From an uncultured Bacteroidota bacterium (lineage in GTDB: Bacteria; Bacteroidota; Bacteroidia; JABEUT01), in contig CAIPDV010000002.1 in the NCBI GenBank assembly GCA_903863935.1, positions 1 to 45,366 on the forward strand: 45,366 nucleotides of DNA, written 5' to 3'. Under the pieces are notes generated by a model. The model made no database searches and had not been told where the DNA came from. It was given only the letters and a program-made list of their open reading frames with translations. The position numbers were made by a program, and so were the translations under genes. The stretch's first letter is position 1; every line of letters starts with the position of its first letter. Of the stretch, positions 1 to 45,366 are shown in pieces.

Positions 1-99
1 CATTTCACTCAATAAATCTAATAAATCTTTTTTCTTCATTTTCTTGGCTTCTGCCATAATTGCATCTGCCATTTCATCTATCATGAATTCAATTTTCAT
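1..99 (-). CDS. Small ORF, partial at window edge, coupled to the TolC-like gene
   Basis: An open frame starts at the ATG at 99-97 and runs off the left edge after 33 codons. The visible peptide is helical and charged, rich in Met, Glu and Lys, with no signal peptide. Its ATG overlaps the TAA of the upstream TolC-like gene by one base (TAATG), a typical translational-coupling arrangement, so it is probably the next gene of the efflux operon. I do not recognise the family. The sequence ends before any domain could be judged. Confidence 0.5.
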   Translation of the reverse strand, partial: MKIEFMIDEMADAIMAEAKKMKKKDLLDLLSEM

Positions 100-1280
100 T
101 ATAGTTTCACCACTCTAAAATCAAATTCCATAAAACTAATCTCATGTTCATAGCTTGTGTCAATTTGAGAATACTGATTGCTTAGTTTGTACAGTATGCA
201 ATAGCTGGCCGTAACTTCATTTTGTATAGTATACAAAGTAAGGCTATCATTTATTTCAGCCTGTTTTTCCTCATCTTTCGCCACTTTCAGGTTACCCTGG
301 TTTCGGTTAAAGAATGGAAGGTCCATACTACCGTATATTCCCCAAAAGTTTGGTTCGTATGAACCTGCTTTGTCATAACTTACACCTAAAGTTAAATCAG
401 GCACAGCACTAGAATGCTGAAGTTTTATGTTTTGTTTTTGATAGTTTATTCCAGTTGAAGCGAGTATTAAATCGGGACGGTTTCGCAATGCACTGTCTAA
501 GACTGACTGAAATGCCGGAATTTGGCCCGAGGAAATCCCCAGTTCTTTAACAATAATATAAGTTTTAGCCGGGTATACCAGCAGTGTTTTCAATTCTTTC
601 TGGTCGTTATAAACAGCGGCTTGTGCTGTTATTTCAAGCGCAACAGCATCCTGGTATTGCGCCTGTAACCTTATTAAATCATTTCCTGAAGCATTTCCCG
701 CCTTATACAATTGCCGGGTTTCGTTTACCAGGAATTGAATCTTTTCTTCTTCAGCTTTGTAAATAGTAACCCGCTGTTCATTGGCATATATGTCTGAAAT
801 GTCAGTATACATCTCGTATTTCAAGCTTCGCAGTAAATCTGCAAGCTGATAGCGGGCTTGTTGAACCCCAATTTTATTCAGGTTTGCAAAGGCACAATGC
901 CGGCCACCAATTGTTACTAACTCCTGAATTTGGAAGGCATTTTCATTGGTAGCGTTTAACCATTCTTTAGAATATGGGTTATAAACTTCCTGTGTATATG
1001 TTAAGTTCGGATTATACCAAAGTTTAGCCTGAAGGTAATTGTCTTTTGCAATATCTACGTTGTAATTAGATATCAGTAATGATAAATTCTTATTTACAAA
1101 CCGTTGCTCAGCATCAGGAATAGTGAGGTAAACCGTATCAAATGATATTGGGGCAATATTTTGGGATGATGCACAGTGAATTGATAAAAGTGCAATTAAC
1201 AGTAGTGAATTCTTTCTTAGTAGATTTGTTTTAATCGGGAAACGTTTGTTTTCCATAAGAACCATTGACCAGGTATGCAT
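99..1280 (-). CDS. TolC/CusC-like outer membrane efflux protein
   Basis: A 393-residue protein of the outer membrane efflux protein (OEP) family. It would form the outer-membrane channel of an RND or metal-efflux complex. After a hydrophobic signal segment near residues 24-40 come long amphipathic helices rich in Gln, Ala and Glu, including the typical 'AGNASGNDLIRLQAQYQDA' coiled-coil stretch, and a 'LPFFNRNQGNLKVAK' segment usual in CusC/CzcC-like proteins. Several in-frame starts are possible; the ATG at 1256 (MENKRF) gives a more normal signal peptide than the listed one. A promoter-like sequence lies just upstream and a two-component system is encoded 91 bp upstream on the same strand, so regulated metal or drug efflux is likely. 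The substrate is not visible. It is somewhat short for the family (usually 400-450 residues). Confidence 0.85.
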   Translation of the reverse strand: MHTWSMVLMENKRFPIKTNLLRKNSLLLIALLSIHCASSQNIAPISFDTVYLTIPDAEQRFVNKNLSLLISNYNVDIAKDNYLQAKLWYNPNLTYTQEVYNPYSKEWLNATNENAFQIQELVTIGGRHCAFANLNKIGVQQARYQLADLLRSLKYEMYTDISDIYANEQRVTIYKAEEEKIQFLVNETRQLYKAGNASGNDLIRLQAQYQDAVALEITAQAAVYNDQKELKTLLVYPAKTYIIVKELGISSGQIPAFQSVLDSALRNRPDLILASTGINYQKQNIKLQHSSAVPDLTLGVSYDKAGSYEPNFWGIYGSMDLPFFNRNQGNLKVAKDEEKQAEINDSLTLYTIQNEVTASYCILYKLSNQYSQIDTSYEHEISFMEFDFRVVKL

Positions 1281-1291
1281 TTAGTGAGGGG

Positions 1292-1318
1292 CAAAATTAA
1301 CTCAGGTGCATGAAGCAA
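1292..1318 (-). promoter_or_regulatory. Bacteroidota-type promoter for the TolC-like gene
   Basis: On the minus strand TAATTTTG (1299-1292) matches the Bacteroidota -7 consensus TAnnTTTG, with TTG at 1318-1316 sixteen bases upstream. It lies 12 bp before the longest start codon of the efflux gene, so the gene can be transcribed separately from the kinase gene. A start site near 1285 leaves a very short leader for the 1280 start and about 30 nt for the 1256 start. Confidence 0.5.
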
Positions 1319-1370
1319 TAATTAGAATAACATTAGAAATTGTTAATTCTTCAGATTGAAAAAGAAGGAT

Positions 1371-2717
1371 TTATTTTTGAAAGGTTACAGTAAAAACAGT
1401 TCCTTTATTCAATGCTGAGGTTACTTCAATTTTACCATTGTGAAGTCTGATTATTTTCTCAGCCAAGGAAAGGCCGATGCCAGTTCCCGGATGTTTAAAT
1501 GAATTAGCTGCCCTGTAAAAAGGCTGGAAAATATTTTGGAGATCTTTCGGTTCAATTCCGATGCCATTGTCTTTTATTGAAATACTTACACCTGAAGCAG
1601 TACAGAATAGTTCACAAACTACCTCCTTGTTCTCTGAAAATTTAATTGCATTTTTTAAAATATTGCTTAGTGCAATAAACAAGATTCTGCGGTTGCCCGA
1701 AATAGTATATTTCTCAGGGTCATCGGGCAAGTTGTAAGTTGTTTTAACGGGCGGTGATCCACTTCCCCATTCATCTACAACCTCCCACAAGAGTTCATCC
1801 AGTTGAATTTTTTGCAGATCAGCCGTATCAATACCCGTTTGTGCAAGGTCAAAAAGGCTGGTGATTAAAAGATTAAGTTTTGCTGATTCGGAAATAATGT
1901 TTTGTAAAGCTTTTTTGTATTCCGGATTACTCCGTTCATTATTTAAGGTTACTTCGGCTTCACCCAAAATTTTTGTCAGGGGAGTTTTCAATTCATGAGA
2001 TGCATGAGAAATAAAGCTCTGCTGATCGTTAAAAGATTGTTCAAGATGCTCAAGCAAGTTGTTTATGGTAACTGAAAGCAAATTGATTTCGTCATTTTTG
2101 TATGTGGTAAGGGTAAGCCTTCTATTTAAGCTGGTAGACCTTATTATTTTTAAATCATTGGTTATTTTTAAAATGGGTTGCAAGGCAATTGTTGCAAATA
2201 TCCTTCCAAGTAAAAAGGTAATTATCAGCGAAGCCCCGAACATGAAAAGCATAATTAGTGCAAGTCTTTTCATGTTCTGAAATCCGGAATCGTCCACTGC
2301 AGAAGCTATCACAATAAAATCACCTGAATTATCCACATAATAAAGACCGGTTACCTGCTGGTCGCCTACATTGAAGTGTAGTTTTTTGTTCTTAATAACG
2401 AGTTGTATCACATCTTTTGACCAGCTAACCGAGTCTTCCTTAATAAAAACGGGCAGGAATTTGTCATTGTAGATCCGGGTTACCTCATGCGTTAAAGTCT
2501 GTGGATATTTTTCAATCACTTTTTTAAAACTTTCTGGAGACATGTTGTCCTGAGCCAGGTATAGTTCTCCTACTATTAAAGCCCGATCGTCAAGTTTGGC
2601 ATAAAAACTTTCTTTCCTGTTTTGTTCAACAAGTGTATAAATGCCCGCTAACACTATAAATAGCAAAACAGCAAACATGAAAGTAAATTGCAGCGATAAC
2701 CGGTTTTTTACTTTCAT
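1371..2717 (-). CDS. Membrane sensor histidine kinase of a two-component system
   Basis: 448 residues with classical architecture: transmembrane segment at about 10-30, a periplasmic sensor of about 115 residues, a second transmembrane segment at about 151-172, HAMP linker, HisKA with phospho-acceptor His241 in 'SHELKTPL', and an HATPase_c domain with N box 'NILKNAIKFS', G1 'DNGIGI' and G2 'GTGIGLSL'. It should autophosphorylate and pass phosphate to the response regulator encoded four bases upstream. Gene order with an efflux channel resembles CusRS/CzcRS-type metal-sensing systems, but the sensor domain has no recognisable metal motif, so the signal is unknown. Confidence 0.93.
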   Translation of the reverse strand: MKVKNRLSLQFTFMFAVLLFIVLAGIYTLVEQNRKESFYAKLDDRALIVGELYLAQDNMSPESFKKVIEKYPQTLTHEVTRIYNDKFLPVFIKEDSVSWSKDVIQLVIKNKKLHFNVGDQQVTGLYYVDNSGDFIVIASAVDDSGFQNMKRLALIMLFMFGASLIITFLLGRIFATIALQPILKITNDLKIIRSTSLNRRLTLTTYKNDEINLLSVTINNLLEHLEQSFNDQQSFISHASHELKTPLTKILGEAEVTLNNERSNPEYKKALQNIISESAKLNLLITSLFDLAQTGIDTADLQKIQLDELLWEVVDEWGSGSPPVKTTYNLPDDPEKYTISGNRRILFIALSNILKNAIKFSENKEVVCELFCTASGVSISIKDNGIGIEPKDLQNIFQPFYRAANSFKHPGTGIGLSLAEKIIRLHNGKIEVTSALNKGTVFTVTFQK

Positions 2718-2721
2718 TTAA

Positions 2722-3399
2722 TTATGAAGTTGGGTCTTTAAGAACATAGCCTCGTCCTATAACCGTGTGAATGAGTTTTTTTTCTTGATTCTTGTCAATT
2801 TTAGTTCTCAAATAATTAATATATACGTCAATTAGGTTGGTGCCCCTGTCAAAATTTATTCCCCATACTTCCTCGGCAATTTCAGTTCTTGAAAGTACTT
2901 TGTTCCTATTCGCAATCAGGATTTCAAGCAACGTAAATTCCTTTGTTGTTAATGCAATTTCTTTCCCGTTCCTGAGTACAGTCCCTTTATTGCAATCTAC
3001 TTCCAGGTCGGCTATTTTATAAACCTTTTCCGAGTTTACATTGCGCCTGCGTGTAAGGGCATTAACCCGTGCAAGCAACTCTTCAAAATGAAAGGGTTTT
3101 GTAAGGTAATCATCGGCTCCGTTCTCAAATCCAAGAACTTTGTCGCTTAAGGTGCCAAGGGCGGTAAGCATTAATATTGGCAGGGCTTTTTTATGAATAC
3201 GCACCTGCTCGCAAACTTTAAATCCGTTGGAATCGGGAAGCAAAACGTCAAGAATCAAGAGATCAAAATTTTGCTGAATTGCAATTTCTGTTCCTCCAAG
3301 GCCATTGTGAATTACTGTAACGTAATGTGATTGTTCCTCCAGGCCTTTTTTTATAAAAGCTGCCACCTCAAGTTCGTCTTCAATAAGAAGAATATTCAT
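2722..3399 (-). CDS. OmpR/PhoB-family response regulator
   Basis: 225 residues. The receiver domain at about 1-115 has the acidic pair E7-D8, phospho-acceptor Asp51 ('LLILDVLLPDSNG'), Thr79 and Lys101 ('KPF'). The winged-helix DNA-binding domain at about 130-222 has 'LTTKEFTLLEIL' and 'VDVYINYLRTKID...IGRGY'-type sequence. It is the first gene of a minus-strand unit with the sensor kinase (4 bp gap) and probably regulates that unit and the efflux gene. The ATG at 3399 is well placed, with a -7 element about 35 bp upstream. Confidence 0.95.
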   Translation of the reverse strand: MNILLIEDELEVAAFIKKGLEEQSHYVTVIHNGLGGTEIAIQQNFDLLILDVLLPDSNGFKVCEQVRIHKKALPILMLTALGTLSDKVLGFENGADDYLTKPFHFEELLARVNALTRRRNVNSEKVYKIADLEVDCNKGTVLRNGKEIALTTKEFTLLEILIANRNKVLSRTEIAEEVWGINFDRGTNLIDVYINYLRTKIDKNQEKKLIHTVIGRGYVLKDPTS

Positions 3400-3434
3400 T
3401 CGATATAAAGTTTTGGGCCGATGTTTGGATGAAG

Positions 3435-3442
3435 CAAATTTA
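3435..3442 (-). promoter_or_regulatory. -7 element for the response regulator/kinase operon
   Basis: TAAATTTG on the minus strand exactly fits TAnnTTTG and lies 36 bp upstream of the regulator start. I see no clear TTG at the standard distance, so this is a partial match. Confidence 0.4.
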
Positions 3443-3487
3443 AAAAGTTATGACCCGATACATCCGCTTTGGAGATTAATAATTGTT

Positions 3488-3519
3488 AAAAAAAATCCCC
3501 ATCCGTATCGGACAGGGAT
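3488..3519 (-). terminator. Rho-independent terminator of the small secreted lysine-rich gene
   Basis: On the minus strand a hairpin (TCCC and TCCG arms pairing with CGGA and GGGA around a three-base loop, with an internal 2x2 mismatch) is followed by a run of eight T. It lies 29 bp after the stop of the minus-strand 66-codon gene. Confidence 0.65.
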
Positions 3520-3547
3520 ATTCTTAATAGGAGGCCTGTTAAGGCTG

Positions 3548-3748
3548 TTATTTTTTATCGGCCTCTTTTTTTGTGACATTCTTCCTGGCAGGAACCTTCT
3601 TTACATCTTTTTTATCGGTTTTCTTCTCGGCCTTTTTTTCTTCTTTCTTTTCTGTTTTTGGTTTATCTTGCTTGGCTTGCTGAATACTTCCAAAAGAGAT
3701 GCTTGCGAATAATAATATGGTTGCAGTAATTATACTTATTTTTTTCAT
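3548..3748 (-). CDS. Small secreted lysine/glutamate-rich protein
   Basis: 66 residues. A Sec signal peptide covers about residues 1-20 (hydrophobic core 'ITATILLFASISFGS'), and the rest is almost entirely Lys, Glu, Asp and Thr, predicted disordered and strongly basic overall. Short signal peptide plus Lys-rich tails are common in Bacteroidota and usually have no assigned function. Support for it being real: a proper signal peptide, a downstream terminator on the same strand, and low-complexity composition that is coherent in this frame. The plus-strand frame over the same bases looks like a shadow. Confidence 0.6.
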   Translation of the reverse strand: MKKISIITATILLFASISFGSIQQAKQDKPKTEKKEEKKAEKKTDKKDVKKVPARKNVTKKEADKK

Positions 3749-3835
3749 GACTTAATGTGTTGTGATAGTTGTGTTTTCTTTAACGTGGCAAATTAAATGA
3801 AAAATTATGAAGATAAAATGAAGAGCAAGTGTATT

Positions 3836-4603
3836 CTATTGCTTAATCAGTTTACCAGAGCCTCCTTCGGGGTAAAATTGAAGTATTGGTGAACCGGAAT
3901 AATAGATGCTTCCTTCACTGTATATTTTTGCTGTAAAGGTACCTGTACAGTTTATATAAGAATCACCTGTGGTATTGGAAGAAAGAAAGGCATAGCCTAA
4001 AACAACCAGGTTGCTGTTATATATAAACCCAGTGCCCCCATAAAAATCGCATAGAAATGTTTGGCATTGTCCGGAAAGAGTAAGGTCGGCCGTTCCGAAT
4101 AAATGGGAGTTGATGAATCTTGCATTAACATCCAATTGAATATCGCCCGAAGAATTTTTTGTATTCAGAACAAGCGAATCGGAATTGATGGTGCCCACAC
4201 TTTGCACTTTTCCATAGCCTACATTTGTAACCGATATAAGTTCGGGCATCGTTATGTAAACATTAATTATACTCTTTTTATAACTCCTTAGCCAGTTGCA
4301 GATATTGTTGTTTTTTAAGTTGAGAACAACCCCGGTCACATCTGCACCTATATTCGGTATAAGGTTTGAGCCGCCTTCTATGGTCACCTGTTCGGGCGAC
4401 CCCTGAGTGATAAATACATTCACATTATCCTGAACGGAGATCTGGTTAAAATAGGGAACAAGCCGTATTTGAGATGCCTTGGAGCCTGCACTGTCAAAAC
4501 AGTCGCACAAAGGTGCTTTATGGCATCCACCTGTCATGAGTAAAACCCCAAAACCAATGGCCAAAAAACTTTTCCTGAAGATATTTTTTAATTTAAAATT
4601 CAT
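3836..4603 (-). CDS. GIN-domain (DUF2807) lipoprotein
   Basis: 255 residues with a lipoprotein signal ending at Cys27 ('LLMTGGC'). The remainder is the DUF2807/putative auto-transporter adhesin head (GIN) domain: 'FNQISVQDNVNVFITQGSPEQVTIEGGSNLIPNI' is the typical N-terminal strand pair, followed by the repetitive beta-helical ladder. These are Bacteroidota envelope proteins of undefined role. The gene follows the PagL-like gene by 10 bp and the gldD gene beyond it, so it is probably the third gene of one operon. No terminator is obvious directly downstream. Confidence 0.85.
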   Translation of the reverse strand: MNFKLKNIFRKSFLAIGFGVLLMTGGCHKAPLCDCFDSAGSKASQIRLVPYFNQISVQDNVNVFITQGSPEQVTIEGGSNLIPNIGADVTGVVLNLKNNNICNWLRSYKKSIINVYITMPELISVTNVGYGKVQSVGTINSDSLVLNTKNSSGDIQLDVNARFINSHLFGTADLTLSGQCQTFLCDFYGGTGFIYNSNLVVLGYAFLSSNTTGDSYINCTGTFTAKIYSEGSIYYSGSPILQFYPEGGSGKLIKQ

Positions 4604-4613
4604 TATTTAACTT

Positions 4614-5723
4614 TCACAATTTATAACCTACTCCCCATTCAATAAAATCTGCTTTTACAAAATGAGTGAGTAATGTTAGGTTTGCAATTATGTGCTTATG
4701 AATATAATACCGGATACCAATACGATTATATACATACCCGTTACCTGTAAATTTTGAAAAAACATATCCTCCTTGTTCTATTGGTATCGACAGGTTTCCC
4801 ATTGTAATTTCATAGGCTATCTTCAAACCGAATTGAACATTTTCAAAATTGCTTTTCAATCTTATACTATCTGCGGTTAAAAGTCTTGCTATGTTGGCTT
4901 TATTGTAAAATACATCCGCTCCGAAACCCAATCTATTTTTCCGGTTGAGCTTTTTGAATCCAAGATAGGAGAAGGTAACATCCGGGAATCGTGTACCTCC
5001 CGGAGGCTCAATCTCCGAAAGTCCGCCGGCAATAATAAATTCGCTTTCTATCTTTTTTGATTTGGCAGAATCAGGATAGATATATTTTACGCACCTTTTT
5101 GTGTCTGAAAAACAATACGATACTCCGGTGTTAGCGGTTATAAGGTTTATGCCCAGATTTGGGGTTTGAAAAGCACCGTTAGAGCAATGTGTAAGCCCTA
5201 TTCCGGTTTCAAGACGCATACGGCTCGATAAATAAAAATGGTAATTCATCCTGAAGTTAAACATGGCGTTTAGGTGAGAGCCTATCACATCATTCTTATG
5301 GTTATCGAGCCTGGAATAAATATTTGGCATATATCCCAACCCTATACCAATTCTGAAGTACAAGCCTTCATTAAAGCTCCTTTTTAAATGAAAATTTACA
5401 AAAGGGTATAACCCGAACATATTGCCAAGTTGGGCTGGATTATTAAGGTAAGCCGAAAAAAAGGCAATCCCGACTTCCGGACAATGGTATGCACCAAGCC
5501 AGTTATTATTGCATGCGGGTTTGTTCATATAATCCAGTTCAATGCTCGGAACATGGCCCTGGATAAGTATATTCATACTGCTTGTGTACAATGGCATTAT
5601 AAATCCGTAATGCGCATCCAGAGTTAACCAATTACCTTTGCGTATGCTGTCCTGCGAACGGACATTAACCTGAAGAAGAACCAGTACAATTAAAATGGAA
5701 GAAATTTTGTGAATATATCTCAT
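4614..5723 (-). CDS. PagL-like acyloxyacyl hydrolase family outer membrane protein
   Basis: 369 residues with a signal peptide (about 1-23) and a beta-barrel pattern throughout. The segment 'GLTHCSNGAFQTPNLGIN' carries His179 and Ser181 in the H-x-S-N motif of lipid A 3-O-deacylase (PagL)/acyloxyacyl hydrolase proteins, which remove an ester-linked acyl chain from lipid A in the outer membrane. It is about twice the size of proteobacterial PagL, as is usual for the Bacteroidota members, where activity is mostly untested. It follows gldD by 16 bp and precedes the GIN lipoprotein by 10 bp. Confidence 0.75.
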   Translation of the reverse strand: MRYIHKISSILIVLVLLQVNVRSQDSIRKGNWLTLDAHYGFIMPLYTSSMNILIQGHVPSIELDYMNKPACNNNWLGAYHCPEVGIAFFSAYLNNPAQLGNMFGLYPFVNFHLKRSFNEGLYFRIGIGLGYMPNIYSRLDNHKNDVIGSHLNAMFNFRMNYHFYLSSRMRLETGIGLTHCSNGAFQTPNLGINLITANTGVSYCFSDTKRCVKYIYPDSAKSKKIESEFIIAGGLSEIEPPGGTRFPDVTFSYLGFKKLNRKNRLGFGADVFYNKANIARLLTADSIRLKSNFENVQFGLKIAYEITMGNLSIPIEQGGYVFSKFTGNGYVYNRIGIRYYIHKHIIANLTLLTHFVKADFIEWGVGYKL

Positions 5724-5739
5724 CTGTAAAAGGATGGTT

Positions 5740-6324
5740 TTATTTTAAGGTTCGCCACCTGAAAGATTCTACTAAATGATTGATATCTTCCTTCACAAAT
5801 TTTACAACCGGCTCCAGCGAGTCTTTATTTGGAACAGCATAAAAATAAAGTGCGCCTCGTATAAAATTGCGGGTACTGTCGGTCAGGTAAAACTGCATAT
5901 TCGAAGCTGCATTACCTTCAATATCATATATTACCCCATATATCTTATCCTTAGTATTTACTACCGTCCGTTCACTTATGGCCGATGCCTTAACTTCATG
6001 CTTGACTACAAACTTGCGGCATTCTTCAATGTAGGCATCGACATTCGTATCTACGGTAAGGTAACTCATGTAAACATTGCACCTAAACTTGGGGAAAACA
6101 AGATTAATCCAGCATGAATGACTTGCCGCCCCGGAATCATTTGCAATGGATGCATATTGAGGATATTCAAAAACAAAAGGACAATCGGCTTTATAGGTAT
6201 TGTATTTTCTTTCCGGCAGGTCAATGCGGAAATACCCCTGTCTTTTAGGGGCGAAATCGTTACTGGTATTACAACTACTCAGACAAATGCAGAATAGTAG
6301 TAGAGTGAAAATTAAGGTACGCAT
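5740..6324 (-). CDS. gldD: Gliding motility lipoprotein GldD
   Basis: 194 residues with a lipoprotein signal (lipobox 'CLSSC', Cys18) followed by the GldD hallmark 'PKRQGYFRIDLPERKY' and 'FVFEYPQYA'. The length equals the family norm. GldD is a periplasmic-side lipoprotein needed for gliding and type IX secretion in Flavobacterium johnsoniae, which fits the many T9SS cargo genes in this window. First gene of a likely operon with the PagL-like and GIN genes. A good promoter match lies directly upstream. Confidence 0.92.
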   Translation of the reverse strand: MRTLIFTLLLFCICLSSCNTSNDFAPKRQGYFRIDLPERKYNTYKADCPFVFEYPQYASIANDSGAASHSCWINLVFPKFRCNVYMSYLTVDTNVDAYIEECRKFVVKHEVKASAISERTVVNTKDKIYGVIYDIEGNAASNMQFYLTDSTRNFIRGALYFYAVPNKDSLEPVVKFVKEDINHLVESFRWRTLK

Positions 6325-6337
6325 ATTTTCGAGATGG

Positions 6338-6365
6338 CAAATGTAATTAATGCCAGCAAATGCAA
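6338..6365 (-). promoter_or_regulatory. Bacteroidota-type promoter of gldD operon
   Basis: Minus strand: TTG (6365-6363), 17 bases, then TACATTTG (6345-6338), an exact TAnnTTTG. The predicted start leaves only a short leader of about 8 nt before the gldD ATG at 6324. Confidence 0.55.
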
Positions 6366-6586
6366 TAGATTTAGATGATTAAATGTGGTAGACAAGGTTT
6401 ATTATGTAAGGGCAATAAAATCTAAGAATTTGAGAAGGGTTTCGATAAGATAGTAAAGACGGATTGGGTTTAAGTGTTATGATAATAAGGTTGTTGTGTA
6501 TTTAATAGGGAGGCGAAATCAGTCCTTTTTATACTGCCTTTATAAGAAAAAAATGCCATTAAATGTGCTTATTACAATTAAAATAC

Positions 6587-6702
6587 TAAATTTGCACCCA
6601 ACTATTCGATACCAAAAACAGGATTGACAAAAAAATACAGTCGTTAAGTTTGTTCAGGTGTCGGATATGAATTTTTTTATTTATTAATTTTATTTTTTTA
6701 TC
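6587..6702 (+). promoter_or_regulatory. Promoter and structured 5' leader of the RRM gene
   Basis: TAAATTTG (6587-6594) is an exact -7 match. The transcript would begin near 6600, leaving a leader of about 100 nt. Within it ATTCGATACC (6604-6613) can pair with GGTGTCGGAT (6657-6666) over ten continuous base pairs, two of them G-U, enclosing about 43 nt. The rest of the 6325-6586 gap holds the gldD promoter and AT-rich sequence in which I see nothing further. Confidence 0.45.
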
Positions 6703-7014
6703 ATGAACATTTTTGTATCCAACTTGAACTTTAAGGTTCGCAGCGAAGACCTCAAAAACCTCTTCTCTCAGTATGGTGAAGTATTATCCACCAAAGTTAT
6801 TACCGACAAATTCTCAGGAAAATCCAGAGGTTTCGGTTTCGTAGAAATGAAAAACGACGATGATGGTCAGAGAGCTATTGCTGAACTCGATCAAAAGGAT
6901 TTTGAAGGCCGTAACATCACTGTTTCAGTTGCAAAACCAAGAACTGAAGGTGGTAATGGCGGCGGAAACGGAGGAGGAAGAAGAGACTTCCGTAGCAGAG
7001 ACAACAGGGAATAA
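6703..7014 (+). CDS. RRM-domain RNA-binding protein with Gly/Arg-rich tail
   Basis: 103 residues. A single RRM fold: RNP2 'IFVSNL' at 3-8 and RNP1 'KSRGFGFVE' at 40-48, with the aromatic residues that stack on RNA. The tail (about 82-103) is Gly/Arg-rich ('GGGNGGGRRDFRSRD'), like the cyanobacterial and Bacteroidota Rbp proteins. Such proteins act as RNA chaperones or post-transcriptional regulators and some are cold-induced; the long leader here would suit such control. It stands alone between two terminators. Confidence 0.93.
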   Translation: MNIFVSNLNFKVRSEDLKNLFSQYGEVLSTKVITDKFSGKSRGFGFVEMKNDDDGQRAIAELDQKDFEGRNITVSVAKPRTEGGNGGGNGGGRRDFRSRDNRE

Positions 7015-7040
7015 AAGTTATTTTACTATATTACTTGCCA

Positions 7041-7065
7041 GGGGAACAATTTGTTCCCCTTTTTT
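7041..7065 (+). terminator. Rho-independent terminator of the RRM gene
   Basis: GGGGAACAA pairs with TTGTTCCCC with essentially no loop, followed by six T, 27 bp after the RRM stop codon. Confidence 0.85.
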
Positions 7066-7098
7066 ATTTGTATAAAGGGAATGAATCACAGATAAGCT

Positions 7099-7140
7099 AC
7101 TATAGAAAAGGCGGGAAAATTTTCCCGCCTTTTCTATAGT
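7099..7140. terminator. 42-bp perfect palindrome, bidirectional terminator
   Basis: Positions 7099-7119 are the exact reverse complement of 7120-7140. The GC-rich core GGCGGG/CCCGCC is flanked by A and T runs. It sits between the plus-strand RRM gene and the minus-strand surface protein gene that ends at 7179, and would end transcription from both sides. The RRM gene already has its own terminator, so this mainly serves the minus-strand gene. Confidence 0.75.
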
Positions 7141-7178
7141 TAAAACTAATTAGTTTGAAATTCTGCTGAACTGTTAAC

Positions 7179-10100
7179 TTAGTTCGTCTTCACCAACTTT
7201 TTCTGACCAACTAATTTTCCATCCTTATTAAGAATACGGATCAGATAAACTCCATCGGATTGCTTGGTTAGGTTTATTTCAATTGATATATCAGAAGATG
7301 TTATTGTGGTTATTTTCTTCCCAATATAATCATACACTTCAACTACCATTCCGGCTTCCAAGCCCGACAAGGTAAAATGGCCGGTCGTTGGGTTAGGATA
7401 AATTGAAATTTCCGTAAAGCCATCACCGTTAGCACCGCCATTATTCATTCCGTTTCTCGGAAGAATATCCGGACAGCCGCTTATAGTTGTGCTTGCAGAT
7501 GCACCAGGGCAGTTATGTGAATCACCAACTGTTACCGTATACGAACCATTTGGCAGCGTAACAGTTTTTGCAGTGCCTACAGTGCTGGTTCCGTTACTCC
7601 ACACATAATGATATGCTGCTGTGCCACCTGTAGCATTTGCGGTTACAGTACCCTTGCCACCCACAACACATGTAAAGCTCGGGATAGTAACAGCCACAAT
7701 AGCGGGTTGACCGAGACTTACATTTGCGGTTCCAATACAACCCGCGTTATCTGTAATAGTAACCGTATAGGTTTGTGCAGAAAGGTTATTCGCCATTGAA
7801 GAAGATCCTCCGTAAGGTGCCCATGAATATGCAGTGTAATTTCCGGAACCTCCCGTGCCTGTAGCAGTAATAACTCCATTACTTGCTCCGTTACACAAAG
7901 GAATTGTTTTGGTAAAGGTTGCAAATATTATTGCCGGCTGTGTAAGTGTTACCGAAGCAGTAGCAATACACCCGTGACTATCCGTAACCTTACAATTATC
8001 GGTACCTGCAGGTAACGTTACTGAGGTCTGTATTGTACCTCCACTGGGAACCCATGCAAATGTGTAAGGAGACGTTCCTCCTGACGGGTTTGCAGTTGCA
8101 GAACCACTTTTATTTCCGTTACAGGTAAGGTCTGAAACTTTGGTAGTGGTTTCTGTTAATGCGGATGCAGGTTGGGTAACTGTTGTTGAAATTATACTGA
8201 AACACCCATTTTTATCAGTTACAGTTAACGTATATGAACCCGCTGACAAATTACTTCCTGTGCCCGTAGTTTGTCCATTCGACCAAGAGTAGGTGTAAGG
8301 TAAAGTTCCTCCGTAAACGGTAGAAATAGCCTTGCCATTACTTCCTCCAAAGCAAGAAACATCGTAATGTGACCACCAACTTGCCACTACTGCGCCAACT
8401 TGTGTGATATTTATACTTGCCGTAGTTGTATGGGAACAGTTATCCGTAACCGTTACAGTATAATTACCAACCGATAGAACAGCACCTGTTGGATTGGATG
8501 TTGAAACAGTTGAAGTTCCATTCGACCATGAATAAGTAAACGGCCCAGTACCGCCCGAAGGGCTTGCACTGGCATTACCACTGCTGGTACAACTAACATT
8601 TGCTATTACCGATGCTGTTGCTGATAGTACACCCGGAGATGTAATTGTTACTGCCGCTGTTTTTGACGCACCGCAATTATCGCGGACTGTTACAGTATAA
8701 CTCCCTGCTGTTAGCACGGCTCCCGTTGGATTCGAAGTGGAAACAGTTGTCGAACCGTTCGACCATGCATAAGTATAGGGTATATTACCTCCCGACGGAG
8801 CGGCACTGGCATTGCCATTGGTAGCGCAGCCAACATTTGCAATAACCGATGCCGTGGTGGCTAATGCAGTGGGTTGGGTAATTACTGCTGAAGCTGTTTT
8901 AGAAGCACCGCAATTATCGCGAACGGTAAGAGTATAGCTGCCTGCCGATAGTATTGCACCTGTTGGGTTTGATGTGGAAACAGTTGTTGAACCATTCGAC
9001 CAGGAATATGTGTATGGTAAATTTCCTCCTGATGGAGTGGCATTAGCATTACCCGTGGTTCCACCATTGCAATTAACATTGGCCGATACCGATATAGTGG
9101 TTGCTAAGGCAACCGGTTGGGTAATGTTTACAGACGCAGTTTGCGATTCCCCGCATATATCGGAAACGGTAACGGTATATCCGCCCGCCGGAAGCACTGC
9201 CCCGGTTGGGTTTGAGGTAGAAACCGTTGATGTTCCGTTCGACCATGCATACGTATATGGTGTGGTTCCATTGCTTGGATTTGCTGTTGCATTGCCAGTG
9301 CTTGACCCGTTACAACCAACATTAGCTGTTACACTTGCAGTAGTTGTTAATGCAGTTGGTTGGGTTATGGCAACGCTTGCGGAAGCAGAACAACTGTGTG
9401 CATCGGTAACTGTAATTGTATAGGTATTCGCCGCTAGGTTAGTGGCATTCAAACCGGTTCCTCCGCTAGGTGTCCAAGCGTAGGTGTAAGGCGATGTGCC
9501 TCCCATAGTTGCGCTTGCAGTTGCACTTCCTGTATTGTTACCAGTACAATTTACATTTGTGTGAGATGTGATTGATATACCCAAACCAGAAGCAGGTTGA
9601 GTAACGGCAACACTTGCCGAGGCACTACAGCCAGTATTATCAATTGCCGTAATGGAATAAGTATTTGCTGTAAGATTTGTAGCCGAAATAGTGCTTCCTC
9701 CTGAAGGTGACCAAGCATAGGTATAAGGTGAAGTACCCCCTGTTGCGGCGTTTGCCGTTGCGCTTCCTGTATTATTTCCATTGCAATTGACATTAGTATG
9801 GGTGGAAATGGTTATTCCTAACGCAGAGGCGGGTTGTGTAATACTTGCTGAAGCTGTTGCCGTGCATCCACTTCCGTCCGTAACGGTAACCGTATATGTA
9901 TTGGCAGTAAGATTCGATGCTGTGAGATTAGTTCCTCCGCTTGGGCTCCATGAATAGGTATATGGGCCAACTCCACCGGTTGCTGCATTAGCAGTAATGC
10001 TACCGGTGCCTAAATCGCAGGAGTTATTAACCTTTGAGGCAATGGTAATCCCAAGAGTTGTAAATAATATTGGGTTTGAAGCAAATCCATTCGCAGTAAC

Positions 10101-11558
10101 CACTAATGAGTAAGTCCCGGCCGGAAGAGTAGGCGGGGTAAATGTAACAGTGTCTTCCAAACTGTCGGTACGCACAGCACCAATTCTATTCCAATAAGTT
10201 GTTTTGGCATAATATACATTTGTGCCATTTGTCAATCGAACAATCGGGTAATTAGTTTCCGCCTGCCAGTCATCACCATATGCAGCACCTTCCGAAATAC
10301 CATTGAACAATTTACCTACCAGTTTATAACTGGGGCAAGTACCGGGAATAATTTTTTCAATGGTTGGCTTACCTGCCGATATGGCGGCAGAACCCGGGGT
10401 GTATACCCAACAATTTTTATAGCCTTGAATGGTTAACAGAACCTGACCATTTGGCAGATCGAGCAGGTTTGTTGAATAGCAACCTACGGTGGATATTGAG
10501 TCTGCACTACCGAAGCCGGGGATAACCCCGGTCACTTGTGCAAATGTATTATTGGTATAATCGTATTCAACAAAATAAGTCGGTTTGCGGAATTCACCTG
10601 AACCAGTTCCGATTGGTACGGGTGAAACAGCGCATAATATTTTTCCGTTTGTCATCATTGCAGCAGGGGCATCGTCCTGAGCCATCAGGTTTCCGCCAAT
10701 AGTTGGAAAATCTGCAGCCACAGCCCATGTGCCCGGACTGCTTGTTCCGGATGGGTTATAAATTGCATTATGCCCTGTGGCACCAAAAAATATTACCTTG
10801 CCATTTGGTAGCATTAGACCTGCTCCGGCTTCCTCTCCATAAGTGTCATAAAGAGAAACAGGCACAGTAGCATCGGCAACCCAGGTGTTGGTAGAAGGAA
10901 TATACCTGCAGGAATTGGTAGAATTAATTCCCACAAACAATATACTTCCGTCAGGAAGTTTCACCCATTGGGCTTCATCGTGGTTTAAAGGTGCAATTGG
11001 AGCGGCAGACCAGTTATTTGTAGTTGGATTATAAAACATACAATCAAATGAAGGATTAGCTCCTATCTGCGGTCCCACCAAAACATTACCATTGGCTAAT
11101 ATTTCAGAATTTCCATCGTAAATATTAGCCCCATTAGTTACTGCATTGGTGGCGGTCCATGTATTGGCAACAGGGTTATATACCTCCCCGGTTGTAGAGC
11201 CTGAAGCATTGCTATATTCAGCACCGGCTGCAAACACACGCCCATCATTTAGCATTTGTGTTGCAAAATAAAGCCTGTCATTATTCATGGAAGCAATTGA
11301 ACTCCATGTGCCATTAATATAACTCCCTGATGAGTTAGGGGTTAGCTTATCCCATCCTTTGCCCGTTCCGCCAGCTCCGCCATTTTGGTTGTGTACAATT
11401 ACGGTTCCGTCGGTAAGAAGTACAGAAACTCCACAGTTGAAACCAGACGGAAGAGTTGGTATAATGGTCCACGTTCCTGTTTGAGCATTCGAAATGCTAG
11501 CAGCTAAAAACTGAAAGCTTATTGCTAAAATAAATAATTTTGATAATTGTGTCTTCAT
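7179..11558 (-). CDS. Large secreted T9SS cargo: kelch-like N-terminus, 11 SprB repeats, sorting domain
   Basis: 1459 residues. Signal peptide at about 1-25 (cleavage after 'ISNA'). Residues about 26-510 form a kelch/galactose-oxidase-like propeller with repeated 'LTDGTVIVHNQ', 'LPNGKVIFFG', 'LPNGQVLLTI' blades, ending in an Ig-like strand set. Then follow eleven SprB repeats of about 77-80 residues (pattern CNG..G.A.A...GG..PYTY.WS...AG.YT.TV.D..GC......I.QP). The end is a type A T9SS sorting domain ('ISIYPNPTTGHF...KLVKTN'). It is probably exported to the cell surface and acts as an adhesin or in gliding. Closely related in domain plan to the neighbouring gene at 11736-14141, and its last four repeats match those of the 14372-19111 gene. 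Confidence 0.9.
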   Translation of the reverse strand: MKTQLSKLFILAISFQFLAASISNAQTGTWTIIPTLPSGFNCGVSVLLTDGTVIVHNQNGGAGGTGKGWDKLTPNSSGSYINGTWSSIASMNNDRLYFATQMLNDGRVFAAGAEYSNASGSTTGEVYNPVANTWTATNAVTNGANIYDGNSEILANGNVLVGPQIGANPSFDCMFYNPTTNNWSAAPIAPLNHDEAQWVKLPDGSILFVGINSTNSCRYIPSTNTWVADATVPVSLYDTYGEEAGAGLMLPNGKVIFFGATGHNAIYNPSGTSSPGTWAVAADFPTIGGNLMAQDDAPAAMMTNGKILCAVSPVPIGTGSGEFRKPTYFVEYDYTNNTFAQVTGVIPGFGSADSISTVGCYSTNLLDLPNGQVLLTIQGYKNCWVYTPGSAAISAGKPTIEKIIPGTCPSYKLVGKLFNGISEGAAYGDDWQAETNYPIVRLTNGTNVYYAKTTYWNRIGAVRTDSLEDTVTFTPPTLPAGTYSLVVTANGFASNPILFTTLGITIASKVNNSCDLGTGSITANAATGGVGPYTYSWSPSGGTNLTASNLTANTYTVTVTDGSGCTATASASITQPASALGITISTHTNVNCNGNNTGSATANAATGGTSPYTYAWSPSGGSTISATNLTANTYSITAIDNTGCSASASVAVTQPASGLGISITSHTNVNCTGNNTGSATASATMGGTSPYTYAWTPSGGTGLNATNLAANTYTITVTDAHSCSASASVAITQPTALTTTASVTANVGCNGSSTGNATANPSNGTTPYTYAWSNGTSTVSTSNPTGAVLPAGGYTVTVSDICGESQTASVNITQPVALATTISVSANVNCNGGTTGNANATPSGGNLPYTYSWSNGSTTVSTSNPTGAILSAGSYTLTVRDNCGASKTASAVITQPTALATTASVIANVGCATNGNASAAPSGGNIPYTYAWSNGSTTVSTSNPTGAVLTAGSYTVTVRDNCGASKTAAVTITSPGVLSATASVIANVSCTSSGNASASPSGGTGPFTYSWSNGTSTVSTSNPTGAVLSVGNYTVTVTDNCSHTTTASINITQVGAVVASWWSHYDVSCFGGSNGKAISTVYGGTLPYTYSWSNGQTTGTGSNLSAGSYTLTVTDKNGCFSIISTTVTQPASALTETTTKVSDLTCNGNKSGSATANPSGGTSPYTFAWVPSGGTIQTSVTLPAGTDNCKVTDSHGCIATASVTLTQPAIIFATFTKTIPLCNGASNGVITATGTGGSGNYTAYSWAPYGGSSSMANNLSAQTYTVTITDNAGCIGTANVSLGQPAIVAVTIPSFTCVVGGKGTVTANATGGTAAYHYVWSNGTSTVGTAKTVTLPNGSYTVTVGDSHNCPGASASTTISGCPDILPRNGMNNGGANGDGFTEISIYPNPTTGHFTLSGLEAGMVVEVYDYIGKKITTITSSDISIEINLTKQSDGVYLIRILNKDGKLVGQKKLVKTN

Positions 11559-11578
11559 AGGGGTAGGTTTAGTTTCGT

Positions 11579-11607
11579 CAAACTTAACATATTTTAATCA
11601 CCCACAA
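11579..11607 (-). promoter_or_regulatory. Promoter of the 11-repeat surface protein
   Basis: Minus strand: TTG (11607-11605), 18 bases, TAAGTTTG (11586-11579), an exact TAnnTTTG, 20 bp before the ATG at 11558. Confidence 0.55.
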
Positions 11608-11640
11608 CCGGTATAGGTATATTTTGTTGTAATTCAAACA

Positions 11641-11673
11641 AAAAAGGAGGACAGAAATGTCCTCCTTTTTTTT
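11641..11673. terminator. Rho-independent terminator (GAAA-loop family)
   Basis: A-run, GGAGGACA, GAAA loop, TGTCCTCC, T-run: a perfect 13-bp stem when the A and T runs are included, so able to act in both directions. It lies 62 bp after the stop of the 11736-14141 gene. The same hairpin design recurs at 14289 and 19244. Confidence 0.85.
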
Positions 11674-11735
11674 GAGTTGAAAATAGAAAGCTTATAAAGC
11701 GGAAAGTAAGTTGCCTTTTACTTTATACTTTACAC

Positions 11736-14141
11736 TTAATTTGATTTCAGCAGTTTCTTCTGGCTTACCAAATGCCCGTTTTTATCTATAATCCGTAACA
11801 GATAAATCCCAGCGGCTTGGGTTGACAGGTTAATTGTTAGCTGTGAATTGTCAATAGTAAATTGCGAATGGATCTTTCTTCCTCTGTAATCATATATATC
11901 AGCAGTCATCCCATATTCTAATCCTGAAATATAAAAGTTTCCGTTACTTGGGTTAGGATAAATTTCAATTCCTGAATTAGTGTTTAGGTTATTAATACCT
12001 GTAACATTATTAATCGTTATACAGGTAGTGGATGTACATCCGTTATGATCAGTAACGACACAACAGTAGGTTCCTGAACACTGACCTTTTATCGTGTCGG
12101 TTGATTGGCCTCCTGTGGTCCAAAAGTAAGTATATGGTGCAGTTCCCCCACCCGCAGTTACCGCTGCAATCCCATTACAAGGTCCATTCTGATTGACGGA
12201 ATCTCTTGCCACTGTTAAGGCTGTTGGTTGTGTAACTAGTGTTGAAGCAGTTGCCGTACATCCGTTTTTATCAGTTACGGTCAAAGTATAAGTACCTGCA
12301 CTAAGGCTGCTGGCATTTGAAGTTGTCTGTCCATTCGACCAGGAATAGGTATATGGAAGAGTGCCACCTGACATAGTAGAAGTTGTAGTTCCATCATTAC
12401 TTCCATAACAACTTACATGCTTGGTTGCTGCTGCAGCAGTAAATAAGGCTGCTGGTTGGGTAATACTAACTGTATTGGTTTGTGTACATCCGTTCAAGTC
12501 GGTAACTGTTACCGTATATATTCCAACGCTTAAATTCGATACACTGCTGTTGGTATTTCCTCCCGGAGCCCAGGCATAAGTATATGGAGCAATACCCCCT
12601 AAACCGGAAACAGAAGCACTTCCAGTACCACCGTTACACAATACATTACTTGGTGTTATTGTTGCACCCAGGGTAGTCCATAATACAGGATTGGAAGCAA
12701 ATCCGTTCACTGTAACTACCAGCGAATACGTTCCTGCCGGAAGGTTAGGCATTGTAAAAATGGCTGTGTCTTCGAGGCTATCGGTTTGAACTGCGCCAAT
12801 TCTATTCCAATAGGAAGTTCTTGCGTAATATACATTAGTACCATTGGTCAGGCGAATAATAGGGTAGTTGGTTGACATTTCCCAATCATCACCATACGCA
12901 GCACCTTCTGAAATACCATTAAAGAGCTTGCCTGTGATCTTATAATTCGGGCAGCCATCAGGCAAAATACTGTTAATAGTTGGTTTACCCTCCGGTATTG
13001 CAGCACTACCGGGTGTGTATACATAGTATTGGTTTGAAAGGCTTCCTGCCTGACTGATCGAAAGCAATACGGTACCATCGGGCAAGTCGAGCATTTGTGT
13101 TTGATATGAAGCAACAGGGATAGAATCTCCGCCAATGCCGGATAAAGGCGATGTAACCTGGGTGAATGAGTTGGTTTTATAATCGTATTCAACAAAAAAA
13201 GTAGGAGGGGGGAATGAACTGTAATACGGAGCAACTGCACACAATATTTTTCCATTCACCATCATAGCTGCCGATGCATCCGACTGGCCCATTTGTACAC
13301 TGCCTATGCTTGGGAAATCCGCAGCTGCAGTCCATGTTCCGGGAGCTGTAGTTCCTGTAGGTGTATAAATTGCATTATGTGGAGTGGCTCCGAAGAAAAT
13401 AGCTTTTCCGTTCGGAAGCATAAATCCTGCTCCGGATTCTTCAAGCCCATCCCAGATATTAACAGGAACGGTTCCGTCATTTATCCAGGTTCCGGTCTGT
13501 GGCATGTAACGATTCGATGCTGTTGTATTTATTCCAATAAAAAGTACGCTGCTGTCAGGCAATTTTACCCATTCTGCTTCGTCGTGATTATAAAGACTAT
13601 TGGGCGCAATAGTAAAAAGATTGGTCGACGGGTTGTATATCATATTATCATATGACCAGGTATAACCCTCCTGCACGCCCTGTAAAACTGTACCATTAGG
13701 GAGTATCTCAGAGTTTCCATCATAAATATTCCAGCCACCGGGAATAGGTCCGCACGCAGTCCAGGTATCTGCAATCGGATCATATACTTCTCCACCATAA
13801 GCTCCTGCTCCGTATTCTCCTCCGGCAACATACACATTGCCATTTTGCAATACTTGTGAAGCAAAAAATAGTCTGTCATTCGTCATTGATGCAATAGTAC
13901 TCCAGGTACCGTTTACATAACTTCCATGTATATCCGGGGTAAGTTTGTCCCAACCCGTTCCATTACCTCCACCGTTGGTGTTGTGACAGATCACAGTTCC
14001 ATCAGTTAGTAATAGTGTAACACCCATGTTCTCGTTAGGGCAGTTGGTGGCAACCTGGGTCCATGTGCCGGTTTGCGCACTAAGCCTTAAGCAAGGCATT
14101 GAAAGCAGAAATACAGATAATAGCAGGATAGTTTTTTTCAT
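11736..14141 (-). CDS. Secreted T9SS cargo: kelch-like N-terminus, 3 SprB repeats, sorting domain
   Basis: 801 residues from the ATG at 14141. I chose this start because it begins a clean signal peptide ('MKKTILLLSVFLLSMPCLRLSAQ') and sits just after a promoter match; the longer frame to 14300 adds 53 residues with no signal sequence. A kelch/galactose-oxidase-like propeller (about 24-510), strongly similar to that of the 7179-11558 protein ('TGTWT...LLTDGTVI.HN.NGG...GWDKLTP'), is followed by three SprB repeats and a type A T9SS sorting domain ('IEIYPNPSNGNFYISGL...KKLLKSN'). The last repeat ('NQNGPCNG...DTIKGQC') is shared with the 19858-21555 protein. It is probably surface exposed; ligand unknown. 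Confidence 0.9.
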   Translation of the reverse strand: MKKTILLLSVFLLSMPCLRLSAQTGTWTQVATNCPNENMGVTLLLTDGTVICHNTNGGGNGTGWDKLTPDIHGSYVNGTWSTIASMTNDRLFFASQVLQNGNVYVAGGEYGAGAYGGEVYDPIADTWTACGPIPGGWNIYDGNSEILPNGTVLQGVQEGYTWSYDNMIYNPSTNLFTIAPNSLYNHDEAEWVKLPDSSVLFIGINTTASNRYMPQTGTWINDGTVPVNIWDGLEESGAGFMLPNGKAIFFGATPHNAIYTPTGTTAPGTWTAAADFPSIGSVQMGQSDASAAMMVNGKILCAVAPYYSSFPPPTFFVEYDYKTNSFTQVTSPLSGIGGDSIPVASYQTQMLDLPDGTVLLSISQAGSLSNQYYVYTPGSAAIPEGKPTINSILPDGCPNYKITGKLFNGISEGAAYGDDWEMSTNYPIIRLTNGTNVYYARTSYWNRIGAVQTDSLEDTAIFTMPNLPAGTYSLVVTVNGFASNPVLWTTLGATITPSNVLCNGGTGSASVSGLGGIAPYTYAWAPGGNTNSSVSNLSVGIYTVTVTDLNGCTQTNTVSITQPAALFTAAAATKHVSCYGSNDGTTTSTMSGGTLPYTYSWSNGQTTSNASSLSAGTYTLTVTDKNGCTATASTLVTQPTALTVARDSVNQNGPCNGIAAVTAGGGTAPYTYFWTTGGQSTDTIKGQCSGTYCCVVTDHNGCTSTTCITINNVTGINNLNTNSGIEIYPNPSNGNFYISGLEYGMTADIYDYRGRKIHSQFTIDNSQLTINLSTQAAGIYLLRIIDKNGHLVSQKKLLKSN

Positions 14142-14155
14142 GTAAAAGATTTTTT

Positions 14156-14182
14156 CAAAGGTATGAATAATTAGTTTTTCAA
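14156..14182 (-). promoter_or_regulatory. Promoter of the 3-repeat kelch surface protein
   Basis: Minus strand: TTG (14182-14180), 16 bases, TACCTTTG (14163-14156), 14 bp before the ATG at 14141. It supports that start over the longer frame. Confidence 0.5.
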
Positions 14183-14288
14183 CATTTTTTATCTTCAGGG
14201 ATAACGAGAGTTCGAAGCCATTATTGTAATCCGCTAACGAATAGCTTCCTGAGATTTCGGATGATGTTGGAATTAAATGAAATAAAAT

Positions 14289-14319
14289 AAAAAGGAGCAC
14301 ATTTCTGTACTCCTTTTTT
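14289..14319. terminator. Rho-independent terminator (GAAA-loop family, inverted)
   Basis: GGAG-C-ACATTTCTGT-A-CTCC between A and T runs. The core is the reverse complement of the ACAGAAATGT core of the hairpins at 11641 and 19244, so it is the same element in the other orientation. It lies 53 bp downstream of the stop of the minus-strand gene at 14372. Confidence 0.8.
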
Positions 14320-14371
14320 ATTTACCCCAAACCCCTAAAGGGGCTTTGAATAATTGCCGGTCGGGCTCCGA

Positions 14372-17300
14372 CTAATTCGTCTTCACAATCTTCTTCTGTC
14401 CAACCAAATTTCCGTCTTTATCTAATATACGAATTAAATAAATTCCGTTAGGTTCGTTCGACAGATTAATGGTGGATTGTGAATTGTTAATGGCGACTGG
14501 TGAATTGAGTTTTCTTCCGGTGAAGTCGTATATCTCAACAATCATGCCAGATTCAAGACCATCAATATTAAACTGGCCATTAGTTGGGTTCGGATAAACC
14601 GTGAAGTCCATTAAGCTTCCGCCGCTAATATCATTACCGCCGCCGTTATTTCCGCCGCGTGGCAGAATGTCAGGGCATCCGGTGATAATAATGTTTGCAG
14701 TTGTATTCGCACAGTTGTGCGAATCGGTTACAGTTACAGTATATGAACCATTCGGTAGAGTTACTGTTTTAGCTATTCCCACAGTGCTTGTTCCATTGCT
14801 CCATACATAATGGTAAGCTGCAGTACCGCCCGTTACGTTTGCCGTTACTGTTCCTTTTCCTCCAACCACGCAGGTGAAAGTAGGGATAGAAGCAGCTAGC
14901 TGTGCAGGTTGAGCAAGAACAACGGGAGATGTTCCTGTGCAACCATTATTATCGGCTATTGTTACCGTATAAGTTTGAGCGGAAAGTCCAGTAGCATTGA
15001 AATTACCTCCACCATAAGGAGCCCATGAATATGAAACATAAGTGCCCGAACCACCTTTGCCTGTGGCAGTAATTGAGCCATTGCTGCTTCCATAACATAA
15101 AGGAATGGTTTTGGTGAAAGTTGCACTGATAACGGTAGGCTGTGTTAAGCTTACCGATGCTGTTGTTGTGCAGCCGTGGTTATCGGTCACTTTGCAATTA
15201 TCATTTCCTGCCGGAAGTGTTATAGAGGTCTGTTGTGAACCACCGTTCGGTGTCCATGCATAGGTGTAAGGTGAAGTGCCCCCGGTAGGATTAGCGGTTG
15301 CCGAACCAGTCTTATTGCCAAAACAAGAAAGATTAGAATTCATTGTAATGGTTTCGCTCAATGCTGCTGACGGCTGTGTGAGGGTAATGCTGTTTGAAGC
15401 GGTGCAACCATTCCTGTCGTTTACAGTAAGTGAATAAACACCTGCGGTAAGATTACTTGCCGTACCTGTTGTTTGTCCGTTTGACCAGGCATAGGTATAA
15501 GGAGCTGTGCCTCCGGTAACATTGGAAATAACTTTACCATTACTGCCACCGTAGCAGGAAACAGCATAATGACTCCACCAATTTGCTGCAACAGCACTTG
15601 GTTGGGTAATGGCAACAGTTGCAGTTGTTGAGCAACCATTGGCATCTTGCACTATTACAATATAACTTCCAGCACTTAAACCATTAGCTGAAGCAGTGGT
15701 TTGAGAATTCGCATCATTCCATAAATAAGTATATTGGTTTGCTCCTCCTGCCGGATTGGCAATAACACTTCCGGTATAGCCACCATTACATATTTCATTT
15801 GCATTAACTGATGCAGTACATGATAATGAAGTTGGTTGGGTAATTGTAACACTTGCGGTTGAGGAGGCTCCGCAATTATCCTGAATTGAAACCGTATAGG
15901 AACCTGCACTTAAACCTGTAGCGTTTGCTGTTGCTTGCGAGTTCGCATCACTCCATAAATAGGTATATGGCAAAGTACCATTACTTGGATTTGCAGACGC
16001 ACTTCCATTACTATTCCCATTGCATGATACATGTGCATTAACTATGGCAGTGCCTGATAATGCATAAGGTTGAGTTATAATAACCGAAGCGGTTTGAGAT
16101 GAACCACATTTATCAGTAACTGTAATTGTGTAACTTCCAGCTGTCAAACCTGTTGCTGTGGCAGAAGTTTGAGAACTTGCGTCACTCCATAAATAAGTAT
16201 ATGGTGCCGTGCCATTACTTGGATTTGCTATTGCGCTTCCGTTATTGATTCCATAACATGTTACAGCTGAATTTACTGAAGCAACTGCAGATAAAACATT
16301 CGGTTGTGAAATGCTTACTGAAGTAGTTTGAGAAGCTCCGCAATTATCCTGGACGGTTAAGGTATAACTACCTGCACTTAATCCAGTTGCTATTGCTGTG
16401 GTTTGAGAGCTTGCATCGCTCCATAAATAGGTGTAAGGTGAAGTGCCATTGCTTGGGCTTGCAGTGGCTGTACCATTGCTACCTCCATTACAGCTTACGT
16501 TAGCTGTAGCAATTCCACTTGCAACTAATGCAACTGGCTGTGTAATTGTTGATGCTGATGTTAGAGAACATCCGCTTGCATCTGTGATAGTAATGGTATA
16601 CGATGCAGCACTAAGGTTTGAAGCCGTGGTGTTTGTTCCGCCACTTGGTGCCCATGAATACGTATAAGGTGTAGTACCTCCTGTAACAGAAGGGGCAGAA
16701 AGACTGCCGTCAGAACCACCATTACAAGAAACGTTGTTAATTACAATAGGGTTCTGACTAAGAGTATATCTAATAGTTACACTGCCATTTGTAGAATTTG
16801 TCGCTGAACAAATTAATGGATTTGCTCCATTTACAGCAGAACCGCCACCGCCGCCACCTGCTGCAAAAATGGAATAATTATCGTTGCCGCCGCCGCCGCC
16901 ATTATATCCGCCGCCGCCGCCGCCGCCATAACCACTGCCGCCACCGCCGCCAAATCCACCTGCTGCTCCATTGGATCCAGCCGTGCCACCAGTTCCTCCA
17001 TTGGTTGCCGCCGTTCCTCCATGAGAAGCAGCTGTTCCGGTACCATTGGCTCCATTACCATTCCATCCGGCACCGCCGCCACCGCCTACGAAAGATACAT
17101 GTGATCCGCCGCCACCGCCAGTAATATTTACTTGAGTTGTATTATCATATGTACTTGTGTAATTATGTGCTGATGTTGTGGTTGATGCAGCACTGCCTGT
17201 GGAATTCGTATTATAATACCCACCACCACCACCACCACCTGCAACAACAAGAGGGGTTGTGCTACTTGCAGCATCCCAAACATAGGTTCCACCACCACCA

Positions 17301-19111
17301 CCACCACCAAAAGTACCGGTTCCACCAACACCCCCGGTGATAATATCAATTGTATGGCCACTTGTAACAGATACAACAGCATTGGTAATTATCGCTCCGC
17401 GACCACCCAATCCGCCCCTGCCGCGTCCTCCACCGCCACCGGAAGCAGTAACTGTAATGGATGAAACTCCCGCAGGAACAGTCCATGTACGGATAAGTGG
17501 ACTAAATGCATAAGTTTGGGTTCCTGATGTTTGAAATTGAATAGCACTCGTTTCATTTATTGTGGTTGAGGCTGAAGCATTGCAGCCATTCGGATCAGTT
17601 GCAGTAATGGTATAAGTTCCTGCACTTAAATTAGAGGCCATAAGATCTGTACCTCCGCTTGGAGACCATGCATATGTATAAGGGGAAGTGCCACTAGTTG
17701 CTGCGTTTGCAGTAGCGGTACCTGTTGGTGCGCACGCTATTGTATTTGCATTTGATGCAATTGTTATACTCATTGGAATATAAGTAACAGTTGCAGTAGC
17801 AGAACCTGTACAACCCTGGGCATCTGTTACAGTCAGCGTAAATGAGCCTGTGCTCAGGCCAGATACAATAGGTCCGGAGCCGCTGGGTGTCCAAGCATAA
17901 GTATAAGGAGTTTTACCTCCTGTTACATTTGCGTTAACACTGCCATTCGAAAGACATCCATATGAATTGGTAACTATCGGAGAAGGAATTGGAGTATTGT
18001 TAGTAATATTAATTATTGAAAAATTAGAACACCCATTTGCATCCTGCACCGTTACTGTGTATGAGCCAATTGATAAACCTGAAACGGATGTACCTGTTTG
18101 AACCGGAGAAGTTGACCATGAATAAGTAAACGGAGCACCACCACCACTTACAGTAATACTGGCACTTCCATCATTACCCAAACAACTAACACCCGATACT
18201 GTTGGTGTAATTTGTATGGGAGAATTGTATTCTATAATTACATAACCGCCGCCACCCGGATTTGTTCCGTAAGTTTGATCATAATTGCCCCCGGTTGCAA
18301 CACCGGCTGGTAAGGGGTAATTGCCATATCCGGGAGTTGCACCGTTTCCAATTGAAGTTATTGTTCCATAATTTGTGCCGCCGCCGCCGCCCGAACCTGA
18401 GCCATCTTCACAAGCCACGTCGTCATTACCGGCAGCACCACCAAGGTAACCACCGCCACCGCCACCACTACCTGCACCGTCGCAGCCGGAACGCGCACCA
18501 CAACTTAATCCGTTATATGTGCTGTTTCCACCACTTGCTCCACCAACTGCCCAACTTGTTGTAGCTCCATTTTGGCCGCCACCGCCGCCGGTACCGCCAT
18601 AAGAGCCAGCAGCATTAGCCCCGCCGCCGCCGCCGCCACCGCCACCTGCAGCAAGTAATACTGTAGAACCATTCAATAAGAATGTGCCGCCGCCGCCGCC
18701 GCCGCCAGAACCTGAACAACCGCTTGAACCGGCTGTACCGCCGCCGCTACCATAACCATAACCACCGGCTCCAGCCTGAATGCCCGCAACGCAACCGCCG
18801 CCAACACCGCCGCCGCCGCCAACCTGAATTGTATATACAGTTCAGGGGGTAACAGCAAATACACTTGAAGCGTAGCCACCACCACCACCAGTGCCACCGT
18901 GAAATCCATCCACACCACCACCGCCACCGCCAGCACCCCATGCTCGAACAGTTATGGATGTTACACAGGCAGGTACTGTGAATGTTGTGGTTGATCCAGT
19001 GTAAGTATACAAGGCAGAATCCATATAGGATTGAGCCTTTATAGTTGAATTACATACCAACAAGGTGAGTCCTGAGAACAAAGTTCTCAGCGAGAAATTT
19101 AATTTTTTCAT
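14372..19111 (-). pseudogene. Giant glycine-rich/SprB-repeat T9SS surface protein, interrupted by an in-frame TGA
   Basis: One reading frame of 1579 codons broken by a single TGA at 18844-18842 (codon 90). Before the stop: a signal peptide ('MKKLNFSLRTLFSGLTLLVC') and the start of a Gly-rich lectin-like domain. After the stop the same frame stays open: rest of the first Gly-rich domain, three SprB repeats, a second Gly-rich domain (roughly 16800-17470), nine more SprB repeats, and a T9SS sorting domain ('FTVYPNPTNGQFNIDGL...KKIVKTN'). The second Gly-rich domain reads 'VTSGHTIDI' where the first reads 'VTP*TVYTI', so the TGA most likely replaces a glycine codon GGA. Without readthrough only an 89-residue exported fragment is made; a restart at the TTG at 18676 would lack a signal peptide. 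It is a recent nonsense mutation or a sequencing error. Confidence 0.8.
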
Positions 19112-19136
19112 GCTCCTTTACGATTTTGAGTTATGC

Positions 19137-19144
19137 AAACCTAA
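19137..19144 (-). promoter_or_regulatory. -7 element of the giant surface protein gene
   Basis: TAGGTTTG on the minus strand is an exact TAnnTTTG, 25 bp before the ATG at 19111. AAGGAG lies a few bases before that ATG. I see no TTG at the standard distance. Confidence 0.4.
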
Positions 19145-19243
19145 CTAGCAATTTAGTTCATTAAATTTCGAATTGAAGCAACTTTTTAACAGTGTATGGT
19201 TAATTACTCTTAAATAAAAGAAAATAATTATTTGTAAAAAAAT

Positions 19244-19275
19244 AAAAAAGGAGAACAGAAATGTTCTCCTTTTTG
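19244..19275. terminator. Rho-independent terminator (GAAA-loop family), orphan
   Basis: A-run, GGAGAACA, GAAA loop, TGTTCTCC, T-run: a perfect 13-bp stem. No intact minus-strand gene precedes it; the closest candidate is the sorting-domain remnant at 19708-19749. The AT-rich stretch between 19276 and 19700 holds nothing else that I can recognise. Confidence 0.8.
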
Positions 19276-19707
19276 TACGTGTAAAGCAACTATTGGCATT
19301 GTACAAATTTTCCCCTTTCCACTTTTCCCTCCCCGGTCAATGATTTTTTAAGAAAACAACATTTCATGATTTAACTTTGCCTTTTAAGAAGGACAAGTAC
19401 CCTTTAAGATAAATAAAATGGTAACACTAAAAATGTTGGGAGAAAAAAAATAGTTATATCAAAAATGAAAAAGTGTATATATGTTTTTGCTATAAAATGC
19501 TGTTTTTGATTGTTATTAACAAGGATTTAAAAAATTAAGCGTATGATTATCAATAGACTAACTTTTTACACTTCCAATTTTCGCCTTGTTATTTTCCTTG
19601 TTCCGCTCTTGTTATTTTTCTGTTCTCCCTTGTTAACCGGCAATTTTATTTTTATATCAAAATAAAGTATATAATTTTAAATTAATGGAAGGGGTGAGCA
19701 ACTGCGG

Positions 19708-19749
19708 TTAGTTTGTCTTCACAATTTTCATCATCCCTCCAATTTTCCA
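19708..19749 (-). pseudogene. Remnant of the 3' end of another T9SS sorting-domain gene
   Basis: On the minus strand about 42 bp align base by base, with one single-base gap, to the last 14 codons of the 14372 gene. The last codons read K-I-V-K-T-N-stop (stop TAA at 19710-19708). Nothing upstream remains readable in that frame. It suggests that a further paralog once lay here and was deleted. Confidence 0.5.
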
Positions 19750-19805
19750 ATCTGTTGGGTACATAAATTTCAAAAGGTGAAAGAAGGAAGAACTTAAAAG
19801 AAAAA

Positions 19806-19836
19806 TTGGTAGACTGACGAAAAAATGGTAATATTG
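19806..19836 (+). promoter_or_regulatory. Promoter of the plus-strand SprB-repeat gene
   Basis: TTG (19806-19808), 20 bases, TAATATTG (19829-19836), one mismatch from TAnnTTTG, 21 bp before the ATG at 19858. Confidence 0.4.
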
Positions 19837-19857
19837 TAAGTAATAAAAAAACAAAAC

Positions 19858-21555
19858 ATGAAAATAGCAATACTAAAACCTAAATTGATTCTTAAAGCAT
19901 CTGTACTCCTCTCTGCATTACTCCTGAATTTCTCAACTGATCCATTTGGAAACTCCGCCAATGCCCAGGTATTGCTGGATGCACATAGTAATGCCAGCGG
20001 GGGTAGTACCTGGTATATCACTACATCACAACCGAATGAATTAATCCTCATTTCAGCCGGCGGATGTTGCGGGGTATTGAGTACTGCTGTGGGCACCGTA
20101 ACCGTGAATGGTAATAATGCAACTTATATGAATGGTGCCGTAAGCAATGGCGAATTCCCGGCGTATATTTGGGCCTATGAAGCCCCGACAGCAGGGACAT
20201 ATACATTGGTATGCAATGAAAGTGGGTTAGGAGGCCCATGGTATTTTAATTTTGCCGCTTCAGTATATCAACCTTCAACACCATTGCACATTGCTAATAT
20301 TATTATTGGCGGAGACAGTGCAAACATGGGCCCGTTGAGTGTTACAGCATCTGTTACTACCACTAAAAGTAATTCATTGATTTATGGATATATTGTTTTC
20401 AATGATAATGCCGGATCAGGCAATTTAACCTGGAATGGCGGATTAACCATGCTCGATAAGTTCTTTATCAGCAATGGGGTGGATGCAGGTCATGCTGATT
20501 CAACCATGGCAAATCCAGGAACTTATACCATACAGGCTACAGATACAGGAGCTACCAATCCATGGGCGGCACTAACGCTAATAGCAGTTGAACCCTCAAC
20601 CACATGTACTATTACTACAACTGCAAACACCAATACAGATGTGACTTGTAACGGAGCCAATGATGGTATTGCCATAGCCAACCCGACAACAGGAGCACCA
20701 CCATACACATACTCCTGGAGCCCGGGTGGAAACACCAACGGAACTGCATCAGGCTTGAGTGCCGCAACTTATACCGTAACAGTTACAGACAACAATGGAT
20801 GTTCAGGAACTGCCAGTACGGTTATAACAGAACCAACAGCAGTAGCTATTTCAATTGCGACTTTCACCCCGGTAATTTGTAACGGGGGCACAGGGGATGC
20901 AACTGCCAATGCGGCAACAGGAGGCACTTCACCTTATACCTATTCGTGGTCGCCAAACGGTGGAACCGGACTTACAGCATTTAGTATCAGTGCCGGAACT
21001 TATACTATTACAGCTACCGATAACAATGGTTGTACCGGAACAGCTTCGGTAAATATTACTCAGCCATCTGCAATTACTTACACACATGATTCAGTAAGTC
21101 AGAATGGGCCATGCAATGGTGTTGCAGCAGTAACTCCTGCGGGTGGTGTTGCTCCATATACCTACCTTTGGACAACCGGGAATCAAACTACCGACACCAT
21201 TAAAGGTCAGTGTGCAGGAACATATTGCTGCATAATTACCGATAATAACGGGTGTTCAGTTACTACCTGTGTAACGGTAATTCTGACCACAGGAATCAAC
21301 AATACAGCCGGAAATTCTTCCATCGAAATTTATCCGAATCCAAGCTCAGGCCAACTCTTTATTAATGGTTTGGAAAATGGTATGTTGGTAGAAATGTACG
21401 ATTACACCGGAAGAAAGATAAGTGAGCAAAAAGTGGTTGATAATATGCAGTTGATAATGGATATTACCAATAAGGATAATGGTGTTTATTTAATACAGGT
21501 TTTAAATAAAGATGGAGTACTTGTCGGCCAGAAAAAAGTTGTGAAGACAAACTGA
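19858..21555 (+). CDS. Secreted T9SS cargo with 3 SprB repeats
   Basis: 565 residues. Signal peptide at about 1-36 (ending 'GNSANA'), an N-terminal beta-rich domain of about 210 residues that I do not recognise (contains 'SAGGCCGVLSTAVGTVTVNG' and a later 'NPWAALTLIAVEP'), three SprB repeats (about 250-480), and a type A T9SS sorting domain ('IEIYPNPSSGQLFINGLENG...KKVVKTN'). The third repeat, 'SQNGPCNG...DTIKGQCAGTYCC', closely matches the last repeat of the 11736-14141 protein. Its strand is opposite to the three paralogs. Followed at once by a terminator. Confidence 0.9.
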   Translation: MKIAILKPKLILKASVLLSALLLNFSTDPFGNSANAQVLLDAHSNASGGSTWYITTSQPNELILISAGGCCGVLSTAVGTVTVNGNNATYMNGAVSNGEFPAYIWAYEAPTAGTYTLVCNESGLGGPWYFNFAASVYQPSTPLHIANIIIGGDSANMGPLSVTASVTTTKSNSLIYGYIVFNDNAGSGNLTWNGGLTMLDKFFISNGVDAGHADSTMANPGTYTIQATDTGATNPWAALTLIAVEPSTTCTITTTANTNTDVTCNGANDGIAIANPTTGAPPYTYSWSPGGNTNGTASGLSAATYTVTVTDNNGCSGTASTVITEPTAVAISIATFTPVICNGGTGDATANAATGGTSPYTYSWSPNGGTGLTAFSISAGTYTITATDNNGCTGTASVNITQPSAITYTHDSVSQNGPCNGVAAVTPAGGVAPYTYLWTTGNQTTDTIKGQCAGTYCCIITDNNGCSVTTCVTVILTTGINNTAGNSSIEIYPNPSSGQLFINGLENGMLVEMYDYTGRKISEQKVVDNMQLIMDITNKDNGVYLIQVLNKDGVLVGQKKVVKTN

Positions 21556-21581
21556 TAGCTTCTACTAAATCAATATAACTG

Positions 21582-21618
21582 AAGCAATCCTGATAAAAAG
21601 GGGTTGCTTTATTTTTTT
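21582..21618 (+). terminator. Rho-independent terminator after the SprB gene
   Basis: AAGCAATCC pairs with GGGTTGCTT (one bulge, one G-U) and is followed by a T-rich tail, 27 bp after the stop at 21555. Its 3' half is also part of a tandem duplication (see the repeat entry). Confidence 0.65.
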
Positions 21619-21713
21619 GCGAAAATATTCGGGATGGCGGGATTGGAACACCCTAATAATAAGGGGTTGCTTTATTTTTGTTAGAAAAGTCGTCGGGATG
21701 GCGGGATTCGAAC
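21598..21713. repeat. Imperfect tandem duplication containing the tRNA-Pro 3' end
   Basis: Copy 1 (21598-21649) and copy 2 (21661-21713) share two blocks in the same order: a 19-bp block starting AAGGGGTTGC (21598 and 21661) and a 16-bp block TCGGGATGGCGGGATT (21629 and 21693). The offsets are 63 and 64 bp. Copy 2 runs into the functional tRNA; copy 1 holds only the last 16-21 bases of it. Such 3'-end copies are typical footprints of integration at a tRNA, here with nothing left between them. Confidence 0.7.
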
Positions 21714-21767
21714 TCGCGACCTCACCCACCCCAAGGGTGTGCGCTAACCGGGCTGCGCTACATCCCG
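21693..21767 (-). tRNA. tRNA-Pro(GGG)
   Basis: 75 nt on the minus strand. Acceptor stem CGGGATG/CATCCCG with discriminator A, D arm GCGC...GCGC, anticodon stem CACCC/GGGTG around loop TTGGGGT (anticodon GGG), and T loop TTCGAAT. The T stem GCGAG/CCCGC contains one A-C mismatch. The 3' CCA is not encoded. The start of a long plus-strand frame overlapping it encodes the familiar antisense-tRNA peptide ('SNSRPHPPQG') and is not a gene start. Confidence 0.95.
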
Positions 21768-21929
21768 AACAAATATCCTGGCATCTTTAAGCGATTGGGG
21801 TACTTTAGTTTCTTAAAGATGGATTGCAAATGTATATTTTTTTTGAAAATCCAACAATCAGGTTATTTTCCGTCTATTAAAGTTTTCTCTACTTTTGTTC
21901 GTCTATTCCGAAACTCGGGCACAACGTTT

Positions 21930-24380
21930 ATGCGCATCTTACTATTTTCCTTGTTTTTATTTACACAGGCTTTCCAGTCATTTTCACAGGAATATAAGTT
22001 ATCCGGATATATTAAAGATGCCGTTACCGGGCAAACCCTTCCGGGGGCCAGTGTATATACCGATGAAACGCATGTAGGAGGTTCAACCGATGTGAATGGA
22101 TTTTACAGTTTTACTGTAGCTGCCGGAAATTATCATTTACACGTTGCCATATTAAGTTACAGAGATACCATTATTCCAATAAAGGTAAACTCGAATATGC
22201 ACTTTAATATTGGTATTTATTCATCGGCAATTAATTCGGAGGTTGTGACGGTTACAGGTGACCGGCCTGATAAAAATGTAAGTAGTTCTCAAATGGGGAC
22301 TATCAAATTAGAAACGAAAGACCTGAAGACAATTCCTGTATTTTTTGGCGAACCTGATATTTTAAAGGTCATTCAGCTATTACCGGGTGTGCAAAGTGGG
22401 GGCGATGCTAACACGGGGTTTTATGTGCGTGGCGGAGGTCCCGATGAAAACCTTGTTTTACTGGATGGAGCCACGGTTTATAATGCAGGCCACTTGTTGG
22501 GTTTTTTCTCGATTTTCAACTCCGACGCATTAAGTAGTGTTGAATTGACCAAAGGAAACATGCCGGCAAACTATGGCGGACGTATTTCATCAATACTCGA
22601 TATACAATCGAAGGACGGAGATATGGAACATTACCATGCAAGCGGAGGAATCGGTTTGATTGCGTCACATGTAACGATACAGGGTCCGATAAAGAAGGAT
22701 ACTGCAAGTTTTATTTTCTCCGTGAGAAGAACATATTTAGACGTTTTTTTAAGGCCTCCTATACTTACAACCAGTTCTCCGTTTTATGGTACAAAATATT
22801 ATTTCTACGATTTGAACGGAAGGATTACCTGGCGTATTTCAAAAAAAGATCAGCTATCTGTGAGTGGATATTTCGGTCAGGATGTGTTTACATTTGCCGA
22901 TGCCGAAGCAGGTTTCTCTGCTCAGGTACCGTGGGGTAATGCCCTGGCTTCTATAAACTGGGGACATATATTTAGCGACAAAGTTATTTCTAATCTTACC
23001 GTGAATTATTCCGATTATAATTTCAAGTTCAATGGTAGTGATGCCGGATTCAGTTTTTCATTGTTTTCGGGTATTCACGATTATCATACCAAATATAATT
23101 TCGATTGGATTCCCAATAAAAAACATCATGTAAAATTTGGCCTGGAATACACTCTTCATGCGTTTATTCCAAGTGAAATAGGAGCACAGGAGCCTAGTGT
23201 TAATTTCAGCATCAGTAGTGTTCAGAAACTATATGCAAATGAAGGAGGAATATACATTACCGATAATTTTGATTTGAGTAACCGTATTAAAATTGAGGCA
23301 GGACTGAGGTATTCCATTTTCCAGCAGATAGGTCCATTTGACCGTTATAACCTGAACGCCCAAAACATAATTATTGACACGATCCATTACAAAACCTTTC
23401 AGAACATTGCCTTGTATGGTGGCCTTGAACCGCGTATCTCAATGAGGTTCCAGGTGAACGGGGTGTCTTCGATCAAGCTTGGGTATAGTCATAATATCCA
23501 GTACATACATCTGGCATCTATAAGTTCCGTTTCTCTGCCAACTGATATCTGGTTTCCGAGTACATCGCTTGTTCAGCCAACTTCGGGCAATCAATACGCA
23601 TTGGGCTACTACAGGAATTTTAAGGATAACTTATATGAATCATCCATAGAGACCTATTACAAAAATATGAGTAACCTGATCGAGTATAAAAATGGTTTTA
23701 CACCCGATCAGAATTCTAGCACGAACCCGGATGAGAACTTTACATTCGGAAGTGGACAAGCATATGGTATTGAGTTTTTCCTGAAAAAGAAAGCAGGCCG
23801 ATTCAACGGATGGATAGGGTATACTTTATCATGGACCACGGAAACGTTTGCCGACCTAAATAGCGGTCAGACTTTTTACGCCAAGTATGACAGACGGCAC
23901 GATATATCGGCCGTAGCAAATTACCAGTTGAACGATCGCTGGACATTCTCCTCCGTATTCGTGTATGCTTCAGGCGAAGCCTTAACCATGCCTGTCGGTT
24001 GGTTTATTATTGAAGGAAACCTTGTGCAGCAATTTACCAGTGTGAATAACTACAGGCTTTCTCCCTATAACCGCCTTGATCTGGCTGCAACGTATACGCC
24101 CGATAAGCAAAAACGAATGCAGAAGCGTCAGCAGCGTTTTGAAAACAGGATGAAAAAGAAAGGACTTGATACACCTTATGTAGACAAGCGTCCGCAATGG
24201 ATAAAGAACTTAAAAACAAGTTGGACGTTTTCAATTTACAATGTATACAACCGTTATAATCCTTACTTTATTTATTTCGATATTCACGGTAATGTGTACA
24301 ATAATTCCCTGACAATAGGGGCAAAGCAGGTTTCTTTATTTCCGGCTTTACCATCCGTAACCTGGAACTTTGAATTTTAA
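21930..24380 (+). CDS. TonB-dependent receptor with carboxypeptidase-like regulatory domain
   Basis: 816 residues from the ATG at 21930, chosen because it opens a signal peptide ('MRILLFSLFLFTQAFQSFSQ'); longer frames would overlap the tRNA. After it comes a CarboxypepD_reg-like domain (about 21-105, 'LSGYIKDAVTGQTLPGASVY'), then a plug domain with 'VIQLLPGVQSGGDANTGFYVRGG' and 'LLDGATVYNAGHLLGFFSIFN', and a 22-strand type beta barrel ending in an aromatic residue ('VTWNFEF'). It imports an unknown ligand across the outer membrane with energy from TonB. The DUF4249 lipoprotein gene follows after three bases, a very common Bacteroidota pairing. Confidence 0.93.
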   Translation: MRILLFSLFLFTQAFQSFSQEYKLSGYIKDAVTGQTLPGASVYTDETHVGGSTDVNGFYSFTVAAGNYHLHVAILSYRDTIIPIKVNSNMHFNIGIYSSAINSEVVTVTGDRPDKNVSSSQMGTIKLETKDLKTIPVFFGEPDILKVIQLLPGVQSGGDANTGFYVRGGGPDENLVLLDGATVYNAGHLLGFFSIFNSDALSSVELTKGNMPANYGGRISSILDIQSKDGDMEHYHASGGIGLIASHVTIQGPIKKDTASFIFSVRRTYLDVFLRPPILTTSSPFYGTKYYFYDLNGRITWRISKKDQLSVSGYFGQDVFTFADAEAGFSAQVPWGNALASINWGHIFSDKVISNLTVNYSDYNFKFNGSDAGFSFSLFSGIHDYHTKYNFDWIPNKKHHVKFGLEYTLHAFIPSEIGAQEPSVNFSISSVQKLYANEGGIYITDNFDLSNRIKIEAGLRYSIFQQIGPFDRYNLNAQNIIIDTIHYKTFQNIALYGGLEPRISMRFQVNGVSSIKLGYSHNIQYIHLASISSVSLPTDIWFPSTSLVQPTSGNQYALGYYRNFKDNLYESSIETYYKNMSNLIEYKNGFTPDQNSSTNPDENFTFGSGQAYGIEFFLKKKAGRFNGWIGYTLSWTTETFADLNSGQTFYAKYDRRHDISAVANYQLNDRWTFSSVFVYASGEALTMPVGWFIIEGNLVQQFTSVNNYRLSPYNRLDLAATYTPDKQKRMQKRQQRFENRMKKKGLDTPYVDKRPQWIKNLKTSWTFSIYNVYNRYNPYFIYFDIHGNVYNNSLTIGAKQVSLFPALPSVTWNFEF

Positions 24381-24383
24381 AAA

Positions 24384-25244
24384 ATGAAAGACAAAATAAA
24401 ATATATGCTTGTTCTTGCTGTAGTCGCACTATTTTCGAGTTGCCAAAAGAATATCAACCTGGATTTACCGCAACCGGCGCAGGAAATTTGTGTGGAAGGC
24501 CATGTGGAGCCGGGACAGTTTGCATGGGTTTACCTTACCCATAATTTTGCATTTTTCGGGAATACTTCAATAACCAGTATTATTTCAAACGATGTAATTC
24601 ATGGAGCTACTATTATCGTAAATGATGGTGTAATCTCCGATACAATGTTAGAGGTTATTCCAACTCTTGGCTATTACGAAACCCGCAAATTGAAAGGAGT
24701 TACTGGGAGAAATTATAATCTTACCGTTAAGTCGAACGGTACTGTATTAACGGCTACAACCAGTATTTTGCCTTCGGTTGCACTGGATTCAACCTGGTTC
24801 AAAGTTCAGCCGGGGCTAGATACACTTGGTTATCTCTGGGCCATATTGAATGATCCGCCAATGGTGGGGAATTGCTATCGGTGGTTGGTGAAAAGGATTG
24901 GGAAAGATACAACATACATACCTCCTTTTGAGTCTGCTTTTAATGATAATTTTATAAACGGACAAAAATTTGAATTCTTTTATAACCGTGGTAGCTTCCC
25001 TGGTTCAAAGGCCAAAGATGACACCAATAAAGAAGCCGGGTATTTCAAAACCGGTGAAACCTGTGTAATTGAATTTTGCACTATAAGTCCCGAAGCTTAC
25101 CAATTTTATAATGAGTATTATTACCAGTTGAATAATGTGGGCAACCCTTTTGGTTCACCTGCACCTGTTACAGGTAATATTAACGGAGGATTGGGCATTT
25201 GGTGCGGTTATGGTACCTCGTATGATACAGTGAAATGCAAGTGA
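24384..25244 (+). CDS. DUF4249-family lipoprotein
   Basis: 286 residues with a lipoprotein signal (lipobox at 'FSSC', Cys20) and the DUF4249 opening 'VEGHVEPGQFAWVYLTHNFAFF'. It starts three bases after the TonB-dependent receptor stop, so the two are co-translated and probably form a receptor complex, analogous to but distinct from SusC/SusD. Substrate unknown; DUF4249 genes are not usually tied to polysaccharide loci. Confidence 0.88.
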   Translation: MKDKIKYMLVLAVVALFSSCQKNINLDLPQPAQEICVEGHVEPGQFAWVYLTHNFAFFGNTSITSIISNDVIHGATIIVNDGVISDTMLEVIPTLGYYETRKLKGVTGRNYNLTVKSNGTVLTATTSILPSVALDSTWFKVQPGLDTLGYLWAILNDPPMVGNCYRWLVKRIGKDTTYIPPFESAFNDNFINGQKFEFFYNRGSFPGSKAKDDTNKEAGYFKTGETCVIEFCTISPEAYQFYNEYYYQLNNVGNPFGSPAPVTGNINGGLGIWCGYGTSYDTVKCK

Positions 25245-25270
25245 AATAGTTTGCATGCCAAAAATCATAG

Positions 25271-25298
25271 TTGATTTATTTCAATTAGTTTACTTTTG
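25271..25298 (+). promoter_or_regulatory. Bacteroidota-type promoter of the trxB operon
   Basis: TTG (25271-25273), 17 bases, TACTTTTG (25291-25298), an exact TAnnTTTG. Start site near 25304, giving a leader of about 32 nt before trxB. Confidence 0.6.
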
Positions 25299-25335
25299 CC
25301 AACGATAAAAAATCAATAGATTCAATTTTAAGAAT

Positions 25336-26277
25336 ATGACAACTGAAGAAAAGAAAAAATGTTTGATAATAGGTTCCGGACCTGCCGGATATACTGCTGC
25401 TATTTATGCTGCCCGTGCCGACATGCAACCAATAATGGTAGCAGGTCTGCAACCCGGCGGACAATTAACAATAACAACCGAAGTTGAAAATTATCCCGGA
25501 TATCCGGATGGTATACAAGGCCCTGAAATGATGGAACATTTCCGCAAACAGGCACAGCGTTTTGGTACTGATATACGCTGGTCATATGTTAGCTCGGTAG
25601 ATTTTTCAAAAGCACCATTTAAAGTTGTGGTTGAAGAAAAAGATACTATTATGGCTGATTCCATAATTATTGCAACAGGTGCTTCCGCCAAATGGCTTGG
25701 GCTTCCTTCGGAACAAAAGCTAAATGGTTTTGGTGTTTCAGCTTGCGCTGTATGCGACGGATATTTTTTTCGTAAGCAGGATGTTGCAATTGTTGGGGGA
25801 GGAGATACCGCTGCGGAAGAGGCAACCTACCTCGCCAAACTTTGTAACAAAGTATATATGATCGTTCGTCGTGGCGAATTAAGAGCTTCAAAAGCTATGC
25901 AGCACAGGGTTTTCAATACACCAAATATTGAAGTGCTTTTCAATACAGAAACTCTTGAGATATTAGGAGAGAAGAGTGTAACCAGCGCAGCTATAGTGAA
26001 TATACTTACCAAGGAAGAAAGGGTTTTAGATATTACCGGATTCTTTGTGGCAATAGGTCATCAGCCTAACACGGAAATCTTCAAAGGCTGGCTCGATATG
26101 GATGAACAGGGCTACCTGAAGACTATTCCGGGTTCAACCAAAACGAATATTCCGGGAGTATTTGCCTGTGGCGATGCGCAAGATAAAACATATAGGCAGG
26201 CAGTAACAGCAGCAGGTAGCGGTTGTATGGCTGCCATTGATGCAGAGCGATATCTGGCAGAAAAAGGACTGCATTAA
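25336..26277 (+). CDS. trxB: Thioredoxin-disulfide reductase
   Basis: 313 residues, full family length. FAD-binding 'GSGPAG' at 13-18, redox-active CxxC Cys137-Cys140 in 'ACAVCDG', NADPH-binding 'GGGDTA' at 154-159 and the C-terminal FAD motif 'GVFACGDAQD'. It reduces thioredoxin with NADPH in the cytoplasm. Followed after 10 bp by a MORN-like gene and then a DNA glycosylase gene that probably share its promoter. Confidence 0.97.
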   Translation: MTTEEKKKCLIIGSGPAGYTAAIYAARADMQPIMVAGLQPGGQLTITTEVENYPGYPDGIQGPEMMEHFRKQAQRFGTDIRWSYVSSVDFSKAPFKVVVEEKDTIMADSIIIATGASAKWLGLPSEQKLNGFGVSACAVCDGYFFRKQDVAIVGGGDTAAEEATYLAKLCNKVYMIVRRGELRASKAMQHRVFNTPNIEVLFNTETLEILGEKSVTSAAIVNILTKEERVLDITGFFVAIGHQPNTEIFKGWLDMDEQGYLKTIPGSTKTNIPGVFACGDAQDKTYRQAVTAAGSGCMAAIDAERYLAEKGLH

Positions 26278-26287
26278 TTCTGATCCC

Positions 26288-27025
26288 ATGAGGACATTGT
26301 TTTGTGCATCTGCTTTAGTCCTGATGTCTTTATTTAATAGTCTTTCCGGGCAGTCACTTGGCTCCAAGACCCACGTCTTTAATGATGTGTATGATACGGT
26401 TTACGGTATTCAGTTTTATGATAAGTACAACACTATAATGGATGGTGATTCGGTGCGGAAATATTTTGACGGACACCTCTGCAACGGCTTGATTGAAGAC
26501 CATTATCCGGATTCGAAAATTCTGCATAAAGGTTTTTATACCGACGGGAAATTGACCCAGTACACCAACTATTACCCCAATGGGCAAGTGGAAAGAGTTT
26601 ATAAACCTACATCTGACCGCAAAACTGAACTGAAAAAATATTATCCGAATAAAGTGCTCAAATCAGAGGTGCAATACTTTGAAGGAAACTCAACTTTATG
26701 GCAGGATTATTTTGATACAGGTCAGCTTTCTTACGTGGAAGAATATGATAAGAAACACACCCGTGTTTTAAAGCGTTGTTCGTATTACAAAGATGGAAAG
26801 CCTCATTCCATTTTTATTCCTCTTAAAACGGATGGAGCAAAAATAGTTTATAGCCTGAAAGAATATTATGCGAATGGGCAATTGCAGGAAGAATCAGAAG
26901 CTTTGTATAACCCCGATTCGTATGATTTTTTGAAAGACGGAGATGTTAAAGACTATGATGAAAAGGGTAATTTAACCGGGGAGTATGAGTATGTGGGAGG
27001 AAAATTAAACCAGACCATAAAATGA
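26288..27025 (+). CDS. Secreted MORN_2-repeat protein
   Basis: 245 residues from the ATG at 26288; a longer frame would overlap trxB by 41 bp and lacks the signal peptide that 26288 gives ('MRTLFCASALVLMSLFNSLSG'). The body consists of repeats of the YwqK/MORN_2 type ('GLIEDHYPDSKILHKGFYTDGKL', 'YPNGQVERVY', 'YYANGQLQEE'). Such proteins are common in Bacteroidota and no function is established. Its TGA overlaps the ATG of the next gene (ATGA), so translation is coupled. Confidence 0.8.
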   Translation: MRTLFCASALVLMSLFNSLSGQSLGSKTHVFNDVYDTVYGIQFYDKYNTIMDGDSVRKYFDGHLCNGLIEDHYPDSKILHKGFYTDGKLTQYTNYYPNGQVERVYKPTSDRKTELKKYYPNKVLKSEVQYFEGNSTLWQDYFDTGQLSYVEEYDKKHTRVLKRCSYYKDGKPHSIFIPLKTDGAKIVYSLKEYYANGQLQEESEALYNPDSYDFLKDGDVKDYDEKGNLTGEYEYVGGKLNQTIK

Positions 27026-27708
27026 AGGCTAAAAAACTATCACAGGAATTTTATTTGCGAAAAGATGTATTGAAAATTACCGAAGAACTGATAGGTAAAT
27101 TTCTCGTTACAAATTTTAATAATGAATTAACATCCGGAATGATTGTAGAGGCTGAAGCTTATAATGGCCCTGTTGACAAAGCTTCCCATGCCTATAATAA
27201 CAGGCGCACAAAGCGTAATGAAGTGATGTACGCAACTGGGGGAGTGGCTTATGTTTATCTCTGTTATGGAATCCATCACTTATTTAATGTTGTAACAAAT
27301 CAAGAGGGCATACCCCATGCAATCCTTATCAGGGCTGTTATTCCGACCGATGGAGTTCAGGTGATTTTGAAAAGAAGGAAGCCCCGCAATTCTGCGGGAT
27401 CCCGTAGAATTGCGGGACAAAATAAAATAGCAAAGAAAATTTCTGATGGTCCCGGAACGCTTTCTACAGCTCTTGGAATAACAACGGTCCATTCCGGTGT
27501 TCCGTTATCTGAAGACTTGATTTGGATAGAAGACCGTGGAATAAAATTTAAAAAGAAAGATATTCTTACCAGCGCCAGGATTGGCATTGATTATGCCGGA
27601 GAAGACGCTAAACTGCCGTATCGGTTTAGATTAAAAGAAGAAATTATTTCAGATTTATTGCGAGCTATTTCCTGCACTGATTTTTCTATTTTTTATCCAC
27701 CGAAATAA
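27022..27708 (+). CDS. DNA-3-methyladenine glycosylase (AAG/MPG family)
   Basis: 228 residues. Family signatures: 'GMIVEAEAYNGPVDKASHA' with the catalytic-site Glu in 'VEAEAY', 'YVYLCYGIHHLFNVV' and 'DGPGTLSTALGI'. It excises alkylated purines in base-excision repair. Residues 121-132 (PRNSAGSRRIAG) are encoded by a near-perfect palindrome and lie between the 'LKRRK' helix and the 'DGPG' loop, where relatives have a shorter linker; the frame is kept, so the enzyme may still work. The start overlaps the upstream stop by 4 bases. The 3' end overlaps a convergent gene by 23 bp. Confidence 0.93.
   Translation: MKAKKLSQEFYLRKDVLKITEELIGKFLVTNFNNELTSGMIVEAEAYNGPVDKASHAYNNRRTKRNEVMYATGGVAYVYLCYGIHHLFNVVTNQEGIPHAILIRAVIPTDGVQVILKRRKPRNSAGSRRIAGQNKIAKKISDGPGTLSTALGITTVHSGVPLSEDLIWIEDRGIKFKKKDILTSARIGIDYAGEDAKLPYRFRLKEEIISDLLRAISCTDFSIFYPPK
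27383..27416. repeat. 34-bp palindromic insertion inside the DNA glycosylase gene
   Basis: CCCGCAATTCTGCGGGA at 27383-27399 is mirrored by TCCCGTAGAATTGCGGG at 27400-27416 with only one mismatched pair. It encodes residues 121-132 of the glycosylase in frame. The structure resembles mobile palindromic coding elements of the kind known in Rickettsia (RPE), but I found no second copy in this window. Confidence 0.7.
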
Positions 27709-28198
27709 ACTCACCTGAAACTTTAAATTTCAGGATGTAGGTCCATCCACCGCTTACAGGCTCTCCGGCAGGAGAAGCTTGCAACAAAATAACGGTATAA
27801 CTTACTGTGCCATTGTCATCGATCTTTATTATATCTCCATAGATAAATCCATTCGTATAGTTGCTAGTTATGTATGACAAGATAGTACCCGGCAAATCAT
27901 TTTTAGAAATTCGAATGTCTTTTCTCAGAATAATTCCTGCTGTATCGAAAGTAATAGTCATAAGTTCTAACCCTTCCTGGCAGTTACAGTTAAACGTTAC
28001 TACCTGAATTTTTTCTCCCATTTTCCGCACATGCCAATTTATATCAAAGGCATGGGGATATAGCGAGGCTAACTTCAATTCAACTTTAGTCGGAGGAACT
28101 GTATTTCCAGCTATTGTATTTTGGCTATAGCACAGATTTGTAAGCAATAAGACAAAGAGAAATGCGGCAAGCCAATTTTTAGTGTTCATATTCTCCAA
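27686..28198 (-). CDS. Exported PepSY-like domain protein
   Basis: 170 residues. A signal peptide at about 8-25 ('NWLAAFLFVLLLTNLCYSQ') precedes a domain resembling the PepSY-like (DUF2874) fold of Bacteroidota: 'FPHAFDINWHV'-type opening ('LYPHAFDINWHVRKMGEKIQVVTFNC'), then a central 'DLPGTILSYITSNYTNGFIYGDIIKID' and a final beta pair ending 'YILKFKVSGEFISVDKK'. Function unknown; PepSY-like proteins are thought to bind or inhibit periplasmic partners. Convergent with, and overlapping by 23 bp, the DNA glycosylase gene. Confidence 0.65.
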   Translation of the reverse strand: MENMNTKNWLAAFLFVLLLTNLCYSQNTIAGNTVPPTKVELKLASLYPHAFDINWHVRKMGEKIQVVTFNCNCQEGLELMTITFDTAGIILRKDIRISKNDLPGTILSYITSNYTNGFIYGDIIKIDDNGTVSYTVILLQASPAGEPVSGGWTYILKFKVSGEFISVDKK

Positions 28199-28322
28199 AT
28201 ATAAGAAATTAACACCTCATTTATACCTATTTTTCGATTAAAAGCAGGTATAAATCCGGCCGAAGCCTATAGAAAAATGGAGTTGTTTCAACTTTCAATT
28301 CTCAACTTTCAACTCATTTGAG

Positions 28323-28330
28323 TAGTTTTG
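28323..28330 (+). promoter_or_regulatory. -7 element very close to the RlmI-like start codon
   Basis: TAGTTTTG, an exact TAnnTTTG, ends four bases before the ATG at 28335, so the transcript would start at or next to the start codon. The preceding CAACTTTCAA-type direct repeats (28289-28313) offer no clean TTG. Confidence 0.4.
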
Positions 28331-28334
28331 TAGC

Positions 28335-29546
28335 ATGAGTCAATTAACAAAACTATATCTTCACGCAGGTAAAGATCAATCTCCCAAACGTTTTCATCCA
28401 TGGATTTTTTCAGGGGCAGTGAAACGTGTTGAAGGTGATGTGAAAAATGGAGATGTTATAGAAGTATATTCTGCAAGCAACGAATACCTCTGTACTGGGC
28501 ACTACCAGAAGGGTTCGATAATGGTTCGTATTTTTTCTTTTGAAAAAGTTGTTCCTGATGCGACATTTTGGAAATCGAAAATTCAAAGTGCTTATAATTA
28601 CCGTCAATCTATTGGACTAACGGATAATGCAAATACTGATGTTTATCGTCTTGTTTATGGTGAAGGTGATGGCCTGCCAGGCTTGATAATTGATTATTAT
28701 AATGGTACAGCAGTTATTCAGGCGCATTCCATTGGAATGTATCGTGAAAGGCATTTTATCACTGAAGCATTGAAAGAAATTTATGGCGATAAACTTAAAG
28801 CAGTTTACGATAAAAGCAAAGAAAGTTTAGGAGTATCAGGAGATAAAATACCTTCGGAAATTCTTAGTGAAAGTGAATTAAAGAATGGGTACCTTTTTGG
28901 AACTGGCAATGAAAAGAAAGTAATTGAAAACGGAAATACATTCCAGATCGATTGGGAAGAAGGCCAAAAAACAGGCTTCTTTATTGACCAGAGGGAGAAC
29001 CGCAAATTAGTTGCGGAATATGCACATGGGAAAAAAGTGTTGGATTGTTTCTGCTATGCCGGCGGGTTTTCCGTGTATGCTTTAAATGCCGGTGCATTGG
29101 AAGTTCATTCTGTTGACAGTTCAAAAGCAGCCATTGCGCTAACCGATAATAACATAAGCCTTAATAAATCGACCGGAGTACAAACCTCCTTTGTTGCGGA
29201 TGCGTTTGATTTTTTAGGAAGTAACGTAGGGAAATATGACATGATGATCATAGATCCTCCTGCTTTTGCAAAGCACCGTGATGCACGCCATCAGGCTGTT
29301 ATGGGGTACAGGAGATTGAATGCTTTAGCAATAAAAGGAATAAAACCGGGTGGAATAATTTTTACTTTTTCCTGCTCACAAGTGGTGGATAAATACCTGT
29401 TTCATGGTGCTATAACAGCTGCTGCCATTGAAACAGGCAGAAATATAAGAATACTAAAATACTTGTCTCAACCTGCAGATCACCCAATCAGTATTTATCA
29501 CCCGGAAGGTGAATATCTGAAAGGGATGATATTATATGTGGAATAA
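28335..29546 (+). CDS. RlmI-like class I rRNA (cytosine-5) methyltransferase
   Basis: 403 residues, the usual length of RlmI/YccW proteins. An N-terminal PUA domain (about 5-80, 'LHAGKDQSPKRFHPWIFSGAVKRVEG...GDVIEVY') is followed by the RlmI-like central domain and a Rossmann methyltransferase domain with SAM motif 'VLDCFCYAGGFSVYALNAGA', motif IV 'IIDPPAFAKH' and the cysteine motif 'TFSCSQ'. RlmI methylates C1962 of 23S rRNA; Bacteroidota homologues probably do the same. It stands alone. Confidence 0.9.
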   Translation: MSQLTKLYLHAGKDQSPKRFHPWIFSGAVKRVEGDVKNGDVIEVYSASNEYLCTGHYQKGSIMVRIFSFEKVVPDATFWKSKIQSAYNYRQSIGLTDNANTDVYRLVYGEGDGLPGLIIDYYNGTAVIQAHSIGMYRERHFITEALKEIYGDKLKAVYDKSKESLGVSGDKIPSEILSESELKNGYLFGTGNEKKVIENGNTFQIDWEEGQKTGFFIDQRENRKLVAEYAHGKKVLDCFCYAGGFSVYALNAGALEVHSVDSSKAAIALTDNNISLNKSTGVQTSFVADAFDFLGSNVGKYDMMIIDPPAFAKHRDARHQAVMGYRRLNALAIKGIKPGGIIFTFSCSQVVDKYLFHGAITAAAIETGRNIRILKYLSQPADHPISIYHPEGEYLKGMILYVE

Positions 29547-29670
29547 TTAAGTTATTTGTTAAAAAAAGATCGGATTATATCAAATACACAATAATATAAA
29601 ATTTTAACAGTTCATAGTTCCTGTATTCTGCAAGCCTTAGTTATAGTATTATTTATTTAAAAATATTTTC

Positions 29671-32193
29671 ATGAAGAAATCCTACGTATTATTTGTTATT
29701 CTGATTTGTTTGGGAATAACCCCTAAGGCCTGGAGCCAGTGTACCGACTGTTATGCAGGAGGACACCGGAATACGCACAGTCAAAATACGCACAAGGTTG
29801 CGAACATAAACGGAAGCCTTAACCAAAGCTATTTGCTTCAAAATGTTTGCGGGTTGAATTACGCGCAAACGTCTGTGCTTACAACAACACGCACCGGGGT
29901 GATGGGTTTTAACTTCGGAGGAACGGGTTTTCCGACAACGCTTGCCATGAATGGGCTACCTTCATTGCATTGTGCCAACGTTGTAAAAGCTTTTTTATAT
30001 TATGGATGCACCTATGTTGAAGCCTCTGCACCCACAACCACAGCAACAGTTACTAATCCAAACTTAACGGTTGCAACGCTTCCTGCAACCTTATGTGGAA
30101 CCACATTCGATAATATTTGCTGGGGAGGGAATGGTTCTGCAACTTATCGTGTAGATGTTACTTCTCTTGTAACCGGTAATGGTAATTATACTGTTAACTT
30201 AAATGGTTTTACCGTTCCCGATTATGAGGTGGATGGGGTCACTCTTTTGGTTATTTATTCAGATCCATCCGCATCATACAGTGGAAGCATTGCCCTTAAC
30301 GACGGGGATTTAAGCAACGATGATGGTTCACCTGAAGGGTACAATGCAAGTGGATTTAATGTGTGTGGTGCTACTACAAATGCAACGGCTTTTACTTTGC
30401 TGGCGGATGTTCAGAGTAACACAAACGGAGGGGTAAATCAGGAAACGTATAATGGAAGCCCGCTTACAACATTCCCCAATAATTTCTGGAATTATTGCAA
30501 TGTTCCTGTGCATTTAACTTCAGGACAAAGCACTTTAAATTATATTGCATATCTTAATAATACAAGCGATTGCTTTTTTATTGCTGTAGCCGGCCTTTAT
30601 TGGCAGAATACGAACTGTACTGTCTGTACACCTGTAGTTACAACCATGACACTGACTACTGCTTCATCTCCTAATTTGTGCGCAAATACCGGTTCGGCAA
30701 GTGTAAGTGTTACTGGTGCTACCGGGCCTCTTACCTATTCGTGGTCGCCAAGCTATGAAACTACTGACACCGCAACAAATCTTGTTCCCGGCACCTACAC
30801 GGTGAGTGTTTTTGATGGCTCAACCTGTGCTTATGATACAGTAACAGTAGGTGATCTTGGATTGAAAATTAAAAATGCAGTAGTAAACCAACATTGTACA
30901 ACAATGGGCAGGGCAGGAGTTCATGCTTCATCCGGATTTCCGCCATATACTTATTTATGGAGTCCCGGAGGCCAAACGAATGCAATGGCGACAGGGCTTA
31001 GTGCAGGAGTATACACTGTTAGTGTAACCGATAATTCTGGTTGTAATTTAACCCATATTGATACAATAATTAATGCAATTGATCTGGCTTACAATTGGCC
31101 AACTCCGACCCCACAAACGGCATGTCCCCCTTCATTAGGTTCGGCAAACGTTTATGTATATGGTGGAAATCTGCCTTATACATATTTATGGTTACCTGGT
31201 GGGCAAACTACTGCCACCATAACAGGGATGACAGCTGGTACCTATACATTTGAAATCGCTGACAGTAATGGATGTTCAGCAACTTCCACCACTAGTGTGG
31301 CCTATGATTCGGCTAAGAATTTATTTCATGAACCAATTTGCATTGCAACTATTGATACAGTTACCGGGCAAGCCGAGGTAATTTGGGGAAGAACAAATTC
31401 TCCTCCGCAAGGCGGATTTGGTTCATATCACATATTCAGGGATACCGGAACAGGATTTGCGTTAGCCGATACGCAGGCATTGAATGTATTGAGTGAATAT
31501 ACAGATCTGGTTGCTAATCCTGCTAACGGGCCAATCAGTTATGAATTACAGACAGAAGACTCCTGCGCCTTATCAGCACTTAGCCCAAAGCATACCACGA
31601 TATACCTTACATCTACAGCCGGTTTTAATGTGAATATTCTTAACTGGACAGCTTATGTAGGATTTACACCAACTAAATACCGAATTTTCCGAGGACTTAG
31701 CATAGGTAGCCTTGCGTTGATAGATTCTGTTGCGAATACCATTTTGACATATCATGATACATTGCCTCCTGCGGGCTCTATCTACATTGTTGAAGCTGTA
31801 AGTCCTACGGGTGCATGTATCCCAACGGCGAAAATTAAAACACGCAATGCAATGTCTGTCGGACTTTCAGGTTCATTCTCTAATGGATACAATACAACAC
31901 AAATTTCAACAGGAGTTCAAAACTCAGGTTCATTGTCAAATCTGAATATTTATCCTAATCCGGGCAATGGATTAATTACACTTAGTTATACATTAAATAG
32001 CAGAGGAAACATCCGAATAAGTATTGCTGATGAACTTGGTCAGATTGTTTATGGTAATATTGAATCAAAACTAGCAGGTAATTTCAAAGAACAAATTAAT
32101 CTTGAAAGCCTTGCTTCCGGTATTTATTCATTACGAATACAGTCTGACAATGGAATTACTACACGTAAATTGGTAATAATGCTGAACAAATAG
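29671..32193 (+). CDS. Secreted T9SS cargo with DUF3344-like domain and SprB repeats
   Basis: 840 residues. Signal peptide at about 1-22 ('GITPKAWSQ'). The N-terminal domain of about 290 residues ('VKAFLYYGCTY...DGVTLLVIYSDPSASYSGSIALNDGDLS') resembles DUF3344-type surface domains. Then come about three divergent SprB repeats (about 320-550), a fibronectin III-like pair (about 560-720, 'GSYHIFRDTGTGFALA', 'KYRIFRGLSIGSLALID') and a type A T9SS sorting domain ('LNIYPNPGNGLITLSY...LVIMLNK'). The sorting domain belongs to a different subtype from the KTN-ending group at 7-21 kb, closer to that of the next gene. Confidence 0.88.
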   Translation: MKKSYVLFVILICLGITPKAWSQCTDCYAGGHRNTHSQNTHKVANINGSLNQSYLLQNVCGLNYAQTSVLTTTRTGVMGFNFGGTGFPTTLAMNGLPSLHCANVVKAFLYYGCTYVEASAPTTTATVTNPNLTVATLPATLCGTTFDNICWGGNGSATYRVDVTSLVTGNGNYTVNLNGFTVPDYEVDGVTLLVIYSDPSASYSGSIALNDGDLSNDDGSPEGYNASGFNVCGATTNATAFTLLADVQSNTNGGVNQETYNGSPLTTFPNNFWNYCNVPVHLTSGQSTLNYIAYLNNTSDCFFIAVAGLYWQNTNCTVCTPVVTTMTLTTASSPNLCANTGSASVSVTGATGPLTYSWSPSYETTDTATNLVPGTYTVSVFDGSTCAYDTVTVGDLGLKIKNAVVNQHCTTMGRAGVHASSGFPPYTYLWSPGGQTNAMATGLSAGVYTVSVTDNSGCNLTHIDTIINAIDLAYNWPTPTPQTACPPSLGSANVYVYGGNLPYTYLWLPGGQTTATITGMTAGTYTFEIADSNGCSATSTTSVAYDSAKNLFHEPICIATIDTVTGQAEVIWGRTNSPPQGGFGSYHIFRDTGTGFALADTQALNVLSEYTDLVANPANGPISYELQTEDSCALSALSPKHTTIYLTSTAGFNVNILNWTAYVGFTPTKYRIFRGLSIGSLALIDSVANTILTYHDTLPPAGSIYIVEAVSPTGACIPTAKIKTRNAMSVGLSGSFSNGYNTTQISTGVQNSGSLSNLNIYPNPGNGLITLSYTLNSRGNIRISIADELGQIVYGNIESKLAGNFKEQINLESLASGIYSLRIQSDNGITTRKLVIMLNK

Positions 32194-32211
32194 CAGATAT
32201 ATTTTACAGAT

Positions 32212-32243
32212 AAAAACCCTGACTTATTAAGTCAGGGTTTTTT
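32212..32243 (+). terminator. Rho-independent terminator after the DUF3344/SprB gene
   Basis: CCCTGACTTA pairs with TAAGTCAGGG around a tight loop, with an A-run before and a T-run after it; 19 bp after the stop at 32193. Confidence 0.9.
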
Positions 32244-32317
32244 GTTGAAAAAATCTGATATGTGAGTAGTAAGAATTGTTATCTTAGCCGATAGAATGCT
32301 AACCAAATTGTAACGCC

Positions 32318-33214
32318 ATGAAAACAAAATTATTTTTTACATTAATTATTTTTTGTTTAATAATTAATGAAGGAAAGGCATCTGGGCCTAAAGCTTGTAA
32401 TGTACCCGCAACGCCGGGTGCAATTACAGGATGCATAACCCCATGCGAATTCTCCACCGGTAATCCATATAGCATTGCTGCGGTTGCGGGGGCAACTTCA
32501 TACACCTGGACTGTTAGTGCAGGAGGAACCATAACTGCAGGTCAAGGTTCAACCTCCATCTATGTTACTTTTGGCGGGGCGGCCACAGGTTATGTCATTG
32601 TAACAGCCGATAATTCTTGCGGTAATAGTAGTCCAGATTCACTTGCTATTTCAGTGACAGTAGCACCATCGACCCCTTCAGCTCCATCGGGAAATTTAAC
32701 ACCAGCTGTAAGTAGTACGAATACATATACAGTGTCGCCGATTGCTAATGCAAGAACTTATACCTGGTCAGTATCGAATACAAATCTGGCAGCAATAACA
32801 TTAGGACAGGGGACAACTTCCATTACCGTAACAAATACTTCAACTGCAGGAACATATTCCTTATGTGTAATGGCGGGTAATTGCTGCGGAAACAGCCAAA
32901 AATCATGTATTTCGGTAACGTCTTCTCCAACTGCGATTCAAAGTATCGGAAACGAAAGTTCAAGCTTGAACATCTATCCAAATCCTTCAGATGGATTGAT
33001 AAAACTAAGTTATTCCCTTGAGGGAAACCTGAGTATCCGTACAACTGTTATAGATGAACTTGGACAAGCGGTATATGATAAAACTGAAATGAAACACGCT
33101 GGGAATATTGAAGAAACCATTAACCTGCGGAATTTGGCCACGGGGGTTTATACATTACAAATACTAACAAGCCATGGTTCTATTATACATAAGTTTGTAA
33201 TAATGAACCGGTGA
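32318..33214 (+). CDS. Secreted T9SS cargo with two PKD-like domains
   Basis: 298 residues: signal peptide (about 1-22), two PKD/Ig-like modules ('ATSYTWTVSAGGTITAGQGSTSIYVTF' and 'ARTYTWSVSNTNLAAITLGQGTTSITV'), and a type A T9SS sorting domain ('LNIYPNPSDGLIKLSYSLEG...HKFVIMNR') very like that of the preceding gene, so the two are probably related by duplication. Likely a surface or secreted protein of unknown role. Its stop lies 3 bp from the stop of the convergent exonuclease gene. Confidence 0.85.
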   Translation: MKTKLFFTLIIFCLIINEGKASGPKACNVPATPGAITGCITPCEFSTGNPYSIAAVAGATSYTWTVSAGGTITAGQGSTSIYVTFGGAATGYVIVTADNSCGNSSPDSLAISVTVAPSTPSAPSGNLTPAVSSTNTYTVSPIANARTYTWSVSNTNLAAITLGQGTTSITVTNTSTAGTYSLCVMAGNCCGNSQKSCISVTSSPTAIQSIGNESSSLNIYPNPSDGLIKLSYSLEGNLSIRTTVIDELGQAVYDKTEMKHAGNIEETINLRNLATGVYTLQILTSHGSIIHKFVIMNR

Positions 33215-33217
33215 CCT

Positions 33218-34609
33218 TTATTCTGTCACCTCGCTAATTCCTTTCAAAACTAATGTTTTCACATTATGGTTTTTTAAATAACCTCTTATAATATCATCGT
33301 TATCTGGGAATGAATGAACTCTTTTTATCGACTCACGTAATTCCTCGGGAGTGTTTGCCTGTCCTGTTAAATCTGCGTAGCCATAGCCATTGTAGTGACC
33401 GTTTTCTACCAGAATTATTGCTCTTTCTTCCTTATGCCTGCCTTCATCAATAATTAAAAAGTCTTTATTCCGGAAAGAATATTCTTTCAACACAATTGAA
33501 GCACGTTTGTTGTACTCTTCCACATCTTCATCTCCGGCACAAATGCCGTTGCATTTTTTTATGTGATGATTAAAACATATTGCGTCATCTTCCGTAAGTC
33601 CGCAATAGCGAAGGCATAAAATATTTTCATCAAGACACCGTTCAAGTGTTTCCCTTGCAGTTGCATAACTCGTAAAGGAACGGAGTGTATTGAATGATTC
33701 TTCAAACGGAGTTATTTTAAAATTGATAATTCCGTTTTCATCTTTCATCCAGTTTATGCTGTGGGTGAATAAATCCGCTTTGCGGGCACGGTTATACCAT
33801 GGGTGATATTTTTTTATTTCCTCCGATTCCACTAACAATGCAATTAGTTCACTTCCTGTAAGCTGATAATTCACATCATACAAGTCATTCAACATACCCT
33901 TGCCCTTTTTTTCTTTCGAGTTGAAATGGCTCTGAGCCCGTTGGTACATGTTGTTGCTTTTCCCAATGTAAATTATCTTTCCTTCCTTGTCGAGAAAGTA
34001 GTAAACACCGCATTCTTCAGGTAGTTTTTTTAGGATAAAATCTTTTATTTTATCAACTCTTCTGCCCATTAAGTCATCTACCCCTTTGTTTTTATACTGC
34101 GGGTCCATTGACTTTAATTGGAGCAGAAGATCAAATAATTTGGCGGTAGCAACAGCATCGCCTTCGGCTCTGTGCCTGCCCTCTATCGGAATGTTGAGTG
34201 ATGCACACAAATTACCAAGACTATACGAAACCTTTCCGGGAATAAGTTTGCGGCTTAATCTTACGGTACATAATTTTTCCCGTTGGAATTTATAACCTAG
34301 AGATTTGAATTCCTCCTTTACGAAGCTATAATCAAATCCAACATTATGCGCCACAAAAATCCGGCCTTCAGTCATTTCCAGTATTTTACCCGCCACTTCA
34401 TGGAATCGCGGAGCATTCTCTACCATTTCATTAGTGATACCTGAAATGCGAGTGTACATAGGAGAAATATAACATCCCGGATTAATAAGCGTAGTAAATT
34501 TATCAGTCACCTGCAAGCCGTCATGCACAAGGATAGATATCTCTATTATCCTCCCTTGAGGGTATTCAAATTTACCTCCGCAAGTCTCTATATCTATAAT
34601 GGCGAACAT
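33218..34609 (-). CDS. DnaQ-like exonuclease fused to GIY-YIG (UvrC/Cho-type) nuclease
   Basis: 463 residues. Residues 1-165 form a DEDDh 3'-5' exonuclease: 'AIIDIETCGG' (Exo I), 'FVAHNVGFDYSFV' (Exo II) and 'HRAEGDAVAT' (Exo III). Residues about 195-280 form a GIY-YIG nuclease ('ECGVYYFLDKEGKIIYIGKSNNMYQRAQSHF'), and the rest resembles the UvrC/Cho region with a four-Cys-type segment ('CLRYCGL...CFNHHIKKCNGICAG'). The combination occurs in Bacteroidota and Actinobacteria, annotated as exonuclease domain-containing or Pol III epsilon-like, and presumably acts in DNA repair by incising and then trimming. It lacks the UvrC C-terminal nuclease. Confidence 0.9.
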   Translation of the reverse strand: MFAIIDIETCGGKFEYPQGRIIEISILVHDGLQVTDKFTTLINPGCYISPMYTRISGITNEMVENAPRFHEVAGKILEMTEGRIFVAHNVGFDYSFVKEEFKSLGYKFQREKLCTVRLSRKLIPGKVSYSLGNLCASLNIPIEGRHRAEGDAVATAKLFDLLLQLKSMDPQYKNKGVDDLMGRRVDKIKDFILKKLPEECGVYYFLDKEGKIIYIGKSNNMYQRAQSHFNSKEKKGKGMLNDLYDVNYQLTGSELIALLVESEEIKKYHPWYNRARKADLFTHSINWMKDENGIINFKITPFEESFNTLRSFTSYATARETLERCLDENILCLRYCGLTEDDAICFNHHIKKCNGICAGDEDVEEYNKRASIVLKEYSFRNKDFLIIDEGRHKEERAIILVENGHYNGYGYADLTGQANTPEELRESIKRVHSFPDNDDIIRGYLKNHNVKTLVLKGISEVTE

Positions 34610-34699
34610 TAATCAGGTTACTTTACCTGCAAAGCTACGTGTAATTTCCTTAATTTTCAGGAATAGAATAGTATAATTTATTTGGCGATCGGCCTCCGA

Positions 34700-34942
34700 C
34701 TAAACTTTGTTCCAGGTATGGGTTTTGTTAACCGAGCAGCCTTCAGCATTCGGCGTTCCGAATATTTTAACCTTTATACCGCAATTGGCGCAAACATACT
34801 TATCAAGTCCGTGTTCTCCAACGCACACCCAATTATGAAATGATGATTTCTTACAACCTCTTATTTTAGGGGTGGTTGTTCCAACTTCTACCTGCGCGCA
34901 ATAGGTGCAGCTATATACTTTTAATAATTTGGCTTTATGCAT
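34700..34942 (-). CDS. Small protein with two zinc-ribbon-like repeats
   Basis: 80 residues made of two similar halves: 'YSCTYCAQVEVGTTTPKIRGC...HNW' (about 10-43) and 'YVCANCGIKVKIFGTPNAEGC...HTW' (about 49-77). Each has a CxxC pair, then a Gly-Cys and a His-x-Trp about 7-9 residues later, consistent with a C-C-C-H metal site. No signal peptide. I do not recognise a named family; a zinc-binding adaptor or nucleic-acid-binding role is a guess. It stands alone on the minus strand. Confidence 0.65.
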   Translation of the reverse strand: MHKAKLLKVYSCTYCAQVEVGTTTPKIRGCKKSSFHNWVCVGEHGLDKYVCANCGIKVKIFGTPNAEGCSVNKTHTWNKV

Positions 34943-34971
34943 AATAATACAAAGATACCCTTCTTTCCGGA

Positions 34972-35127
34972 AGTGAAAAGTGAAAAGTGAAAAATTAAAA
35001 GTGAAAACGCCTGAAGTTTATTTTCAACTTCACTTGTATCTGTCTTATGTTGAATAGGTAATGAGGGTAAATAAAAATCCCAAAGGCTTCCCTTTTTAGC
35101 TTTTCATTTTTCATTTTTCACTTTTTC
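34972..35127. repeat. Inverted A/T-rich microrepeats flanking a 90-bp spacer
   Basis: Arm 1 (about 34973-35008) is built of AAGTGAAA units; arm 2 (about 35099-35127) of TTTTTCAT and TTTCACTT units that are their reverse complement. Between them is an inner GAAGT...ACTTC pair. Such runs are frequent intergenic repeats in Bacteroidota. They fill half of the 358-bp gap between the zinc-ribbon gene and the DEAD-box gene. Confidence 0.5.
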
Positions 35128-35150
35128 TAAGGATTGTTGAAAAAATAGTG

Positions 35151-35300
35151 TATCTTTGCATCACTTCTTTCGAAGATTGTATCTCAATCTGTTAATGGTT
35201 ACCCCATTTTATCCAGTGCAGTTTTACGTTTTTCCTAAAAAGTTAGCTAAGGAAAGCCGCATTGGCACACCTGTAACCATAATTAAACAATTATAATAGT
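35151..35300 (+). promoter_or_regulatory. Promoter and structured 5' leader of the DEAD-box helicase gene
   Basis: TATCTTTG (35151-35158) is an exact TAnnTTTG. The transcript would start near 35165, leaving a leader of about 135 nt. ATGGTTAC (35195-35202) is the exact complement of GTAACCAT (35273-35280), enclosing a second hairpin, TTTCCT (35231-35236) with AGGAAA (35250-35255). A leader of this length on an RNA helicase gene suggests post-transcriptional or cold control. Confidence 0.45.
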
Positions 35301-36428
35301 ATGACATTTCATGACTTGAACCTTATACCTCCTTTGCTCGAGGCAGTAAGTAAAGAAGGGTACACGCAACCAACTCCAATTCAGGAGAAAGCGATACCTT
35401 GTATTTTAGAGGGCAAAGACATTTTCGGCTGTGCACAAACTGGAACCGGCAAAACAGCAGCTTTTGCATTACCATTGCTTCAGCTTCTTCATCAGAATAA
35501 AGCAAATCAATTACCGGGCACAAAAGTACTTATACTTGCGCCAACCCGCGAGCTTGCATTGCAGATAAATGAAAGCTTTAAGGCATATGGCAGTAATCTT
35601 AGAATAAGCCATACCGTAATATTTGGTGGTGTATCTCAACACGCCCAAACAACTGCTTTGCGCAGAGGTGTGGATGTTATAGTTGCTACTCCGGGCAGAT
35701 TACTTGACCTGATGCAACAAGGCTATGTTAAACTCAACAACATTCAATATTTCGTTCTGGATGAAGCTGACCGTATGCTTGATATGGGCTTTATCAATGA
35801 CATTAAGAAGATCATAGCGCGTCTTCCGCAAAAAAGACAAACGGTATTCTTTTCGGCTACAGCACCCTTTGAAATTAAAAAGTTTGCAGATACCCTATTG
35901 AAGACCCCGGTGAATATAAATATTGCACCTGTTGCGTCTACTTCAGACCTTATCAGACAAGCAGTGTATTACGTAAGCCAGGAAAATAAAAGACCGCTAT
36001 TAAGACACGTTCTTAAAAGCGAATCAATTGAACATGCGCTGGTATTTACCCGTACCAAGCATGGTGCAGATAAGGTTGTAAAAGAACTCAATAAAAACGG
36101 AATTAAAGCTGAAGCTATTCATGGTAACAAATCGCAAAATGCACGCGAACGTGCATTGAAAGGATTTAAAGACAGAAGCATTAAGGTTCTTGTAGCAACT
36201 GATATTGCTTCCAGAGGTATTGATGTGGACAAATTAACGCATGTTATCAACTTTGAAATTCCTGAACAAGCTGAAACCTATGTTCACCGTATTGGTAGAA
36301 CAGGAAGGGCAGGGGAGTCCGGTGTTGCAATTTCATTCTGCACTACCGATGAAAGAGCTTATATGAGAAATATACACAAACTAATTAAGAAAAATATTGA
36401 TGTAGTTGCGACCCATCCTTTTTCATGA
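35301..36428 (+). CDS. RhlE-like DEAD-box RNA helicase
   Basis: 375 residues with every helicase motif: Q motif region 'GYTQPTPIQ', Walker A 'AQTGTGKT' (45-52), 'PTREL', 'TPGR', 'DEAD' (154-157), 'SAT' (185-187), 'ATDIASRGID' and 'HRIGRTGR'. It is the bare helicase core: the C-terminal Lys/Arg-rich tail usual in RhlE proteins is missing. It unwinds RNA, typically in ribosome assembly or mRNA decay, most needed in the cold. The cold-shock gene follows after 53 bp, and a desaturase gene is a little further on. Confidence 0.96.
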   Translation: MTFHDLNLIPPLLEAVSKEGYTQPTPIQEKAIPCILEGKDIFGCAQTGTGKTAAFALPLLQLLHQNKANQLPGTKVLILAPTRELALQINESFKAYGSNLRISHTVIFGGVSQHAQTTALRRGVDVIVATPGRLLDLMQQGYVKLNNIQYFVLDEADRMLDMGFINDIKKIIARLPQKRQTVFFSATAPFEIKKFADTLLKTPVNINIAPVASTSDLIRQAVYYVSQENKRPLLRHVLKSESIEHALVFTRTKHGADKVVKELNKNGIKAEAIHGNKSQNARERALKGFKDRSIKVLVATDIASRGIDVDKLTHVINFEIPEQAETYVHRIGRTGRAGESGVAISFCTTDERAYMRNIHKLIKKNIDVVATHPFS

Positions 36429-36481
36429 AAATGTAATTATTCGCATTCACTAAATTAAACGTATCACAAATAATCAACACA

Positions 36482-36673
36482 ATGAAAACAGGAACAGTAA
36501 AGTTTTTTAACGCAGAAAAGCACTACGGATTTATAACAATGGATGGAGCTTCCGATAGCGTGTTTGTTCACGAATCGAGCTTAAAGAGCCCAATACGCGA
36601 AAATGATAAAGTAACCTTCGACGTAGAAGAAACCGAAAAAGGCCTCCGTGCAATTAATGTATCAGTAGCATAA
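36482..36673 (+). CDS. Cold-shock domain protein (CspA family)
   Basis: 63 residues covering one cold-shock domain: 'TGTVKFFNAEKHYGFI' with RNP1-like 'YGFI', then RNP2-like 'VFVHESSL'. It binds single-stranded RNA/DNA as a chaperone. Position 53 bp after a DEAD-box helicase gene on the same strand, with no terminator between, suggests co-transcription in a cold-response unit. Confidence 0.94.
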   Translation: MKTGTVKFFNAEKHYGFITMDGASDSVFVHESSLKSPIRENDKVTFDVEETEKGLRAINVSVA

Positions 36674-36684
36674 AATAAAGTAAA

Positions 36685-36724
36685 CAGTTACCAGTCGTCA
36701 GTAGATACGGACAACTGATAACTG
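36685..36724. repeat. Short imperfect inverted repeat after the cold-shock gene
   Basis: CAGTTACCAGTCGTC (36685-36699) and GACAACTGATAACTG (36710-36724) pair over 15 bp with two C-A mismatches on the plus strand, which become G-U pairs in minus-strand RNA. It has no T-run, so it is more likely an intergenic repeat element or mRNA processing site than a terminator. Confidence 0.5.
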
Positions 36725-36735
36725 AACACTGAAAA

Positions 36736-37041
36736 ATGAATAAAGAAGAAGTAGCCACAATGATAAAGGACCGATATGCTGAAGGCAGCAATCTGTCTGT
36801 TATGCGCGTTATCTGCAAAGATGATGTGACCTATTATGGCTATTTTAATTCATTCAGCGATTTTTCTGAATTGATGGAGAAGAACCGTTACAGGTTCATT
36901 CCGAGGAATAATTCAAAAGCTTTCAGAGAAGAGCATAGTAAAAAAGGCGTATTCAATACTACCTTTAGTATCATTATAAACGGAGAGGATATTCTTGCAA
37001 TTGAGTTTGTAATGCCTTTACATAACCCGGAATTCAATTGA
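36736..37041 (+). CDS. Small cytosolic protein of unknown function
   Basis: 101 residues, no signal peptide or membrane segment. A mixed alpha/beta composition with 'VMRVICKDDVTYYGYFNSFSDFSELMEKNRYRFIPRNNSKAF' as its core. The 'YYGYF...F.dL...n.yRFIPrnN' pattern looks like a compact RNA- or protein-binding barrel, but I cannot name a family. It lies between the cold-shock gene and the desaturase gene on the same strand (45 bp before the latter), so it may share their regulation. Confidence 0.7.
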   Translation: MNKEEVATMIKDRYAEGSNLSVMRVICKDDVTYYGYFNSFSDFSELMEKNRYRFIPRNNSKAFREEHSKKGVFNTTFSIIINGEDILAIEFVMPLHNPEFN

Positions 37042-37086
37042 GGAAATTTTACCAGACCTTATTTGTTCAACTAAAAAGCTAAATAC

Positions 37087-37827
37087 ATGGTTATCCTCAT
37101 TTTTTTTGCAATTCATTGGTATGCCTCACTGTTTTTTCAGTCGGTATTCCATCACCGATACTCGGCGCACCGTGTATTCACCATGTCTAAAACCTGGGAA
37201 CGCTTATTTTATATAGGCTGCTTTATTACGCAAGGCTCTTCGTATATAAGCGCAACTACATATGGCATTATGCATCGTTTACATCACGCACACACGGATA
37301 CTCCGGAAGACCCGCACTCGCCATCCATCACTCCAAATCCTTTTGCCATGATGTGGATGACGAGGAACAGTTATTTCGATCTGTATAAAGGTGCTACTCC
37401 TGTTGAAGAGAAGTATAAAAAGGATCTGCCTGTTTGGGAAGCCTTCGACAAAATTGCTCACAACTGGATCACACGCATACTCTGGATTGCTGCATACGTA
37501 ACATTTTACTATTTCTTCGCAACTGCATGGTGGCAATGGCTATTCCTGCCGGCAACCATTATCATGGGCTCGTTGCAGGGTGTTGTCGTTAACTGGTGGG
37601 CGCATGTTTTCGGCTACCGTAATTATGAAGTAAACAACACATCCAGAAATATACTGCCGTTTGACCCTATATTTTGGGGCGAATCATTCCACAACAATCA
37701 TCATCAGCACCCGGGGAAACCCAATAATGCTGACCGTTGGTTTGAAGTGGATATGGGCTATCTTGCCATGAGAGGCATGCATGCAATGCGAATTATAAAA
37801 ATTAAAAACATAAGTAAACCAGTTTAA
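37087..37827 (+). CDS. Membrane fatty-acid (acyl-CoA/acyl-lipid) desaturase
   Basis: 246 residues with the three histidine boxes of the di-iron desaturase family: 'HHRYSAH' (22-28), 'HRLHHAH' (63-69) and 'HNNHHQH' (202-208), and several hydrophobic membrane segments. It introduces a double bond into membrane acyl chains, keeping membranes fluid at low temperature. It starts 45 bp after the small unknown gene and ends 8 bp before the sigma factor gene, so it belongs to that transcription unit. Shorter than eukaryotic desaturases but normal for Bacteroidota. Confidence 0.93.
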   Translation: MVILIFFAIHWYASLFFQSVFHHRYSAHRVFTMSKTWERLFYIGCFITQGSSYISATTYGIMHRLHHAHTDTPEDPHSPSITPNPFAMMWMTRNSYFDLYKGATPVEEKYKKDLPVWEAFDKIAHNWITRILWIAAYVTFYYFFATAWWQWLFLPATIIMGSLQGVVVNWWAHVFGYRNYEVNNTSRNILPFDPIFWGESFHNNHHQHPGKPNNADRWFEVDMGYLAMRGMHAMRIIKIKNISKPV

Positions 37828-37835
37828 TACCATCC

Positions 37836-38699
37836 ATGAGACAGCTAAAAATAACCAAATCGATCACGAATCGTGATAGTACCTCAATTGAAAAATACCT
37901 TGCGGACATAAGCAAACACGAATTGGTGTCAGCAGAAGAAGAAACCATTCTTGCCCAAAAAATAAGGGCAGGAGACCAGGCTGCATTGGACAGATTGGTT
38001 GTAGCAAACTTAAGGTTTGTTGTATCTGTTGCCAAACAATACCAGAATCAGGGATTAAGTCTTTCCGATTTAATTAATGAAGGGAATGTTGGTCTTGTTA
38101 AAGCAGCAAAACGTTTTGATGAAACACGGGGATTTAAATTCATCTCTTATGCGGTGTGGTGGATCCGCCAGTGTATAATTCAGGCGGTAGCTGTAAACTC
38201 AAGGGTTATAAGGCTTCCGTTAAATAAAGTAGGAGCTCTTAATCGTATTAAAAAAGCAGGTGGGTTGTTAGAACAAAAACTTGAACGTGAGGCAAGTCCT
38301 TCTGAGATTGCAGAAATATTGGAGATGTCTGAAAACGAAGTGAAGATAGCGATGGCATCTACCCACAGACATTTATCTACCGATTCTCCATTCTCAAATG
38401 CTGAAGATACTACGCTTATGGACGTTTTGCAGGATCACAACAGTCCTCAACCGGATAGTATGCTTATGGCTACTTCATTGAGTATAGAAATAAAGAGAGC
38501 CTTGTCAGGACTTTCTGAAAGGGAAAGTAACACCGTTATTTTGTTTTACGGTATTGGTTTGCAACATCCATTAACACTGGAAGAAATTGCAGAGCGTTAT
38601 GAAATTACCCGCGAACGTGTCCGCCAGATAAAAGATAAAGCCATTCGTAAGCTCAGGGTAAATTCCAGGAGTAAGATATTAAAGACCTATCTGGGGTAA
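37836..38699 (+). CDS. RpoD-type sigma-70 factor without region 1.1
   Basis: 287 residues, the usual length of Bacteroidota primary-type sigma factors. Regions 2 ('LANLRFVVSVAKQYQ'-type, 'ALDRLVVANLRFVVSVAKQYQNQGLSLSDLINEGNVGLVKAAKRFDETRGFKFISYAVWWIRQ'), 3 and 4.2 ('LEEIAERYEITRERVRQIKDKAIRKLR') are all present. It directs RNA polymerase to promoters such as the TAnnTTTG elements seen here. The segment 'QAVAVNSRVIRLP' departs from the 'EQSR' form I expect in the housekeeping RpoD, and the gene lies 8 bp after a desaturase gene; a second, condition-specific paralog is possible. Confidence 0.92.
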   Translation: MRQLKITKSITNRDSTSIEKYLADISKHELVSAEEETILAQKIRAGDQAALDRLVVANLRFVVSVAKQYQNQGLSLSDLINEGNVGLVKAAKRFDETRGFKFISYAVWWIRQCIIQAVAVNSRVIRLPLNKVGALNRIKKAGGLLEQKLEREASPSEIAEILEMSENEVKIAMASTHRHLSTDSPFSNAEDTTLMDVLQDHNSPQPDSMLMATSLSIEIKRALSGLSERESNTVILFYGIGLQHPLTLEEIAERYEITRERVRQIKDKAIRKLRVNSRSKILKTYLG

Positions 38700-38779
38700 A
38701 ACGAACGTGTTTTTTATATATTGTGTGCAACCATTTGCCGATATCCATCGTCTAAAGGTGTAAACGCATAATTTATTGT

Positions 38780-39238
38780 ATGGAAAAGAACCCAGAAAAA
38801 CAAACCGTAAAAAGCAATATTGACCGCAGGGATTTTTTACAGAAATCACTTTTATTGGCGGGTGGAACTGTTGGAGCGTCATGGCTCTTAAGTGCATGTG
38901 GAAAATCAAGCACATCGGCAGCAGCCAGCGGGCCAAGCGTTAATTTTACGATAGATCTGAGTTCTACTCAATACAAGTCACTCAAAACGAAAGGCAGCTA
39001 CGTATATGTAAATACTACTATAGTAGCCTGTGATGCAAGCGGCAATTATGTGGCACTGTATTCCGTATGTCCTCATGCAGGCTGCGACATAATTTTTGAT
39101 GGTTCATCTCAATTCCCATGTCCATGCCACGGTTCAATTTTTGATGAAAGCGGCAATGTTGTTCAAGGCCCGGCATCAAGCGGAGTAAGGAAGTATACCT
39201 GTACACTAAATGGAAATATATTAACCGTAGCAGGTTAA
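38780..39238 (+). CDS. Rieske [2Fe-2S] lipoprotein with twin-arginine signal
   Basis: 152 residues. The N-terminus has a twin-arginine motif (Arg16-Arg17 in 'RRDFLQK'), a hydrophobic stretch and a lipobox ending at Cys40 ('LLSAC'), so it is probably Tat-exported and lipid-anchored. The cluster ligands are Cys97 and His99 ('CPHAGC') with Cys114 and His117 ('CPCHGS'); Cys102 and Cys116 can form the Rieske disulfide. No cytochrome b or oxidase large subunit gene lies nearby, so its redox partner is unknown. Its stop overlaps that of the convergent DedA gene by 4 bp. Confidence 0.9.
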   Translation: MEKNPEKQTVKSNIDRRDFLQKSLLLAGGTVGASWLLSACGKSSTSAAASGPSVNFTIDLSSTQYKSLKTKGSYVYVNTTIVACDASGNYVALYSVCPHAGCDIIFDGSSQFPCPCHGSIFDESGNVVQGPASSGVRKYTCTLNGNILTVAG

Positions 39239-39867
39239 ACTCTTTTGCTTTCTCTCGCCAGTAATAGCTTGTTAGAAACGTGTTTTCCGACAAATAACAG
39301 GGTAATTACCAGGAGTATTATTATTCCAATGAATTGAAGTACTCCTGTTTGTTTTACGACTTCTTTCCAGTAAGGACCCAGTAATCTTCCAGTGAGTACT
39401 AGTCCTCCGCTCCATGTAATGGCTGATAAAAGCACGGTTGTTAAAAATATTTTCGGTTTTATTTGAATAGTGCCGGCAGCCACTGACATATATCCGCGTA
39501 AGAACGGAGTGATCCTGCCAATAAATATGGTCCAGCGGTTTCCATGTTCTATTTTCTGTTTGAGTTTCCCAAGCCTTGCAACAAATTTTTCGAGCCATAT
39601 TGGGGTGTTGTTGAAAAAGTAATGCTTGCTCAAACCATAAAAAATAAAATAGAGTATACTGGTTCCAATAAAATCAGCCGACACTGCAATTAGAATTACC
39701 TTCATAATACTGAGTGTTCCTGTATAAGTAAGGTATCCCGAGAAAATAAGGACGAGTTCATTTGTAATAGGATTTGGAATTCCAAGTTCTTGTAAAAATA
39801 CAAACAGGAATATTGCTACGTAGCCATATTGTAAAATGAAATTATTGAGGTCTTGTAATTTATCCAT
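39235..39867 (-). CDS. DedA-family membrane protein
   Basis: 210 residues, mostly membrane segments, with the DedA/SNARE-associated signature 'GRITPFLRGYMSVAAG' and the early 'FLQELGIPNPITNE' (equivalent of the E-x-x-x-P segment). DedA proteins are involved in recycling undecaprenyl phosphate or phospholipid flipping and in membrane homeostasis. The gene is 19 bp downstream of the truncated glycosyltransferase gene on the same strand, so both were probably in one operon. Confidence 0.9.
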   Translation of the reverse strand: MDKLQDLNNFILQYGYVAIFLFVFLQELGIPNPITNELVLIFSGYLTYTGTLSIMKVILIAVSADFIGTSILYFIFYGLSKHYFFNNTPIWLEKFVARLGKLKQKIEHGNRWTIFIGRITPFLRGYMSVAAGTIQIKPKIFLTTVLLSAITWSGGLVLTGRLLGPYWKEVVKQTGVLQFIGIIILLVITLLFVGKHVSNKLLLARESKRV

Positions 39868-39886
39868 TCGTTAAATTCTGGGAGGA

Positions 39887-40846
39887 TTATGAATTGTAAG
39901 CCACTTTTTTTGCAATCCGCGGGTATGGGGTCAACTGTCGTACATTATCATTTTCAAAAATAACTCCGTAAATATGTTTAAGTGTTAGTAAATGCGACTG
40001 GTTTGTCCATTCTTTAAATGCCATGTTATCTTTTCTTGTTGAAGACAGATAAGTCAGGAAGCGATCAATTTCAAAGGAGGTGTCATATATACCGGCACCT
40101 GCTCTGGCTGCGTCTCTTGAATTGCAGAATTGTTCATAATGTCCTTCAACGGGAACCATAAAAACTGGCTTGTCCAGATACATGGCTTCGCAAACTGATT
40201 CAAATCCGGACGTACTTACAAGACCTTTTGAATGTGCCATCATGCTCAGGAATTTTTTATCATTGATCTGATGAAAAGACAATGTGGAATCATATTCTAC
40301 CGAGTCGGTTATATCTTTTTTGTCAACAAAACAATGCAGTTTTGTTTCCGGATTTTTGTTGTGCCATTTTATAATATCTTCCATATATCCATCATTCAAA
40401 AGATAAACGAGCAGATAATCGCCATCGGTAGTTTGCTGGCCTTGCAATTCATCCCTTAACAGAGGTGGTACCACATAAATTGACTTTTCTTTGCAATCAT
40501 CAAAAGGATAAAACGACAGGGCCAACTTTTTCCGCGCTCCAATTGAGATCAGCCCTGTATATAGTTTAAGCCCAAGCCTGGAAATGAAATTGCCCTTAGG
40601 CATTATATAGTCGGGGTGGTTAAACATATAATGATGTCCAATACATATCATAGGGATTTTAGGACGAAAAAGCAAATAATATAAACCCGCCAGTGGTTCG
40701 TAGAAATTAATAATTACGTCGGGTTTGTGTTCTTTAATTTTTTTGTGAATGAGTGATAAACTGTAAATAAACTTTGGTAACCTGGAAATAACTCCAAGAA
40801 AAGATGACAGTGACCGGATGGCTTTTTTATTCTTACCATATGACAT
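39887..40846 (-). CDS. Glycosyltransferase (MurG-like superfamily), 5'-truncated
   Basis: 319 residues from the first ATG. The C-terminal half carries the donor-binding segment 'STSGFESVCEAMYLDKPVFMVPVEGHYEQFCN' of Glyco_trans_1_3/TIGR00661-like transferases; the N-terminal half starts in the middle of the first Rossmann domain. The frame is open for 11 further codons (to 40879, reading GAPVTLIESPN) before a stop, and these residues still fit the family, but the first roughly 60 residues with the 'G-x-G-H' start of the fold are missing. The break coincides with the broken 3' end of the Argonaute gene. It is probably inactive. Confidence 0.8.
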   Translation of the reverse strand: MSYGKNKKAIRSLSSFLGVISRLPKFIYSLSLIHKKIKEHKPDVIINFYEPLAGLYYLLFRPKIPMICIGHHYMFNHPDYIMPKGNFISRLGLKLYTGLISIGARKKLALSFYPFDDCKEKSIYVVPPLLRDELQGQQTTDGDYLLVYLLNDGYMEDIIKWHNKNPETKLHCFVDKKDITDSVEYDSTLSFHQINDKKFLSMMAHSKGLVSTSGFESVCEAMYLDKPVFMVPVEGHYEQFCNSRDAARAGAGIYDTSFEIDRFLTYLSSTRKDNMAFKEWTNQSHLLTLKHIYGVIFENDNVRQLTPYPRIAKKVAYNS

Positions 40847-40866
40847 ATTAGGGCTTTCAATAAGGG

Positions 40867-41820
40867 TTACAGGCGCACCTTAAGCAAGTTAAAGGCTTGC
40901 TCCTCGCTTAAATGTGGTGTTCTATCATATTTTTTCAATATGATTTCTTCCCCTCTAAGTATTACTCCTTTACCGAGTTCGTTGAAAATTTGGGCAATGC
41001 TTGTTTGTGTAGTGCTTTTATCCCTGCTTTTGAAAAAACTGATACCCGCATAACACGTTGTTTCTGCGGAATCCTTTCGGATTAAAGCCCAGGGTGTCCC
41101 GGATGCCTTATAATATAATGCTGTAAAAAAATTCCATGCTATTGTAGCTTCGTCTTGCATGTCGGACGTAGGTTTCGCAATTCTATCCCGTACAATTTGG
41201 ATAGGTACATTATGCTGCATTGCCTTAGCCTTTAAATATCTTCTGAAATTTTGTTCTTTCTCGGAGGTATCATCATCTTTGGCATCAGCCTGTGTTGTAT
41301 CCGTATCCTCGTCTTCCTCCTCTTCTTCTGAATCCGTTTCTTTAATATAGGTCATGAAGTTTTCGCTAAGCGCACAAAGAATAACATCCGGATTCTTATT
41401 TTTGGACAGGAACTTTATTTCATTCAAATAGAGATTTGCTATATCTATAATCCTATCCTCAAGGTCAGTACTTTTCTTAATAATTTCATCAAAATCGGAA
41501 TTGTTCAGTTTCCTTAGATATGTATCGTCATAGGCAATCTCACACTTAAAGCCTATATCTTTATTAAAGCCGCAAAAATTCATAAATAAATTCGGGTGAG
41601 GTGTTTTACTTAGCTTGCCGTCAATATGGCTCTTACAAGAATCAATCCAAGTAATAATTTTTTCTATGCTTTCGCTTTTACCTATAATTCCAATAGTGAT
41701 TTTTTCCGGTCTAACTTGTCCAATATCGAATGGGCTGTAAGAATATATGCCGCTTTTAGGGCATATATGTTGGTTTTCGCCAAACTGTAATGAGGGTTCT
41801 TCAATATATCTAAGTTTCAT
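40867..41820 (-). CDS. Short prokaryotic Argonaute (MID-PIWI), 3'-truncated
   Basis: 317 residues; short Argonautes are usually about 450-510. N-terminal 'EPSLQFGENQHICPKSGIYSYSPFD' and the MID region with 'RRYLKAKAMQHNVPIQIVRD' (193-212), the K..K..Q-type pocket for a guide 5' end, are typical. The PIWI domain begins ('ATIAWNFFTALYYKASGTPWAL', 'CYAGISFF') and stops at 'HLSEEQAFNLLKVRL', where relatives continue for some 150-180 residues. 'AGISFF' lacks the first catalytic Asp, as in other inactive short Argonautes. An acidic insert (164-189) interrupts MID. The ATG overlaps the TAA of the SMEK-APAZ gene by one base. It would pair with that protein for guide-directed sensing of invaders, but this copy is probably broken. 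Confidence 0.82.
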   Translation of the reverse strand: MKLRYIEEPSLQFGENQHICPKSGIYSYSPFDIGQVRPEKITIGIIGKSESIEKIITWIDSCKSHIDGKLSKTPHPNLFMNFCGFNKDIGFKCEIAYDDTYLRKLNNSDFDEIIKKSTDLEDRIIDIANLYLNEIKFLSKNKNPDVILCALSENFMTYIKETDSEEEEEDEDTDTTQADAKDDDTSEKEQNFRRYLKAKAMQHNVPIQIVRDRIAKPTSDMQDEATIAWNFFTALYYKASGTPWALIRKDSAETTCYAGISFFKSRDKSTTQTSIAQIFNELGKGVILRGEEIILKKYDRTPHLSEEQAFNLLKVRL

Positions 41821-43322
41821 TATTCAAAAAGTGTTGGGTCAGTCAATTCATTATCGAGTTCAATATCTGTTGGGGGAGCATCAATACTTTTTTCAACAAC
41901 TTTAACAGGTCGCCATTTCTTTTCATCTAAACTTGGCGATAGTTCCAATACTGAGGCAGGTTCAATTTTCAGATAGGGAAAATTTGTAGTAAATAAGTCA
42001 GAATAGGAAAGGTAATATCCAAAAAACCGGAAATAATTGTAAACCGCACTATTATTCTCAAGCCGCTTTATCCCTGCCATATAAGCCGATTCAAAACGGC
42101 TTTGCCTATAACCACCGGGGTTTGTAAAACTCCATGTGGGATTAACTACCAAATACCAATCATCTGAAAGATTAATAAAAGAACACCGGAAAGCGAGATT
42201 CCTAAAGCAGATTATATGACCTTCTTTCTTGTTTATCATTTTGAAGATAACTGTTTTGGTAGATTCCTTTTTTCCTTTCCATCTAACCTGCTTATGGGTT
42301 GGGTTCTGCTGATTGTTTGCAAATCTGAATAATTCTCTTTTATGAAACCATTCAATACCACGAGTATCACATAACTCCATTAAAGTATTTTTTAGAAGGT
42401 TCTTGAATACCTTTTGGTAGTCCTCATTCACCTCATAAAATTCTTTGCATTCAATCGGGGTAATTGTACCAACATCAATAATTTGTCTGAAAGGTTCTGA
42501 ACTATTGTGTAAATCTCTGAAAGTATAGATACACTTCTCGTGTAGCAGCCAATCGAAAGCTTTGGCATCCATTTCTTTTAATGCCCTTTTTACAAGTTTC
42601 CCGGTACGAATTTTTTTAAACGGTTTTTTACCATACTTTACCAGACTTTCATTTATTCTCGCAGTAATTCCAGCTTCGTCTATGTTTAATTCCGCTTTAT
42701 AAAGTGTATCAGGGAATGAGACCTTTAATAAGTTTGGGGTAATATTCTCCGGCTCGCTTTTTAAAAATCCACTCTCAAACTTATGTTTCCGCATCTCTAA
42801 TTGAACTTCGGAAAACTCGTGTTGAAAGAGTTTCGCTAAATTTTCGAGTTTAGGAGTGGAGCTGATTCCGCTTATTTTTTGAACTAAATCATCCTTATCA
42901 ATAACATGGTCTATGGAAGTGAATTGGAAACTGTTTTTTAATAAAGCCCTTATTTTATCCTCATTATAACTCTCCTTTTTTTGGGTAATAATGTAAATAT
43001 AGAGAACGTCAAAATGCTTATCTAAGTTATATCGGAAGAAGGTTTCAATGGTATCTTTTATTTTAGCCAAGCTGCTTGTTGCTGTAATTTGAAAGGCTAC
43101 CCGGTTATTAAAGTCCGCCAAATCAATTGCAGGGAAGTTTCTCTTTTGAACAGAGTTTAGATTTTCCAGTCTTAATCCGAATACCTCATTAAGCACTGGA
43201 ATCAGGAAGCTTTCGGCATGTATATTTACATCGAACAATCCGGCGGCATTGAATGCCTCAACTTCCAGTACAAATCGTGCAGAATACGTTGCAATTTTAT
43301 TTATATGTTCTATTCTATTCAT
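41820..43322 (-). CDS. SMEK-like nuclease domain fused to APAZ, short Argonaute partner
   Basis: 500 residues, no signal or membrane segment. Residues about 1-150 resemble the SMEK domain, a restriction-endonuclease-like fold: 'VNIHAESFLIPVLNEVFG', then 'AIDLAD' (Asp67) and 'VAFQITAT' (Gln78) where a PD-(D/E)xK-type core is expected. Residues about 200-475 are an APAZ domain, with 'KRELFRFANN', 'DDWYLVVNPTWSFT' (388-400) and 'GIKRLENNSAVYNY' (417-430). APAZ proteins form heterodimers with short Argonautes encoded next door and bring the effector (Sir2, TIR or nuclease). This gene is intact and coupled to the MID-PIWI gene, so the pair is a nuclease-type short Argonaute defence system. The effector assignment is by pattern only. 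Confidence 0.8.
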   Translation of the reverse strand: MNRIEHINKIATYSARFVLEVEAFNAAGLFDVNIHAESFLIPVLNEVFGLRLENLNSVQKRNFPAIDLADFNNRVAFQITATSSLAKIKDTIETFFRYNLDKHFDVLYIYIITQKKESYNEDKIRALLKNSFQFTSIDHVIDKDDLVQKISGISSTPKLENLAKLFQHEFSEVQLEMRKHKFESGFLKSEPENITPNLLKVSFPDTLYKAELNIDEAGITARINESLVKYGKKPFKKIRTGKLVKRALKEMDAKAFDWLLHEKCIYTFRDLHNSSEPFRQIIDVGTITPIECKEFYEVNEDYQKVFKNLLKNTLMELCDTRGIEWFHKRELFRFANNQQNPTHKQVRWKGKKESTKTVIFKMINKKEGHIICFRNLAFRCSFINLSDDWYLVVNPTWSFTNPGGYRQSRFESAYMAGIKRLENNSAVYNYFRFFGYYLSYSDLFTTNFPYLKIEPASVLELSPSLDEKKWRPVKVVEKSIDAPPTDIELDNELTDPTLFE

Positions 43323-43344
43323 TTATAGGCTAAGGGGTTGCCAT

Positions 43345-43815
43345 TTAAGTCAAACTGTTTCCTGTAAGTTTCAGGTAAAACCTTTTGAATGTTGCGCTCT
43401 GCTTGAGGTCTCGTGGTCGTTCCACTTGTTTTATGATTCGTATGGCTGAATCCAAATCATTGTAATCTATGCCTCGATGCTGTTTAAATAACCTTCTTAG
43501 TTTCTTTTTGGGATTTACATCTCTGTCCGGATGCCTGATGTTGGCAATGGAAACCGGGTGAGCAGGAGTTGATAATACTCTTTCAATGGCTGAAACATCT
43601 GCAATCAGCCAACTTTCCAATTCATGTACAATACCAATAAATTCTACGTTATCAAGAGGTATGTTCTTTTCAGCTAACTGATTCCTGATGAGATTTCTTT
43701 CTTCCACTATGCAATCGCAGTTTGCATATTTTGGCATTAAATCCCAAACAATAAAGACTTTATTGCAACCTGTTTTCAGAAGAATTAAAGAAATTAGGGG
43801 AATAATTTTTTTGAC
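43345..43815 (-). pseudogene. DUF4276 (Toprim-like) gene, 5'-truncated
   Basis: The first ATG (43737) gives 130 residues; the frame is open for 26 more codons to 43815, reading into 'KKIIPLISLILLKTGCNKVFIVWD', then a TAG. Residues 'VHELESWLIADVSAIERVL', 'NPKKKLRRLF' and the Arg-rich end ('SATFKRFYLKL') match DUF4276, whose members are often paired with AAA ATPases in defence modules. The acidic N-terminal Toprim motif (E-G) and about 60 residues are missing, and no ATG or coding signal is seen further upstream. It lies 22 bp before the SMEK-APAZ gene, same strand. Either a broken gene or, less likely, a short form starting at 43737. Confidence 0.65.
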
Positions 43816-44063
43816 CTATATGTTCTTATGAATAAAAAACTAAAATAACAAAACTATTTCAATTAAATTACCTCTGACAGTAATTTGAATCCAATTAAAA
43901 TGAACAAAGCAAAATCGAATACCATCCGACAAAAACCACCATAACATTCACCGCATATTGAATATGCCAAAAAATGCGTACTATTGCATTGATTTTCAAT
44001 GTGTATTGTACGAATTCAAAGAGGTACATAAAGTGATAGAGATGAAACATTTAAAAATACTGC
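43816..44063. other. Non-coding, dyad-rich left end of a recombinase element
   Basis: No coding frame. It holds three inverted repeats: AAATTAC/GTAATTT (43865-43886), the 15-bp GCATATTGAATATGC (43953-43967) and a larger imperfect dyad CGTAC...CATTGA-TTT-TCAATG...GTACG (43977-44012). The DUF4276 frame stops at its left edge and the recombinase genes begin at its right, so it may contain the attachment site and recombinase or regulator binding sites. The exact boundary is not visible. Confidence 0.4.
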
Positions 44064-44264
44064 ATGAAAATAACCTACAGCAAAGGCGAGGAAGAAGATT
44101 TAACAATAGAGGATGCCAAAGAATTTGAGTGTTGCAAAGATTTGACTGATGAAGAAATTAAAGAGTTGCTTGAGACCATCCGGATTTTTACAGAAATTGC
44201 CTACTGTGCTTTTGCTAATTATAAAGAGAATGACCAAGACATTTTATATAATAACGCAGCTTGA
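44064..44264 (+). CDS. Small acidic protein upstream of the recombinase
   Basis: 66 residues, acidic, helical, no signal peptide ('IEDAKEFECCKDLTDEEIKELLETIRIFTEIAYCAF'). It ends 15 bp before the recombinase start, same strand. Small proteins with a similar 'DLTDEEI.ELL' core occur next to site-specific recombinases in Bacteroidota mobile elements, which I recall but cannot verify here. A role as excision or regulatory factor is speculative. Confidence 0.6.
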   Translation: MKITYSKGEEEDLTIEDAKEFECCKDLTDEEIKELLETIRIFTEIAYCAFANYKENDQDILYNNAA

Positions 44265-44279
44265 TAAAACCAATTTACT

Positions 44280-45366
44280 ATGAATGATACCGAATTATTT
44301 GAATCGTTTGCCAAAGGCAAGAAGCATTTACTTGTAAGCACGAGCAATTGTGTAATCTATACAAGGGTATCTACGAAGGAACAAGCCGACAATAATATGA
44401 GCTTGGACACCCAACGGAAATCCTGTGAGCAGTTTGCTTTAAAGAATGCCTATACAATTCTCGGTTGTTTTGGCGGCACGTATGAAAGCGCAAAAACAGA
44501 TGAGCGTAAAGAGTTCAGCCGGATGCTATCCTTTGTAAAAAAGAGCAGGGAGAAAATCACCCATATAATTGTTTATAGCGTTGACCGTTTCTCCCGTTCA
44601 GGTGGGAATGCCATTTACCTGACGGAGCAGTTAAAGAAACAGGGTGTAATGGTTCATTCGGTAACACAACCTACCGATTCCACTACTTCAAGCGGAAGCC
44701 TCCAACAGAACATTCAGTTCATTTTTTCGGAATATGACAACCAACTCCGCAGGGAGAAATGCATGGCAGGTATCAAAGAAGCCCTGCTGAGAGGGGAGTG
44801 GTGTCATACTGCCCCTGTTGGATATGACAGTATAATAATTAATGGTAAAAGGCAATTGGTCGTTAATGAAAAAGGGAAGCTTCTCAGGAAGGCGTTTTTA
44901 TGGAAAGCCAATGAGGGATTATCTACCGAAGCAATAAAGGATAAATTGGCAGCTATGGGGTATAAAATCTATCATCAGAAATTGGCGTATATCTTTCGTA
45001 ATCCTTTCTATTGTGGTTATTTAGTTCACAATTCTTTGGAAGGAAAAGTAGTTGTGGGCAACCATGAGAAAGTAACTACCAAGGAAATATTTTTGAAGGT
45101 GAACGATTTACTCAAAGAAAATGCCCAAGGCTATATGGTTAAACATGAAAACGATGAGATACCTTTAAAGAGCTTTCTGATATGCGACCATTGCGGTGCA
45201 AATATGCCGGGATATATTGTCAAGAAGAAAAACCTATGGTATTACAAATGCAGGACACAGGGATGCTGCAATAATAAAAGTGCAAAAGAAATACATGGGA
45301 CTTTCTATACCATCTTAGCAAGGTTTAAAGCGGTTGATAAGTACAAGGATTTGATGAATGCCCATA
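44280..45366 (+). CDS. Large serine recombinase (resolvase/integrase family), partial
   Basis: The ATG at 44280 opens a frame that runs off the right edge after 362 codons. The N-terminal resolvase domain has catalytic Ser31 in 'IYTRVSTKEQ', and 'YSVDRFSRSGG' (99-109). A recombinase DNA-binding domain follows ('APVGYDSI', 'IFRNPFYCGYLVH' at 238-250), then a zinc ribbon starting 'LICDHCGANMPGY' (Cys302, Cys305) with Cys324 and Cys329/330. These enzymes integrate and excise mobile elements, with the attachment site usually beside the gene. The element extends beyond the window. Confidence 0.93.
   Translation, partial: MNDTELFESFAKGKKHLLVSTSNCVIYTRVSTKEQADNNMSLDTQRKSCEQFALKNAYTILGCFGGTYESAKTDERKEFSRMLSFVKKSREKITHIIVYSVDRFSRSGGNAIYLTEQLKKQGVMVHSVTQPTDSTTSSGSLQQNIQFIFSEYDNQLRREKCMAGIKEALLRGEWCHTAPVGYDSIIINGKRQLVVNEKGKLLRKAFLWKANEGLSTEAIKDKLAAMGYKIYHQKLAYIFRNPFYCGYLVHNSLEGKVVVGNHEKVTTKEIFLKVNDLLKENAQGYMVKHENDEIPLKSFLICDHCGANMPGYIVKKKNLWYYKCRTQGCCNNKSAKEIHGTFYTILARFKAVDKYKDLMNAH

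Follow-up and report, generated by a model that had tools for sequence, protein, structure and literature searches.

Small palindromes that have become part of a protein are best known from Rickettsia and from REP-rich Proteobacteria. The Rickettsia palindromic elements (RPEs) are about 150 bp long and fall into ten families; R. conorii has 44 copies, of which almost half lie within open reading frames (PMC10969869). REPs and REP dimers have also been documented inside genes, repair genes included, and among the phyla with CGTC repeats, in which the CGTC tag precedes a stem starting with AT, are the Bacteroidetes (extracts of PMC3733652). A literature search that left most subscription papers outside its coverage returned no report of the hairpin described here.

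The window, a stretch of 45,366 nucleotides from a draft Bacteroidota genome (3.76 Mb in 126 contigs), carries a gene for a 3-methyladenine DNA glycosylase with an in-frame palindrome inside it (Table 1). A preliminary description of the window had reported a near-perfect 34-bp palindrome encoding 12 residues of this enzyme, and this is borne out: the 34-nt core (27383–27416) forms 16 of 17 pairs, and the insert counted in whole codons (36 nt, residues 121–132 of the intact frame) forms 16 of 18 pairs with no spacer, its two 18-nt halves being inverted copies of each other save for two positions. The window contains two 36-nt palindromes that have no spacer and no more than two mismatches (27382–27417 and 7102–7137), whereas 100 simulated windows matched for dinucleotide frequencies contain none. 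The segment 27376–27423 folds with −16.5 kcal/mol as single-strand DNA (z −6.8) and with −28.5 kcal/mol as RNA (z −7.4); as a single strand the insert forms one long hairpin, and each half alone also forms a hairpin, CCCGCA-ATTC-TGCGGG.

The palindrome at 7102–7137 is perfect, with the core GGCGGGAAAATTTTCCCGCC inside a longer stem, and is probably a terminator. Terminator-like hairpins of the AAAAAGGAG-ACAGAAATGT-CTCCTTTTT type occur three times in the window (11636–11673, 14286–14323 and 19240–19274), and the type recurs on another contig (L130, 5313–5343).

The 228-residue glycosylase matches Pfam PF02245 (methylpurine-DNA glycosylase, MPG/AAG type; E 4.3e-56) and has relatives in the PDB (3qi5, 1f4r and 1bnk; E about 1e-24); the human enzyme can be aligned across the insert loop, with unrelated residues there. 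An AlphaFold2 model of the protein has a mean pLDDT of 89.4 and a pTM of 0.87, with residues 123–132 at a pLDDT below 50; it predicts that the fold is retained and that the inserted residues make up a flexible loop. Of the interpretation in the preliminary description, an in-frame palindromic insert, confined to this genome and placed in a loop of varying length in the family, is supported. Tolerance of the insert is explained by its length, 36 being divisible by three, by a reading frame free of stops and by a site in a flexible loop of variable length; the enzyme carrying it therefore probably still works.

Present in 35 of 60 genomes searched, the enzyme was aligned at 30 loci, those of the window and of 29 relatives, eight of them from the same genus; a second collection added 50 loci, giving 79 relatives in all and 80 rows with the window. 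Whether the insert is unique had been raised in the preliminary description, and it is absent from all 79 relatives: none has residues 121–132 at that point, and none has hairpin DNA at the glycosylase locus. Between the conserved ends R118 and G143 the window enzyme has 26 residues, against 13–14 in 59 of the 80 rows, and the same-genus rows have 14 in six of eight, so that they differ from the window by exactly 12 residues, and 13 in the other two. Two distant relatives also reach 26 residues and four reach about 20–22, all with unrelated residues; since such longer stretches occur, the loop accepts extra length. Empty insert sites are seen in other species, eight of them of the same genus. 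No target duplication is readable at the insert, whose boundary can be drawn on either side of one C. Close relatives hold no seed for the palindrome in their sequence at this site, so the letters of the insert came from elsewhere.

The insert consists of a hairpin unit, CCCGCAAT-N(1–2)-CTGCGGG, present twice in head-to-head arrangement, with the central AT common to both copies. Both units have the same orientation, with G-C or G-T on the outside and A-T at the centre, and at several single copies the hairpin is likewise preceded by G-Y and followed by A-T. The 16-nt hairpin of the left unit is identical to one elsewhere in the same genome (G000:C102:3088–3103). The joined double unit has no match in the genome-contig collection, which may exclude the genome of the window. 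A looser pattern, TRCGGG-N(0–10)-CCCGYA, occurs at control level in 11 genomes of the genus (4 versus 4 in the genome of the window), and among its matches that in the window is the only one made of these units. The arrangement suggests either that two units landed head to head or that a single unit landed and was then duplicated in inverted orientation.

Searching the genome of the window with the left half, at up to two mismatches, gave 10 places, and the reversed pattern gave none; further copies, for which the preliminary description had proposed to look, thus exist as half-units. Hairpins of the form CCCGCA-N(2–12)-TGCGGG number 13 in this genome, against 0 for the reversed control, and the loop is always 4 or 5. 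Ten of them also match the stricter consensus CCCGCAAT-N(1–2)-CTGCGGG (reversed 0). In a 635,535-base sample of the genome, chosen partly so as to include all 13 hairpins, the CCCGCA arm accounts for these 13, against at most two for each of 29 other letter orders. Only one of the ten consensus copies is in the window; the other nine are elsewhere in the genome, each as a single hairpin unit and none as the 34-nt double palindrome.

Table 1. Location of the glycosylase gene, its insert and the hairpin units (numbers are window positions; contigs are those of the same genome).
Feature	Position	Strand	Remarks
3-Methyladenine DNA glycosylase gene (MPG/AAG type)	27022..27708	+	Intact ORF, 228 aa
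In-frame palindromic insert, 36 nt	27382..27417	+	Codons 121–132; protein PRNSAGSRRIAG; DNA CCCCGCAATTCTGCGGGATCCCGTAGAATTGCGGGA
Left unit GC-CCCGCAATTCTGCGGG-AT	27381..27400	+	Exact match to genome consensus
Right unit GT-CCCGCAATTCTACGGG-AT	27399..27418	-	One arm mismatch, G to A
Single units between genes	Contigs C46, C102, C112, C121		
Single unit in tRNA-like remnant beside tRNA-Pro gene	Contig C62		
Single unit in RNase P RNA, helix P12	Contig C30		
Single units in open frames	Contigs C71, C81, C106		

Two of the units in open frames, C81:13734 in a T9SS-sorted protein and C106:5716 in a signal peptide, lie in frame; both were considered as insertions and rejected. In alignments against genus members of their families, lengths at the unit differ by only a few residues and without a clean pattern, and one relative that lacks the hairpin is equally long. 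The third (C71:17216) sits in what we take to be a DUF1800-like gene. Judged by these alignments, the window copy is the only demonstrated in-gene insertion of the hairpin unit.

In the RNase P RNA (L013, 1501–1517) the unit lies exactly at helix P12. There the nearest relative has a helix of the same length and different sequence, so that this copy, too, was discarded as an insertion and is a replacement or a convergence; a hairpin occupies the position in all eight sequences from the genus. Several RNase P helices of the genus end in AGCAAT (GCAA tetraloop). In two tRNA-like remnants (L012, 1501–1516; L016, 1501–1517), which are 3′ halves comprising the T arm and the acceptor, the hairpin stands in place of the anticodon arm. 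That the 18–20-nt unit replaced helices in structural RNAs (P12 of RNase P and the two tRNA-like remnants) is only hinted at.

Across the class, the consensus is found in 27 of 295 genomes (reversed control 0). Among 29 loci examined in other genomes, 13 are terminator-like, with an extended stem and a T run, and 16 are not; because of these 13, recurrence of the hairpin need not mean mobility. The likeness to the intrinsic terminators of Bacteroidia lies in the same stem and loop at those 13 loci. The genome of the window differs in that none of its ten copies has a GC stem extension with a T run after it, and in that the copy in the window lies within a gene. A terminator origin thus holds for many of the class-wide matches and does not hold for the copies in this genome. 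One hairpin sequence is, to judge by its distribution, favoured widely, and in the genome of the window it is present as free units. One class member (G119) has 16 copies, mostly CCCGCAATTTCTGCGGG, of which three are about 60 nt apart on its contig C25 and two are inverted, 186 nt apart, on its contig C5.

Other repeats were noted in the genome of the window. A dispersed intergenic element of about 90 nt (L168–L186), ending GGGCTTTCCRC...ATCCCTCACGC, has a core with 19 matches, against 6 for the reversed control, and at least two of its copies (L168 and L182) contain a nested TCCCGAATTTATTTCGGGA hairpin. In one genus member (L166) the hairpin unit adjoins GGGCTTTCCRC-type sequence. A larger GGGCTTTCCRC element with nested TCCCG...CGGGA hairpins was rejected as the source of the window insert, which has none of its remainder. 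Secreted repeat proteins, too, form very large paralogous families in this genome, with 155 matches for P0002 and 120 for P0003.

By analogy, the insert would work like an intragenic REP dimer: it shares with intragenic REPs and REP dimers the short hairpin (stem 6–9, loop 4–5) in frame in a gene, with REP dimers the head-to-head pair able to fold as one large hairpin, and with intragenic dimers a host of the kind that includes DNA-repair genes (extracts of PMC3733652). The likeness would be one of kind, not of membership. Compared with REPs as these extracts present them, the unit has no CGTC or GTAG tag, CCA tail or flanked RAYT gene, its copies number about ten and pairs are infrequent (PMC3733652), with one head-to-head pair, the arrangement predominant in CGTC REPs, among the ten copies. 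Assignment to the CGTC REPs looked promising at two loci (L014 and L018) and failed across all copies. None in this genome has CGTC, TGTC or CCTC before a stem starting with AT; AGTC is found at C81:13734, which is also the only copy with a stem of length 8 and AT, the stem being otherwise 6–7 (8–9 bp in CGTC REPs).

The comparison with Rickettsia drawn in the preliminary description is fair in the same limited way. Like RPEs, this is palindromic DNA in frame in a protein gene, adding residues where they are tolerated, and it differs in its length of 36 nt and in that insertion into a gene is proven once, against about 150 bp and several genes (extracts of PMC10969869); the match with the Rickettsia elements would likewise be in kind and does not extend to membership. 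Absent from orthologues, in frame and made of letters repeated in the genome, as a protein-coding palindromic insertion in general is, the insert is a case of a known but rarely documented kind.

The reading that we favour, at a probability of about 0.6, is that of a small family of REP-like palindromes, from which a single head-to-head pair settled, in frame, in a tolerant loop of the glycosylase. The REP-like unit, G-Y-CCCGCAAT-N(1–2)-CTGCGGG-A-T, is dispersed at about ten places in the genome, and in the species lineage two units would have become head-to-head between the K120 and Q133 codons of the MPG gene. We infer the mobility of the units, and with it the origin of those in the insert from the dispersed family by DNA copying; a single-strand hairpin route as in REP/RAYT and a replicative inverted duplication of one inserted unit would both give the arrangement. 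Ten is a low copy number for a mobile family, and the double unit has no second copy, both of which count against this reading. Of the mobile element proposed in the preliminary description, what stands is the existence of related hairpins elsewhere in the genome; these are single units only, and neither a target duplication nor a transposase tied to the insert was found. Unlikely, in our estimate, is a minimal Bacteroidota palindromic parasite, an 18–20-nt hairpin unit without a transposase of its own that would be copied into sites where an additional or substituted hairpin does no harm (protein loops, as in MPG, the P12 helix in the RNA of RNase P, tRNA-like remnants in their arms, and intergenic gaps) and would form pairs by inverted duplication in situ.

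Possible, if doubtful, is a local replication accident without any mobile family, in which a stable class-wide GC hairpin (terminator-type stem, favoured loop) would have been captured once and made into a pair by template switching, the other hairpins of the genome being unrelated stable hairpins converged on one sequence. The uniqueness of the double unit fits such an accident, as do the use of the hairpin as a terminator stem at 13 of 29 loci elsewhere and the RNase P copy, standing where each of the eight sequences from the genus has a hairpin, but the finding of a 15-letter consensus ten times in 3.76 Mb, and never in reversed form, argues against it, as do the nine copies outside the window, none terminator-like, and the seedless site of the relatives. 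Seven RAYT-like Y1 transposase genes (L024–L030) are present in the genome, the C102:3088 copy is about 2.3 kb from one of them, and the inverted two-hairpin arrangement is that of REP dimers (PMC3733652), all of which would suit a true REPIN/REP produced by a RAYT transposase that is still present or has been lost. None of the seven is flanked by the CCCGCAAT-N(1–2)-CTGCGGG hairpin, the gene on contig C22 being readable for only 150 bp on one side; those with readable flanks have their own, different hairpins, for example CCACGACCTAAAGGTCGTGG or ACCCCTTCGGGGT, with at least four copies of CCACGACCTAAAGGTCGTGG around the locus L030. Given these hairpins of other sequence a RAYT origin was rejected and is, with terminal GTAG absent from the unit and CGTC present only by chance in a few copies, improbable. 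It is very improbable that the insert is an assembly or amplification artefact: short palindromes can arise as inverted chimeras, and the insert is known from one assembled draft genome, yet its 36 nt keep the frame without a stop, and its halves differ at two positions, unlike a fresh inverted copy of one strand.

The locus provides a clean Bacteroidota case: eight species of the genus have the site empty, and the genome still shows the donor unit. It is a tractable example of non-coding repeats adding residues to an enzyme, and the unit, small enough to be followed between strains, could serve to separate the action of a transposase from replication slippage.

Follow-up and report, generated by a model that had tools for sequence, protein, structure and literature searches.

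The window analysed here, 45,366 nucleotides of an uncultured Bacteroidota bacterium, is the entire contig C2 of a 126-contig genome, a fragmented assembly that is probably a MAG. Rightward from 36 kb it carries host genes for a DEAD-box helicase, a cold-shock-type protein, a sigma factor and a DedA-type protein, which are followed on the minus strand by a glycosyltransferase ORF (39887-40846), a 317-aa ORF, a 500-aa ORF and a 130-aa ORF of the DUF4276 family. To the right of the latter, on the plus strand, a 66-aa ORF precedes a recombinase gene, inside which the contig ends at position 45366.

The DUF4276 ORF (43345-43737, minus strand) encodes 130 aa from its first ATG, and its frame stays open for 156 codons, up to a stop just above 43815. 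The Pfam score is above the cut-off, with only profile positions 99-191 of 192 being matched. Full-length relatives of 198 and 202 residues are encoded on plasmids of the cyanobacteria Anabaena and Calothrix, and the window protein aligns with residues 54-197 of the Anabaena relative, about 53 residues being missing. It is a fragment of a family member and not a full-length domain, and by the Pfam match and these alignments the gene fragment extends over 43345..43782 (residues 54 to the end). An earlier note on this DNA had claimed a lost N-terminus, and indeed residues 1-53 of the 198-residue relative have no counterpart here. The same note had put the cut at 43815, which is merely the next upstream stop codon, whereas homology ends at ~43782 and the true breakpoint lies at ~43779-43784, the first base common to this recombinase copy and a second one on contig C36. 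We also considered a native short protein of 130-156 aa with the same start, and rejected it: none of that length occurs in the sampled Bacteroidota, the relatives being 198 and 202 residues long. Searched with the DUF4276 profile, the whole genome yielded the window fragment and one intact gene (C14) but no orphan N-terminal part, and viral contigs contained no close relatives of either DUF4276 or the recombinase. The family is that of the DUF4276 and ATP-binding partner systems (PADLOC HEC-01 type), and on the Anabaena plasmid genes for a DNA methyltransferase and an ATP-binding protein precede the homologue; by contrast, the window DUF4276 has neither its N-terminal part nor a partner gene.

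The earlier note had also suspected two stacked defence systems, and this is supported by a short-Argonaute pair that adjoins DUF4276. The 500-aa ORF (41820..43322, minus strand) encodes a full-length SMEK-APAZ effector of a SPARDA-type system, matching SMEK_N (E 1.5e-43) and PADLOC Aga_REase-PNTD1-PNTD2 (E 1.4e-165); its closest structure is the Mrr-APAZ domain of Kordia jejudonensis (E 4e-54), and its homologue in genome G386 is full length. The fusion of a SMEK nuclease domain to APAZ assigns the protein to SPARDA, with which SMEK-APAZ short-Argonaute pairs have been grouped (PMC12205087). The 317-aa ORF (40867..41820, minus strand) matches PADLOC pAgo_I (E 4.8e-104, covering positions 1-291 of 455) and short Argonautes in the PDB. 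By eye it shares ~80% identity with its 481-aa homologue in G386, the alignment ending at residue 313, at ~40882, so that MID-PIWI is incomplete in the window (313 of 481 residues, with the rest of PIWI missing). As in SPARDA systems, the SMEK and APAZ domains and the short pAgo lie in a single operon (PMC12205087); unlike in those systems, the Argonaute is without its last third, and this copy is therefore presumably dead.

Contig C149 of the congener G005 is collinear with the window from 36000 to 40876. Past the equivalent of 40876 there follow a glycosyltransferase gene that is intact (388 aa), genes for an outer-membrane-type protein and a sigma factor, and a pair of tRNA-Arg(CCG) genes, giving the order DedA - glycosyltransferase - outer-membrane protein - sigma factor - tRNA-Arg. 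The window copy of the glycosyltransferase gene (39887..40876, minus strand) has lost its N-terminus, homology to the intact gene persisting until ~40876, and a sharp fusion at 40867-40882 joins it to the Argonaute gene, which has lost its C-terminus. A DNA-level search did not find the displaced host genes elsewhere in the genome. Foreign DNA thus begins at 40877, 2.9 kb left of DUF4276, where the host gene is broken, and 40877-43782 is the remnant of two stacked defence systems without their outer edges: DUF4276, which is the upstream gene, SMEK-APAZ and the short Argonaute. A deletion with one end in the glycosyltransferase gene and the other in the Argonaute gene would fit the left junction. 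Since the foreign remnant includes DUF4276, this gene is probably cut cargo, and not the insertion site of the element.

The recombinase unit begins at the other side of the breakpoint. The C36 copy is 93% identical to the window from 43779 to the contig end and diverges left of 43779, where its flank is an SprB-repeat (SprB-type) adhesin ORF that likewise looks cut. Because this ORF also reaches the border, the border of the unit and the DUF4276 breakpoint coincide within a few bases, as the claim that DUF4276 is cut at the left border of a recombinase element implied. From this shared start the left border (43779..44063, plus strand) is non-coding up to 44064, in line with the earlier note; its description as dyad-rich was an overstatement, as there is one imperfect hairpin (~43973-44016; DNA fold z = -2.2, with 6 of 200 shuffles as good). 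The 66-aa ORF (44064..44264, plus strand) and the recombinase gene (44280..45366, plus strand) point away from DUF4276, as had been described. The former is kept in the copies on C36 and C62 and in 28 of 74 relatives, and might possibly encode an accessory or directionality factor. The latter provides the first 362 residues of a large serine recombinase, identified as such by its Resolvase (3.9e-28) and Recombinase (2e-11) domains; these are followed by a zinc ribbon which, in the partial protein, scores 19.9 bits, under the cut-off of 25.3. Full-length copies have 554 aa (C36) and 537 aa (C62).

The C36 recombinase gene abuts a tRNA-Arg(CCG) gene, confirmed by Rfam, and the C62 copy, 71% identical, ends at a tRNA-Pro remnant. 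A further recombinase end, on C13, consists of the tRNA-3'-like sequence TGGAACCAATTGGAGTTGAACC; a search for its source tRNA gave no other match to the 22-mer in this genome, even at up to 3 mismatches. Contigs C2, C13 and C36 have one identical ~50-bp stretch in common, at which the assembly graph must have tangled. We rejected C13 as the certain continuation of the window, given one mismatch in its overlap with the last 52 bases of C2, differing final bases and another location in congeners. The right-hand part of C36 is the continuation that we tentatively favour, on the strength of synteny with G005 around tRNA-Arg.

A scan of genome contigs yielded 80 relatives of the recombinase, with the 3' end covered in 74. 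In 51 of these 74 the 3' end of the recombinase gene abuts an intact tRNA gene, in antisense orientation and with 13 anticodons represented; in 2 more it abuts a tmRNA, and a tRNA-3'-like remnant is present at many of the others. Most of the relatives, like tRNA islands, therefore have one end at the 3' end of a tRNA gene that stays intact; the right end of the window copy lies outside the window. Three pairs of empty and occupied sites were found. At tRNA-Phe, the empty site (G010) reads CTTCATCG GTGGTGCTG and the occupied site (G006) TCCAACTTA GTGGTGCTG; at tRNA-Arg, the empty site (G005) reads CATT GTGGCCCC and the occupied one (C36) AATTTG GTGGCCCC; the third pair is at tRNA-Pro (G005 versus C62). 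These pairs place the crossover at the tRNA 3' terminus, where the discriminator base meets the CCA end, so that the body of the tRNA is kept. Common to the empty and occupied sites is GT, the complement of C74-A73, and the dinucleotide is GC at tRNA-Ser and tRNA-Asp sites, where base 73 is G. The crossover dinucleotide would thus be G plus the complement of discriminator base 73. Recombinases at Ser and Asp sites form a single clade (support 100/100), one member of which is without an intact tRNA. Outside this clade isotype changes freely among close relatives: L020, at tRNA-Arg(CCT), and L032, at tRNA-Met, are 97% identical over 2.8 kb. The T-arm is probably the recognised half-site, since it is conserved and since insertion also occurs at remnants that keep little beyond the T-loop and acceptor. 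Upon insertion the recombinase reading frame continues into the antisense strand of the tRNA gene, and the last residues consequently vary by target.

Tandem partial copies of tRNA-Arg and tRNA-Pro 3' ends were seen in G005, at L129:1-600 (C149) and L180 (C42), some of them with a hairpin replacing the anticodon arm; they are probably scars of earlier integrations. At one locus (L052) the right end is not a tRNA sequence: it reads GGTCATGGTGAGCCCCGCCGAACCA and recurs twice downstream (23 of 25 matches), resembling an attachment-site array.

Cargo was assessed by taking the longest ORF within 4 kb on each side of the first 20 eligible loci and searching it against PADLOC at 1e-10. Matches were obtained for 10 of the 20 left ORFs versus 3 of the 20 right ORFs, and all three of the latter are RecQ-like helicases matching DpdF, which are probably housekeeping. 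Defence genes on the left side include type I restriction, AbiE, DrmB, Rmr and HipA-like genes (HipA by eye only); for a few of the left-side matches (Fic, PDC-S02) the case for a defence role is weak. Left of the G006 recombinase copy lies a type I restriction locus (by eye); besides the serine recombinase at tRNA-Phe, the island there (contig C149, L183) contains type I restriction genes, a pair resembling IS21 and a tyrosine-recombinase-like ORF. The C62 and G006 copies have further upstream ORFs in common. On the basis of these shared ORFs and the left-side cargo pattern, we favour a mobile unit made up of recombinase and cargo over one made up of the recombinase alone. The left border is sharp between near copies (80-97% identical) with unrelated flanks, and no consistent repeated core was found at the left borders of the relatives. 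Nor did a search for a displaced tRNA 3' repeat at the far end give any match over background within 10 kb upstream in relatives, a distance beyond which longer islands could hide one. In most relatives inspected the adjacent cargo gene shows no obvious cut, stopping 17-156 bp short of the border, which makes the truncation in this genome unusual. In two loci (L028 and L030) a 213-bp left-border segment is shifted by ~215 bp relative to L023, L024, L029, L031, L036 and L038; the region concerned lies 200-650 bp upstream of the recombinase, and the shift looks like the result of a small insertion separating the segment from the recombinase.

The right end of the window is best read as a decayed mobile island with broken defence cargo beside a tRNA-seeking serine recombinase. 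We consider it fairly likely that this is a serine-recombinase island of the type found at tRNA 3' ends, with defence genes as cargo that has eroded at both edges, and that DUF4276 was cut as part of that cargo. The integrase of such an island would be the large serine recombinase, inserting beside tRNA genes; its attB half-site would be formed by the conserved T-arm and acceptor, exchange would take place at the base-73-dependent dinucleotide, and defence genes would travel as cargo on its left side, here DUF4276 and then the SMEK-APAZ/short-Argonaute pair. The deletion that fused the Argonaute gene to the host glycosyltransferase gene would have removed the far cargo edge; the near edge, and with it the 5' end of DUF4276 and any partner gene upstream of it, would have been lost at the left border of the recombinase unit, so that DUF4276 would have been cut by deletion or module exchange and not as an insertion target.

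The earlier note had instead proposed integration of the element into a DUF4276 gene until then intact, the 5' part of which should now lie at the far end. The gene is indeed cut exactly at the border of the unit, yet the profile search found no 5' fragment in the assembly, the ORFs of C13 and C36 hold no DUF4276 sequence, both of these possible right-hand continuations end in tRNA-3'-like sequence instead, and the target of the recombinase family is tRNA; we regard this reading as very improbable. The core repeat matching 43795-43870 that it anticipated was not found, and the only repeat deduced is the dinucleotide at the tRNA end. A less remote, if still unlikely, alternative is that the recombinase unit is an IS-like element of ~2 kb, ending at 43779 and at the tRNA, whose arrival or an adjacent deletion cut DUF4276. 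Sharp left borders with unrelated flanks in sets of near copies would suit such an element, as would the presence of a cut gene at the border in both C2 and C36. However, the DUF4276 5' part is absent from the genome, the left borders are without a repeated core, neighbouring genes in relatives are mostly uncut, and the upstream ORFs shared by the C62 and G006 copies mean that the unit is not always 2 kb. That one or both junctions (40877 and 43780) result from an assembly chimera might be suspected from the fragmentation of the assembly and from the contigs broken by the ~50-bp identical stretch within the recombinase. Yet both junctions sit in unique sequence, and at each of them the homology of both partners stops within a few bases with no shared repeat, which leaves a chimera quite unlikely.

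The proposed island, eroded at both edges, has features in common with several known systems. Like Islander/TIGER-type tRNA islands, which mostly use tyrosine integrases, it integrates at the 3' end of a tRNA or tmRNA gene with the tRNA preserved, and has its integrase gene at the tRNA-proximal edge next to variable cargo; it differs in that the enzyme is a large serine recombinase, that exchange maps to the discriminator/CCA position and that no relative showed a displaced 3' tRNA repeat in the 10 kb searched towards the other end. SCC elements (CcrA/B/C) similarly combine a large serine recombinase with a cassette of restriction and other defence genes, but the target here is tRNA 3' ends and not rlmH, the hosts are Bacteroidota, and the recombinase scores 77 and 43 against the NCBIfam CcrB and CcrC models, far below the cut-off of 900. 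It resembles Tn4451/TndX-type mobilizable elements (PMC5704250) in having one large serine recombinase and, to judge from the right ends of the copies compared, a 2-bp core, whereas its target class is tRNA 3' ends. In the openly accessible literature tRNA targeting is described mainly for tyrosine integrases, while serine-recombinase mobilizable elements show low specificity or disrupt dispensable genes (PMC5704250), and the accessible part of a resource of serine integrases with mapped sites does not describe the recombinase family of the window (PMC12884075). Judged provisionally on that openly accessible literature, the tRNA-3'-end target of this family appears to be unusual.

In summary, we lean, if by a small measure, towards a family of large serine recombinases in Bacteroidota that use the universal T-arm and acceptor of tRNA and tmRNA genes as attB and shuttle anti-phage defence cassettes, with a crossover dinucleotide that takes in the discriminator position, so that each lineage can hop between isotypes with the same base 73 (A73 versus G73). 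For the window itself, this would make the truncation of DUF4276 a case of island decay and would add a broken SMEK-type Argonaute system. If true, it would also provide serine integrases with an attB in every genome, with the discriminator base as a testable rule for which tRNAs are usable, and it would explain how defence cassettes can settle harmlessly in many tRNA genes across the Bacteroidota.
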